The notes under the pieces were generated by a model. That model saw only the letters and a program-made list of their open reading frames with translations, was not told the DNA's origin and ran no database searches. Shown piece by piece: positions 1 to 64,000 of a stretch of DNA of 64,000 nucleotides. The translations under genes and the position numbers were made by a program. The DNA is from Owenia fusiformis. Taxonomy: Eukaryota; Annelida; Polychaeta; Sabellida; Oweniidae. Position 1 is the first letter of the stretch. Each line of letters opens with the position of its first letter. Location of the stretch: positions 20,040,931 to 20,104,930 of the forward strand of contig CAIIXF020000003.1 of the NCBI GenBank assembly GCA_903813345.2. The letters run 5' to 3'.

Positions 1-801
1 AAGAATCTCTTATTATCTTGTATTTAGCACAAATAACATCCCTTTTGTTATTTTGACTACAAAGCTTGTGATATTTCCCCACAAAACATGATTTATTGAG
101 ATAAGTCTGTCAACCTCTGAAATGTTATTTTTGTGCACTCTTTGAGGTCAACTGACCATGACCGTTTTGATGTACCGTGTGCCAAGTTAATATTTATTCT
201 GGCGCTAAATCAAAAAGTTGTTGTTTCAAACTACTACGAAGGTTGAACCAAAGTATAAATATAGATTAGTTTCACATTTGCATGCATTCCAATGGCCAAA
301 TTAATATTTTTAATTTATTGAACTTCACAAAAAGAAATACAGATGTCCAGTGTTATGTGTCCTATCTGAGATAAGTTATCAGAAAATGAACATGTGGCCA
401 AACACTAAAGTACATGTAGTCTCAACCATCAGCAGTCCTTTCATTTGATTTGGTTTGTGGTACATTTGTCGACCTTTGAAGCAAAATCTGCCTTCTTAAA
501 AAGCCTATTTTATTTATTTATTCTGATAATTTGCCTGTGTTTCATATGTTATCCATAAAATAACAGTGAAAATGCTTGGCTGGACAAAAGTCTATTTTAT
601 TTTTTTATTTTGATAATTTGCCTGTTCTTCATATGTTATCTATAAAATGACAGTGTTTGACTGCACAGATGTTAACTGCGGGATACATGAACATGACTGT
701 AAAACAAACATACTTGTCTTGTAGTACATGTACTTTTATCATTTGCACTCTAACTTGTCGATTACACTTTACATTTTGGTAATTTGTTGGATAGAACGAA
801 C
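1..801 (+). other. 5' flank of dehydrogenase exon 1A; paralogous segment
   Basis: No coding signal seen. Bases about 300-670 are a diverged copy of about 15770-16030: both contain 'gagataag-tatcagaaaatg', 'ggtttgtggtacatttg' and 'gacctttgaagcaaa' in the same order. A shorter internal duplication (about 500-560 and 590-650) repeats a T-rich stretch followed by 'catatgttat-cataaaat'. The region presumably holds the promoter and 5'UTR of the exon 1A transcript, but no TATA box or other element could be singled out. Confidence 0.5.
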
Positions 802-1204
802 ATGAGTAATGCAAATAAACCATATGTATTTATGTATGCATTACAAGAAGAGAATGTTAAAATTGGAACATTTCCTAAACAACTTGAGGATATATTGAAG
901 GAGAATTTGAACATAATAACCTGGAAGATGATACAAAATGACAGATCTTTATGTGAAAAAATTCAAGGCGCTCTTTGGGGCAAGAAAAAGCCTCCGATAG
1001 ATGTATGGTCAATTGTTGAGCACCTGGATATGTTCCCAAACCTAAAGGTGGTTGCAAATTATGGTGTTGGAAAGGAACATATTCCAATAAAGGAGTTTAG
1101 CCAAAGGGGTATAAGAGCATCAAATACAAGTGGAAGTTGTAGTGCAGCATGTGCTGACTTTGCTTTGGGGCATATATTAGCAGTTGCACGCAATCTTAAA
1201 TCAG
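802..1204 (+). CDS. Dehydrogenase alternative first coding exon 1A
   Basis: ATG at 802 (MSNANK), 134 codons plus one base, donor G|gtactg. It encodes the N-terminal part of the substrate-binding domain. The family loop N-x-G-V-G-x-D-H is here NYGVGKEH, with Glu for Asp, and the usual TPDVL stretch is replaced by [13 protein letters not shown]. It is diverged from exon 1B but clearly homologous (both have LDMF-NLKV, the G-V-G loop, the ARNLK end and the same phase). It could give a different substrate preference, or be decaying; it has no stop or frameshift. Confidence 0.75.
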
Positions 1205-4200
1205 GTACTGTAGTACTATGAGAAACTGTAAATGATGGAATAAATATTAAGAAAATACATTTGATTTTTACCAGTTACTATTTTTCTTTTCAGATTAGGA
1301 TTTAAAAAGAGCACATGGGGATCCTATAAATCATTTCTTTACTTCCATACACTAATGCAGGCCTGTCAACTGTCCCGCAATTTGCGTATTTGTCACGCAT
1401 TTGCTGAAGAATTTGAAGTCACGCCAGTTATTCTTGCGTGACAGAAAGTGTCACGCAAATACGCATTTTACCTGGTAATTGTCAAGCAAAATATTTCTGC
1501 AGAAAAATTTCTAAAAAAGATCGTCTACACAGCAAAAATACGAACGCCGAAAAAAAACGTACGCATTTCGTTCGAACTTTTCACGCGAATTACGTATATG
1601 TCACGCATTCCGTTCAAAATATTTCGTACCAACCCCCCCCCCCCCCCCCCCCCCCCCGTTGATGGATGTTTGAAACGCGAGCGTAGCGAGGTGTTCAAAA
1701 TTTGGCAAGATGTAATAAAATTTAAACCAAGGTGTTCAAAATTTGGATCAAGGTGTTCAGATTTGGACCAAGGTGTCCACATTTTGAGGGGAGGTGTTCA
1801 ACATTTCCAAGTCACTCATGTTAGGTGTTCCCAAGTTGACAGGCCTGCTAATGCGTGTTAAGAATATTTGTTTCAGGACTTTTGAGTACTGTAGGAGTAT
1901 ATGAAATATGCATTTATAAAAATATAGTATAAGCCTGTGCTACTTCAAAGGATGTTTTGTCATGAGAAAGCACAAAATGCAATATTGAAAAACAGGTTTT
2001 CAATAATCTTTCAACAATACCATCCACCATATAGATGTCAGAAAGTAACATTGTAATTATACCATATAGTTATCCTTTCATTCATCCAAATACAGAGTGA
2101 CCTTTAAAAAGGAGACCACTGAGGTAGGCAATATCTCCTAAACTAGACTAGTGACATTGATAAAATTTTGCACGTACCAGAACAGTTCTATGGAAATTTG
2201 TTCCTGAAAGTTTCAATATAACCAGTCAACTGGTTCAGGAACTGTGATCATTTATATAACATGCTCCAAATGGCCGCAATTGAGCAAAAGGCAGAGCTGG
2301 ATTCATATGGCAAAATTGTCAATTACCCTCACCTCAGTCAACCCTTATTATGGTATTCGTTTAGCAGTGATTGCTTCCTTTAGGTCAGCAATTGTCTGGG
2401 GATTGTCTTAGTGTACATTGTCTATCAATAGCCCTACAAAAAGAAATCATGTGGATTAAAATTAGGGATGTATGGAGATGAAGGATTATCTGACCTATGG
2501 CTTATGATTCTGTTGCCAAAGAGCTAATTTAGCCAATCTAGTGAGTTAATTTAGGTATAGGGAATAGTGCCATCTTACCAAAACCACTATATGACACAAT
2601 TAAATCCCACATGACAACCAAGGGCTGCCCAAAACTTCCTTAGGATGGTACTGTAACTGACTGGCGCCACTGAGTTGTAAGCCATATGTCAGATAATCCT
2701 TCATCTCCATATATCCCCAACCTGAATCCACTTGATTTGTTTTTTTAGGGTTATTTGAAAAACAATGTTGACAAGAAAAATCCTCAGACAATTGCTGACT
2801 TGAAGAAGGCAATCCAGGCTAAATGTAATGTCATAATAAGTTTGAATGGGGCAAGGGTAATTGGCAATTTTGCCATATGAATCTAGCTCTGCCTTTTGCT
2901 CAAGTGCGGCCATCTGGAGCATGTTATGTAAATGATTACACTTTCTGAACCAGTTGACTGGTTATATTGAAACTTTCGGGAACAATATTCCATAGAACAG
3001 TCCTGGTGTGTGCAAATTTTCATTGATGTCACTTGTCTAGTTTAGGAAATATTGCCTACTTCAATGGTCTCCTTTTCTTCCAGTCACCCTGTATACTAAA
3101 GTGATGTATAACAGAGCTGTCAAGTGTCCCGCGAATGGCGGGATTTTCCCGCGAATTTGGTCAAAATTTGGCTAATTCGCGTGTCCCGCAATGTCCCGCA
3201 AATGTCGGCTGTAACCTCCGCGAATTTTCAAAATTGTAACAATTCCCGAGGCTAAATAATTGTGACTATCTTGTGATATAAGAAGCTAAGTTTTTTCGCT
3301 TTTGAGGAGTCAAGTTTACCTAATATGAAAAGTGCTGCCAAACTCCTAGTGCATCGATCATCGAAGACTGCTTTTGGAAAGGGAATACATAAAACTGTGA
3401 TTTTGATCCAAATAACACCATAGTTGGCTTCTCAAGTACCTAGTATGCCGTTATTTGGTATCAAAAGAGGAAGAGAGTGCATTTTCATTTTAATTACGAA
3501 AATTGGGATGTTTGTCACGAATAGTTCCAACGTTGGCCTTTTTACTACGCGTGTCACAGCCTTCATCTCATCAGAATTGAGCAAATGTTAGCACGCGCAA
3601 ACGCGAGTTCCAATAAATGGACAATGATATTTCGAAAAGAAACCTGACTCTCTATAATTTGATGTAGATTAATCGAACCCCTATATGAATAGGTACATTT
3701 TAATATATAACACTATGTGGGGAGGGGGGGGGGTAAATGTTTCATAGTAGGTCACGAACGCCATAAGTGCAAGGTATTGTTCAGAATTTTTGAATTTCGT
3801 GTTGGATTACGTCACACCTAAAGCGTGTTTTTTTGATAGTTTAATAATATTTCTATGCGTATTGTGTAGAATTGTGTTGACGTTTAAAGTTAAGTGCATT
3901 ATATTTGATAAATCAGTATCTGAAAGTTGATTTGAGTACTTTTACATTAAGCCCCAATCACGTAAATTCCTTGAATGTCCTGCGGCATCCCGCAAATTTA
4001 GGTGGATGTCCCGCAAAATCCCGCAAATTTAGGGCACTTTGTCTTAAAAAATCTGTCCCTCTATGAAGTCTTTGGTGGTTACCCTGTTAACTGTTCCGCA
4101 ATTAGCGTGCTTGTCTTTCGAATGGTCCCGCGAAATCCCGCTAATTTGATCAAAATTTGACCAAAATCCCGCGAATTTTTGGCACTGGGTCTAAAAAATC

Positions 4201-7200
4201 TGTCCCGCGAGAAAATCTTTGGGGGTTGACAGTACTGTGTATAAATAATGTAATCATGATTTAACTTCTCTTTTGTAAGATGTTGATAGTCCTGAAAAGG
4301 ACTGTTTGATGTACTGTGCTGATACTACTGCTCTGCTCCTCACACAGCATAAAAGGAAAATTAAACAAATTCTTCATCATTTTCAAAGAAGGAATACTCA
4401 GACTCATCATCAGAATCCTAGGTCATCTGGTCAACTTTACTCTTGAGGTCCTCAACTACAGCAGCCATCTCAGTTGCATAGTGGTAAAACATCATCTTCA
4501 TGTTGCTGAGTGTTGATATCTGTAGACGCAGGGAGTACCGATGAGCCTCTCTCTGGTGTAGTTTGGCTTGCTGGTAGCGTAATTCCACCATCTTTGCCTT
4601 GTCATCAATCAGCAGCAGTTGGTCACATGCCCTGGTGAATTTTCTGTAGGCAACATTCAGTTGTTCAGTAGTTTGCTCCAAATCATGGCTGTTATCTCTC
4701 TCTGGCACTCCATAGGCTTCAGATTCTTGTATAGAGTAGGAATCCATTGTGTATGTGTGCCTTAGAGTTGTGATGTGATTGCTAGGCAAATCAGATCAGT
4801 AATGACTTCAACAAAAATCAAAACAGTATTTATACTGCTCTAGAGGAAACGAATGTCACTTCAAAGAAATATTGATATCAGATAGTTTAAAACATCAAGA
4901 GCAAACTTCAAACAGTGAAAATTCAAACATTGACATCAGGCAGTTTAAAACATCAAGAGCAAACCCCAAACAATGGTTTTATATTTTGACACCAAACAGT
5001 GTATTGCACTCACTTCAGACATTGACATCAGACAGTTTATAACACTCACTTCAAACATTGACATTAGACACTTTATTACACTCACTTCAAACATTGACAT
5101 CAAACAGTTTAAACATCAGGAGCAAATTTTAAATGTTGAAATCGAACTTTGACAGTTTGAAACAGTTTAAAAACATAAAATACAGTTATAACAATAACTG
5201 AACCCAGACACCAAATAGTTTATAACGCTCACTTCAAACGTTGACATTTTCAAATACAGTTATAACAAATACAATAAATTAGTATTATTACTATATTAGA
5301 CATCACATTTTTTGTCAAAAAAAATCACAAAATCTGACATCAGACACTTTAAAATTGGATCATGGAAGAAAACCTCAACAATTTTGGAAATTTTAACCTC
5401 AAACTGCAAACAGTATAATTTCAAACACAAGCTGACATTAGACTAATGTGTTGGCTCACGAGTTCAAGTGGCAGTTCATAAACAAAATATAAGTGTTTTC
5501 TTAGATTTTTTTTATTGAAAGACTCCAGAATTTTTAAGGAAACTCCTGTTTATGTGTCAATGCTCCATATCTTTTAAAAAGAAACTCCAGAGTTTTTAAT
5601 ATTATTACCTCAGATGTTTGTGAAGGTTAGAATCACTAGATTTTTGTGAGAAACTCCAAATTTTCAAGAGTAAACTGAGGAGTTTTTTCAAGAGATTACT
5701 TTTTACTTTTTAATTAAAAAACTGATTTTCTAGTAGATTTTTGTCCCCTATTGATTAATGGAAAATTAAGTTTTTAGTAATTTGTGCCAATTTTTTCTCA
5801 GCAAAATCTTTTCGAAAACATTGACTTTCTAGAAGTCAAGATTTTCAGATAATATTTTAACAAACCTGAGTTTTGTAAAAATTACACCAATTCTATTTTT
5901 AATAGTTATCCATTCATTTGTCTTATTATGCCGAAGTCATGGATAAAGATTATGTATCCATAATTTAAATTCTCTTTTATAAGATGTTGATACAATATAG
6001 TCCTGAAAAGGACTGTTTGGTGTACTGTGCTGACTATTTTGAATAGTTATTTTTTCATTTGTCTTATTATGCCGAAGTCATGGACAAAGATTATATGTAT
6101 TCATAAATTTACTTCTCTTTTGTAAGATGTTGAAAGTCCTGAAAAGGACTGTTTGGTGTTTGCTGATACTACTGCTCACACATTATAAAAGCAAAATTGG
6201 AGAAATCCTTTTGATTGCTGCTTCAAACTTGCATCTCACCATCCTCGTCATTTTCAAAGAAGGAATACTCAGACTCATCATCAGAATCCTTGGTCTTCAT
6301 CTGGTCAACTTTACTCTTGAGGTTCTCAACTACAGCAGCCATCTCAGTTGCATAGTGGTAGTACATCATCTTCATGTTGCTGAGTGTTGATATCTGTAGA
6401 CGCAGGGAGTACCGATGAGCCTCTCTCTGGTGTAGTTTGGCTCGCTGGTAGCGTAATTCCACCATCTTTGCCTTGTCATCAATCAACAGCAGTTGGTCAC
6501 ATGCCCTGGTGAATTTTCTGTAGGCAACATCCAGTTGTTCAGTAGTTTGCTCCAAATTATGGCTGTTATCTCTCTCTGGCACTCCATAGGCTTCAGATTC
6601 TTGTGTAGAGTAGGAATCCATTGTGTATGTGTGTCTTAGAGTTGTGATGTGATTGCTAGGCAAATCAGATCAGTAATGACTTCAACAAAAATCAAAACAG
6701 TATTTATACTGCTCTAGAGGAAACGAATGTCACTTCAAAGAAACATTGATATCAGACAGTTTAAAACAACAAGAGCAAACCTCAAACAGTGAAAATTCAA
6801 ACATTGACATCAGGCAGTTTAAAACATCAATAGCAAACCCCAAACAATGGTTTTTAACTTTGACATCAAACAGTGTATTACACTCACTTCAGACATTGAC
6901 ATCAGACTGTTTATAACACTCACTTCAAACATTGACATCAGACATTTTATTACACTCACTTCAAACATTGACATCAAACAGTTTAAACATCAGGAGCAAA
7001 TTTTAAATGTTGAAATTGAACTTTGATAGTTTGAAACAGTTTAAAAACATCAAATACAGTTATAACAATAACTGAACTCAGACAACAAATAGTTTGTAAC
7101 ACTCAATTTAAACTTGACATTTTCAAATACAAGAAGAAAACCTCAACAATTTTGGAAATTTAACCTCAAACTGCAACCAGTATAATTTCAAACACAAGCT

Positions 7201-10200
7201 GACATTAGACTAAAGTATTGGCTCACATGCCAACAAAACATTAGTGTTTACTCTGATTTTTTATTGAAAGACTCCAGAATTTTCAAGGAAACTCCTGTTT
7301 ATGTGTCAATGCTCCATATCTTTTAAAAAAAACTCCAGAGATTTTAATAATATTTCCTCGGATTTTTGTGAAGGTTAGAATCACTAGATTTTTGTGAGAA
7401 ACTCCAAATTTTCAAGAGTAAACTGAGGAGTATTTACAAGAGATTACTTTTACTTGTTAATTAAAAGTCTGATATTCTAGTAGATTTTTGTCCCTTATTG
7501 ATTAATGGAAAATTTAGTTTTTAGTAATTTGTGCCAATTTTTTCTTAGCAAAATCTTTTTGAAAACATTGATTTTTCTAGAAGTTAAGATTTTCAGATAA
7601 TATTTCAACAAATCTGATTTTTGTAAAAATTACACCGTTTCTGTTTTTAATAGTTATCCATTCATTTGTCTTATAATGCCAAAGTCATGGATAAAGATTA
7701 TGTATTCATAATTTAACTCCTCTTTTGTAAGATGTTGGTAGTCCTTGGTGTGCTGTGTTGATACAACTGCTCTGCTCCTCACATGTCACAAAAGGAAAAT
7801 TAGACAAATTCTCCATCAAAAACATGTTGATTGCTGCTTCATTCTTGCATCTCATCATCATCTTCAAAGAAGGAATACTCTGACTCATCATCAGAATCCT
7901 GGGTCTTCATCTGGTCAACTTTACTCTTGAGGTTCTCAACTACAGCAGCCCCCCAGTTGCATAGTGGTAACCTCAGATTTTTGTGAGAAACTCCAAATTT
8001 TCAAGAGTAACCTGAGGAGTATTTACAAGAGATTACTTTGACTTTTTAATTAAAAGTCTGATATTCTAGTAGATTTTTGTCCCCTATTGATTAATGGAAA
8101 ATTAAGTTTTTAGTAATTTGTGCCAATTTTTTCTCAGCAAAATCTTTTCAAAAACATTGACTTCCTAGAAGTCAAGATTTTCGGATAATATTTCAACAAA
8201 CCTGAGTTTTGTAAAAATTACACCATTTCTATTTTTAATAGTTATCTATTCATTTGTCTTATTATGCCAAAGTCATGGATAAAGATTATGTATTCATAAT
8301 TTAATTTCTCTTTTGTTAGATGTTGATAGTCCTGAAAAGGACTGTTTGGTGTACCATGCTGATACTACTGCTCTACTCTTCACACATCATTAAATTGGAG
8401 AAATCCTTAATCCAAACATGTTGATTGCTGCTTCAAACGTGCATCTCATCATCATCTTCGTCATTTTCAAAGAAGGAATACTCAGACTCATCATCACAAT
8501 CCTGGGTCTTCGTCTGGTCAACTTTACTCCTGAGGTCCTCAACTACAGCAGCCATCTCAGTTGCATAGTGGAAGAACATCATCTTCATGTTGCTGAGTGT
8601 TGATATCTGTAGACGAAGGGAGTACCGATGAGCCTCTCTTTGGTGTAGTTTGGCTCGCCGGTAGCGTAATTCCACCATCTTTGCCTTGTCGTCAATCAGC
8701 AGCAGTTGGTCACATGCCCTGGTGAATTTTCTGTAGGCAACATCCAGTTGTTCAGTAGTTTGCTCCAAATTATGGCTGTCATCTCTCTCTGGCACTCCAT
8801 AGGCTTCAGATTCTTGCATAGAGTAGGAATCCATTGTGTATGTGTTTCTTAGAGTTGTGATGTGATTGCTAGGCAAATCAGATCAGTAATGACTTCAACA
8901 AAAATCAAAACAGTATTTATACTGCTCTAGAGGAAACGAAAGACACTTCAAAGAAACATTGATATCAGACAGTTTAAAACATCAAGAGCAAACTTCAAAT
9001 AGTGAAAATTCAATCACTGACACCAGGCAGTTTAAAACATCAAGAGCAAACCCCAAACAATGGTTTTCAACTTTGACAACAAACAGTGTATTACACTCAC
9101 TTTAAACATTGACATCAAACAGTTTAAACATCAGGAGCAAACTTTGAATGTTGAAATCGAACTTTGACATCAGACAGTTTATAACACTCACTTCAAACAT
9201 TGACATTTTATTACACTGACTTCAAACATTGACATTAGATATTTTATAACACTCACTTCAAACATTGACATCAAACAGTTTAAACATCAGGAGCAAACTC
9301 TCAATGTTGAAATTGAACTTTGACCGTTTGAAACAGTTAAAAAACATCAAATACATTTATAACAATAACTGAACTCTGACACCAAACAGTTTTTAACGCT
9401 CACTTCAAACTTTGACATTTTCAAATACAGTTACAACAAATACAATAAATTAGTATTATTACTTTATTAGACATCACATTTTTTCTCAAAAAATCACAAA
9501 CTCTGACATCAGTCACTTTAAAATTTGAAGAAAACTTCAACAATTTTGGAAATTTTAACCTCAAACTGCAACCAGTATAATTTCAAACACAAGCTGACAT
9601 TAGACTAAAGTATTGGCTCAAAAGTTAAGTTGCAGTTCATAAACAAAATATTAGTGTTTACTTAGATTTTTATTGGAAGACTCAAAATTTTTTAAGGAAA
9701 CTCCTGTTTATGTGTCAATGCCTTATATCTTTTAAAAGAAACTCCAGAGTTTTTAATAATATTACCTCAGATTTTTGAGATTGTTAGAATCACTAGATTT
9801 TTGCGAGGAACTCCAAATTTTCAGGAGTCACAAGAGATTACTTTGACTTTTTGATTAAAAGTCTGATATTCTAGTAGATTTTTGTCCCCTATTGATTAAT
9901 GGAAATTAAGTTTTTAGTAATTTGTGCCAATTTTTTCTCAGCAAAATCTTTCGAAAAGATTGACTTTCTAGAAGTCAAGATTTTCTGATAATATTTCAAC
10001 AAACCTGATTTTTGTAAAAATTACACCATTTCTATTTTTAATAGTTATCCATTCATTTGTCTTTTTATGCCGAAGTCATTGATTAAGATTATGTATTCAT
10101 AATTTTACTTCTCTTTTGTAAGATGTTGATAGTCCTGAAAAGGACTGTTTGGTGTACTGTGCTGATACTACTGCTCTGCTCGTCACACATCATTAAATTG

Positions 10201-13200
10201 GAGTAATCCTTAATCCAAAACATGTTGATTACTGCTTCAAACTTGTATCTCATCATCATCTTCGTCATTTTCAAAGAAGGAATACTCAGACTCATCATCA
10301 GAATCCTGGGTCTTCATCTGGTCAACTTTACTCTTGAGGTCCTCAACTACAGCAGCCATCTCAGTTGCATAGTGGTAAAACATCATTTTCATGTTGCTGA
10401 GTGTTGATATCTGTAGACGCAGGGAGTACTGATGAGCCTCTCTCTGGTGTAGTTTGGCTCGTTGGTAGCGTAATTCCACCATCTTTGCCTTGTCGTCAAT
10501 CAGCAGCAGTTGGTCACATGCCCTGGTGAACTTTCTGTAGGCAACACCCAGTTGTTCAGTAGTTTGCTCCAAATCATGACTGTTATCTCTCTCTGGCACT
10601 CCATAGGCTTCAGATTCTTGTGTAGAGTTGGAATCCATTGTGTATGTGTGTCTTAGAGTTGTGATGTGATTGCTTGGCAAATCAGATCAGTAATGACTTC
10701 AACAAAATCAAAACAGTATTTATACTGCTCTAGAGGAAACGAATGTCACTTCAAAGAAACATTGATATCAGACAGTTTAAAACATCAAGAGCAAACTTCA
10801 AACAGTGAAAATTCAAACATTGACATCAGGCAGTTCAAAACATCAAGAGCAAACCCCAAACAATGGTTTTAAACTTTGACATCAAACAGTGTATTACACT
10901 CACTTCAGACATTGACATTAGACAGTTTATAACACTCACTTCAAACATTGACATCAGACATTTTATTACACTCACTTCAAACATTGACATCAAACAGTTT
11001 AAACTTCAGGAGCAAACTTTAAATGTTGAAATCGAACTTTGACAGTTTCAAACAGTTTAAAAACATCAAATACAGATATAACAATAACTGAACTTTTTTT
11101 TTTTTATTAAAAATATTTATTCTCTAAATTAAAATCAAATACATAATAACACTTGACACTTTTAATAAGTGTATCAGCATGAAAACATTTAAATATTAAC
11201 CTGAGTCACATGGAAATGAGAAAAAAGAACAATTAAAGATATTTACTCAGTCAAATGAGAATAAAATTGATAACAATATATAAAATCTACATATATGTTT
11301 GTCAGTAATTCAGTTCATCATATGTTGATGTCATATGAATTTAAAAATTCTTTTTAAAACATTTAATGGAAGGTGATGTTTTCAAAGAAGTTGGTAGATT
11401 ATTCCAAAGCTGAGCACCTGAATATTTTATTGAGTGTTGACCTATGATTGTTCTAAATTTTTTCATGTGAAGACAATTTTGGAATCTTGTCTCATGACAC
11501 TCAGACACCAAATAATTTATAACACTCACTTCAAACTTTGACATTTTCAAATACAGTTATAACAAATACAATAAATTAGTATTATTACTATATTAGACAT
11601 CACATTTTTTCTCAAAAAATCACAAACTCTGACATCAGACACTTTAAAATTGGAAGAAAACCTCAACAATTTTGGAAATTTTAACCTCAAACTGCAACCA
11701 GTATAATTTCAAACAAAAGCTGACATTAGACTAAAGAATTGGCTCACGAGTTCAATTGGCAGTTTATAAACAAAATATAAGTGTTTTCTAAGATTTTTTT
11801 TTTGAAAGATTCCAGAATTTTCAAGGAAACTCCTGTTTATGTGTCAATGCTCCATATCTTTTAAAAAGAAACTCCAGAGTTTTTAATATTATTACCTCAG
11901 ATTTTTGTGAAGGTTAGAATCACTAGATTTCTGTGAGAAACTCCAAATTTTTAAGAGTAAACTGAGGAGTATTTACAAGAAATTACTTTGACTTTTTAAT
12001 TAAAAGTCTGATATTCTAGACTTCTAGTAGATTTTTGTCCCCTATTGATTAATGGAAAATTAAGTTTTTAGTAATTTGTGCCAATTTTTTCTCAGCAAAA
12101 TCTTTTCAAAAACATTGACTTTCTAGATGTCAAGATTTTCGGATAATATTTCAACAAACCTGAGTTTTGTAAAAATTACACCATTTCTATTTTTAATAGT
12201 AATCCATTCATTTGTCTTATTATGCCGAAGTCATGGATAAAGATTATGTATTCATAATTTAACTCCTCTTTTGTAAGATGTTGATAGTCCTGAAAAGGAC
12301 TGTTTGGTGTGCTATGTTGATACATCTGCTCTGCTCCTCACATGTCACAAAAGGAAAATTAAACAAATTGTCCATCAAAAACATGTTGATTGCTGCTTCA
12401 AACTTGCATCTCATCATCATCTTCGTCATTTTCAAAAAAGGAATACTCAGACTCATCATCAGAATCCTGAGTCTTCATCTGGTCAACTTTACTCTTGAGG
12501 TTCTCAACTACAGCAGCCATCTCAGTTGCATAGTTGTAAAACATCATCTTCATGTTGCTGAGTGTTGATAACTGTAGACGCAAGGAGTAGCGATGAGCCT
12601 CTCTCTGGTGTAGCTTGGCTCGCTGGTACCGTAACTCCACCATCTTGGCGGAGTTGGTCACATGCCCTCGTGAATTTTCTGTAGGCAACATCCAGTTGTT
12701 CAGTAGTTTGCTCCAAATCCAGACTGCTGTCTCTCTCTGGTACTCCATAAGCTTCAGCTTCTTGCATAGAGTAGGAATCCATTGTGTCTGTGTGTTTAGA
12801 GTTGTGATGTGATTGCTAGGCAAGTCAGATCAGTAATGACTTCAACAAGAATCAAAACAGTATTTATACTGTCATTGAGGAAACTAATGTCACTTCAAAG
12901 AAACAGTGACATCAGACAGTTTGAAACATCAAGAGCAAACCTCAAACAGTGATTTCAAACTTTGACATCAGACAGTTTAAAACATCAAATACAGTTATAA
13001 CATTGACATATGACAGTTTAAAACATCAAGAGCAAATCTCAAACAATGATTTTAAACATTGACATCAGACAGTTTAAAACATCAAATACATTGTACAGTG
13101 ATAGAAATTACTATAAACTTTGACATCAAGCAGTTTATTACACTCACTTCAAACATTGTCATCAGACAGTTTAAAACATCAAATACAGTGATAGAAATTA

Positions 13201-16200
13201 CTATAAACTTTGACATCAAGCAGTTTATTACACTCACTTCAAATATTGACATCAGACAGTTCAAAACAAAGATAGTTCTCATGATATGATTATAAACTTC
13301 AGTTGGTTAAGTGTGGACAAAAATTTTTTTGAAAAAATTGCTATATGTACCTGCACATGTTATTTTCTAGTACAAAATAAAGTATGAATGCATGTGTGAA
13401 TTTCCTTGCTTCCTTTTCAGGAAAGTATCATTACATTGCAGTCCTGCCAACCTTTTATGAAAAATTTGTTGGAGATTTTTTTTAAAAAAGCGGCACTTTT
13501 ACAGGAGATTTTTCTGGTAGTTTTTGCTGTAGTTTTCAATAAAATGCTGTAGTTTTAGGTGGATTTTTGAAAAATGGTAGTTTTACGGTAGATTTTGTAA
13601 AAACGGTAGTTTTTGCGGAATCATATTATCTCCAGTTTTTCTTCTAAAAAAGCAGTAGTTTTTACAGTTAATTTTCTATAAAGTGGTAGTTTTTACAGTA
13701 GATTTTTGAAAAAATGGTAATTTTTGCGGGATTTTTTTTAAATAACTGGAGTTTTGCGGTAGATTATGAAAAAACAGATTTAGATCTGAAAAACACTCTT
13801 GTCTAAGTTTTTTTATGCTAAATACTTTGATCCTTACCATAATTAGATGAGGCAATCTGTTTATATCCACCATTTTTGAGCATTTCCGACAAGTTAAAGC
13901 AACTGAAACCTTGTAAATCAAGATGTTTGCTGAGTAAGCACTTTCAAATTATCCATGTGCATAAAATGTAGTTCTTCCATCCCTATTTGAACGATGTTGC
14001 CGATTTTTAGGTGAATGTGTGACATTAAGCATAAGGTTTAGTTAAATGCAATTAGAAAACAAAACAATATGATGAAAATATCAAGTAATAAGGTAGATGA
14101 TTGAATTTTTTTTACAAATGATTTTATGGGAGATTTCAGCAAAACTATGAGAGATTTTATGAAAAAAATTGCGGGAGATTTTAGTACAGGAGTCTTAACG
14201 AAGGAAAATGGTAGTTATTTTTTTACGGAAACAAAAAATTTACAGTAGATTTCCGTAAAAAAATGGAAGGTTGGCAGGTATGCATTATCTTTTATTAGCA
14301 TATCTGGTAAAAGGTCAATGGTAACTCCAGGAAATGCTGATATTTCATGCTCTCTTATTTTCCAAATTGTTTTTCTCAAAGTTTCTGGACAACACTGGAG
14401 CCTACATTCACCTGTTTCCAGGTTTACTAAAAGAAGACAGTGTAATGATACTTTCCTGAAAAAAGCAAGGAAATTAACACATGCCTTCATACTATATTTT
14501 GTACCAGAAAATGACATGTGCAGGTATAGCAATGTTTTTGTGCACCATTACCTAAGACTGTTGGCTTAATATTATATTCTTGTATTTTCTCATGAACCTT
14601 TGAGAAGAATCACGTGATCAAAATCTTATCACATTACTTGATATTCAAAAAGTCATACAACGTTTCAAATGTTATCAATGAAAAAATGTCACAAAACGAC
14701 AATGGCAGCCTTCCATATGCTTTCATAGACAGTACAATTGAAGACAATCCGATGCTCGGATTCCCAAATAACTTCATTGAGCTAATGAGTGAATATTTTC
14801 GCATGGTAACTTGGAATGATGTTCAGAGAGAAAAATCAATTTCTCAAAAGGTTGTTGCTGGATTCGTCAGCTCTCCAACACACTTATCTCTTCAGAACAA
14901 CCTGGATATGTTTTCAAATTTAAAAGTTATTGCAAACTTAGGTGTAGGTGTGGATCATTTAAAGATACCACTATACACAGAGAAGGGTATAAAGGTTGCA
15001 AACACACCTGATGTACTTGGACCATGTGTTGCGGATATGGGATTCATGCTTATTCTTGCGACTGCACGAAATCTCAAAACTGGTAATTATACGTCAGAAT
15101 TTTAGCATAGCATTCACTTGCATTGAAACAAAGTCATTAAACAGATGGTGGGCCATCGACCCCTCCCACTTCAAAACAATATTAATCTGTTATGATGCCT
15201 GTGGTTTGTAAAATCTGTCATTCATCTTTACTTTCCATTACATCAGCAGCCTCAGATACCATGGCCACTTCATCCTGAAATGAAGTCACGATTTACTGTG
15301 ATAATCCTCATAGTGAAACTCAGGGTTCTCCACAGGATTTTTTCTCAAGTGGGTGCAAAATTCTCATTTTCACAATTGAGGCCTAAATAGGTTACAATAT
15401 GCCAATTTTCATGATTTTTCTCATTTTCAAGTGGGTGCAAATGGATTTTTAGGTGGGTGCAAACCTGTTTTTTCTAAAATCACAGATAGGTGCTGCGCCC
15501 ACTTGCTTTAATACTGGGGAGATCATTGAAATGTTTTATACATGTAAACTCATAATTGAATTTTCACGTGACTATGACCTATAGAGGATATGACCTTGCC
15601 CATACAGGATATGATCGAAACGGTGACCTACAGATTTACAAAATTTTGAAATACAAATCTTTAAGTCTGCTTAACATACATGGCCTATGGTTGGCATTTA
15701 AGGTTATCCTTTTTTGTTTTGAATTCAAACAATGTTAGATAAAACAACTTACATCTCATACACACTGATGTTAAGTGTAATGTTAATATATGTGTCAATC
15801 TGAGATAAGGTATCAGAAAATGTGCCAAGTACTGAAGTCATCTCAACTGATCATTTGATAATGGTTTGTGGTACATTTGATGACCTTTGAAGCAAAGTAT
15901 GTATGTCCTCTTAAAAAGTATATTTTATTTATTTTTTAATTTTCACAGTTGATGGTGTTTTTCTGGCTGTTTTTTCCATATGTTATCCATAAAATAAGCA
16001 GCCCAACAAGTGAAAATGTTATGCTGTACATATGTATATACTGCAAAATAGGGATGTCAACTGTCCCGCAATTTGCGTATTTGTCACGCATTTGCTGAAG
16101 AATTTGAAGTCACGCCAGTTATTTTTGCATGACAGAAAATGTCACGCAAATACGCATTTTACCTGGTAATTAGCAAGCAAAAATATTTCTGTAGAAAAAT

Positions 16201-19200
16201 TTCTAAAAAAGATCGTCTACACAGCAAAAATATGAACGCGGGAAAAAAAATTACGCATATTGTTCGGACTTTTCATACCTACCCCCCCCCCCCCCCGTTG
16301 ATGGATGTTTGAAACGCAAGCTTAGCTAGCGCGAAAATTTGAGGTGTTCAAAATTTGGCAAGGTGTAATAAAATTTAAACCAAGGTGTTCAAAATTTGGA
16401 TCAAGGTGTTCAGATTTGGACCAAGGTGTTCACATTTTGAGGGGAGGTGTTCAACATTTCCAAGTCACTCATGTTAGGTGTTCCCAAGTTGACAGGCTTG
16501 AGGGATACATGAGAAAGCACAAAGCACAATATTGAAAAACAGGTTTTCAATAATCTTTCAACAATGCCATCCACCATGTAGATGTCAGAAAGTTACATTG
16601 TTTTAGCATATGGTTATTCATTCATCTAAATATACCAAAGTCATGTATATATTCAAAATTTAACTTCTCTTTTGTAAGATGTTGGTAGTCCTGAAAAGGA
16701 CTGTTTGGTGTGCTGTGCTGATGCTACTGCTCTGTTCCTCACGCAGCATAAAAGGAAAATTGGAGAAATCCTGAATCCAAAACATGTTGATTGCTGCTTC
16801 AAACTTGCATCTCATCATCTTCATTTTCAAAGAAGGAATACTCAGACTCATCATCAGAATCCTGGGTCTTCATCTGGTCAACTTTACTCTTGAGGTCCTC
16901 AACTACAGCAGCCATCTCAGTTGCATAGTGGTAAAACATCATTTTCATGTTGCTGAGTGTTGATAACTGTAGACGTAAGGAGTAGCGATGAGCCTCTCTT
17001 TGGTGTACCTTGGCTCGCTGGTAACGAATTTCCACCATCTTGGCTCTGTCATCAATCAGTAGCAGCTGTTCACATGCTCTTGTAAATTTTCTATACGCAA
17101 CATAGAGTTGTTCAGTAGTTTGCTCCAAATCATGGCTGTTGTCTCTCTCTAGCACTACATAAGCTTCAGATTCTTGCATAGAATAGGAATCCATTGTGTT
17201 TGCGTCTTAGAGTTGTGATGTGATTGCTAGGCAAGTCAGATCAATAATGACTTGAACAAGAATTGAAACAGTATTTATACTGCTCTAGAGGAAACTAATG
17301 TCACTTAAAGAAACATTGACATCAGACAATCAGACAGTTTAATACAGTCATTTCAAACAGCCAGTTACTGTTTAAAACATCAAGAGCAAACCCCAAAATG
17401 ATTTTAAACATTGACATCAGACAGTTTATTACTTCAAACATTGGCATCAGTCAGTTTAAAACACCAAAAGCAAACCTCAAACAATGATTTCAAACTTTGA
17501 CATTAATGACAGTTTAAAATTAGAAAAACACACAAAATTTTAGGAAATATAATTTTTTTTGAATACACGTAAATAACATTACAATTCTAGAAGTTATAAA
17601 AATGAATCATATGTAAAATGACTGCCAGAAGTCCAGCCATGAAATATAAACTGGTGAAATATAAATAATATGTCATATTTTAAATGTATTTCAATTTTTC
17701 CAGCTATGGCAGAAGCCTGTGCCCCCTCCCTCCCTAACAATAGCTTTAACGGAAATGCCCTAGGTGTAGATGTATGTGAGGCTACCTTGGGAATTATTGG
17801 AATGGGAAGTATAGGATATAAAATTGCCCAACGTGCTAAAGGATTTGATATGAAGATATTGTACTACAACAGAAGTAGAAGGTTAGTGAAAATAGCCAAA
17901 ATATAACAAAGTATTATATCACATATGATTATGTATTATATGTTATATTCTTTGAAGTTTTTTGAAAATTTATCAGTACAGTACAAGCAATTTACATAGA
18001 AATCATTTAAAACATTTTTTAAAATCATTGCTCCCAACCGATGCCGGCCGGCTATGAGACACAATTTCAAAAGTGGAATGATAGTTAAACAATGAGATGT
18101 GTATATTGAGTTCATTGTTCCTTTCTTTCTACGAAAGGGAGACATCTTCCCAATGATGATGTAAGGGCCCTCTTGTTGGCCCATTGTACCTCCTAATCAT
18201 ATCATATTAATACTGGGTCTAAAATAGTATCACCAATTGAATATATAATGACCTGATGTTTGATGAAGTTATCTAACATTATCTTGTGATCTCGACATTA
18301 GCTCCAGAGGATAACTATTTTGTCTTCATTTAAGCAGCTATTAAAGGAAGTATAGCCTGAGCAAGGGAGATATGAACTGAGAAAACATCACTGACCTTGT
18401 AAGACTAAATTTACCTTTTTCAGACCTGAAGAAATAGAAAACTCAGTTGGTGCTACATTTGTTCCTAAACTACATGACTTGCTCCCTCAGTGTGACTTTG
18501 TGGTTGTGATATGTCCCCTAAGTGCAGAGACAAAAGGGCTGATAGGAGCAGAAGAGTTCAACCTGATGAAACCCACTGCTACCATTGTGAACATTGCTAG
18601 GGGTAGGTGTCATTCATTGTAGTTCAACCTGATGAAACCCACTGCTACCACTGTGAACATTGCTAGGGGTAGGTGTCATTCATTGTAGTTCAACCTGATG
18701 AAACCCACTGCTACCACTGTGAACGTTGCTAGGGGTAGGTGTCATTCATTGTAGTTCAACCTGATGAAACCCACTGCTACCATTGTGAATATTGCTAGGG
18801 GTAGGTGTCATTCATTATACTGTAGTTCAACCTGATGATCGAAACCCACTGCTACCATTGTGAATATTGCTAGGGGTAGGTGTCATTCATTGTAGTTCAA
18901 CCTGATGAAACCCACTGCTACCACTGTGAACATTGCTAGGGGTAGGTGTCATTCATTATTGTTCAACCTGATGAAACCCACTGCTACCATTGTGAACATT
19001 GCTAGGGGTAGGTCATTCATTGTAGTTCAACCTGATGAAACCCACTGCTACCACTGTGAACATTGCTAGGGGTAGGTGTTTTTTGTTTTTTTTTTTCATT
19101 TCTCATTTATTCCAAATATAACATAAAATACATTACAATATTATTGCCTACGTTTTTCAACATTGTCGGCAATATACAAAACATATAAAAATGGAAACAA

Positions 19201-22200
19201 TGAAAATACAATAGATAAGGTACATAATATTAATGGCAGGGAATGTTAGAGGCTTTCAGGGGGGGGGGGGTTAATCTAAAATATCAAGAGCCTGGCAGAT
19301 GTAATGGCTAACTATATGAATAATTTGTTCATTATCAGTTACAGTGAGATTTCTGTCTCCAAATAATAAAAATTGAATTTTTTCATGAGAGTTTAAATTT
19401 TGGAAACGATTGAAAAATACTAAGGTTTTTAGTCCTGCTAGGAGAGTGCATCTTTCTTGTTGCAGCAGAGGGCAGTTTAATAAAAAGTGATGCGTTGTTT
19501 GTTGTATGTCACCACATACGCAGAAAGGGTCATTTACTGTCACAAAGTTATGGGAATATAAATGTGCTTTTAGAATCAGTCCAGCTCTAAATCTATTGAA
19601 CAGAATTTCAATTTTCCTTGGCATTGTCATATTCATTTTAGTAGTGGATACTCTGGAGTCAGGGCTCATATTTCCTCTTACTAACCTTTTAAATCTAGAT
19701 ATTGGTTGGCCTTTCCTGTCCTCATATGGTATGTCATCCCACAGGGTCATAGCCCTGATAATGGTTGACTTTTTGAACGAATTACTGATTGGAAAGGGTA
19801 TTCTATAATGCCTTGGTTGTCTTAGGGGCCGATTTGGAATATTCTCGTATGAACTAACTAAATCACAAATGAAAGGAGGGAAACAATGGTATCTAGCCTT
19901 GAAAGCAAAAATTTTAAGATGTTCTTCTCTCCTGGAAGCTAACGTTTTCCAGTTGAGTAATGATAAAACTTTCGATGTGTTTGAACCGTGTATTGCTCCT
20001 GACACATGGCAAGCTGCTTGATAATGAAGTCTATCCAATGTTAATAGTTTTGAAGTTGATGCCTTATCATATATTGTATCACAGTAGTCGAAATGTGGTA
20101 GTATAAATGAATTATATATATTCACTAGGTATTTACTGTTTAGCATTTTAGTTAACTTTTTCAATGGTCTCATGAGAGAGATTACTCTCTCTATGAGTTG
20201 GTCAACATGTGAATTAAAGTTTAGATTTTGATCAAGTACTAAGCCCAGGTGTTTGTGTTTGGTGCAACTAGGAATCACATCTCCTCCTAGTTTTAAAGGG
20301 ACTGGCTCTTGTAATAGTCTTCTATTTCCTGATACAAAGGTTAAGTCAGCACTTTTTTGTGCCTTAAAAGTCATCTTCCAAGTCATGGCCCAATTTGCCA
20401 AAATGTCAAGATCTCTTTGAAGTGGTTGGTGAATGTTTAAAATCTGATCAAAACTGTCATGTGCACTATAAATAGATGTATCATCAGCAAAAATAAATGT
20501 TTTGGATAGGAGATCATCTGGTAAGTCATTAATGTAAATAAGAAATAGGAGGGGCCCGAGGACTGATCCTTGAGGTACACCTGCATTGATTTTATAGTTA
20601 TTTATATTGTGATCATTGTTATTATTATTGTTATTTGTTCCATTATTAAGATTTCCATAATTTTCAGAAGACCAATCAGATAAGCTGTTGTTGACTTTGG
20701 CTCAAACCCTTCTGTCTTTTAAATATGATGTCATTAGCTGTACAAAATTGAGATTACAACCATAGCCTTTAAGTTTCTGTATAAGTAATCTATGCGGGAC
20801 TAAATCAAAAGCGGCTGTTAAATCTAAAAAAGCTGAGCGGACATATTTATTATTATCTATATTTTCATGGATATTGTGAACAATGTTAATTAACTGGTTA
20901 ACGGTGCTGTGCTTCGGGAGAAAACCACTCTGGAATTTGTATAAAAGGTTGTGTTGAAGCAGATGAGCCAAAAGATGTTTGTGAATGATGGTTTCAAGAA
21001 CTTTCGAAAGGTTACTTAAGAGTGTCACCGGTCTATAGTTGCTGACAAGTTCCCTGTCTCCTTTTTTATAAATAGGAACAATAATACCTTCTTTCCATAT
21101 ATCAGGGAAAGTGTTCTCTTCTAATATCTTATTAAATAGTTTACTGGTTGGTAAAGCAAGAGATCTGGCACATAGTTTTAACATTTTGTTATTAATTTCA
21201 TCAGGCCCTTGAGATTTAGTTGTGTCAAGGTCATGTAAAAGTTCAAAGACTTCTTCAGTCGTGGTTCTAAAATTTTGCATAGTATGTTGTGTTCTAAGTT
21301 GGAAGGGAGGAGTGTAGTCATCATTTATGTTAATTATGTTTTTTCCAACAAAGTATTTCATGAGAGCATTGGCTTTTTCATAGCTGGTACAGGCTGAAGT
21401 ATTTAAAGTGGGATTTCTCAATACTGGTATTGTTGACACTTGATTTTTTCCAAGAAGTTCTTTTATCAATGACCAATAATCTACAGAATTTCTACTAACA
21501 TATTCAATCTTATTAACTAGTTTTCTTTCATAATCAGATTTAGCTTCTTCTATTAACTGCTTTACTAATTGATTTTGTGTTTTGAACTTGTCTCTATAGA
21601 ATGGGTCATTAGTTGATTTAAATTTGTGGTGGATTTTATTTCTTTTGTATATTTCTTTTTTAATGTCATTTGTAAACCATGGCTGATCATCAAATCTAGA
21701 AGAAATTATCTTATTTGGAATATTATCTTTCATGATTTGAAACAATGTTTTAATATAATTGTTAGTTGCATTATTTACAGTATCTGTATCAATAAAGTTC
21801 CAATTGATTTCTGATATCTTATTATTAATTAGTTCCAGATTAATATCATAATACCATATTGTCTTTTTAATTGATGGTTCCCTGGGAATTTTTAGTCTAA
21901 ATTTTGTAACTATTGAACAATGATCTGAATTTCCAACAGGTGGATCCACATTGAAAGTTAGGAGGTGCTCAGAATCAGATATAAGTAGATCAATGCAGGA
22001 TTTAGAATTATTAGTTATTCGTGTCGGTTCATTAATAAGTTGTTTAAGACCTAAGTCAATTAAGATATTACTAAGTTCATATCCTGCAAGATTATTATTA
22101 TCATCCTCATACCAGATATCATTACGAGCATTGAAGTCTCCGTTTATAATCATTCCATCACTGGGTTTAGTTAATACCTGTCCAAAGTTATCTTTCAATG

Positions 22201-25200
22201 AGTTAAAATATTGTCTTGTTTCATGAGCAGACATAGAGGGGGAACGGTAGAAGAACCCATACATTAATGACTTATGATTAGCCTTTATCTCAATCCAGCA
22301 GTTTGACATTTCATCAGACATATATTCATCACAGATTTTAGATTCAATTGTGTCATGTGTCCAAAGAATCAGTCCCCGTCCATTGTTTGCTGAAAATTTT
22401 GGTTTGCCATAGCCTAACACATTAAAGTTCTTGGAGTTTAAATCATTTGTGGAGATGTTTCCTGTTTCGCAAATTGCCATAATATGAAACTGTTCATTTT
22501 TAGCATACTGTTTAAGGAATTCTAATCTACCCATTGAATCAGCTTTGATACTATTTATGTTACAAAAAAGTATTTTTAGATCATCAACCGGTCCAGGATT
22601 GATTTCCACATCTCCACATAACATTAACAGAATTCTACTTATGTGACTTGGGTTATGTATGAGCAGTACCGAACCTGGGAGGCAACCTATTGACAGTACC
22701 AGTAGAAACAATTTAATAACGACTAGTGAAAAATTAGAATGCTGATGCATGACATATGATAGTACATAAAAACATGTCATTGATACCAGACAAAAATAAA
22801 ATACTTGTTGGGCAAATATTATAATAAAAGACAAGAATGTAAAAACCAGTGTTCCATGTTTGGCAATGTTAAACAATAACCCTCCACCAATTAGTAAGAG
22901 GGTTAAGAGAGTACAAATTCTGAAATATAAGCCTGGTATATCACTGGAAGAGTCTGGTGCATTGATCATTTTCAGTTTATGGTAATTAAACAACCCTACT
23001 GCTATTCTCCATATTTCAATACAAATTGGCATTAGCCAATTCCAACCCTAGCAGGATTGTAACCTACATTTATCATTAGAACACATGTTAACTTACAATA
23101 CAATAAAATTCGCCCCCACGGAAAGCCTGTAACACAAAAAAGCTCAAGTTCACAAGTCATGGTATAGGCCATGAACATGGCAGTCATTGTAAATATGATC
23201 ATGTTTGAGATCATACTTTCAATGTGACTGTCTGTGAATAAGGGCTCTCTGGAAAGTGTTATAAAATCATATCTCATGTGCCATTATAAGTTTTTTTTAT
23301 TCAATGTCCAAAACCCTAAATGGGTTTGACATTGTCTAGTCTTTACCCAATCATTATTTAACCATACTGTTTTAAAGATGTATATGTCAGCCTATAATTT
23401 TATTGCACAAATACTTCAAAAAAAGAACTCAAATTTTTGTTTTGAAATAATTCCTCAGTGATAGCATAATAACATTGCATTTAGGACTGTGTATGTGATT
23501 ATACTACACTAAGATTGGATACCCTGAGATTAGATTATTATTAGGTGTAACACAACTCTGGATGAGAGTTGGGATAGCTTCATTCTTAGCAGAACACCCT
23601 GAATTAAAAGACATATTGGACTATTGCCTAAGGGTCATTAGTTATTAGTAAATACAAACATTGTTCACTTTACATGACCTTTTACAAGTTTCCACAGTTA
23701 GAGTGTGAGGTCATTTAGAAAATTGATAGCAGGGTATTGTGATTTAGAGTACTGCAAAACAAAACTTGTAAACCACTGACCACACTCAATGCAATTCAAC
23801 TGTGAATGTTTTCCAATTCCCCAATATATACAGATTTAGCATATACGCATAATTATCCATGATAGAGTACGTTATGCTATGCATAAAAATACAAGTCGAG
23901 ATTGACATATGTGTAGCATTATGCACAAATCGAAGAAAATATAGGCTAGATTCATGTTGGTGTCATTCATTGTAGTTCAACCTGATGAAACCCACTGCTA
24001 CCACTGTGAACATTGCTAGGGGTAGGTGTCATTCATTGTAGTTCAACCTGATGAAACCCACTGCTACCACTGTGAACGTTGCTAGGGGTAGGTGTCATTC
24101 ATTGTAGTTCAACCTGATGAAACCCACTGCTACCATTGTGAATATTGCAAGGGGTAGGTGATTCATTATAGTTCAACTTGATGAAACCCATTGCTACCAT
24201 TGCGAACATTGCTAGGGGTAGGTCATTCATTGTAGTTCAACCTGATGAAACCCACTGCTACCATTGTGAACATTGCTAGGGGTAGGTGTCATTCATTGTA
24301 GTTCAACCTGATGAAACCCACTGCTACCATTGTGAACATTGCTAGGGGTAGGTGTCATTCATTGGAGTTAACCTGATGAAACCCACTGCTACCATTGTGA
24401 ACATTGCTAGAGGTAGGTCATTTATTGTAGTTCAACCTGATGAAACCCACTGCTACCACTGTGAACGTTGCTAGGGGTAGGTGTCATTCATTGTAGTTCA
24501 ACCTGATGAAACCCACTGCTACCATTGTGAATATTGCTAGGGGTAGGTATCATTCATTGGAGTTAACCTGATGAAACCCACTGCTACCATTGTGAACATT
24601 GCTAGGGGTAGGTGTCATTCATTGTAGTTCAACCTGATGAAACCCACTGCTACCATTGTGAACATTGCTAGGGGTAGGTGTCATTCATTGGAGTTAACCT
24701 GATGAAACCCACTGCTACCATTGTGAACATTGCTAGAGGTAGGTCATTTATTGTAGTTCAACCTGATGAAACCCACTGCTACCACTGTGAACGTTGCTAG
24801 GGGTAGGTGTCATTCATTGTAGTTCAACCTGATGAAACCCACTGCTACCATTGTGAACATTGCTAGAGGTAGGTCATTTATTGTAGTTCAACCTGATGAA
24901 ACCCACTGCTACCATTGTGAACATTGCTAGGGGTAGGTCATTCATTGTAGTTCTACCTGATGAAACTCACTGCTACCATTGTGAACATTGCTAGGGGTAG
25001 GTGATTCATTATAGTTCAACTTGATGAAACCCATTGCTACCATTGCGGACATTGCTAGGGGTAGGTCATTCATTGTAATTCAGCCTGGTGAAACCCATTG
25101 CTACCATTGTGAACATTGCTAGAGGTAGGTCATTTATTGTATTAAACTACAGAATTGAATTAGATTTTATATCCCACCAAGAATTAGAGGCAATTTCTTC

Positions 25201-26014
25201 AAGAATTTTTACAATGATTCTACAAGCATTTAAATATGCCTATGCATTTCAAATTATTGGAATGCTATAAAGCTATTTGGTTCATAGAACTATAAATAGA
25301 ATGTGTTCTCATTTCTTTAAAATCTTGCAAATGCAAAAACCTCGAAATGTGAACACCTCTAATCGAACGCTTTTACCTGGTCCTAATGGTGTTTGGAATA
25401 GACATGTTTTATTGTACTCATTTTATGAAGTGAGGAAGTGAAAATGTTTCTAAGGGAAATCATTGTGATCATTGGAAAAATTGTAAATAAGCATTTAAAG
25501 TTCAATCAAACACAAATTTTGCAATAGACTTTATTATTAGTGCATGGACATCAGAGAATACACTTCAAGATAACAGATTTCAATGGAGAGAAGTATTTAC
25601 ATCTGCTTAATATGTCAAGGTCTACTGAATATTGTCCCAGAAATTAGTGAAACTGCAATGTTTATTCATTTCTATCATTGACAGCCATTTTTATTTTATA
25701 CCCTATTATTTGCTTTAGTGATTATTATCTTGAAATGTGATCTAAGAAGGCATATATTATTTTCAGGGGGTGTGATTGATACAGAAGCTTTAGTAGCAGC
25801 ATTAAAAGAAAAAAAGATACGTGGAGCAGGGCTTGATGTAACTGATCCCGAACCTCTCCCCAGGGGCCATGTATTATTTGATTTCCCAAATGTAATTGTG
25901 ACACCCCATCATGCATCAGCGACTGTCCAAACAAGAATGAAAATGGCGAGGCTGATGTTGGCAAATGTACTGGCATGTTTAGAAGGGAGGCCGATGCCAA
26001 CCCCTGTCAATTAA
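802..26014 (+). CDS. D-2-hydroxyacid dehydrogenase, GRHPR/GhrB-like, with two alternative first exons
   Basis: Predicted NAD(P)H-dependent reductase of 2-ketoacids such as glyoxylate or hydroxypyruvate. Coding exons: 1A 802-1204 or 1B 14686-15082, then 2 17704-17881, 3 18424-18602, 4 25767-26014. Both first exons end in phase 1 and join exon 2 in frame, giving 335 (A) or 333 (B) residues, the family's usual size. In isoform A numbering: GMGSIG dinucleotide motif at 167-172; NRSRR after the second strand (190-194), a basic patch typical of NADPH preference; catalytic Arg253 (NIARG), Glu282 (DPEPLP) and His301 (TPHH), with spacings of 29 and 19 as usual in the family. Intron 1A contains the opposite-strand small-gene array; intron 3 (7.2 kb) contains the exon-derived minisatellite and a LINE. 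Exact substrate is not readable. An alternative view is that exon 1A is left over from a partly lost tandem paralogue. Confidence 0.85.
1358..1847. mobile_element. hAT-like MITE, subfamily A copy 1
   Basis: Termini CAGGCCTGTCAACT and AGTTGACAGGCCTG form a perfect 14-bp terminal inverted repeat, flanked by a 6-bp direct repeat CTAATG (1352-1357 and 1848-1853). The inside is a string of degenerate short repeats ('gtcacgc', 'aaggtgttca-atttgga') and a poly-C run at 1627-1657. No transposase is encoded. Short open frames across the poly-C are chance. Confidence 0.75.
2093..3091. mobile_element. Palindromic (fold-back) mariner derivative
   Basis: About 2093-2500 is an inverted copy of about 2665-3091, so both ends match the same 3' end of a mariner element. 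Ends are CAGAGTGAC and GTCACCCTG with TA on both outer sides (2091-2092 and 3092-3093), as expected for Tc1/mariner. Each arm holds the end of a transposase frame; the central 165 bp is not part of the palindrome. Non-autonomous. Confidence 0.8.
2700..2880 (+). pseudogene. Mariner transposase C-terminal relic
   Basis: Frame reads [14 protein letters not shown], stop, GYLKNNV, then [11 protein letters not shown]. This is the block around the third catalytic Asp of mariner transposases (usual SPDLNPLDFFLWGYLK). Here that Asp is Asn and the Trp codon is TAG, so it is dead. A worse inverted copy lies in the left arm (about 2300-2490, - strand). Confidence 0.75.
3112..4237. mobile_element. hAT-like MITE, subfamily B copy 1
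   Basis: Ends CAGAGCTGTCAAGTG and GGGTTGACAGTACTG, flanked by a 7-bp direct repeat TGTATAA (3105-3111 and 4238-4244). The terminal parts carry many 'tcccgcgaat' and 'gggat' motifs; the middle is unique AT-rich sequence. A second copy in opposite orientation lies at 41329-42487 and matches along its whole length. No transposase frame. Confidence 0.8.
4288..4303 (-). terminator. Histone-type 3' stem-loop, copy 1
   Basis: - strand AGTCCT-TTTC-AGGACT: 6-bp stem and 4-nt loop matching the metazoan histone mRNA stem-loop, with the first G-C pair replaced by A-T. A/C-rich flanks (CAAAC before, ATCAACA after) and a purine-rich ACAAAAGAGAAG 11 nt downstream resemble the U7-binding histone downstream element. 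Confidence 0.8.
4418..4747 (-). pseudogene. Stem-loop family gene, copy 1 (truncated by nonsense)
   Basis: Starts MDSYS like its siblings but stops after 109 residues. One codon is deleted and the next Gln codon (CAG in copies 3 and 4) is TAG, which removes the acidic tail; the tail sequence is still present after the stop. Promoter and 3' stem-loop are preserved, so it may be transcribed. Whether the shorter protein works is unknown. An in-frame TTG upstream is not taken as the start because copy 6 loses that frame while keeping the ATG. Confidence 0.75.
4827..4834 (-). promoter_or_regulatory. TATA box, copy 1
   Basis: TATAAATA on the - strand, 80 nt before the ATG at 4747, within 'gcagTATAAATActg', which is unchanged in five of the six copies (copy 5 has 'acagTATAAATActg'). 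Confidence 0.75.
4840..5300 (-). repeat. Degenerate minisatellite upstream of stem-loop genes
   Basis: Units around 'acattgacatcagacagttt' alternate with 'aacactcacttcaa' and 'aaaacatcaagagcaaac'. The same block lies upstream of every copy (about 6730-7090, 8950-9450, 10750-11080, 12890-13290, 17290-17520), always ending just short of the TATA box. It may be spacer or contain promoter elements; nothing in it is recognised. Confidence 0.8.
5300..5990. other. AT-rich spacer of array unit
   Basis: No gene seen. The stretch is repeated at about 7130-7690, 7970-8310, 9470-10110 and 11580-12260 with the same landmarks, so it belongs to the tandem unit rather than being unique intron. Confidence 0.7.
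5999..6014 (-). terminator. Orphan histone-type stem-loop without its own ORF
   Basis: A second complete AGTCCT-TTTC-AGGACT 121 nt downstream of the copy 2 stem-loop, with a 7-nt insertion before its purine element. It comes from a short local duplication of the 3' flank and has no ORF of its own. Confidence 0.65.
6135..6150 (-). terminator. Histone-type 3' stem-loop, copy 2
   Basis: Same 16-nt hairpin as in copy 1, 72 nt after the stop, followed by the ACAAAAGAGAAG purine element. Confidence 0.8.
6223..6621 (-). CDS. Stem-loop family gene, copy 2 (intact)
   Basis: Unrecognised intronless gene of 132 residues from the ATG at 6621. In order: a short polar N-terminus ([18 protein letters not shown]); a long charged, probably helical or coiled-coil centre (about residues 20-105, with [19 protein letters not shown] and [17 protein letters not shown]); and a Ser/Asp/Glu-rich tail ([18 protein letters not shown]). 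No signal peptide, membrane segment or zinc motif. It is not a histone: the protein is acidic at its end and has no histone fold that I can see. Acidic tails occur in histone chaperones, but that is only an analogy. TATA box, short leader and histone-type 3' end give it a replication-dependent histone gene layout. Confidence 0.85.
   Translation of the reverse strand: MDSYSTQESEAYGVPERDNSHNLEQTTEQLDVAYRKFTRACDQLLLIDDKAKMVELRYQRAKLHQREAHRYSLRLQISTLSNMKMMYYHYATEMAAVVENLKSKVDQMKTKDSDDESEYSFFENDEDGEMQV
6701..6708 (-). promoter_or_regulatory. TATA box, copy 2
   Basis: TATAAATA, 80 nt before the ATG at 6621, in the conserved context. Confidence 0.75.
7715..7960 (-). pseudogene. Stem-loop family gene, truncated copy
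   Basis: Only the C-terminal ~45 codons survive (…[19 protein letters not shown]… to the tail). The 5' end is fused at about 7965 to downstream-spacer sequence ('cctcagatttttgtga'), so the promoter is gone. The hairpin is lost too: the 3' flank keeps the purine element but has a deletion through loop and stem at about 7741-7746. Confidence 0.8.
8328..8343 (-). terminator. Histone-type 3' stem-loop, copy 3
   Basis: AGTCCT-TTTC-AGGACT with downstream purine-rich AACAAAAGAGAAA, about 90 nt after the stop. Confidence 0.8.
8433..8834 (-). CDS. Stem-loop family gene, copy 3 (intact)
   Basis: 133 residues from the ATG at 8834; same layout as copy 2 with scattered substitutions ([14 protein letters not shown], tail [19 protein letters not shown]). 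Open, with promoter and 3' hairpin, so probably functional. Function unknown. Confidence 0.85.
   Translation of the reverse strand: MDSYSMQESEAYGVPERDDSHNLEQTTEQLDVAYRKFTRACDQLLLIDDKAKMVELRYRRAKLHQREAHRYSLRLQISTLSNMKMMFFHYATEMAAVVEDLRSKVDQTKTQDCDDESEYSFFENDEDDDEMHV
8914..8921 (-). promoter_or_regulatory. TATA box, copy 3
   Basis: TATAAATA, 80 nt before the ATG at 8834. Confidence 0.75.
10131..10146 (-). terminator. Histone-type 3' stem-loop, copy 4
   Basis: Perfect family hairpin, 90 nt after the stop, with purine element TACAAAAGAGAAG at 10108-10120, 10 nt downstream of the stem: the arrangement of histone pre-mRNAs cleaved with U7 snRNP. Confidence 0.85.
10237..10638 (-). CDS. Stem-loop family gene, copy 4 (intact)
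   Basis: 133 residues from the ATG at 10638 ([13 protein letters not shown]…). Closest to the array consensus, with the full acidic tail [19 protein letters not shown] and intact TATA box and hairpin. With copies 2, 3 and 6 it shows the centre of the protein is held open. Function unknown. Confidence 0.85.
   Translation of the reverse strand: MDSNSTQESEAYGVPERDNSHDLEQTTEQLGVAYRKFTRACDQLLLIDDKAKMVELRYQRAKLHQREAHQYSLRLQISTLSNMKMMFYHYATEMAAVVEDLKSKVDQMKTQDSDDESEYSFFENDEDDDEIQV
10717..10724 (-). promoter_or_regulatory. TATA box, copy 4
   Basis: TATAAATA, 79 nt before the ATG. A start 25-30 nt downstream would leave a leader of about 50 nt, as in histone genes. Confidence 0.75.
11094..11497 (-). 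mobile_element. 5'-truncated LINE insertion in the array
   Basis: - strand: end of a reverse-transcriptase ORF ([19 protein letters not shown]…[10 protein letters not shown], then stop), a 3'UTR and a terminal poly-A (T-run at 11094-11105 on +). Sibling units read straight through this spot ('aataactgaac' to 'cagacaccaaat'), which gives a clean empty site. The LxNxLP block is common at the end of CR1/jockey-type polyproteins. The insertion postdates the duplication of this unit. Confidence 0.8.
12286..12301 (-). terminator. Histone-type 3' stem-loop, copy 5
   Basis: Same hairpin and purine element, intact even though the ORF of this copy is broken. Confidence 0.8.
12398..12782 (-). pseudogene. 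Stem-loop family gene, copy 5 (frameshifted)
   Basis: Starts [13 protein letters not shown], but a 17-nt deletion at about 12645, compared with copy 4, removes the LLLIDDK region and shifts the frame. The N-terminal frame runs on to an unrelated end (86 residues); the C-terminal part is intact in another frame from about 12645 to 12398. TATA box and hairpin remain. Confidence 0.85.
12861..12868 (-). promoter_or_regulatory. TATA box, copy 5
   Basis: TATAAATA, 79 nt before the ATG at 12782; flanking bases differ slightly from the other copies (upstream 'cctcaatgac' instead of 'cctctagagc'). Confidence 0.7.
13443..14278. mobile_element. MITE of degenerate GGTAGTTTTTACGG repeats
   Basis: Ends CCTGCCAACCTT and AAGGTTGGCAGG form a perfect 12-bp inverted repeat. 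The interior is mostly variants of 'ggtagtttttac-gtagattttt-aaaa'. The target duplication is unclear. No coding capacity. Confidence 0.65.
14279..14685 (+). other. Presumed 5' region of the exon 1B transcript
   Basis: Unique sequence with no recognised gene. The frame upstream of 14686 is open back to an ATG at 14614, which would add 24 residues. The ATG at 14686 is preferred because it matches the start of exon 1A (MSNANK / MSQNDN). Confidence 0.35.
14686..15082 (+). CDS. Dehydrogenase alternative first coding exon 1B
   Basis: 132 codons plus one base, donor ACTG|gtaatt. It has canonical family residues: [20 protein letters not shown] (substrate/hinge loop) and [11 protein letters not shown], then ARNLKTG. 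It therefore looks like the ordinary housekeeping version, and joins exon 2 in the same phase as exon 1A. Confidence 0.85.
15310..15520. mobile_element. Possible small hAT-like MITE
   Basis: Begins CAGGGTTCTCC and ends near ATACTGGGGAGA, with inner 'aagtgggtgcaaa' repeats in both orientations. The ends match a CAGGG…-type hAT terminus only loosely and no clear target duplication is seen. Confidence 0.4.
15770..16620 (+). repeat. Right copy of the segmental duplication (partner 300-2080)
   Basis: Same blocks and order as 300-2080, without exon 1A. It leads into stem-loop family copy 6. Confidence 0.75.
16052..16497. mobile_element. hAT-like MITE, subfamily A copy 2
   Basis: Paralogue of 1358-1847 through the segmental duplication; inner TIR TGTCAACT/AGTTGACA kept, outer 5' bases mutated. 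Poly-C run at about 16268-16287. Confidence 0.7.
16687..16702 (-). terminator. Histone-type 3' stem-loop, copy 6
   Basis: AGTCCT-TTTC-AGGACT and ACAAAAGAGAAG preserved in the most diverged copy, 96 nt after its stop. Confidence 0.85.
16799..17194 (-). CDS. Stem-loop family gene, copy 6 (diverged, intact)
   Basis: 131 residues from the ATG at 17194, alone about 4.4 kb from the array. Many differences from copies 2-4 are conservative (K/R, V/I) or silent, consistent with selection on the protein; the N-terminal YVVLERD differs most. The upstream TTG-led frame of other copies is broken here while the ATG remains, which fixes the start. Function unknown. Confidence 0.85.
   Translation of the reverse strand: MDSYSMQESEAYVVLERDNSHDLEQTTEQLYVAYRKFTRACEQLLLIDDRAKMVEIRYQRAKVHQREAHRYSLRLQLSTLSNMKMMFYHYATEMAAVVEDLKSKVDQMKTQDSDDESEYSFFENEDDEMQV
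17272..17279 (-). promoter_or_regulatory. TATA box, copy 6
   Basis: TATAAATA, 78 nt before the ATG at 17194; conserved despite drift in the leader. Confidence 0.75.
17704..17881 (+). CDS. Dehydrogenase exon 2 (dinucleotide-binding)
   Basis: Acceptor tttttccag|CT, donor AG|gttagt, 178 nt. Encodes [13 protein letters not shown], the GIIGMGSIG Rossmann turn and LYYNRSRR. Confidence 0.9.
18424..18602 (+). CDS. Dehydrogenase exon 3 (catalytic Arg)
   Basis: Acceptor tttttcag|A, donor AGGG|gtaggt, 179 nt. Encodes [16 protein letters not shown] to [10 protein letters not shown], ending at the catalytic Arg. Its last ~45 nt and donor are the founder of the minisatellite that follows. Confidence 0.9.
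18603..19079 (+). repeat. Exon/splice-donor minisatellite, left part
   Basis: Seven ~60-70-bp units directly after exon 3. Each repeats the last ~45 nt of the exon ('ttcaacctgatgaaaccc…gctaggg'), its donor gtaggt and ~15 nt of intron. An in-frame TAG lies in the typical unit's intron part, so read-through would terminate. Confidence 0.95.
19271..23032 (-). pseudogene. LINE polyprotein: 2A - endonuclease - reverse transcriptase, one in-frame stop
   Basis: Frame from ATG 23032 to stop 19271, 1253 codons, interrupted only by TGA at 20704-20702. Residues 1-135 have three hydrophobic stretches (about 37-58, 60-95, 101-125). 2A motif DVEINPGP at 141-148. APE endonuclease follows directly: CNIN (157-160), CET (188-190), GDFNARND (298-305), SDH (369-371). 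[11 protein letters not shown] (665-673), FLDLTAAFD (735-743), and after the stop VPQGSVLGP and the catalytic FADD. Thumb region with DYCD; C-terminal C-x-C-x7-H-x4-C ([18 protein letters not shown]). The stop falls between RT palm motifs, so this copy makes no active RT unless the stop is read through. Confidence 0.9.
22589..22612 (-). other. 2A-like ribosome-skipping motif in LINE
   Basis: [11 protein letters not shown] matches the D-[VI]-E-x-N-P-G-P consensus; separation would occur between Gly147 and Pro148, freeing the hydrophobic leader from endonuclease-RT. Confidence 0.85.
23032..23277 (-). CDS. Small ORF upstream of the LINE polyprotein
   Basis: 81 codons, hydrophobic, no known motif. 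Its TAA overlaps the ATG of the large frame as TAATG, the geometry of termination-reinitiation in some LINEs. It could be a remnant of ORF1 or chance; no homologue recognised. Confidence 0.35.
   Translation of the reverse strand: MRYDFITLSREPLFTDSHIESMISNMIIFTMTAMFMAYTMTCELELFCVTGFPWGRILLYCKLTCVLMINVGYNPARVGIG
23278..23958 (-). other. LINE 5' region
   Basis: No coding frame seen. Presumed 5'UTR and internal promoter of the element, because the host minisatellite resumes exactly at 23959. Confidence 0.5.
23959..25137 (+). repeat. Exon/splice-donor minisatellite, right part
   Basis: About 18 further units. Variants ('ggagttaacc', 'catttattg', 'agaggtagg') recur in blocks, showing that groups of units were duplicated together. 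Nearly every unit keeps the donor gtaggt. Confidence 0.95.
25138..25766 (+). other. End of dehydrogenase intron 3
   Basis: AT-rich, no repeat or gene recognised, ending in the acceptor attttcag|GG. Confidence 0.5.
25767..26014 (+). CDS. Dehydrogenase exon 4 (catalytic Glu/His, C-terminus)
   Basis: 248 nt, stop TAA 26012-26014. [26 protein letters not shown] (catalytic Glu), VIVTPHHAS (catalytic His), ending GRPMPTPVN. Confidence 0.92.
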
Positions 26015-26760
26015 TGGATAATGAATTAAGCCTAGGATGAAGAAAAAATCCTAGATTACGCTCACTGTAATGACGTGCAATTCATACAATTAAGTTTTTA
26101 ATGCAATGCCAAATAATGTTGCAGGGTATTTTTCATAACAGAAGTATTGATTTATATTTTTGAAGAACACGTGCCAACCCCAGTGAACTTAAAGTGGAAA
26201 AATAACTGGTGGTATTATGAATAATTTCAGGTATTAACTATGTACATATATATGTGTTCATGTGTCTTAGAGGTGGTTAGAACTAAATGTTTTGCGCACA
26301 CTGTATCACTAAAAGGGAGAATAGACCAATTACTGAATCCAATAAATCATATCACCTATTGTTTATGATCTCATTTTTACAATTCAGGGCAGATACAGGA
26401 TGAGCCTTTTGCTCAGTTTCAAAGACTTCTTCTAATTTTGTTTATGAATTATAACATTGCTGCCTGCATGTTGTAAAATCACAAAACTTTAAATATCTGT
26501 TCTTATATTGGACAGATGATATTTTCTTTTACTGAACATATTTTAATTTGTATAAATATCAGATACCTAAGGGCAATATGAAAATTGAACGACTAAAACT
26601 GATGAATATTCAAGTTTAAGGGAACTTTCTTATACCCTGCCATGTTATCTGCCCTGAATTAGCCACCTGGTGGTGATACTGGTAACTACCTACTCGCATC
26701 TGGGTTATTGTAGCAAAAATATAAGTAAGTAATAAACAATAATGCTCAATTGAATTGTTT
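26015..26760 (+). other. Dehydrogenase 3'UTR and polyadenylation candidates
   Basis: Non-coding. AATAAA at 26341-26346 and another near 26731 are possible poly(A) signals; which is used cannot be read. Confidence 0.4.
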
Positions 26761-29060
26761 TAAAATATAAATATTTTATTGATTTGCAATACCATATTTA
26801 ATAATCTGCAAAATGTTAAACAATGAAATAAATATATAAGATCTATTTTAATATCTGAAATGTATCTTTGTTGTACAACATATATACACACTTTTTTCAC
26901 GTTTTCACAAAATTGATTCAGACCCAGTGAACTAATACTACCTAGTGCAGAACTGGTTGACCATTTACAATATAAATTAATTAACCAGAATGCAGAGTAC
27001 AGCAAAACCCGTCTTAGTGATAACTTCTCTCGATAGACACCTGTAAACCAGTGAACACCAGCGAACACTTGACAATGGCGAACACAATTCGAACATATTC
27101 CATTGCCTTGAAACAACCAGTGCAGTGAACAATGAACATTTTATGGGTCCAGGTTCAAAGGTGTTCACTATTTATAGGTTTTACTTATTTTATCTCAAGT
27201 GAGATTTATCATGGACATTTTGATGTAGCCCTAAAAAAGGCAGAAATGTATGATTTTGTCTGCCCACTTCTAGTCTAAAGCAGATCAGTTCCTCACTGAA
27301 AACGAATCAAGAACATCTAGAGGTAAATTCTCTTTTGCATAATAATAGCTTTGGTGCATGAACACAAATTGAAGGACTTAAGATATTTAATTCATTTATG
27401 TAAGCCTAAAGTACAGTAAATGTGTAACATAACATGTACAGTAAAACCTGTTAAGTTGAACACTTTTGTAAGGTGTGCCAAAATTACTTAATGTTAAATG
27501 AAGTAGAACATCTCCCAAGTGAAACACTTTAGACAGGTTTTACTGTAGTTGTAAATAATAAAGGGAGGTTATCATATACATTTTTAAGAGAACTTGTATG
27601 TGAATGTTTAGAATTATACTCTATTTACCTAACCCCTAGAAATGCATAAAATACTCTGTTTGTCTAATTGTATTGTTTAGTATATTTTTGCAAGTACCTT
27701 ATTAACATCTAACAGTCATCCAATAAACCATTCATAAGGAACAGACACATAAAAACAAATAACATAATCATTACTAATAAGCTGAATGGGTTGCTCATGA
27801 ACACCAAATGCAATAATATAAAGGTTTAATGAAAATGGTTGTAATTAGGTCTATGAAAAAACGTTTGAAAGGGGGACAGTAATCCATTGGGGTTATAAAA
27901 TAACATGTTCGTGTACAAGTTCTCTTAAAAACCTGTAGCTTAACTTCTCTAATATTTTTAATGACACTTTTAACAGGAGTTACGCATACACTGCACTGAT
28001 GAAGATCACCCAATAGTAAGCTTTTACAATCATATGACAACAAGATATTCAAATCAAAGTGGAGATTCAGTGAGAAAACACAAAGAAGTCTTCACCTTGC
28101 AGCCAGGAACCACAACAGGCCTGTAGCCAGCTTTTGTCAAGGGGGTTCACTTTTTATAATTGCAAGGGAGGTTCACTTTTTAAAATTATGGTCAGAAATG
28201 GCCAAAATCACTTAAAAAGTGCTTAGAATGGTAAAAAACTGCATGATTTTCAGAGAATCAAACCCCCTTGGCTACAGGTCTGCATAAGTTGGGAATTCTG
28301 CAGAAATTTTGTTGGAAGTCAGTTCTGAACTTCCAGTATTTATTTAAAAATATTTCATATCAAAGCGTCAGAGCGATTGCTCTAGCACTTAATCGAGAAA
28401 TAGGACCAACTAAGAACCACTTTAGGGACTATCAAGATATGGACGGAATTCATATCAGCTGACGGTACACTCCTGACATGTTTATAACCAAATGTGGCAA
28501 TTTTGTAGTAATATTCAGTCACACAATAATACATGAAGTATGTCAAAGATAATGATGTGCAACCAGGATTTGCAGCTACTAGGAAAATTGCCGTGGTCTT
28601 TTTTAAAAGAGACGATTCTTCAAGCTAAATGTAATATCTCCAAGCCTCTTATTTCAACACATGTTTTTCAATATACAGCAATTTTAAAATTTACGAGTAT
28701 AAACAATTCAAAATACTAAATAACAATATCTACCACTGAGGGAAAATACACAATGCATCAAATTCTTAGCAGAATGAGATCAAGCCAAATAATATATTAA
28801 TAGCACACCCCTTAAAGACTATTGATAAGGACATGCCTTCAGAAAATAGATATCGTTGAAAAAGGGTGCAAAAACTATGAATGGCCCAAACTGCTAAGAA
28901 TTTAGCTTTAACATTCAGGGATTTCATTAGAATTTCAGGCAAAATTATTGGAAACTTAATTTCAACTTGGAAATAGTTGCTAAGTTCCTGTTGTCCATCT
29001 GCTGCTAATGCAACCCCTGAATATTAAAACATTTTCTAACATATGAACACACATGACCTT
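26760..29060. repeat. Intergenic; dispersed repeat fragments
   Basis: No gene seen between the convergent dehydrogenase and CFAP418. About 26990-27160 and 27435-27550 hold pieces of a dispersed repeat built on 'gtaaaacctgt…gaacac', also seen at 37250-37310, 37565-37690 and 53755-53895. The family is not recognised. Confidence 0.5.
28118..28283. mobile_element. Short MITE with CAGGCCTGTAGCCA ends
   Basis: 166 bp; ends CAGGCCTGTAGCCA and TTGGCTACAGGTCTG are inverted repeats, with 'caaggggg' and 'cccccttg' also inverted inside. hAT-like terminus. Target duplication not clear. Confidence 0.65.
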
Positions 29061-29399
29061 TTATTTTACAACAGAGTTTAGAGTAGCTCTTTTACCGTAA
29101 TAGTTCACATACTGTACTCCTGGTTTATTTGGAGAGTGTTAATTTCGCAAATTTTGAGAAATCACAATTTTGCTACTATTAAATTTTGCGAATTTCACGA
29201 TTTTACCACAGTCGCCAATTGCATAAATAAAATCACACAAAAACTCCTGGGAGTACAGTATATGCAACCATGTAATTGCTAGCTGCAGTTATTTTTAATC
29301 AAATATCACCAAATACACGAATGCTACTAAATGCAATAATTTAAATCGTACATGACAGGAACGTCTGCCAAATTACCCATAATCCTCTACTGCAATGAT
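29060..29399 (-). other. CFAP418: CFAP418 3'UTR (tentative)
   Basis: A - strand AATAAA (plus tttatt near 29058) is the nearest reasonable poly(A) signal after the stop at 29400. No other feature. Confidence 0.3.
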
Positions 29400-29500
29400 T
29401 CAATGTTTGCCACAGATCCACTTGAGATCGCTAAGATTGTTCAAGTTTACTATATCGTTCACAGACTTCCATTTACACTGACACGCATATGCTCTATAAC
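29400..29500 (-). CDS. CFAP418: CFAP418 exon 6
   Basis: Acceptor atttttccag|GT; encodes [13 protein letters not shown] to KWICGKH and stop TGA (29402-29400). Confidence 0.92.
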
Positions 29501-32500
29501 CTGGAAAAATCAATGGGGTCATGAATTTTTTTTTCAGTTATTAACAATATCTCTCTATTAATTTAGCAGATTTTGCAAAAAAATCTGAAAATGATGCTTG
29601 TATAAAATTTATAAATGATGGCCATTTTTCAAATGGATGGCTTACAGGCAAGCTGTCAAACCAAGTGTAATGCTTCAAAGCATTTACATGTACACATGAA
29701 ATGTCAACAAAATTAGCCACTTCTTTCCCTGTTTTAGCAAAAAAGTGAAATACATCTGAAAATGACCAGCATTTTTCAAAATGACTGATGTACAATATAT
29801 TGCCAAATTGTCATGAGACGGTATGTTATGTTTCCAACAATTTATATTACAAAATCACTCCATCACTTTTTAATTTACATAAAAACTGTAAAATAGCATG
29901 TAATAGCCACCATTTTGCACAATGGCCACCTTGTCTTTTGAAAGTTTGGATTTTGTGCAAAATCAACATCGAAAATCATTTTTTGCATTTAAGACATATT
30001 TATATTACAAAATTATAAGTTGAAACAAAAACACCTTAAAATAAACACTAAAATTGTCAAAACCAGCTATTGAGCAGAACTTGTTCTCACACAGGGCATA
30101 GATGAGTATAAAAAATAAATAATACAAGGCCAACAGTATTTGAGTTATTGCCTGGATGGATGTATGGACAAATGTTTGGACAGATAAAGGCATTCTCTGC
30201 ATCCCCCGTTTAATTAGATAATAAGAATGCAAGACCTACCTTTCTTTTGCACAAGTTTAGCACTAAGTTTCTTCAAATCAGGTACATTATTCCTGAGAAA
30301 TAAATAATCGACGGAAGAATGCCATTGGTAGTTGTCATAATTGACAATCTTGAAGTCGCAGTCTGTACAGCGCAACCTGTCACATGTCCTGGAAATACGG
30401 TAGTTCGGAAAACTTATTATGGCTGTGATTTTAGTACTTAATGAAACAAATCTCAAGTGTCCCACTTCAATATGAGAAATCTCCGCTATCCTTGAGTAAT
30501 ATGAGCTGAAGTTATCCTAGTATCAAGGTAAGACAATGCTCTTCATATGATATCAAATAGATTTCGTTAAAAATGCCTTAAAAGAAGGTCATATTACTTT
30601 AAAGGGCTTTGCATTTATGGGTACTTTAAACAGTTACAGTACATCTACAAGGCATCAACATGCAAAATGTCACCACCTGCCATTCGCTACAGACACTGAC
30701 CACCAGCCACCAACTCCCGAACACAATCCATAAAAAAATTGGGAGACTATAACAATATGTCATCACTTCTGCTGGTGACATAAAACACGAGTGAGAATCT
30801 TTTGAGGTTGCCAATTGGACTGCAAATTAGAAATCATAAAATATAAAGCATCATAAAGTTTTTCACAATTCATCCTATAGAGAACACGTTGACATACCTC
30901 TGATTTATTGTATTAGCTATGCCCTGCGCATTGTTGCTTCCTCCTAGATATATTGGATAGCATCTACAAAAGCAAAAGTACAATCATATATTTTGTCATA
31001 TGATAATATCAACCTAGAAAGTACAAATAGTAGAGCAAACTAGGGTGATATAAATGACCACCTTTGAACTAAGGTTCCAATACACCATTGGAAAGCTGGT
31101 CAGTTTTAAGAATCTGACTTCCATTTGAATTTTTAGTGAATGCAAAATTGGATATTAACACTTTCATCCCCAAGGGGTCAATTATTAAATTTATGAAAAC
31201 AAATGTCCAAATGACCATGTAGCCACAAACCTTGTTGTTATGGATTATTTTTAGGTTTACAATAACTAATTCAATGTCAAATTATACTTTGGAGAATATT
31301 TAAAAGTTTGAACCCAGATAGGCTGAGATAGGGGTCATTAAGTGCAGTGACCCCATAATGCTACATGCATCAGAATTTTTGTTATCAGTAGAAATGAGAT
31401 TTGATATTTGAAAATAATATGTGCTTTAATGTATAATTTGGGTATTTAGGAATGTACAATACAAATTACTAATCTTCTCCTGAGAATATTTAGATTGCAG
31501 CAAACGTGAATTGACTTAACATGAGAACATGCACCTTTGACTTAACATTGTGTATCATCATATCCCTTTGACCTTCATATCATCTTTTTAAATGTACCCT
31601 TATAAGTTAATTGATTCCAAATGAGCATTACCTGCAATCTAAACAAGTGGTATGGATGATGCGCTACATATCAAGGTTAAGTGGAATCCTTCAAGCCAAA
31701 TATTTGACCTTTGACCTCTATTGCCAAACCTATTTTCTCATACAGCATCTTTTTATTTCACTTATATGTAGAATTCCATCTCAAGCATTCATAATATCTA
31801 ATATGGAGTGATTCCAATGAATAGTTTCTTAAACATAACAGTCCATGCATTCTGAAACCATATATTTTCACATACAACCACCCTCATATAAACTAAGGAG
31901 AGAAGCAGTCACACAACTGATCATGGGGAGTGACACAAATATATCCTTTATGCAATTAAAAGTACATTCTCCTGTTTTATTTGAAAAATCTATGAAAAAT
32001 TATGATGTAAAAAAGAAACTTGACTTCGTTTTCATGGATGTTTAGGCAGTAATTTCAAAGAGAAAATATTTGCTAACCACAAAGTGTAAATGTCATAATT
32101 ATAACTGTTGTCTTACCGAAACCACAAACCTTGTTGTAATGGATAATTAGATTGAAAATAGAAACCGATTGTCAAAATATATTTTGATTGAAAAAGCATA
32201 ACTGATTTCTTAAAGGACAATTCTTGGTTTGGAGAACGAAGTTCATCAATCTAAATGAGCATTATCCCTGCTTCGGACAAATTTGATTTTTTTACATAAT
32301 ATAGATTTGAATGTCTACTTTTGAACAGTCATAATTTAAGTTGGGTAATATTTCTAGATTTTTCGCGAAAAAATATTAGCACAGTACACTTATGAAATTT
32401 TTTCCCCAAATCGAGACTTGTATTTTATTGAATCGGTCAAATTGAACGTTATCCCTGCTTCAGACCAATTTGTAAATTTTACATCTTGTAGATTTAAATG

Positions 32501-35500
32501 TCCTCTTTTGAATATTTATAGTTTAATTTGGGTAATATTTCTATATTTTTCATTAAAAAATTATTAGCCCAGGAGACTGTTCTCCAAACCGAGAATCGTC
32601 CTTTACCCCTTGGTGATGAAAGGGTAAATATCAAATTTTGCATTCAGCCATAATTCGAATGGAGGCTAGATTCTTAAAGCTGACACTCTCAGCTTTCCAA
32701 CGGTGTATTGAAACCTTAGTGCAGAAGAGGTAATTTAAAAATCACTAAGGAGAGCACTTGGAGGCTCTATTTTGCTCAAGTAAAGGTATTGCAAAAAGGG
32801 CAATGAATGCTTGTCCTTGAAATCGGTAAGTACTGTCTTGCAATTTACCTTACATGCCCAAAACCTAATCAGATCTTAGCACTAATCTGATCTTATATTT
32901 CAAGTGAGTTTCTTGCTATTTTGATGACAAGATTTCTACCCACCACTTGCACAATATTGCAGTATTCAAATGTACAACTCTATGAATGATCCAGGCTTAT
33001 ACAATATAGCAGTATTCAAATGTATGTAACTCTATCAATGATCCAGGCTTATACAATATAGCAGTATTCAAATGTATGTAACTATCAATGATCCAGGCTT
33101 ATACAATATAGCAGTATTCAAATGTATGTAACTCTATCAATGATCCAGGCTTATACAATATTGCAGTATTCAAATGTTTGTAACTCTATCAATGATCCAG
33201 GCTTATACAATATTGCAGTATTCAAATGTTTGTAACTCTATCAATGATCCAGGCTTATACAATATTGCAGTATTCAAATGTATGTAACTCTATCAATGAT
33301 CCAGGCTTATACAATATTGCAGTATTCAAATGTTTGTAACTCTATCAATGATCCAGGCTTATACAATCTAGCAGTATTCAAATGTATGTAACTCTATCAA
33401 TGATCCAGGCTTATACAATCTAGCAGTATTCAAATGTATGTAACTCTATCAATGATCCAGGCTTATACAATATTGCAGTATTCAAATGTATGTAACTCTA
33501 TCAATGATCCAGGCTTATACAATATTGCAGTATTCAAATGTATGTAACTCTATCAATGATCCAGGCTTATACAATATTGCAGTATTCAAATGTATGTAAC
33601 TCTATGAATGATCCAGGCTTATACAATATTGCAGTATTCAAATGTATGTAACTCTATCAATGATCCAGGCTTATACAATATAGCAGTATTCAAATGTATG
33701 TAACTCTATCAATGATCCAGGCTTATACAATATAGCAGTATTCAAATGTATGTAACTCTATCAATGATCCAGGCTTATACAATATTGCAGTATTCAAATG
33801 TATGTAACTCTATCAATGATCCAGGCTTATACAATATTGCAGTATTCAAATGTTTGTAACTCTATCAATGATCCAGGCTTATACAATATTGCAGTATTCA
33901 AATGTATGTAACTCTATCAATGATCCAGGCTTATACAATATTGCAGTATTCAAATGTTTGTAACTCTATCAATGATCCAGGCTTATACAATCTAGCAGTA
34001 TTCAAATGTATGTAACTCTATCAATGATCCAGGCTTATACAATATAGCAGTATTCAAATGTATGTAACTCTATCAATGATCCAGGCTTATACAATATTGC
34101 AGTATTCAAATGTATGTAACTCTATCAATGATCCAGGCTTATACAATATTGCAGTATTTAAATGTATGTAACTCTATCAATGATCCAGGCTTATACAATA
34201 TTGCAGTATTCAAATGTTTGTAACTCTATCAATGATCCAGGCTTATACAATATAGCAGTATTCAAATGTATGTAACTCTATCAATGATCCAGGCTTATAC
34301 AATATAGCAGTATTCAAATGTATCTAACTCTATCAATGATCCAGGCTTATACAATATTGCAGTATTCAAATGTATGTAACTCTATCAATGATCCAGGCTT
34401 ATACAATATTGCAGTATTCAAATGTATGTAACTCTATCAATGATCCAGGCTTATACAATATAGCAGTATTCAAATGTATGTAACTCTATCAATGATCCAG
34501 GCTTATACAATATAGCAGTATTCAAATGTATGTAACTATCAATGATCCAGGCTTATACAATATAGCAGTATTCAAATGTATGTAACTCTATCAATGATCC
34601 AGGCTTATACAATATTGCAGTATTCAAATGTTTGTAACTCTATCAATGATCCAGGCTTATACAATATAGCAATATTCAAATGTATGAAACTCTATCAATG
34701 ATCCAGGCTTATACAATATAGCAATATTCAAATGTATGTAACTCTATCAATGATCCAGACTTATACAATATAGCAGTATTCAAATGTATGTAACTCTATC
34801 AATGATCCAGGCTTATACAATCTAGCAGTATTCAAATGTATGTAACTCTATCAATGATCCAGGCTTATGCAATATTGCAGTATTCAAATGTACAACTCTA
34901 TCAATGATCCAGGCTTATACAATCTAGCAGTATTCAAATGTTTGTAACTCTATCAATGATCCAGGCTTATACAATATTGCAGTATTCAAATGTACAACTC
35001 TATCAATGATCCAGGCTTATACAATATTGCAGTATTCAAATGTATGTAACTCTATCAATGATCCAGGCTTATACAATATAGCAGTATTCAATCGTATGTA
35101 ACTCTATCAATGATCCAGGCTTATGCAATATTGCAGTATTCAAATGTACAACTCTATCAATGATCCAGGCTTATACAATATTGCAGTATTCAAATGTTTG
35201 TAACTCTATCAATGATCCAGGCTTATACAATATTGCAGTATTCAAATGTTTGTAACTCTATCAATGATCCAGGCTTATACAATATTGCAGTATTCAAATG
35301 TACAACTCTATCAATGATCCAGGCTTATACAATATTGCAGTATTCAAATGTACAACTCTATCAATGATCCAGGCTTATACAATATTGCAGTATTCAAATG
35401 TACAACTCTATCAATGATCCAGGCTTATACAATATTGCAGTATTCAAATGTATGTAACTCTATCAATGATCCAGGCTTATACAATATAGCAGTATTCAAA

Positions 35501-38500
35501 TGTATGTAACTCTATCAATGATCCAGGCTTAAACAATATTGCAGTATTCAAATGTACAACTCTATCAATGATCCAGGCTTATACAATATAGCAGTATTCA
35601 AATGTATGTAACTCTATCAATGATCCAGGCTTAAACAATATTGCAGTATTCAAATGTACAACTCTATCAATGATCCAGGCTTATACAATATTGCAGTATT
35701 CAAATGTATGTAACTCTATCAATGATCCAGGCTTATACAATATTGCAGTATTCAAATGTATGTAACTCTATCAATGATCCAGGCTTATACAATATAGCAG
35801 TATTCAAATGTACAACTCTATCAATGATCCAGGCTTATACAATATAGCAGTATAGGTGCAGAAGAAATGTTCAACTTACTTTTTCTGAGCAGATGTGACT
35901 ATTCTCTCATGTTTCTCTGTATCTTTGACATTGTTGCCTAGTGTCTCCTGAAATCAGATATATTGCATCTTTTAAAATTGTTTCATTTGTAAACAAACTC
36001 CGTGTGAGCACACAATACGAAAATAATAAATTCCAGGGGATTTAGCTTAAATTTGGGGTTTTTGGCGAAGATGTAATTTGGTTAAATTTTCACAAATCGC
36101 CAAATGTGTCAAAATAAGTAGGCATCAAATTAACCAAAGTTACAGATTATCTTTTGTAATTGTTCAAAAACATGAATATATTTGGATGTTGTTTTTCGTC
36201 ATGTACTGTAGCTTTCATTTTTGTGTTTTTGTATTCATTATATATTCCGTTGCATGTTCTGATCAGACAATATTGGTGATCATGAACAAAAGCAAGAGCA
36301 TATGGTTTATTTGCATATTCTGTATTGATTAGATGCTTATTGTTCCGTATATTGAACATTTGAACATCTGACATTTAAGAAGTCCTAGTCCAATATCTTA
36401 AATTAGTATTCTCTCTTTGCTCAGGAATTTTATACAGCCTTCTATCTTATATGACCTCACTGATTTTCCAGTATCTATAATTGCAATTCATAATCTTGAC
36501 TATATGCTTGATTTGTGTATTTCCTCTGATCAACTCTTTTCTTATTCTATTTTCCATTTAAAACATGAAAATTCTGCTGCTTTTCTCGAGGGTTGGAAGG
36601 TAAGTGTATTAAGATAAACATGCAATCTTAGTCTCTATGATTAAAAATAACTATACCTCCACGATCTAATCAATTAAAGGACTTTAAAAAGGGTTTATAT
36701 ATCTTCACTGTTTAGTAGAAGGCAATGTGAATACTAAAGATGGTGTTTAGCAATTTAGAAAACCTTTGGCACCTCTAGCAAGGCACATGACATGAACGAG
36801 ATCATCAAATAGACATTGTATTTGGGGGAAATTCAATGGTCGGTTTCCCTGAAATGGTGATCTATCGAAAAACCTTCAAAAAGGCCACCAGAAAACAAGA
36901 TGGCCGTGCAAAACTTGATCAGCCTCATGATATTGCCTTATTCTATGGCATAGCGTCATATACGCATAAAACGCCATGGCATACTCTCAATATTTAGAGA
37001 AAAGTTGATTTTTTATATTGAATTGTCCCACACTTTAAAAATACTGGATATTCTGAAAAATGGCCAATAATTTACTTTAATTTCATTAATCCACTTAGTC
37101 GGAATTTCGTAACGCCCGGAACGCTTCAAATGCAATCTCATTTTCAAATTTTCTTGGGGAGAGAAACACTTATCACTTATCAGACACCAGCACACTCTAC
37201 ATAGATTCGCACACACTTTAAGTCATTTGGTCTTGGAACAATGAGAAGTATTCCATTTATAGAGGTGTCCTACTTCTACAGGTGTTTCACTTTACAGGTT
37301 TCACTGTAAATAGTTTCATTTCTTCTATAGGTTTAAAATCTTTTTAACATCTCAATGTTATTATTGTTATGCCATTGATGTCTGCTATGTTATGAATGGT
37401 ATGAATGAAAGGTGTGATTGTTGAACAAGTACAATAGCCTCTTATTCTTATTTTGAAAATATTTATCATTTCTATTGATTTTATCATTTAAACAGGCATA
37501 CACACCCAAAAGGGTGTTTCCTGAAATACTGGATAAATACAAATCTATCAATGAAATATCTAGTAATTGTATAGTAAAACCTGTAATATCTGAACACCTG
37601 AACACCTTTAAAAGTGAACACCTTTTCTTGATCCCAATTTTATTATCTCCCATTGACTCTCACGTGTGAAGAAACCTTGAAATGTAAACATCTGTTAATC
37701 CAAATGCTTTTGACTAGTCCAGGTTTATTAGAAGAAATTTTCGTTTTTGATCACAATATTTGCATGTAATATTTAACTTATTTCAACCATCAAATTCCTC
37801 CATTTATTGGTACTTCCGGGCCACTTTCGGGCCAGTCAAACGGGGAATCCCCTTTTAAATCTAACCGCCATCTTGAAAAGTGATGGAATCTCTCTCGATG
37901 AAAAAGAAAAATGTTCCCATTCTGCTGATAAACCCAGATAAATTCAATTACATAATTTCAATAAATTCAACTACACGAAAAGAATGCTAAAATACCCAGG
38001 AATCTATTGAAGCAGGTATCATAAGTGGAAGAGGCGTAGAAAATTCTCCCATGTTGTAATCATACAGGCAAAAGATTGAGACGTTCTCAGGACTATAGTC
38101 TTGGCACGGGATAAATCCAGGTAGAATTTGGATTAAATACAAAAGTTGTAAATTAACAATTGGCTTCAAATCATTGTTTAGCTGACAGTAGACAAATTTA
38201 TGATATTCTTGGAATCATAAGTTAATTATATTGTCAAGAATGAACCCCAGAGTAGAAGTTACAGGCCCATTTATCGTGTGCTGCTTATTCAGTATAAACT
38301 CTTCGTGGCGTGACTCGAAAGAGGCTCATGTCTGGAAAGTAATCTGTTCCAAGCTATACCAGCTGGGTTCCTATATAGATTCACCATTTAATGACGACAG
38401 AATCTATCTCGCTACTCCAGATTCATTCGATTTCATGATTATAAAGCAACCGAATGTACAATACATATGATTAATATGTAGTTATACCACAAATCTTACA

Positions 38501-41500
38501 AGTCGTAAACAAATAGGATATGGTTTACATTGCCTAATTAAAGATTAAATCAAACAACTAAAGCCTGGAGACAAAGTATTTGAAATCAAGATATATTGAA
38601 TGCATCATGTGATGAATTCTCATGGATCTATATATTATTCAATATCATAAAATCTGAGAATAAAACAAGGCATTAACATGATATAATCTCGTCTGCTGAT
38701 TGCTCACACGTAAAAATTCAAATATAAGTCCTTTAGTTTGTTGCCACGGTAACCAAAATTGCAAAATCTTGATGGTTATAACTCTGTCACCACCTTTTAA
38801 TGGTGACATAATTGTAGCAAATGTATTTGAATGGCAAATTTCATTTAATTGTACTAACTGAACACTGATAACCTGGTGATTTTTGAAATGGTTGGGCAAA
38901 TTGCAATGGTATAAGATTCAGAATTAATGCAGTTCGCAATTTTCAAGGGGATTGTTCTTAACCTGTAAACACATGTCCTTCACATCATCGCACCTGAAGC
39001 AAATATTGCTTCATTAAACCATCATTAATATTCTATCTTACATCAATATCTTCATAATTCTTTACTTATATGATATTATTATGAGATTATTTCAAAGGAG
39101 CCTAATATCTAACAGCAAACCAAAACCGTCAAAAAGATTTCTGGTAGTATATTACAAATGGATAAATTTACATGCACCTCGCCTCCCAATGTAAAAATAT
39201 GAAAGGGAACCATGACTGACTTCAAGAAATGAGCTAACCCATTCTCTCCATAGGGCGCCCTTAGAAAGTGGGAGCATCACTTTAGTGGTTGTTTAGTTGT
39301 TTGTTTTCAATACCCCAAAGTCACGGCATTTGGTCAAATGTATACAGCACCTTGATTGTCTAGGTAACCAAGGTGAGGTAACATACCCCCTATAGCCCCC
39401 TCTAGATTATGTTAAACTAATTTCAATAAAATTCAAAATCAAACCTACCAAAGGTTCAGGAACATCACATATATCGTTGATCATATCATCAAGATCAGAG
39501 TCACGATTTTTCTTGTTGCTGAAATAAGTAAAAAAGCTTCGATTAACACACTGAGACAATTTAAAATTTTGACTACATTTTTGATATTATGTTTTTCATA
39601 TCAGTTTTTGGCCAATGGGTCTCAAATGAGATGAACAGGCAGAGCAGAGGGTGAGCCAAAAAAGTACCCCAAACAAATGTTAATATTACTAAGTCATTCA
39701 GCATGTGTTTAACGGTTAAGGACACATTTGACGCAATTAAACCTTGTCCAATGCTCTCATTCTACCAAGTTTAATTGATTTTATGGCCAGTTCATGAAAC
39801 TTGCTCAAAATGTCAGTCTTGTCTCTGGTACCCCCATAAATGTGGGGTTGATTTTTAAAATCACCCCTACAACTACTCTTGTATTGAAATCTTGGGGCTG
39901 AAAATCGTTGTCAGTATAGTTGACACAAAACTAAAATCTATTTAAATAACCACTAATCCAGATTTCAAGTAGTTGTAGGGTCGACGTGACTTGAAAATCA
40001 ACCCCATTTATGGGGTTAGTCTCTGCAGGCAAACTTGAACATATCAATTATAGTTATTATAATGTGTCACAGATATCTTGTGTAATGGCTCTCATCTTCC
40101 TTCTTATCTATTATATTATCTTTGAAATAACCCAAAAGATAAAAGTCTGAGGTCAAGTTCAGCATTTGGAGCATGTTTTTTTATGGACATAAACTCGTCA
40201 ACCATTGGGAATAGACCAAAGAAACTTAGGAGAATGAAAGAACAGTGAACAAGGTTAGATTGTGCCAAATATGATTTTAAATTACCCATGCTGGATCACT
40301 AATGATTTGTCTGGGATAGCTTTTTGGCTCACCCTGTTCGATGTACAGTGGGGTTTGGGTAAAAAGGCATTGGCCGTTGGGCATGGGGTCTACAGGATAC
40401 TCAAAAATGGTGTGGGGTGTTGTATCATGGGGTTGTATTTACCAGTATAGTGTGCCTTTGGGGGTTTATAGGGTACCATTATTAATATTTGGCCAATTCA
40501 CACATAGCTAGGCAGGGTGTGTCAAATTTCAGCCAATCAGAACACAAATAGTAACAGGCCCTAGCTCGGGTAGGCAACCATTTTCCCAGCATTACTTTCA
40601 AGGAATAAGCCGCAAAATGTTGATATTGAATTAATTTAAATATCTCTGTTTTCTCTGTGTACGGAATGAAAGATGAAATTTTGGATCCTTCCACCCCTAC
40701 AAAAATAATACAAGAGCCCACCTGGGTCAACTGCCTGCAAAATACAGAGTGTCGATATACATATAGCACAAAAATTGTTTGGTTTTCACATCTCAACGTC
40801 TCATTGCACTTCAATTTCCTCACTTGAGAATGAATGAAAGCTATACTAATGTACAGCCCACACCTTTTCACCCAAACCATTTTTGAGCACCCTGTGGACC
40901 CCACGCCTATGGGTGTGTATCCACTGGCAGGCGAAATGCTTGAAACGGGGGGCGAAAAGGCCGAAATGCTTGGAATGAAAGAGAATGTGAAAACAGCTTA
41001 GGCGAATTGATTGAAATGCTTGAAATGGCGAAACAGGCGAAAGCAGCGAAACAGTAATTTTATTTTTTGAGATGATTGAAATGGTTGAAAAGCCCCGGCG
41101 AAATGCTTGAAACGAAAAACGTGCATGTTTGTTTTTATTTTCAATCGTTTCGCCCATTTCTTCATGAATTGGTCGTATGATTGAAATGCTTGAAACGGTG
41201 AAACAAGCACAAACAGAGAAACTTCAAAATAATTTCAAAGGCGAATCGATTGAAATGCTCAAAATGATGTCAGCATTGAAACGTAGGAAATGATGCAAGC
41301 ATTGATTGAAACTATTGAAACGCTATTACAGTACTGTCAACCCCCAAAGATTTTCTCGCGGGACAGATTTTTTAGACCCAGTTCCAAAAATTCGCGGGAT
41401 TTTGCGGGACATCCACCTAAATTCGCGGGATTTCGCGGGACATTTAAGGGATTTGCGTGATTGCGCTAAAAGGTCAAATTTTGATCAAATTCGCGGGATT

Positions 41501-42864
41501 TCGCGGGACAATTCGAGTAACAGGGTAACCACCAAAGACTTCAGAGAGGGATAATTTTTCTAGACAAAGTGCCCTAAATTCGCGGGATTTTGCGGGACAT
41601 CCACCTTTTGCGGGATGTCGCAGGACATTCAAGGGATTTTTAATGTAAAAGTACTCTTGAATCAAACTTTCAGATACTGATTTATCAAATATAATGCACT
41701 TAACTTAAGTAAACGTCAACACAATTCCACACAATTCCACACAATACGCATAGAACTATTATTAAACTATCAAAAAACACGCTTTAGGTGTGAGTACCGT
41801 AATCCGACACGAAATTCAAAAATTCTTGTGAATACTTTGCACTTATGGCGTTCGTGACCAACTATGAAACATTTACCCCCATAGTGTTATATATCAAAAT
41901 GTACCTATTCGTATAGGGGTTCGATTATTCTACATCAAATAATGGGGAGTCAGGTTTCTTTTCGAGATATCAGTGTCCATTTATTGGAACTCGCGTTTGC
42001 TAACATTTGTTCAGTTCTGAGATGAAGGCCGTGACACGCATAGTAAAAAGGCCAACGTTGGAACTAATCGTGACATACATCCCTATTTCCGTAATTAAAA
42101 TGAAATTTGCACTCTTCCTCTTTATTTTGATACCAAACGGCATGCTAAAGCCAACTATGGTGTTATTTGGATCAAAATCATAGTTTTATAAGTGTACTAT
42201 ATGCTCCTTCCAAAAGCAGTCTTCGATGATCTGATGCACTGGGAGTTCGGCAGCACTTTTCAAATTAGGTAAACTTGACTCCTCAAAAGTGCAAAAAGCT
42301 TAGCTTCTTATATCACAATATAATCACAATTATTTAGCCTCGGGGATTGTTACAATTTTAAAAATTCGCGGAGGTCAAAGCCGTCATTTGCGGGAATTCG
42401 CGGGACATTGCGGGACATGCGAATAAGCCAAATTTTGGTCAAATTCGCGGGATAATCCCGCCATTCGCGGGACACTTGACAGCTCTGCTATTAACAGTGT
42501 ATACAGGGCCAACGCCTTTTTAACCCAAATCCCTATAAAGCCTATAAGTGTACATCGGAAACTATGCACTATGGCGATGAATTTTCTAAACATATACTCA
42601 GACAGAATTGGCTGATAGTTGCTTTGGATTTATACCACAAGGTTGTCTTTGCTAATTGATTGTGTAGTCTGTCATTGTTGTCCTCGGTACCTAGCTATGT
42701 TCTTCAAATTTGAGAAGAGAAAACATGAAAAAGAATGAATGAAATTGAAAAATTTACCTGGAATTTACTTGAATTTTAGGCTTTGATTCCGGTCTTTTCG
42801 TTGGTGTTTTGGTTACAAATTTTTCCTCAACTTCGTCTAAAAGATCATCAATATCGTCAGCCAT
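29400..42864 (-). CDS. CFAP418: CFAP418 (C8orf37) cilia/photoreceptor protein
   Basis: Orthologue of a small protein needed for photoreceptor outer segments; human mutations cause cone-rod dystrophy and a Bardet-Biedl form. Exons: 1 42758-42864, 2 39449-39518, 3 35880-35947, 4 30898-30963, 5 30240-30388, 6 29400-29500. They total 561 nt, 186 residues, with all junction phases agreeing (human protein 207). Recognised by the acidic start [16 protein letters not shown], the second acidic block [24 protein letters not shown], and the C-terminal domain [50 protein letters not shown]. The Cys pairs and final Cys/His are family-conserved. Five introns span 13 kb and are full of repeats. Confidence 0.93.
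30240..30388 (-). CDS. CFAP418: CFAP418 exon 5
   Basis: 149 nt, acceptor tttccag|G, donor AAAG|gtaggt. [15 protein letters not shown] to KLVQKK, the best conserved part. Confidence 0.95.
30898..30963 (-). CDS. CFAP418: CFAP418 exon 4
   Basis: 66 nt, acceptor tttgtag|A, donor AG|gtatgt; [21 protein letters not shown]. Confidence 0.88.
31040..32750. mobile_element. Non-autonomous DNA element with ~120-bp inverted ends
   Basis: About 31040-31195 and 32595-32750 are inverted copies ('ccaatacacc-ttggaaagct', 'aatgcaaaatt-gatatt', 'ctttcatc-ccaaggggt'). Inside, 32210-32400 and 32440-32600 are a diverged direct repeat ('cattatccctgcttc', 'gggtaatatttct'). No transposase. Lies in CFAP418 intron 3. 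Confidence 0.7.
32949..35853 (+). repeat. 52-bp minisatellite, ~56 copies, in CFAP418 intron 3
   Basis: Unit starts 'aggcttatacaatat-gcag' and ends 'actctatcaatgatcc'; 52 bp, with 50-bp versions. Three recurrent variable spots (atatag/atattg/atctag; tatgtaac/tttgtaac/tacaac; rare gaatg) make blocks of similar units. The array ends 26 nt inside the intron from the exon 3 donor. No spacers, so not a CRISPR array. Confidence 0.97.
35880..35947 (-). CDS. CFAP418: CFAP418 exon 3
   Basis: 68 nt, acceptor atttcag|GAG, donor AA|gtaagt; [23 protein letters not shown] poorly conserved linker, called from splice sites and phase. Confidence 0.8.
35948..39448 (-). other. CFAP418: CFAP418 intron 2
   Basis: AT-rich. 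Holds 'aggtgttt-actttacagg' and 'gtaaaacctgtaat' fragments of the dispersed repeat (37250-37310, 37565-37690). No other gene or element recognised. Confidence 0.5.
39449..39518 (-). CDS. CFAP418: CFAP418 exon 2
   Basis: 70 nt, acceptor ttatttcag|C, donor TTG|gtaggt; [23 protein letters not shown]. Confidence 0.88.
40920..41330. repeat. Degenerate repeat of 'gaaatgcttgaaa'
   Basis: About 20 irregularly spaced variants of 'gcgaaatgcttgaaacg' and 'gattgaaatg', running up to the MITE at 41329. Function unknown. Confidence 0.7.
41329..42487. mobile_element. hAT-like MITE, subfamily B copy 2
   Basis: Inverted relative of 3112-4237. Ends CAGTACTGTCAACCC and CACTTGACAGCTCTG, 6-bp target repeat CTATTA (41323-41328 and 42488-42493). 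In CFAP418 intron 1. Confidence 0.85.
42758..42864 (-). CDS. CFAP418: CFAP418 exon 1
   Basis: ATG at 42864; 35 codons plus two bases, donor CCAG|gtaaat. [16 protein letters not shown] is the family start. Confidence 0.92.
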
Positions 42865-44045
42865 CGTTAAAATAGTACAGTTTTCTGATATATCAATGAA
42901 ATAACAAGTTCTTTCGAATTTTAATTTGCTTTGGACACCATTCCTAGTCGCATAAACACTGGAATTTCACTAAATGTAAAATCTCACGCGATTCTGTAAA
43001 ACGAAACTATTAAATGAAAAAGTGATAAAATTGCATTTATTCATTTTATTGTGTATACATAATTACATAAATATGCTACATACTATTTGATAAAAATATT
43101 TTAAATGTTATATCCATTATCATTGGTTTCTTTAAGAACTGGTGGTCTGATAAAATGAAAATACAACATGCACTTAAATGGATAGAGAGGGTCAGTTTCT
43201 TTCAGCTTTGTTGATCATCTAGATGTTTAGAAAAAGTGAGCTTGTAATTGATGATTTGAATTGAGTTTTATGTGCAAAATATTCATTTGTAAGGTAGTTC
43301 ATATTCATTAGTCTATTTTCACAAATGAGTACATAAAATAGAGATTTGTCTTCTCCCTTGCAAGGGCTGCTCTTTTTCATCCACACCATTTGCTCAACCA
43401 TGGGCTTTCAAGAGAAGGGTATGCAACTCTGTGTTATTGCATGAGAAATTCAAAATGAGTGGTACCATGCTTCCCTTTTTGATATTATGTTTCACAAAGA
43501 TTTAGATAAATGTATATGTTTTTAGTATTATCTTGAAGAAAAATCAATTTTGAATAAGATTAAAGCATAAAACATGATTAATCTTATTTAAAAGTAAATG
43601 AAAAGACCAATTATTACAAATGCGAAGCTATTCGTCATATGTACCTTGTTCCAGTCCTGAGCCCATCTAAATTACCTTTTATGGCAAATTTTGCCCCATC
43701 GACAACTAAACAAACAAATAATCTAAATATCACATATCACTTTTGATTCTAAGTTCCTTTGCATAATTTTTGGCATTCTGTGCCATTTGGGATTTTCCTG
43801 CTTGCCAAATCTTGTCTGAAGTCTTGTTTACACATTTTAAGCCAAACAGTTTGTTAAAGATGTGACTTCTAAATTCATTTGCATAATTTTTGGGCATTCT
43901 GGGTTAATTTAACATGGTCATTTTGGATTTTCCCTCACAAATCTTCTCTGTAGAATATTGTCTATACGGTATACACATTCCAAACCAAACCATTTTGAGA
44001 GATTGATCTGTAATTTTAACTTATGTACAATGGGTCAATGCCTTA
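42865..44045. other. Intergenic: CFAP418 5' flank
   Basis: No gene supported. Two similar stretches ('attc-tttgcataatttttgg-cattctg') at about 43745 and 43875 form a diverged direct repeat. No TATA box stands out before the CFAP418 ATG. Confidence 0.4.
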
Positions 44046-44047
44046 TA

Positions 44048-45117
44048 CAGGGTGATCACTAAGTTCTGGGAATTTATCTGTCATTTCATTATTCTTCAAC
44101 CAATTTACTTGAAATTTTCAAGGTAAATGGGGAATGTAATTTTGGGTTGGATAAAACAGTCTCATTGTCATCTGATGTCACAATGGATAATTATTGTTAC
44201 TATAGCAACATGATAAATGGCGTAGCGGGTCAAGTAAAATAAAAATGAATTCAAATTTTGCTTGATCCAAAAGTATGGTTAATAAATACCTATTTGGTGG
44301 ACATATTTCCGTGATTTTTTATATTTTCAAATACTTCTAACTTAAGTTTCTCAAGTAACATCTTTATTGTTATATAAGAGTGTACTTTGCTCTATTTTTG
44401 TATCATTCATCAGCATCTCAAAGTAACAATCATGACCAAAAATAGCGGGGAGTTATCTTCCATTATGACTATGCTCCTTCCCATTACTCAAGCTGCCCAT
44501 ACTACTCTTGAAGAATTGGGGTTCACACAAGTTATTACTGCCCCATATTCATCGGGCAATATTCCCCAGATGAAGCACCATTAGGCTTCACTACATTTTG
44601 GGGTGCTAAAGCATCATATGAGAGGTCATAAGTTTGATTCCAATAAGGGACTGATTTCAACGGCTTGAGCAAATCTTCAAGGGATGCCAAAGGGAGGACT
44701 GGAACACATCTTTATGGACTAAGTTTGTCAACAACGCATATGCGTCCAGGCTAATGGAAACAATCATAAATGAAATGGTCCTCTCAGCAATGAAGAATAC
44801 TTCTAAATAAATGACTTCAAGAGTACTGTTCTGCCTCTAGTACAAGTAGTTTGAAGCAACTATCTAGGCAAGATGAATATGTTTTGGCAGGAAATTTTCA
44901 AATTAACATCAGTCAAAATTTGCTGACCCGCGAACCACTTTTACTTTTTTTGTAATTACAATAAAATAAATTGTAGATGTGATATGTATATGAAACATTG
45001 CTTGTCAATTCAGAATTATACAATGTACACCTGCTGAGAATTTCAACTCAAATGGTTGAGAAATCTTGAAATGGCAGACCAATTCCCAGAACTTAATGAT
45101 CACCCTGTAAATAGGTA
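44048..45117. mobile_element. Decayed Tc1/mariner element
   Basis: 1070 bp with ends CAGGGTGATCACTAAGTTCTG and its imperfect inverse CAGAACTTAATGATCACCCTG, plus TA on both sides (44046-44047 and 45118-45119). Confidence 0.88.
44480..44630 (+). pseudogene. Mariner transposase catalytic relic
   Basis: AAHTTLEELGFTQVI then, after a frameshift, PDEAPLGFTTFWGAK, matching the D-N-A-P-H-T…SPD-x-x-P-x-x-F-x-x-W-G core. The second Asp region reads QAAH and the frame is broken, so it is dead. Confidence 0.75.
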
Positions 45118-45529
45118 TAAATAGATCATTCCAACTCTGACACAATATCTGGCTAAAATATCCTACAGGCCTAGCTTCTTATGGTGTAGTAGAGGGCAGT
45201 AGGTGTTATTGGGAAGGTCTATTGGCTGGGCTTTTTTCATCCTCCAAATATTGTTACTTACCATTTGTTATTAATATAAACAGAGTAAAGCCTTAGTCAT
45301 ATTTGCTCTACAGTGGGCATATGACAGCCATAGCTTCACAAATTCAATATAGAAAATCGACATCATATTGCTAATCCCTATGTTTTATGCTGCAGATTTC
45401 TCTCGATTTTGGGAAGCTACAGCCGCCGTAAGATCACCGTAGATTAAATGTGACTGAGGCATAAGATACAAGAACATGGGAAGTTGAGATGGAAGAGATA
45501 ACTCATCAAAAACATATGAAATAACAAAT

Positions 45530-48047
45530 CATTTAATAAAACAAATGAAAACATGTCGTTTATTACATAAAATAAAGTTAAATAGTACAGTATGAAAGGC
45601 AGACTTTAAATTATGAACAATTCCACGTTAAAGTCTGATGATGTAAAATTGATACAAAAACAATGGCTTATAAATAATAAGTATGATTTCAACTTACACA
45701 TCAATTTTATACTTATATGTTTCTTAGTTTGAAATATTACTTTAATTTTACATAAATGATGACTAGACTTATAATTTAATATTCTATAGTTCAGTGACAT
45801 TGATATGTGTATTATTGGCATATTTTTTTTAGTTTTTCAATTCTCCCAAAGTTGCAAAACAAAAAATGGATTCCCCTAGAATATGGGGAACCCGAATCCT
45901 GTTCAAAATTATTTCAATGGCCTAAAGTGCTGCAACAGATTTTCAAATATATTAATTATACACTTCATGGCAAAACACAGTTGGCATCAGTTACAAGAAA
46001 AATCCAGAATTGTCCTCTTTTTACAGATTTGAATAAAACATCAATGCCACCTCACACATGTTCGAGATCATGATCTAATCTGAACTGTTGATAAACATAT
46101 GCATATATTTAACATGCACTGAGATAAAATACTGAATTTTGTAAAGTAATATAAAGTTCAAATATTGTGAAAATGGTTCAAATCCTCTTGATTTTTACAT
46201 AACTTCAGCATGAAGAGGAGGGAAGTCCCAGAGTTCAAAGATGACCTCAACTTCAATTGAAATGTAAATGACATAGGAGCGAACAAAAACAAAATGACAG
46301 ATTCAAAATTTTCTAAAACTGCTTTGAATGTTAATTTCTGGCATATTAACCAAAATTAAAGCTTGTTATTTCACATCAAGATAAAGACAGATGTAAGGAA
46401 TATGTTTACATTGATTAAAACATCACATCAAATTGTGGCATTCAGAAACTAGATGATGGAAATTCAGAAAAAGAGGTAATTTTTAGGTCATCTCTGGGTT
46501 TTCCCTCCTCTTTTCAGTACTGAAACAAGTTGGGAGCCTCGATGTGAAAACTGTCTATCCTAGCCAGAGGGTAGTTAATTCTACTAGCCTATGGGTTAAA
46601 GGGTAGCATTCATATGAACTTGCGATGACCAATATTACAATCTACATTAAACACATTGATGAGACATTTGAAATAATCTTAATATGAATATGTACAATAT
46701 TCAAATACCAGAAAATGCTGCTTTTGTTAGATTATCTACACATACACAATCTTGTTAGATTCTCTCTATACAAAATAGCTAGATAATGATATGTACTAAC
46801 ATATCTATTATACATTATATAGAATATACCATGGGTGCCATCAACACTATAGCACAGACATATATATATTTGCTCCATTTTTATTTGTATACACGCCATA
46901 ATCTGTACATAAATGTTGATGGAATCCTGGTATTGTAACAGAACAATAAATTAGTCGATACATTATTATAAATCATCATAACATGTAACATATAGAGAAT
47001 GGTAGCCTTGCATGATCCAGTTATGCTACATAAATTTAACATGTTTTATATACTGTACTGTATTGCTATCCATGTGTATATAGTGATTCACTCTTTTTTT
47101 ACTTATTACATTACCAATTTTTGACCAGCATTAATTTACTTATTCGTTACACTAAAATCAAGTGAATTTCACACATTCAGCTATGTAACAATCAAAAAAT
47201 TCATCACAGTTTCTTTTACATTGTGGTTAAAATTCCGGTGTAAAATTTTGAATAAAAATCATCAACATACTAAAAATAGAATTTGAATCATTTTAACATG
47301 GGATAAAAACCAAAACATGTTTAAAACTTCTAAAAACATTTTAAAATAATATTTTTTATCACTAACAACACAGATTTGTAATGATTCTGAAGATATTTTT
47401 CAAAATGGCAGGATAAATACAATAGATTTCGATAACAGCAGTATATTATGAGAGTTCACAGTCAAGAGACAGTTCAGAATTAAATGCATAGCATGGAAGT
47501 GAATACTCAGCATTGATGAATTTAAGGCCTTATTTGGGCATACATAGTCTGGTACAATACATTTTTAGTTTAAATATTAGCTTTTCATGTTATTTCAGAA
47601 AGAACATAGTCTAGCTATGATATACAAGAGGGCTACAATATATGCCCAACATATATACACCCAATGCTCATATACAGCTAATAAACTTTATTTAGGCCAA
47701 GAATATGAATTTACGGTTCTCATAGCCCTCTTGGCCATTTGTTTTGTGAGAACCCTTAATAAATAAATAGGTAAGGCCTTACTGCACCATTATACATCAA
47801 CAATCAACACCCTCCAGGATTTCTTTATAACACTGCAGCATTGCATCTTTGAATTTGGCATGTTCTTTTGATATATCCCATAATGCAACAGTATTAGCAG
47901 ACGGAACAAAGTCTATTTTTGTTGTTCCCATAATGCAACACTCACAGCAGACAATCACTGCATCCAGTCTGTTTTTATTGCTTCATGTTTTGCTCCAGTT
48001 AACACAGTTTCATCAATTCAGGTGGTAAAGCTGATATTTTAGACATT
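45530..48047 (-). other. FHOD: FHOD 3'UTR and downstream region (tentative)
   Basis: No coding signal. Several AATAAA on the - strand; one near 45554-45559 could end a ~2.5-kb 3'UTR. About 47880-48000 carries a short direct duplication ('cccataatgcaacac'). Confidence 0.3.
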
Positions 48048-48118
48048 TTATCTCAGGGCTTGAGCAAGAAGGTCATGTTTTTCTTCATCAGTTAATCCAT
48101 TCTTTAATGTTCTTCTCA
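48048..48118 (-). CDS. FHOD: FHOD last exon: C-terminal half of DAD
   Basis: 71 nt, acceptor atttcag|TG, stop TAA 48050-48048; [23 protein letters not shown]. Continues the RKS of the previous exon, as in vertebrate FHOD. Confidence 0.88.
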
Positions 48119-51100
48119 CTGAAATATAAAAATGAAATATTTCAAAATGTACAACAAGAGAATATACTAACTAGACTTATAAAGACACTGGAGGTTTTCA
48201 AGTGTTTGATCCATTCTTTAGATGTAATTATAGGAGAAGAATAGCAATACATGTATGTCTATGGATTACCCAACTGCAAAATGAATTCAATTTTTTAGAT
48301 CAGAAATGTGTAGGTATTATGTTGTTTTAATAAATGTATGAAAACCAATTTTAGAAGGATTAGTGATTCAACTGTATATTTCAAGCTTCTGATCTTCAAA
48401 TTCATGAACATTACTTCAAAGCTTAGATTAATAAGAGCAAAAAAGTGTTTCAGTTAATAGAAATGTGACTTTATGATTACTGAAACAATCAATACAAGCA
48501 GTATAATGTTAAACTCTTAAACATAACATGTGGATGACATCAACACAAGTCACTGACTTCAGTGACTATACATCATTTTAGTGTAATGCATTTATATTAT
48601 GAATACAGACTATACATGTAAATTGGTTTAATATAGCAGCTGCTGTTTATAGATGAATTTAAAGTGTTAGGATGAAAGATATGATGAACATTTCCATAAA
48701 TGTTGAAAAACTGTTTATGTACATGCACGTTTATGTAAAGCATTTACAAATTGACATTCATGGCATTCATGCAGTTTTTTGGCATTCATTTAATTACCTA
48801 GATGTATTTACAATCATACTTATGTAGAAAATGTTGATCGATCTAAAAGAAGGAATTATAACATGACATGGTTTTCATTTTCAATTCATTCACCATCATT
48901 TTTCAGAAGCAAAAGTTAACATCAAAATGCATTATAAATATAAGTTACATAGTTTTGCCTTAAAAATGCAACAATGTTCAAGGAGACTCAATAATAGGAA
49001 TTATTTAAAATTTGCAAGCAGCTTACGAGACTTCCTATTCTGGTCACGAGCTCGCCTCCTACGTTCTCGTGGGGCTCTACCAGATGGCGTAGTTGTAGCT
49101 GTTTTAAGACATGCCTCTAACATCTCATCATCTTGAGTGTCATAGACAGATTCTGAGTCGGTCCCACCTTGGCTGTGTCTGTTGCTTCTTCTAGGCACTG
49201 TCAGGTTGTCTGGAGCGAAAGGGGTCATGAATTATGAATTAATCTAAATATTCAGTATTCTGTTGAAATTTTTAGCATGCAAAATGTTATATATCATTTG
49301 ATAGGGAAGTTAACAAAATGCAATTACAAGGCTTGAGTAAAAGTCATTGATTTACCAATTTGCTGTATATGTATTATGTAGAGGAATCAGGGTGAGGATT
49401 GGCCCCATAAAATTGAAAGTACATCAGATGGTTGGATACAGTACAGTGAAAAGAAACGATACACAGATGAATGCAAAGATCACTTTAATGGGCAACTGTC
49501 TACGCTCACTGTAACAATGAAGGACCCACGGTCCTGTGCTCACACAGTTTGGAACCTTCAGAGGAATTTATATCCTGACTTTCAAACAAAAATATTGATT
49601 TGGATTTGTAGTCTCGAACTTTGAGAAACTTAGATAGCATAGTTGTGTGACCTAGTTTGATGACCTTTGACCTTGAAAATGTTACTTATTCAGAGCTCAG
49701 TAAGGTCTTTTGTGATTAAGCTGACCAAAATTTACATCCAAAAATCAATTTGAAAAATCAACTTTTTTGACCTTTCGAAGGTCACTGAAGGTCAAATCCT
49801 AAAACTAATGTCAGATTTGAAGTCCTGGCAACTTTAAGATGATTTTCAAAAAAAAATTTGGTCAAATTGAAGCAAGTTGAAAAATAACTTATTTTTACTG
49901 TTTTTTGACGTCAAATATCTCAAAAACAGTAAAAATTTGACGCTGACATATATTGAGAAATATGTAGGGAATGCTTAAATCTATTAATGATGTAATTTAT
50001 TGCAGGAAATGATCAAGTAGAAGGCAAACTTTAAGAATCTTGTCAATCACAAAACCTGCCATTGACTTTATACATGAGAAAGTTTCCTGAAAATGACTAA
50101 GTCCTACTTTTTTTCAAATTTTATAGAGTAAACACCAAAAACCGTAATTCCAAGAGCTTTGAAATCTTTAGAAGACATAAGTTACATATACACCAACTAC
50201 TTAAAGTTATTTGAAAGTTCTACTTTAACAAAGTGTTTAGTATTTACAGAAAATTTGACTTTTTGACGTCAAAATCCGCAATTTCTCGGAAACCGGGCGA
50301 ACTTGGGAAATGGCGATGATAGGTCAAATAGGCATTATGGATATGCATAAAATGAATGTGGATATGAATCAATCCGAATAGCAGTTTTAATTTGTGCGGC
50401 CAATGTTGACGGACGGACCACAAATGGACGGACGGACGGACCAACGGACGGACGGACGGACCAACGGACGGACAGACGCCTGGTCAATCCCATAAAATCA
50501 CTGTGTGAGCCAAAAACTCATACATACCCACAGAGCCCATAGACATTCTTTTTCTTGTCCTTGCCCCTGGCAAACTGTTAGTGTTCTCCTTCTCATTCTC
50601 ACTCCCAGTATGGCCATTTGTTAACACTTTCTTAAGCATATCATCTTCCTTTGGTTTGGCAAATTTTCCAGTCTAAAAATCATAATAAGATGGGTTAAAA
50701 TGGGTTTAGTTTATCAGTCACAATTAAGTTCACCTAAGTATTACTGCCATTAATTAAGTCAATGTTAATTTTTTCTTAAATAATAGTTCTTAACTAATGA
50801 TGATTTTAAGCTAAAATAAAATCTGATATGTGAGTTTGGCCAGCATTTCAATCACTTTAAATTGTTTATTGCGTTTTTTGTCATTGATGTTATTTAAGCA
50901 TTTCAATCAGTTTAAATTGTTTATAGCGTTTTTTTGTCATTGATGTTATTTAATGTCATCATTCAACCAGTTTCTAATAAAAAACACATGTACTTACATC
51001 AACTATCATTTTTCCCCTTGTTTTCCTCCTTTCCCTGTTATTCGCTTTCTTTTGCCTTTGGATCATGACTTTCTCCCGTGTTGTGCGGTATTCCAATGAG

Positions 51101-54100
51101 AACTCACTAACAACCTTGCAGAAGTAGCTGACTTTAACCTCTTTAGCCATACTTACACTGTAGCCAAGGTACAGTAGCAGCTTATTAAACCTGAAAAGGT
51201 AAACCGGGTGAAAATGAATGATCAATTTTTTGGATAAAATATTAACGCTACAAGATATATAACTAACATGATTCATCAGTCTTTTAATTGATACCAATGA
51301 ATCCAACCCATTCATCATGAGACACATCTCATTTATCAATTCATTATTCCTTTCAAATATTGTTATTTCAACAAGTGCTTAAGTTCAGCATTTCAACAAG
51401 TGCTTAAGTTCAGCATTTCAACAAGTGCTTAAATTCAGCATTTCAACAAGTGCTTAAATTCAGCATTTCAACAAGTGCTAAAGTTCAGCATTGTTACTCC
51501 TAATTTACCTCTTAATAACCACCAATTACCCTACTCACCTATTAAGAACTCTTTTATGTACAATTTTTAAGACAATAATCCTTTCAGCACAGTCAGACAA
51601 GAACTCCGATAGCCTGTAAAAAGATTAAAATTAATATTTACATTTTGTTTAAATTCTTTTATTTCTATCACTGCACTTAACGTAAGCTAAGATGCAACAT
51701 TATCCAATATGTGAAAAACCATGATTAAGATGACGAGTCAAACCACAAAGAAGTCATTTTTTATTAATTCTAAGGTACAGTACAGTTTATCTTTATCTTT
51801 TCAATGCCCATTTAGGCACTACATCTTTCATTAGTTGAATCATCTCTGAAAAACATAGCTTTTCAATATATCATACAGGCACTAAAAATCCACGATGGGG
51901 AATGCTTAACAGAGAATGTTTAATGTTATTGCAGAGGCCACTTACTTGGTCTTCATTGGAGAATTGCTGTCATGTTTGGCAATCGTGCGCAGATTGTCCC
52001 AGGATGTTTTGCAGTCGGACTCCATGTTGCCGAGTTTCAAGCTCAATTCATCCCAGTCAACCTAGAATTGTTTGATTTTCGATCATTTTTATTTGTCATT
52101 ATAATTACTCAATCAAACACAATATGGAATACCTAGATTTGTGAGGTACTGGTCTCCCTCTTATTAGAACATTTAGAATGAATCTAGTCAGGAACATTTT
52201 TTCAAGTTATCAATTGTATTCTAACATTTACTGTATTGTTGTTCAAAGTGTCTTTCCTACACATACGCAAACTTATTTCAGCCATTCTGACTTTGTATCT
52301 ATAATGCTGAGGATAATATGCCTTGTATATGATTCAATTGATAGAAACAAGAAACTCTAAGGTGTAATATATTGCATGACACAAGTAACAAGGCATTAAC
52401 TTGCAAAATGTCACCACCAGCCATTTGTTACAGATACCAATGGCCAAACACCATCCACAAAATATTTCATTAATTCTGGTGGTAACATAGTAATAATAAT
52501 GAAAGCCTTAACATGCATCAGACAACCTACCTTTGCACATCTAGCTATTGCACCAATTTCTGAGTAGAGATCTGTACTATCTGGGAACTGTTCCATAACT
52601 GTGCCACATAGATGGTGTAACAATGAATGCTTATGGACTGTGTCTTTAACCTCTGGTACCCTGGCAAGATACTCTAGGTTGAAGCCCTTCACCTATACAG
52701 TTCAACAAACAAGGAAAATTAAGATAGGTTTTTAACTTTCATCGAAAGTAGCTGTCACATTAGCTCACTGTTCGCCTCCATGTGGCTTTGGGTATTTTTT
52801 TTATTTAATCAATTAATTTTTGTATTAAGTGTGATGGTGGTTATCTTGTTTGTTTTTATTACTATTTTTTTGCCCATTGTGTATCCATGCCATGGCCCAC
52901 CATCTGCCCCAAAGTATTCACACGGTGGTGAACAGTGAGCCATAACCAGAGGACTTGAAAAACTTGTTGCCTAATTTCTGGCAAGTATGTTCTTAAACTA
53001 AGTGATTAATCCTGTAAACAGGACATTGCAATGTCTTCATTATGTAAATCATGAAACTGAAATAAACTGTGAACAAATTCATTGATGTAAACATGCTCTG
53101 CTACTCTCTGCAAGTAGAATTCGAACAAGCTCAGGGACAAGTGGACGAGGTGTGTTTCAAAAGTCATTTGGGCATTGTCATCCTAATAAGGCTTAAGGGA
53201 ATTAAGAACTATAAAAGGAGGGTTAACAAATATTTTTTGTAAACAAAAACTACCGGAATGTCTTACCTGGTGGCCGTTTAGGATGCTCCCAATGGCAAGT
53301 AATGTGGCAAGAATATTTTTGAATGTACGGTTGGCCTTCAGATCATCAATGGCCTGTTTCAGATCCATCAAGGGTTCTGCTACCTCCTAGAAAATCCAAT
53401 AATTATTCATCTATTAATTAAATGCCTGTTTCAGATCCATCAACGGTTCTGCTACCTCCTAGAAATTGCAATAATTATTCAGTTATAAATTAAATCATGA
53501 ACTCTTGTTAATTATAGAAATTATTAACTTTCATGTTTCCATTAATGACCCCCTAAATGCAACTAAGTCAGCGAAAATATGAGCTGAATGATACGCTGAC
53601 GTATTCAAACTTTCTTTTAATTTCAGTCGAGAAAAGACGAAAAAATAAAATATCTTTCATTTTGAGTGATAGTTCTATAAAATAAAGATTTGAATCAAGG
53701 TCTATATACTCATCACAATGTACACTTGTATTTGTGGATCTAAAATCAACACATGTGGAGTGAAACCTGTAAAGTGGAAGACCTCTAGTAGTGGAACACC
53801 TCTGTTAGAAGAACATTTTTCAGAGTCACAAGAACAACGACTTAATGTTGAGTGAACCTCCCAAGTGGAACTTTTTAGAGGTACCAAAGGTGTTCATCTT
53901 TTCATTAAAAAGAATTAATATTAACAAACAGAATCTTTACCTCTTCTGCGGAGTCGTAATCCAGTTTAAATGCCCAGAGCTCCAGGCGGGACTTTAGTTC
54001 ACTGACAGATGAGAGGGTGAGAAGGAACTGTTCAGCAGTACCAAGGGGCAGGTCAGGATTTGCCATTTGGGCTTCAAGGATCTTTGTTTTCTCCTCATCC

Positions 54101-57100
54101 GTAGGGATCATGGTACTCAAGATTTTCTGAAAATATAACATATTTTAGTGAACTATTGCCAATAGGCTGTCAAGCATGCATGGAAAAAATCACATTTCCC
54201 TCATATATGCTGGTGAATATAAGTTCAACATTTACAATCTTGAGTTCTTTCATAAGGTCAGTAACTTTGAATGATCTTTCCAATGGTATATCACACTAGG
54301 TACCATCTACTAAGATTTCAGCTGTTGCATATTTGACACCCTGTATAATATAGCATGACTAATTTTACCACATATTTCACTGAGAAGATTCATAATTTCT
54401 TACATCAATGCCTTCTCTGTTCATGATGGCGCTGTCCATTTTCAAGATGGCCGTCTTGATTGTCCTGGGAGGGGGAAGGACGGTCATTCCAATATTTATG
54501 GCGTTGGAACGTTTTGGATCCAACACAATATTTTCCTTTTTCCCTGAAGTATCTCCCTTCTATAATTAAATTTAAAAAAAACTATTACTCAAATTGTGAC
54601 TTTATAAAATGTCAAATTAGTATATTTTCTATCTTTAAGCGGCCACATGGTTTGATTTAATTACCCTAATAATTGTGTACTTAAGCTTTTGATGCAAAGC
54701 ATTATTATATAGCAGTATCAAAATAACACGACTTTACATAAATAAATTAACTTAATACTATTTAATGTTAATTTTACATTGAAATAAATAAATGAATTGT
54801 GCAGCAGCATGCAATTTAAAGGTTTTTGTAATGGGTCATGAAAAAGTCTCTTAAATAAGAAAGATGAAATTGTTGCCCATAAAGTGATCCCTGTGTTTCT
54901 AAACTGTACAAGGGCCAATCAAGTGGTGATAGAATATGGCTTTTATAGGTGAATAAAGTCTTCACAATATGTATGACTATGTAAATGATGCTCAGAAAGT
55001 GAATTCAAAATAGTGAAAATCTGAATATAATGAAACTGTAATATCCTATTGTTCCAGTGCTGGTAAAAAATAGAATTGTGATATCAACCAAGTGTTGCAT
55101 GTGAATTAGAATTGCAATGCCTGAAGTGATCAAAACACCCAGTGAAGCGGAGACTATAAGGGATAAAATCTGAAGAGAATAATTCAGGAAAACTGGCAAG
55201 AAATGCAAAGCAGACTGGGAGAAGAGGAAAGTGTATTACCACATCACTCTGCAGAAAGAATAAAGAATAATTTGGATGAAAGAACAATGCTCAGATTATT
55301 TATGATAAAGAGAGAAAAGGATAAGCAGAGAGTTTTAACTTTAAAGCAAGAACTGGTCTATTTCACTCTAAATACTGTTGCCACGCAATGGTGCTCACAA
55401 AATATACACATTACTCATTCGTTACTTGAAGCTTTTAAAAAAGCAATATGTATATTTTAGGAATGCTAACACTACCACTAAAGCTTAATATAATAAAAGT
55501 GTGTTGAAGAGAAATGCAGTTTTCAGAGACTAACGCAGCGATTATAGAAGAAGCAAAAATATCATCAAAATCTGTGTTTATGGTATAACAAGGCATTAGT
55601 ATGAACTTATATGGGCATATTTGCATGATCTTGTTCAGCCTGCCATATATGGACACAAACACAATATTCTGTAGATCATATAAAACTGATGACATCGTGA
55701 TGTCAGACTGATGACATTGTGATGTCAGTTCTCTTACCTCCTATTGACCATGCAATAAATAAATCAAAGAAAAAAATATTAAGTCATGCCTTGTTATAAA
55801 TCATATATTACATTTCAGGTTATTAATTATACATATGGTACATATAACAGTTCATATCTGACATTATTCGGATGTACAATAACATATAAAGCCATGGATT
55901 TCTTATCTTTTTCCTGTGTATTATATAAACATTATTACAATTAAATCTACATTTGTTATGGAATAAATATGATCTGAAATAAGATTAAAATCTGAAGTTT
56001 ATCAGTTTATATAATTTGTGATGAAAATTAAATAAACATACCTTTGTCTTGAGTTCTACATTCCTTGTTTCGAAGAGATGTTCTAGTTTTTCTTTGTCAA
56101 GGGTCACTTTGCTCAACCTATCCCAGATAGAATCCTTCACAACAGGGTTAGGAGTATTGTTTTGTAACTCCCGCCAATGAAGGCGGACTGTCTTTGATTT
56201 CCTCTGGAGAGAGTCTGTATTTCCAGGGGGAGGGGGTGGGGGAGCACCGAAGGGTGGGGGCGGTGGTGGTGGCCCTCCAAGTGAAGGTGGAGGAGGTATC
56301 ATTCCTGGAAGACCAAACCCAGGAGGAGGTGGAGGTATGCCACCACCAGGAGGGGGAGGGATTCCTCCCTGTCCAGCAGGTATGGGGGGATTCAATACAT
56401 CAAGATCCCCATCATTTTGTAAGTCTGTGAAATCAAGTCCATGAATTTTCAAAGGACGGCAAGTTGTACGACGTAGCATGTCCCATTGGACTTCACTTTC
56501 AGTTTTTTGTTTGCCCTGCACTTCTGATGGATCAACTGTGGCTAAGGGCTTAGATATCAAACCATCCTTGGCTCTTCCAATAAGCCCGCTTAGATCACCA
56601 GTGGGAGACTTGGCACTACCAGGATCAATGCCATTCTGGGAACCGATCATACCTGCAACTGATTGCACCGTGCCTTGGTTGTTCAGATCATCTGGGCCAC
56701 CAGGCATTAAAGTATCACCGCCACGTTGTAGATTTTCTATCCTAGAACTAAGACTGTCGCCATCCATGCTAAAGCCCTTGTTCAGTTCTGTAAGCTGTTG
56801 TTCTGCCGCTTGCTGTGCCTCCTTGTTCTTCATACTGGAGATCTTATACAACATCCAGCGTTTATTGTTGGAGATTCCCGCGGGAATGGATGGCTGGTCG
56901 AGACTAGTTGGGCTCAATGGAGCGTTATCAAGTTGTTGATTAAGAGATTCATTTCGACGATTATTATGAGACTCAATGTCATTATAGTTCTGTTGGTCAT
57001 GTGACTGGTCATGTGACTCACCCGTACTGAGATAGCCAGATTCGCTAGAATTTTGGTACTTGTGATTGGGGATAAGTTCTTGTTCACCGTCCTCTAATGC

Positions 57101-60100
57101 TGATGAACGTCTAAACTGCTTCCTCATTGGTCGAACAGTGTCATCTGAAAACACACCTTTTATATAATATTCTCATATACCGTTGGTACATATTTTTCAA
57201 ACGTTCTGAGTTATACAATAAGAAGCAAGATTTTATCATAGTTTGAAAACATGTGTACTTGAAAAATCACCCTCTCTGATATTTAACAAAACATTGTGGT
57301 TAAGTTAGTATGATTTTCAAAACCCGAAAAACATTGTGTACACCCGACATTAATAATGGTAAAATGGTCAAGCTTTTATGAATGGTAGGAACTGGTACAC
57401 TGGTTAGTTAAACACATGTCACATGCATTATTATTACACCATGCATTATATCCCAGCACTTGTAAATATGGATCTTCACTTGATGCCAAAATTTGGCTGG
57501 ACTGGATTATATTTTTTGTACATACCTAGGTCTCTGTTTTCCATATCACTTAGTGAACCTACAGAGGGATTTTTGACACTGCTATCTTGTAGTGTAGTTA
57601 AACTACTGCATGATGCTGAAGACAACGTACTTAGAGTACTCGTTGTACTAGCTAGAGATATGTTATCACCCTCAGTGGTGGGTAACTTTGTTTTTTCAAT
57701 GGAAGTCCTCGTTGTATTTGTATCTTTATTACTAAATACTTCATCGTTTTCTAATGTTGAACTTGTTGTATCTGTGCCACTTTCTGATACATTTGTCCTC
57801 TCCTCTAATTTTGAAGAGTCAATATTATTATCTGTCTCCTTTTCTAAAGAGCTCTGTACTGTGGCTTGAGACTCCTGTGGCTCCCTCATTGGGGAGTTAT
57901 AAGTTCTATTGACTTCTAAATCTGGACTTTTCCATTCTTTTCCCTCCTCCCTCTTTGATATAGCTTCTCTTAATTCTTTGGTCAGCTGGGATTGTTCCTT
58001 TGTAAGAGAGCGCTGTCTCTCACGACGTTCACGTCTCCTTCGATCTCTTGGTACAACTGAAGTCAAAGCAAAGACATGCAAAAATCACACTTCATGCGGT
58101 TAGAGCCTGTGCACACTAAAACTGTGCTTGGGATACTTATCAAAAGCTGGTGTCACACTGACGAGTTAGTAGGAACTAGATGCTAAAATGAAACATCCTA
58201 AAATTATGAATACACCCTATTGTACACTGGATAATGTTTTCTCCCTTATGAGGTTTTAATGAATTTTCTCATTTTGTATGATACAAAGCCTTATCAAAGT
58301 TGAGGATTTTTTACAATGTGCTAAAGATTGGAGTGATGTCTTGTTTACTACAGAAGGGGCATAAGCTGGAAGTAACTATTCTAGCCCAACTGCATCTTCT
58401 GTTTAAAATATCAGAAATCAGTTTCAAAACTTGGGAAAATGATGTAACACCAGCTTGTTAAGTATTGATACCCTTGAGATATATACTACATAGACTGTTT
58501 GTTTTGAAAAGTCTCGAACTGATGGGATCGCTATCAATGCCAACATACTACAAACATATAGTGGGTATACAAATGATGGACCAGTATTTGAGAATAATTA
58601 CTTCATCAAAAACATATTTAATTGAATTGTGATGATGAAAGTGTGGTTTATAGTCTTTCATCAATTCATAAAATTCCCTTTGTCTATTGTGGTAAAGTGC
58701 AGGAATGGGGGAAGACGAATTGGGTAGTCGGGCAGACTGGATGCAAGAAAAACATGATTTCACTTCTATAATATCTCTTGATTTGCTGATTAATGAAGAA
58801 AATCTTGTATAACTCTATGGTAAGAATTGGGCCATGTTCAACAAATCTTCAACTTTTTCAAAGGACCATATCAAAAACTAAAACGTATTCACATTGCTTA
58901 GCTATAAATCAAGTAATCATGACTGCATGGGTATAACTAGATGCCCATACTTTGATATAACATCTAGACAAAACCCGAAGTAAAACACATAAATGAATGT
59001 CAGGCAAAAATAATCTTTCCAAATAGGGATCATTCCAAAAATGAAAATATGTTATGTGACTCAATGCAAATGTAATCAACAAAATATTGAACAATATGCA
59101 AACAAGGAGATGATGAAAAAAATGAAATCATACAATCAAGTAGCCGCCTAAAGCTTAATCAACTGTAAAACTGGGTACCTTGTCTACGAATTATTTAGAA
59201 AATCAGAAAAGTATCAACTGTTGAACTTGGTAATCTCTGTCATATGTAAAGATTTAAAAAATCCAGCAAGTGGTTTTCCTGTAATGGCGATGACGATAAA
59301 TATGATAAAAGTGTTGTTTTATCACTTGGCAGTAACTCTTGAGTGGGTGTAGATGCTCCATGAAATGCAATCAAATATGCATTATTATAATATAAAAAAC
59401 AAGTTAAATGCAATAAATAATAACAATAATAACAAGTCATGAAGCAAAAAGTGAACAAACATGCTTAACAAATCAAGAGGAACAAACCAATAGCACCAAC
59501 ACAACTTCTCAACCAATCAAATGAGGGCTAGGTTTGATGGGATATTTCCTCTTCTATGCTTATCACTTACATGAACTTTGCTTTACAGGTTCAGGGGATG
59601 ATTCTACTTCTTCGTCATTCACTGGAGGGCGCCATATTCTCCTTGGAGTGTCACTTGACTGTCCACCATCCATCTTACTTTCAGGCTCCTAAATTGTCAA
59701 TGAAAATCTACTATTAAGCATACATTGACAGAACATCAGTCAATCAAGCTCATAATATTCATAAAAATATGACTATAAATCAAAGTTATTAGTGTGGAAA
59801 ACTTTCACTGAATTTTAATATGCTATTCAAAAGATGAAACGTAAGTTATTAGAGGTTTAATATGCATATCTCTTAAAAATATCACAAAAGATTAGCAAGA
59901 TTTTAAGGCTATGTGGAAACTCCTCTATTGAATTTGTCCAATATAAATGATTGTTTCTTATTCTTATATTTGGTACATAGCATATAGTGTAGGGATATCA
60001 TTTTCACTAACCGTATGCTGATTAGCCCAGGGTGGAGGTGTTTTGTCTTCATTTTCATCCTGTCTTTGTCTGCGTCGTCTACGACCACTATCTTCAAGCT

Positions 60101-62428
60101 CAGGAGTCTGTTCACGATTCTGCCATCTTTGTTGCTGGTTTGCCATATTCTTCTGTTGTTCTTGTTCTTCTGCGGCTTTACGTGCACTGAAAAATTTCCA
60201 GCATCATATTTCAATATTAATTTTTTAATGAATTTCCGAAAACATTAGAATCTTATCTTTAACACTCATGAAACTAAGTAACATTAGCTTTTGGATAAAG
60301 CATACAGAAATTATTTTAATACCGATGTTTCAAAGTGTAAAAATTATGATTTTGTGTACCATATGCTTTTATTTTCAAGATTAGATATTTATCACTCACC
60401 ATTCCCGTCGTTCCCTTCTTCGTCTTTCTCTGGGGTCCTCATTTTTGTCTTCAGGGTGTTCACTGGTAGTTGGCAAGGTTTGTTGTAGTTTCATAGATCT
60501 CCCAGTAGGTGGCGTAGCAGGTTGGTTACCTGTAGAATAGCGTCTACTTTTTCGACTTTCATCTTCACTTTTCTGACGAGGTGTTCTCCTATTTGTAAAA
60601 TGAACAAATTCCTGTTTAGAACTCATTTTGAAAAATTACAATCTAACTTCTGATGACACAAAATCTACATTATCCAGGTCTGTGTTTGTACCAGTCCTTT
60701 TATCCTACATGCATTTATATTATAGAAGATGTTAATCAAAATATTTGAAAAGTTTTCAACGCAGAACCAACTTCTGTAGTCTATTACAATTTACTTATGT
60801 ATAAACTTAGGCAAGAACTTCAAATAATGAAAATCTCAACATCAGAGGTAAAATGATAAAAAAGACATGTATACCGGTATCCAAGTAACAAAAACATCTT
60901 CTGACTTGTTTTAAATGATAACACATTGTTGATGTAGTTTATATACATCTCCTATATGTGCTTAATATTGCACTTGAATTTCAATGATGTTCTTACATCG
61001 ATACAGATTTATTTCATCCTGTTGCTTTTACGTCATTCGCTTCAGACTTATGTTAAAAACAATAAGTATATATCGTTGTGGCATTATTTTATGACATAAG
61101 TTGTAACCTTTGGTTAGTTTAAAAGTCTGAAGGGGCGATAACTAGAGTTTATAAACTTTGAAAAAGCTGCATAAAGTTATACTGCACATAAAATCATAAT
61201 TTATGGGCAAAATTAATATTTTTAACATGTACTTGTATATAGGAAATGCTAGGTTTAACAAAATATTTTCAGTTTTGTTATAAATGATAACTTCCTGTTT
61301 TAACTTAAGAGGGTTTTACTTTTTTGAAAACTACAATTAATCTTTAATTAAACAATAATGATAAGCTTTATAATTTTCAACCTGTCTACCTAACTGTAGC
61401 TATAGACTAGGCCAAATTGTGAATACATTTTGCAAAAGTAATTTCACTCAGAATTAAACCAACACCCCCTCCCCATAAAGCTCTAGGTGCATTAAAATAG
61501 TACAAGTGTCACCCAACTTAATTGAAATACTGTACTAATGTTTACAAAAGATGTTTTTTCCATCTTTCAAATGATAGTATGTGTACTTTTGAGCACAGAA
61601 ATAACACTTCAATATTCAACGAGTACATTTGCATATTTAAACATAGCTGCTAAAAAATATTCCAAATAAAAGGTGACATCAAAATGATGAGATCACCTCT
61701 TTTAATTTATATTAGTCTGTCTACTTCACTCATTTTACCAGTTATATATAAGTCTTCCTAGTGCTTAACTTTTCACAAACTGAATATTACTTAAATATAC
61801 AGGGTGAACATAAAGTCTCTTTATAATTACAATACAGTCTATGTTAAGTGTTAAAACTATGGGCATCCTGTAGTAAGGTGGGGTGAATTTCAAAGTTGCC
61901 TGCATATGGTACGCATAAACACATTAAATAGCCCGTGTTATTTATTCAACATTGCTTTCTTAAAAGGAAACTATGGGGTCCTTATTCTTCATGTTTTAGT
62001 ATTTTACAGGCGAACATATTTGAACAAAAATTATGATGACTTGATTATTGATATTTACATGGTGATCATTTAGTACTTATCAAGCTCAAACCTAATGATT
62101 CAAACATTCGCTACTGATATTTCCGAAATAGTTATGTATAAAAAATACAATCCATGGAAAGCCAAATTTTGAAAAGTTTTGCTTTTCTGATTGAGGTACA
62201 TGTAATTGAACCATTTCTTTAAATGAAATTGAAGTGAGGTTTGATCACAGATAAAAAAGTTAGTACTTAAACTTAGTATATGTAACCTACTTGGTATCAT
62301 CCCATTTGCGCTTAAGATTACGTCGTCGTGTATGGTTTAATCCCCGCTTCTCTAAAAATTTCTTCATCGATCTTTCAATGTTAGAAAACATTTTGAATCC
62401 TTCAGTTGGTGTTACTTTCAAACTTGAT
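48048..62428 (-). CDS. FHOD: FHOD-family formin (FH1/FH2/DAD), N-terminus outside window
   Basis: Actin-filament nucleating/bundling formin of the FHOD1/FHOD3/Fhos group. Sixteen exons placed, about 1219 residues, all phases consistent: 62291-62428 (tentative 5' edge), 60400-60588, 60012-60186, 59571-59688, 57526-58056, 56042-57144, 54404-54559, 53941-54126, 53267-53386, 52531-52692, 51946-52061, 51539-51613, 50998-51190, 50528-50672, 49027-49209, 48048-48118. Order: Arg/Glu-rich linker, Ser/Thr-rich region, FH1 polyproline, FH2 (VRLHWREL…LEHLFETR…[14 protein letters not shown]…[10 protein letters not shown]…[16 protein letters not shown]…LLLYLGYS…[13 protein letters not shown]), DAD ([10 protein letters not shown]…[12 protein letters not shown]). 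FHOD is chosen over DIA/DAAM from these FH2 and DAD strings. The GTPase-binding/FH3 domain should lie beyond 64 kb. Confidence 0.93.
49027..49209 (-). CDS. FHOD: FHOD exon: N-terminal half of DAD
   Basis: 183 nt, acceptor gctccag|AC, donor TCTC|gtaagc. [12 protein letters not shown] to [10 protein letters not shown] and the basic [14 protein letters not shown]. Intron retention would end in RKLLANFK at 49001. Confidence 0.88.
49210..50527 (-). other. FHOD: FHOD intron with dispersed repeat and GGAC run
   Basis: From about 49500 to 50515 a dispersed repeat is likely: 'tgctcacacagttt' near its start, 'cactgtgtgagccaaa' near its end, inner 'tttttgacgtcaaa' stretches, and a (GGAC)n run at 50410-50475. 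No coding. Confidence 0.5.
50410..50475. repeat. GGAC microsatellite
   Basis: About 15 units of ggac with a few interruptions (ccaac). Confidence 0.9.
50528..50672 (-). CDS. FHOD: FHOD exon between FH2 and DAD
   Basis: 145 nt, acceptor ttttag|ACT, donor GTGG|gtatgt; [13 protein letters not shown] to RKRMSMGSV. Confidence 0.88.
50998..51190 (-). CDS. FHOD: FHOD exon: FH2 C-terminal end
   Basis: 193 nt, acceptor ttttcag|G, donor GAT|gtaagt. [44 protein letters not shown]. Confidence 0.93.
51365..51495. repeat. ~25-bp minisatellite in FHOD intron
   Basis: Five copies of 'tcaacaagtgctta-a' plus 'ttcagcatt'. Confidence 0.9.
51539..51613 (-). CDS. FHOD: FHOD exon: FH2
   Basis: 75 nt, acceptor ttacag|G, donor AG|gtgagt; [20 protein letters not shown]. 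Confidence 0.9.
51946..52061 (-). CDS. FHOD: FHOD exon: FH2
   Basis: 116 nt, acceptor ttctag|GTT, donor AA|gtaagt; [16 protein letters not shown] to [10 protein letters not shown]. Confidence 0.9.
52531..52692 (-). CDS. FHOD: FHOD exon: FH2
   Basis: 162 nt, acceptor tatag|GTG, donor AAG|gtaggt; [39 protein letters not shown]. Confidence 0.93.
53267..53386 (-). CDS. FHOD: FHOD exon: FH2
   Basis: 120 nt, acceptor ttctag|GAG, donor CAG|gtaag; [33 protein letters not shown]. Confidence 0.92.
53410..53485 (-). repeat. Duplicated exon start with splice acceptor in FHOD intron
   Basis: About 38 nt of the neighbouring exon's 5' end (codons of [11 protein letters not shown]>C change in one codon), its acceptor ctag and some intron are repeated upstream of the true exon. 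Confidence 0.85.
53941..54126 (-). CDS. FHOD: FHOD exon: FH2
   Basis: 186 nt, acceptor tttcag|AAA, donor GAG|gtaaag; [44 protein letters not shown]. Confidence 0.95.
54404..54559 (-). CDS. FHOD: FHOD exon: FH2 N-terminal part
   Basis: 156 nt, acceptor tatag|AAG, donor GAT|gtaaga; [20 protein letters not shown]. This includes the conserved FH2 lasso/knob string. Confidence 0.94.
54560..56041 (-). other. FHOD: FHOD intron
   Basis: No gene or repeat recognised apart from a short direct repeat 'gatgacat-gtgatgtca' near 55690. Confidence 0.5.
56042..57144 (-). CDS. FHOD: FHOD exon: FH1 polyproline and start of FH2
   Basis: 1103 nt, acceptor gttttcag|AT, donor AAG|gtatgt. Acidic/polar linker, helix [23 protein letters not shown], then polyproline runs (56200-56390, profilin-binding FH1) and [13 protein letters not shown]…LEHLFETR (FH2 lasso). 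Confidence 0.94.
57145..57525 (-). other. FHOD: FHOD intron
   Basis: 381 bp, nothing recognised. Confidence 0.5.
57526..58056 (-). CDS. FHOD: FHOD exon: basic and Ser/Thr-rich linker
   Basis: 531 nt, acceptor acttcag|TT, donor CTAG|gtatgt. Begins [16 protein letters not shown], then low-complexity Ser/Thr/Glu sequence; probably disordered and phosphorylated. Confidence 0.88.
58057..59570 (-). other. FHOD: FHOD intron
   Basis: AT-rich, no feature recognised. Confidence 0.5.
59571..59688 (-). CDS. FHOD: FHOD exon: linker
   Basis: 118 nt, acceptor atttag|GAG, donor TCAT|gtaagt; [21 protein letters not shown]…SSPEPVKQ. Confidence 0.85.
60012..60186 (-). CDS. FHOD: FHOD exon: linker, Gln/Arg-rich
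   Basis: 175 nt, acceptor tttcag|T, donor ACG|gttagt; [38 protein letters not shown]. Confidence 0.85.
60400..60588 (-). CDS. FHOD: FHOD exon: linker
   Basis: 189 nt, acceptor aaatag|G, donor TG|gtgagt; [20 protein letters not shown], ending [10 protein letters not shown]. An ATG at 60626 is in frame ([14 protein letters not shown]…), so a short transcript starting here is possible. Confidence 0.8.
60589..62290 (-). other. FHOD: FHOD intron
   Basis: AT-rich. A mariner-like end 'TACAGGGTGAACATAAAGT' at about 61799 has no visible partner. Nothing else recognised. Confidence 0.45.
62291..62428 (-). CDS. FHOD: FHOD exon, most upstream one seen (5' edge tentative)
   Basis: Donor AA|gtaggt fits the next exon's phase. 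[29 protein letters not shown]… and [15 protein letters not shown] look like the end of the N-terminal regulatory part. The acceptor tatcag|A at 62429 is the best in-frame choice. Confidence 0.6.
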
Positions 62429-64000
62429 CTGATATCTATGTCTTTCACTCAAGTTCATTTGTTTTTTAACTCATATATGTTCCTCTCCTTTTAATGTATT
62501 TTTTCTCTATTTAAAATTGACCAGTAACAATTTCAAATTACATATCCAAAAACTCTCTTCTTACTAACGGTCAGTTAGTTTTTATGAGGTGTAAGTCCAG
62601 GTCTTAAAAATTCAAATCATGTTATTTTTTCTGAATGATAAAATTAAACCAATGAAATTGAAGATAGGCTTATATAAACTTATAGATTTGACATTTATGA
62701 TTGATAGTCATATATAAATTTTTCACTAGAATAAAAAAATAAATCACATTGCTCTTACAAAATTATAACTACATATCATAATATCAACAAAAAAGATATG
62801 GGAATTGACTGTAAAATACATGCAGCTTTGATACACACTTAAAATAGTAAATTTTGAAATTTCTCAAAATTAAGCGATTTTCATTTTGTAATTCAATATG
62901 AATGAGAATGAAATAACCATGAAACTCAATGTAAGGGGAGCAGTCAGGAATGTAAAATAGACAGACTTACTCTTATCTTATGAATGTGGTCAATAGAAAA
63001 CCGTTATTTTCAATCTTTACACCTTAATTTATAAATCATGAAATATGTTTTTTACTTATTGACATTTCAATGCCATGGCTACCTTAAAGTTTAAATCAAT
63101 TAAATCTATCACAGATAGCTATGGGTGCCTCACAAAGATGTAAATGTTTTAATATGCTGCTTTTCTACATATTTCATGCATATGTACTTTTCAGTATAGC
63201 CATTTTAATGGATACATGTATGTTACCTGGATGCACCAAATTTTAGTGTGCCATTATTATAAAAGAGTAAATCCAAATAAATAAATAAAATCTGAAAATT
63301 TCATTGTGGGGATGTTTTAAAGCTAGTTTACCGAAACAATCCACACATTAAATATATTTAATTGTATTAGATAGAGATAGTTGAAGATTCATGTCTTGTG
63401 CACTTGATGACCTAATTTTGAATGCCATCAACTTAAATATTGATAACTAAAGTTTCAAATAACGGATTAGACTGTAGTTGAAAGTGAATTTAATGATTAA
63501 TAGGAGGGGGGGGGGGGGGGCAACTTAAGCAATAGTATTTGATTTTTTAACTGCTTTACTAAACAGAGATATGCATCAAATGATGATATGCATTTAATAC
63601 CCGATATTCATTATCTTCTATAGACAAGATAGACCCTCAAAACATACTTTCTTGCACTCTAATTACATCTACAACTGACATGTATTGTACATGTGATAGA
63701 CAAGTTCATTCTAGTGTAGTATTTCATAAGTGATCATGCACATTCATGTGACAAAGATAACACCAAGGAAGATGCAATTGCTTCCCAATTAAAATGTTTG
63801 ACCCCTGAGAAAAAATAGAAAAAGATTCAGACAATTTCGGCTCTATATCTCTCATATATCCCTACTGTAAAAATACAAAATTGACAATTTTGAGTTTCTT
63901 TAACTCCAAACTTGTTCTTGTATTAATTCCCATTTTGATGAGCTATTTATTTGGTTCATTGGTGTTCTTCATATCTTGTAAGGGCTCAATTGGGACATGA
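62429..64000 (-). other. FHOD: FHOD intron, continues past window end
   Basis: AT-rich with a G-run at 63505-63520. No exon recognised; the FH3 exons must lie beyond 64 kb. Confidence 0.45.

Follow-up and report, generated by a model that had tools for sequence, protein, structure and literature searches.

To our knowledge, the 3' end made of a hairpin and a downstream tag has been thought exclusive, in animals, to histone messages. Replication-independent histone variants exist beside the replication-dependent histones, and some histone genes also give transcripts that are polyadenylated farther downstream. SLBP reads a guanine of the hairpin, as stated in the excerpted part of one report (PMC10388802). 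The motif itself is already known outside histones, since the Cg-1 and Tm1-HH elements of root-knot nematodes (Meloidogyne) carry the histone hairpin; in the available sections of that report, the hairpin-bearing Tm1 is described as being without obvious coding potential (PMC3169594). The word stem-loop is absent from the accessible portion of an annelid histone paper (PMC12153100).

The window analyzed here, the whole stretch of 64,000 nucleotides of Owenia fusiformis DNA, contains at 4240-17300 on the minus strand a family of small genes, six of whose copies bear an ORF while a seventh is truncated. Judging from its sequence, this intronless multicopy family appears to use the replication-dependent histone 3'-end module, an SLBP hairpin and a U7 site, instead of a poly(A) signal, and we put the probability of this reading at about 0.85. 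The 3' ends share with those of replication-dependent histone genes the 6-bp stem, the four-base loop, the second-position G, the AA ahead of the stem in most cases, the purine tag about 14 nt downstream and the absence of introns. They differ in that the genes are not histone genes and that the outer and third stem pairs vary. In addition, the hairpin stands farther from the stop codon. Its median distance is 82 nt in the family, where several diverged members have 24-37 nt, compared with about 21-34 nt for the histone genes, with a 5-nt flank added. What the family has in common with Cg-1 and Tm1-HH, as the latter appear in the sections cited above, is a histone hairpin outside histone genes; unlike Tm1, it is a conserved protein family with both hairpin and tag. 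As far as the open-licence literature searched could show, such a protein-coding family is new, Cg-1/Tm1 being the only precedent noticed.

Hairpins and tags in the window array

The exact hairpin AGTCCT-TTTC-AGGACT was found seven times in the window by pattern search, always on the minus strand (Table 1). With up to three mismatches the pattern occurred nine times against 0.65 expected, a number that was reached in none of 100 shuffles. There are seven hairpins for six ORF-bearing copies because copy 2 holds an extra one. The first hairpin of each copy was located 72-114 nt past the stop codon, in agreement with the first-pass annotation, which had placed it 70-115 nt behind the ORF in six copies. 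The same annotation counted six ORF-bearing copies; six do exist, but only four contain a full-length ORF, copy 1 having an early stop and copy 5 a broken frame. Its statement that the truncated copy had lost the hairpin was also correct, and the tag of that copy persists. Downstream of the window hairpins, the tag resembles ACAAAAGAGAA.

The covariance model for the histone stem-loop, Rfam Histone3 (RF00032), picked six of the seven window hairpins at 19.8-29.3 bits (E 6e-5 to 0.2), all of them below its curated cut-off of 34 bits, and missed the one at 6135-6150. The alignments extend through the flanks of the hairpins, and relatives elsewhere in the genome scored above the cut-off. The earlier description of the hairpin as histone-type was upheld. 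At the gathering threshold, no Rfam family matched anywhere in the window. Rows for snR75, SQ1002, and SNORD43 were below their own cut-offs and were set aside.

Table 1. Positions of the family copies, hairpins, and tags in the window.
Feature	Positions	Strand	Basis
Copy 1 coding region, shortened by an early stop, without the tail	4418..4747	-	ORF reading
Copy 1 hairpin	4288..4303	-	exact pattern; Histone3 27.0 bits
Copy 1 U7-site-like tag, ACAAAAGAGAAG	4265..4276	-	sequence reading
Copy 2 coding region, full length	6223..6621	-	ORF reading
Copy 2 first hairpin, 72 nt past stop	6135..6150	-	exact pattern; absent from Histone3 matches
Copy 2 tag, behind first hairpin	6112..6123	-	sequence reading
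Copy 2 second hairpin, 208 nt past stop, tag more distant	5999..6014	-	exact pattern; Histone3 19.8 bits, E 0.21
Truncated pseudo-copy, no hairpin, downstream tag retained	about 7848..8009	-	protein match and sequence reading
Copy 3 coding region, full length	8433..8834	-	ORF reading and protein match
Copy 3 hairpin	8328..8343	-	exact pattern; Histone3 29.3 bits, E 5.7e-5
Copy 3 tag	8305..8316	-	sequence reading
Copy 3 TATA box (comparable place in the other five copies)	8916..8921	-	promoter reading
Copy 4 coding region, full length	10237..10638	-	ORF reading
Copy 4 hairpin	10131..10146	-	exact pattern; Histone3 26.1 bits
Copy 4 tag	10108..10119	-	sequence reading
Copy 5, frame-broken	12398..12785	-	ORF reading and protein match
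Copy 5 hairpin	12286..12301	-	exact pattern; Histone3 27.0 bits
Copy 5 tag	12263..12274	-	sequence reading
Copy 6 coding region, full length	16799..17194	-	ORF reading
Copy 6 hairpin	16687..16702	-	exact pattern; Histone3 28.9 bits
Copy 6 tag	16664..16675	-	sequence reading

The module across the genome

In the genome searched (498 Mb, 525 contigs), the family protein gave 83 matches on eight large contigs (C1, C3, C4, C6, C7, C8, C10, and C12), mostly arranged in tandem. Two genes were each split into two matches, and the 83 matches therefore represent about 81 genes. Sequence was fetched for 64 regions, the other matches being taken from the window and from loci read earlier. Hairpin pattern and tag accompanied 77 of the 83 matches (76 of the 81 genes) under a loose tag rule; under a strict rule, a perfect 6-bp stem was present in 72 of the 83, including a single chance hairpin; both counts contain the frame-broken window copy 5 twice. 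Among the 77, the stem was GGTCCT/AGGACC in 47, AGTCCT/AGGACT in 11 (again with copy 5 counted twice), GGCCCT/AGGGCC in 9, and TGCCCT/AGGGCA in 3, with 7 departing from these forms, and the loop was TTTC in 65 and TTTA in 8. Three genes on C8 with weak protein matches (E 0.015-0.029) all carry AGCCCT-TTTC-AGGGCT 24 nt past the stop, followed by a tag.

Six matches were without the module. A single broken gene accounts for two of them, its hairpin being one loop base short, and another gene has an internal deletion together with a mispaired hairpin. The truncated window copy is the fourth, and the remaining two, C1:29302168 and C6:24490396, are diverged members of full length. The first of the diverged members has AATAAA 275 nt past the stop, and none was present within the 346 nt read for the second. 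The family thus resembles the histones with their variants in having hairpin-type members and members without the hairpin; it differs in being non-histone and in showing AATAAA in just one of the two, within the stretch read. An uninterrupted ORF of at least 85 residues was present in 75 of the 83 matches, some shortened by early stops, and the genes are intronless. The dN/dS ratio was 0.11-0.31 in all 28 pairs compared (8 genes, two from one array), and the family ORF is under purifying selection.

Searches that started from the 3' end gave a consistent picture. The pattern GGYCCTTTTCAGGRCC occurred 95 times in the genome and its reversed control 0 times, and 51 of the 95 stood behind family matches; the wider pattern RGYCCTTTTCAGGRCY occurred 135 times against 0 reversed. 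A chance origin of the hairpins is ruled out by these zero reversed matches genome-wide together with the window shuffles. At least 74 genome matches to Histone3 were obtained, 73 of them above the cut-off, and these counts are lower bounds because 75 of 98227 candidates were scored. One of 14 control genomes gave a signal, and none was above the cut-off. Among the Histone3 loci, 21, scoring above the cut-off, sit 30-114 nt behind family matches. Reading of the ORFs at the other 53 revealed 25 histone genes, identified by eye as 20 H1, 4 H2A, and 1 H2B; a further 4 loci hold family members that are distant or broken, and the remaining 24 are of other kinds.

The tag agrees closely with that of the species' own histone genes. 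Under the strict rule, it was present in 68 of 72 family members and started 13-15 nt after the stem in 67 of these 68 (14 nt in 50, 13 in 15, 15 in 2, and 21 in 1). Of the 25 histone genes, 20 have it at 14 nt and 3 at 13 or 15 nt; none was obtained for the other 2. The core TTACAAAAGAGAA was the tag consensus both in the family and in the 23 histone genes with a tag. The purine-rich stretch that had been likened to the U7-binding element therefore has the core and the usual 14-nt spacing found in the histone genes of this species.

A functionless hairpin that was merely carried along by tandem duplication and gene conversion is very improbable. Copies of an array do largely have one hairpin type in common, and the hairpin is retained in several broken copies, e.g., window copies 1 and 5, as a passenger would be. 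However, among 19 representatives, mean identity was 0.89 in the hairpin (a value favored by anchoring the alignment on the hairpin pattern) and 0.69 in the tag, against near-random values of 0.27 upstream and 0.31 farther downstream. Hairpin and tag are thus conserved islands within otherwise unalignable 3' regions. Double changes that keep the pairing were counted in 14 cells among 56 distinct sequences, whereas the highest count in 1000 shuffles, which do not preserve relatedness, was 7; the signal is confined to pairs 1 and 3 because the pattern constrains the other pairs. Moreover, diverged members on C7 and C8 retain the hairpin. The second-position G, corresponding to the guanine read by SLBP, was present in 77 of 77 stems, where the pattern requires it, and also in two decayed hairpins outside the pattern. 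Taken together, the Rfam similarity, the tag and spacing of the histone genes, the conservation, the consistency across the genome, and the loss of the hairpin in some broken copies strongly support a histone-type 3' end.

The encoded protein and other carriers of the module

The family protein has about 100-170 residues, is predicted to be helical, and ends in an acidic tail in most members. The first-pass annotation regarded it as non-histone, and our results agree: the families listed at E ≤0.1 for 20 members included no histone family, and acidic residues exceed basic ones (30 vs 17). Tubulin-binding cofactor A folds as a three-helix bundle. Its Pfam profile (PF02970) gave sub-threshold matches in 8 of the 20 members (best E 6.4e-5); membership was not accepted since the scores were 18.9-21.1 bits where shown (20.7, 18.9, and 21.1) against a cut-off of 30.3. 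The family is like the cofactor in being small and helical with a weak profile similarity, and unlike it in the sub-cut-off scores and the acidic tail. A structure model built from five window copies gave one long helix (pTM 0.39). Two matches to BAP31 chains in a PDB profile search (E 1.1e-5 and 1.4e-5) were read as coiled-coil resemblance. The protein might tentatively be seen as a chromatin- or cytoskeleton-linked helper that is needed in proportion to new nuclei.

The same module was also found on other non-histone genes and on transposon-like repeats, including transposase-related loci (L116, L096, L100, and L137) and repeats (L121-L125, L129, L131, L146, L147, and L149-L151). Mobile elements may accordingly have spread it, with many genes capturing it as beneficiaries or being themselves domesticated elements. 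The Tm1-HH elements of root-knot nematodes offer a precedent within the sections available (PMC3169594), and one family protein had a sub-threshold match to Pfam Retrotrans_gag (E 0.04). We consider this course of events unlikely, given the purifying selection on the ORF and the constant position of the module behind it, and it would bear on the origin of the module, not on its present function. No viral relatives were confirmed among 19 pattern stretches.

We regard a wider arrangement as likely: a second, non-histone SLBP/U7 regulon that takes in about 80 family genes, transposon-like repeats, and several small-protein families unrelated to them, all giving non-polyadenylated, hairpin-ended mRNAs. 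As among the histones, some members of the family would be of the hairpin type and others of the poly(A) type.

Processing machinery and predicted fate of the transcripts

Two genomic stretches scored above the cut-off for SLBP (PF15247), which none of 14 control genomes did. The RNA-binding domain is spread over two exons, with the stretches YGKNT, HPKTPNK, and SRRSWD present, which we take to play a role in SLBP. For U7 snRNA, the Rfam model gave one genome match (E 0.997) and also a signal in 6 of 14 control genomes, and two patterns gave 6 genome matches against 19 in the control and 19 against 24. None of the candidates read and folded (6 of 6 from the first pattern and 4 of 19 from the second) was convincing in these weak searches. 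The failure of the model and both patterns to find U7 would fit a hairpin that SLBP reads for translation control or storage only, without U7 cleavage, as would several extra hairpins behind which no separate tag follows at the usual spacing. This seems quite improbable, since tag and spacing match those of the histone genes. The sequence CAAAAGAGAA is a putative pairing site of U7 snRNA.

AATAAA was present in 16 of 72 genes and ATTAAA in 25 of 72 within 300 nt past the stop, and polyadenylated forms are therefore possible. The module could be functional and many transcripts nevertheless be polyadenylated downstream, at least in non-dividing cells. This is a minority possibility in our estimate: AATAAA is rare between the stop and the hairpin region (2/75, or 3/72 in another count), and the tag is conserved though poly(A) ends would not require it. 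Messages without poly(A) are strongly predicted for the family from the sequence of its 3' ends.

A TATA box is usual in the family promoters, about 83 nt ahead of the start codon in the main arrays, and none was matched in three C4 members. Tandem arrays and TATA promoters are compatible with high output. By eye, none of the boxes visible in 11 histone promoters was seen in the family promoters; thus, the two groups of genes need not have S-phase control of transcription in common.

The presence of hairpin and tag on about 80 non-histone genes makes it probable that their processing and control follow those of histone genes. SLBP and the U7 snRNP would cleave the family pre-mRNAs a few nt past the hairpin, and the resulting poly(A)-less mRNAs would be translated, stored, and degraded alongside histone mRNAs. 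The product might then be made in one burst during S phase, or in the egg and the cleavage-stage embryo. Such timing would be a natural consequence of this type of end, and we hold it to be possible, at somewhat less than even odds.

If the transcripts end as predicted, at least one animal breaks the rule that hairpin 3' ends belong to histones only. The family genes would then be under-sampled by poly(A)-selected RNA-seq. The family would also be a natural experiment on the role of the hairpin apart from histones, and it may uncover proteins whose supply must keep pace with DNA replication or with early cleavage.

Protein loci with the histone-type module

The histone-type module, a 16-nt hairpin with a U7-site-like purine tag, was also found outside the main family set. 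Hairpin and tag occur at L132, L136, L094 and L148, at L143 and L144, at L145, and at L095, all coding for small, probably helical proteins; where measured among these loci, the hairpin lies ~28-41 nt past the stop. L114 and L139 are GDSL/SGNH-like proteins bearing the module, and the same probably holds for L119 and L138, which have long near-identical stretches in common. In addition, L091-L093 on contig C10 code for small cysteine-rich RING-like proteins (92-100 aa), with a GGCCCT-TTTC-AGGGCC hairpin 19 nt past the stop when the flank is added. There were more matches on C4 and C10, several of which contain stops.

Surroundings of the array and multiple hairpins

Two hydroxyacid dehydrogenase fragments each precede matching repeats (table), suggesting a segmental duplication around the array. 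The second ORF of the non-LTR retrotransposon remains had no Pfam match. In the hairpin pattern count, 14 additional hairpin-like matches were detected at 11 places, that is, more than one hairpin per 3' region, and the tag was missing at its usual distance from several upstream hairpins.

Features around the array (window positions) and multi-hairpin 3' regions (contig:position)
Feature	Position	Strand
Hydroxyacid dehydrogenase gene fragments	784-1221; 14614-15105	
Matching repeats	1359-1847; 16050-16500	
Long inverted repeat, arms 235 nt, 89% complementary	2107-2341; 2842-3076	
Tandem repeat, unit ~66 bp	18502-19079	
Second ORF, perhaps a further part of the retrotransposon remains	19271-20401	
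Non-LTR retrotransposon remains, endonuclease and reverse transcriptase	20702-23032	-
Multi-hairpin 3' regions, C8	C8:18531842, C8:18533735, C8:18535652, C8:17343594, C8:13692979, C8:35005335, C8:35007568, C8:4123625	
Multi-hairpin 3' regions, other	C10:14520479, C6:36396257, window copy 2 (full-length family gene)	

Hairpins in transposon-like and repeated sequences

Tc1/mariner-like (DDE_3) transposase sequence and the histone-type hairpin occur together at L116, L096, L100 and L137. The hairpin was also found in three groups of repeated sequences, L121-L125, L129 and L131 (several with a second hairpin close by), L146, L147 and L149-L151, and L088 and L140, and these hairpin-bearing repeats are possibly mobile.
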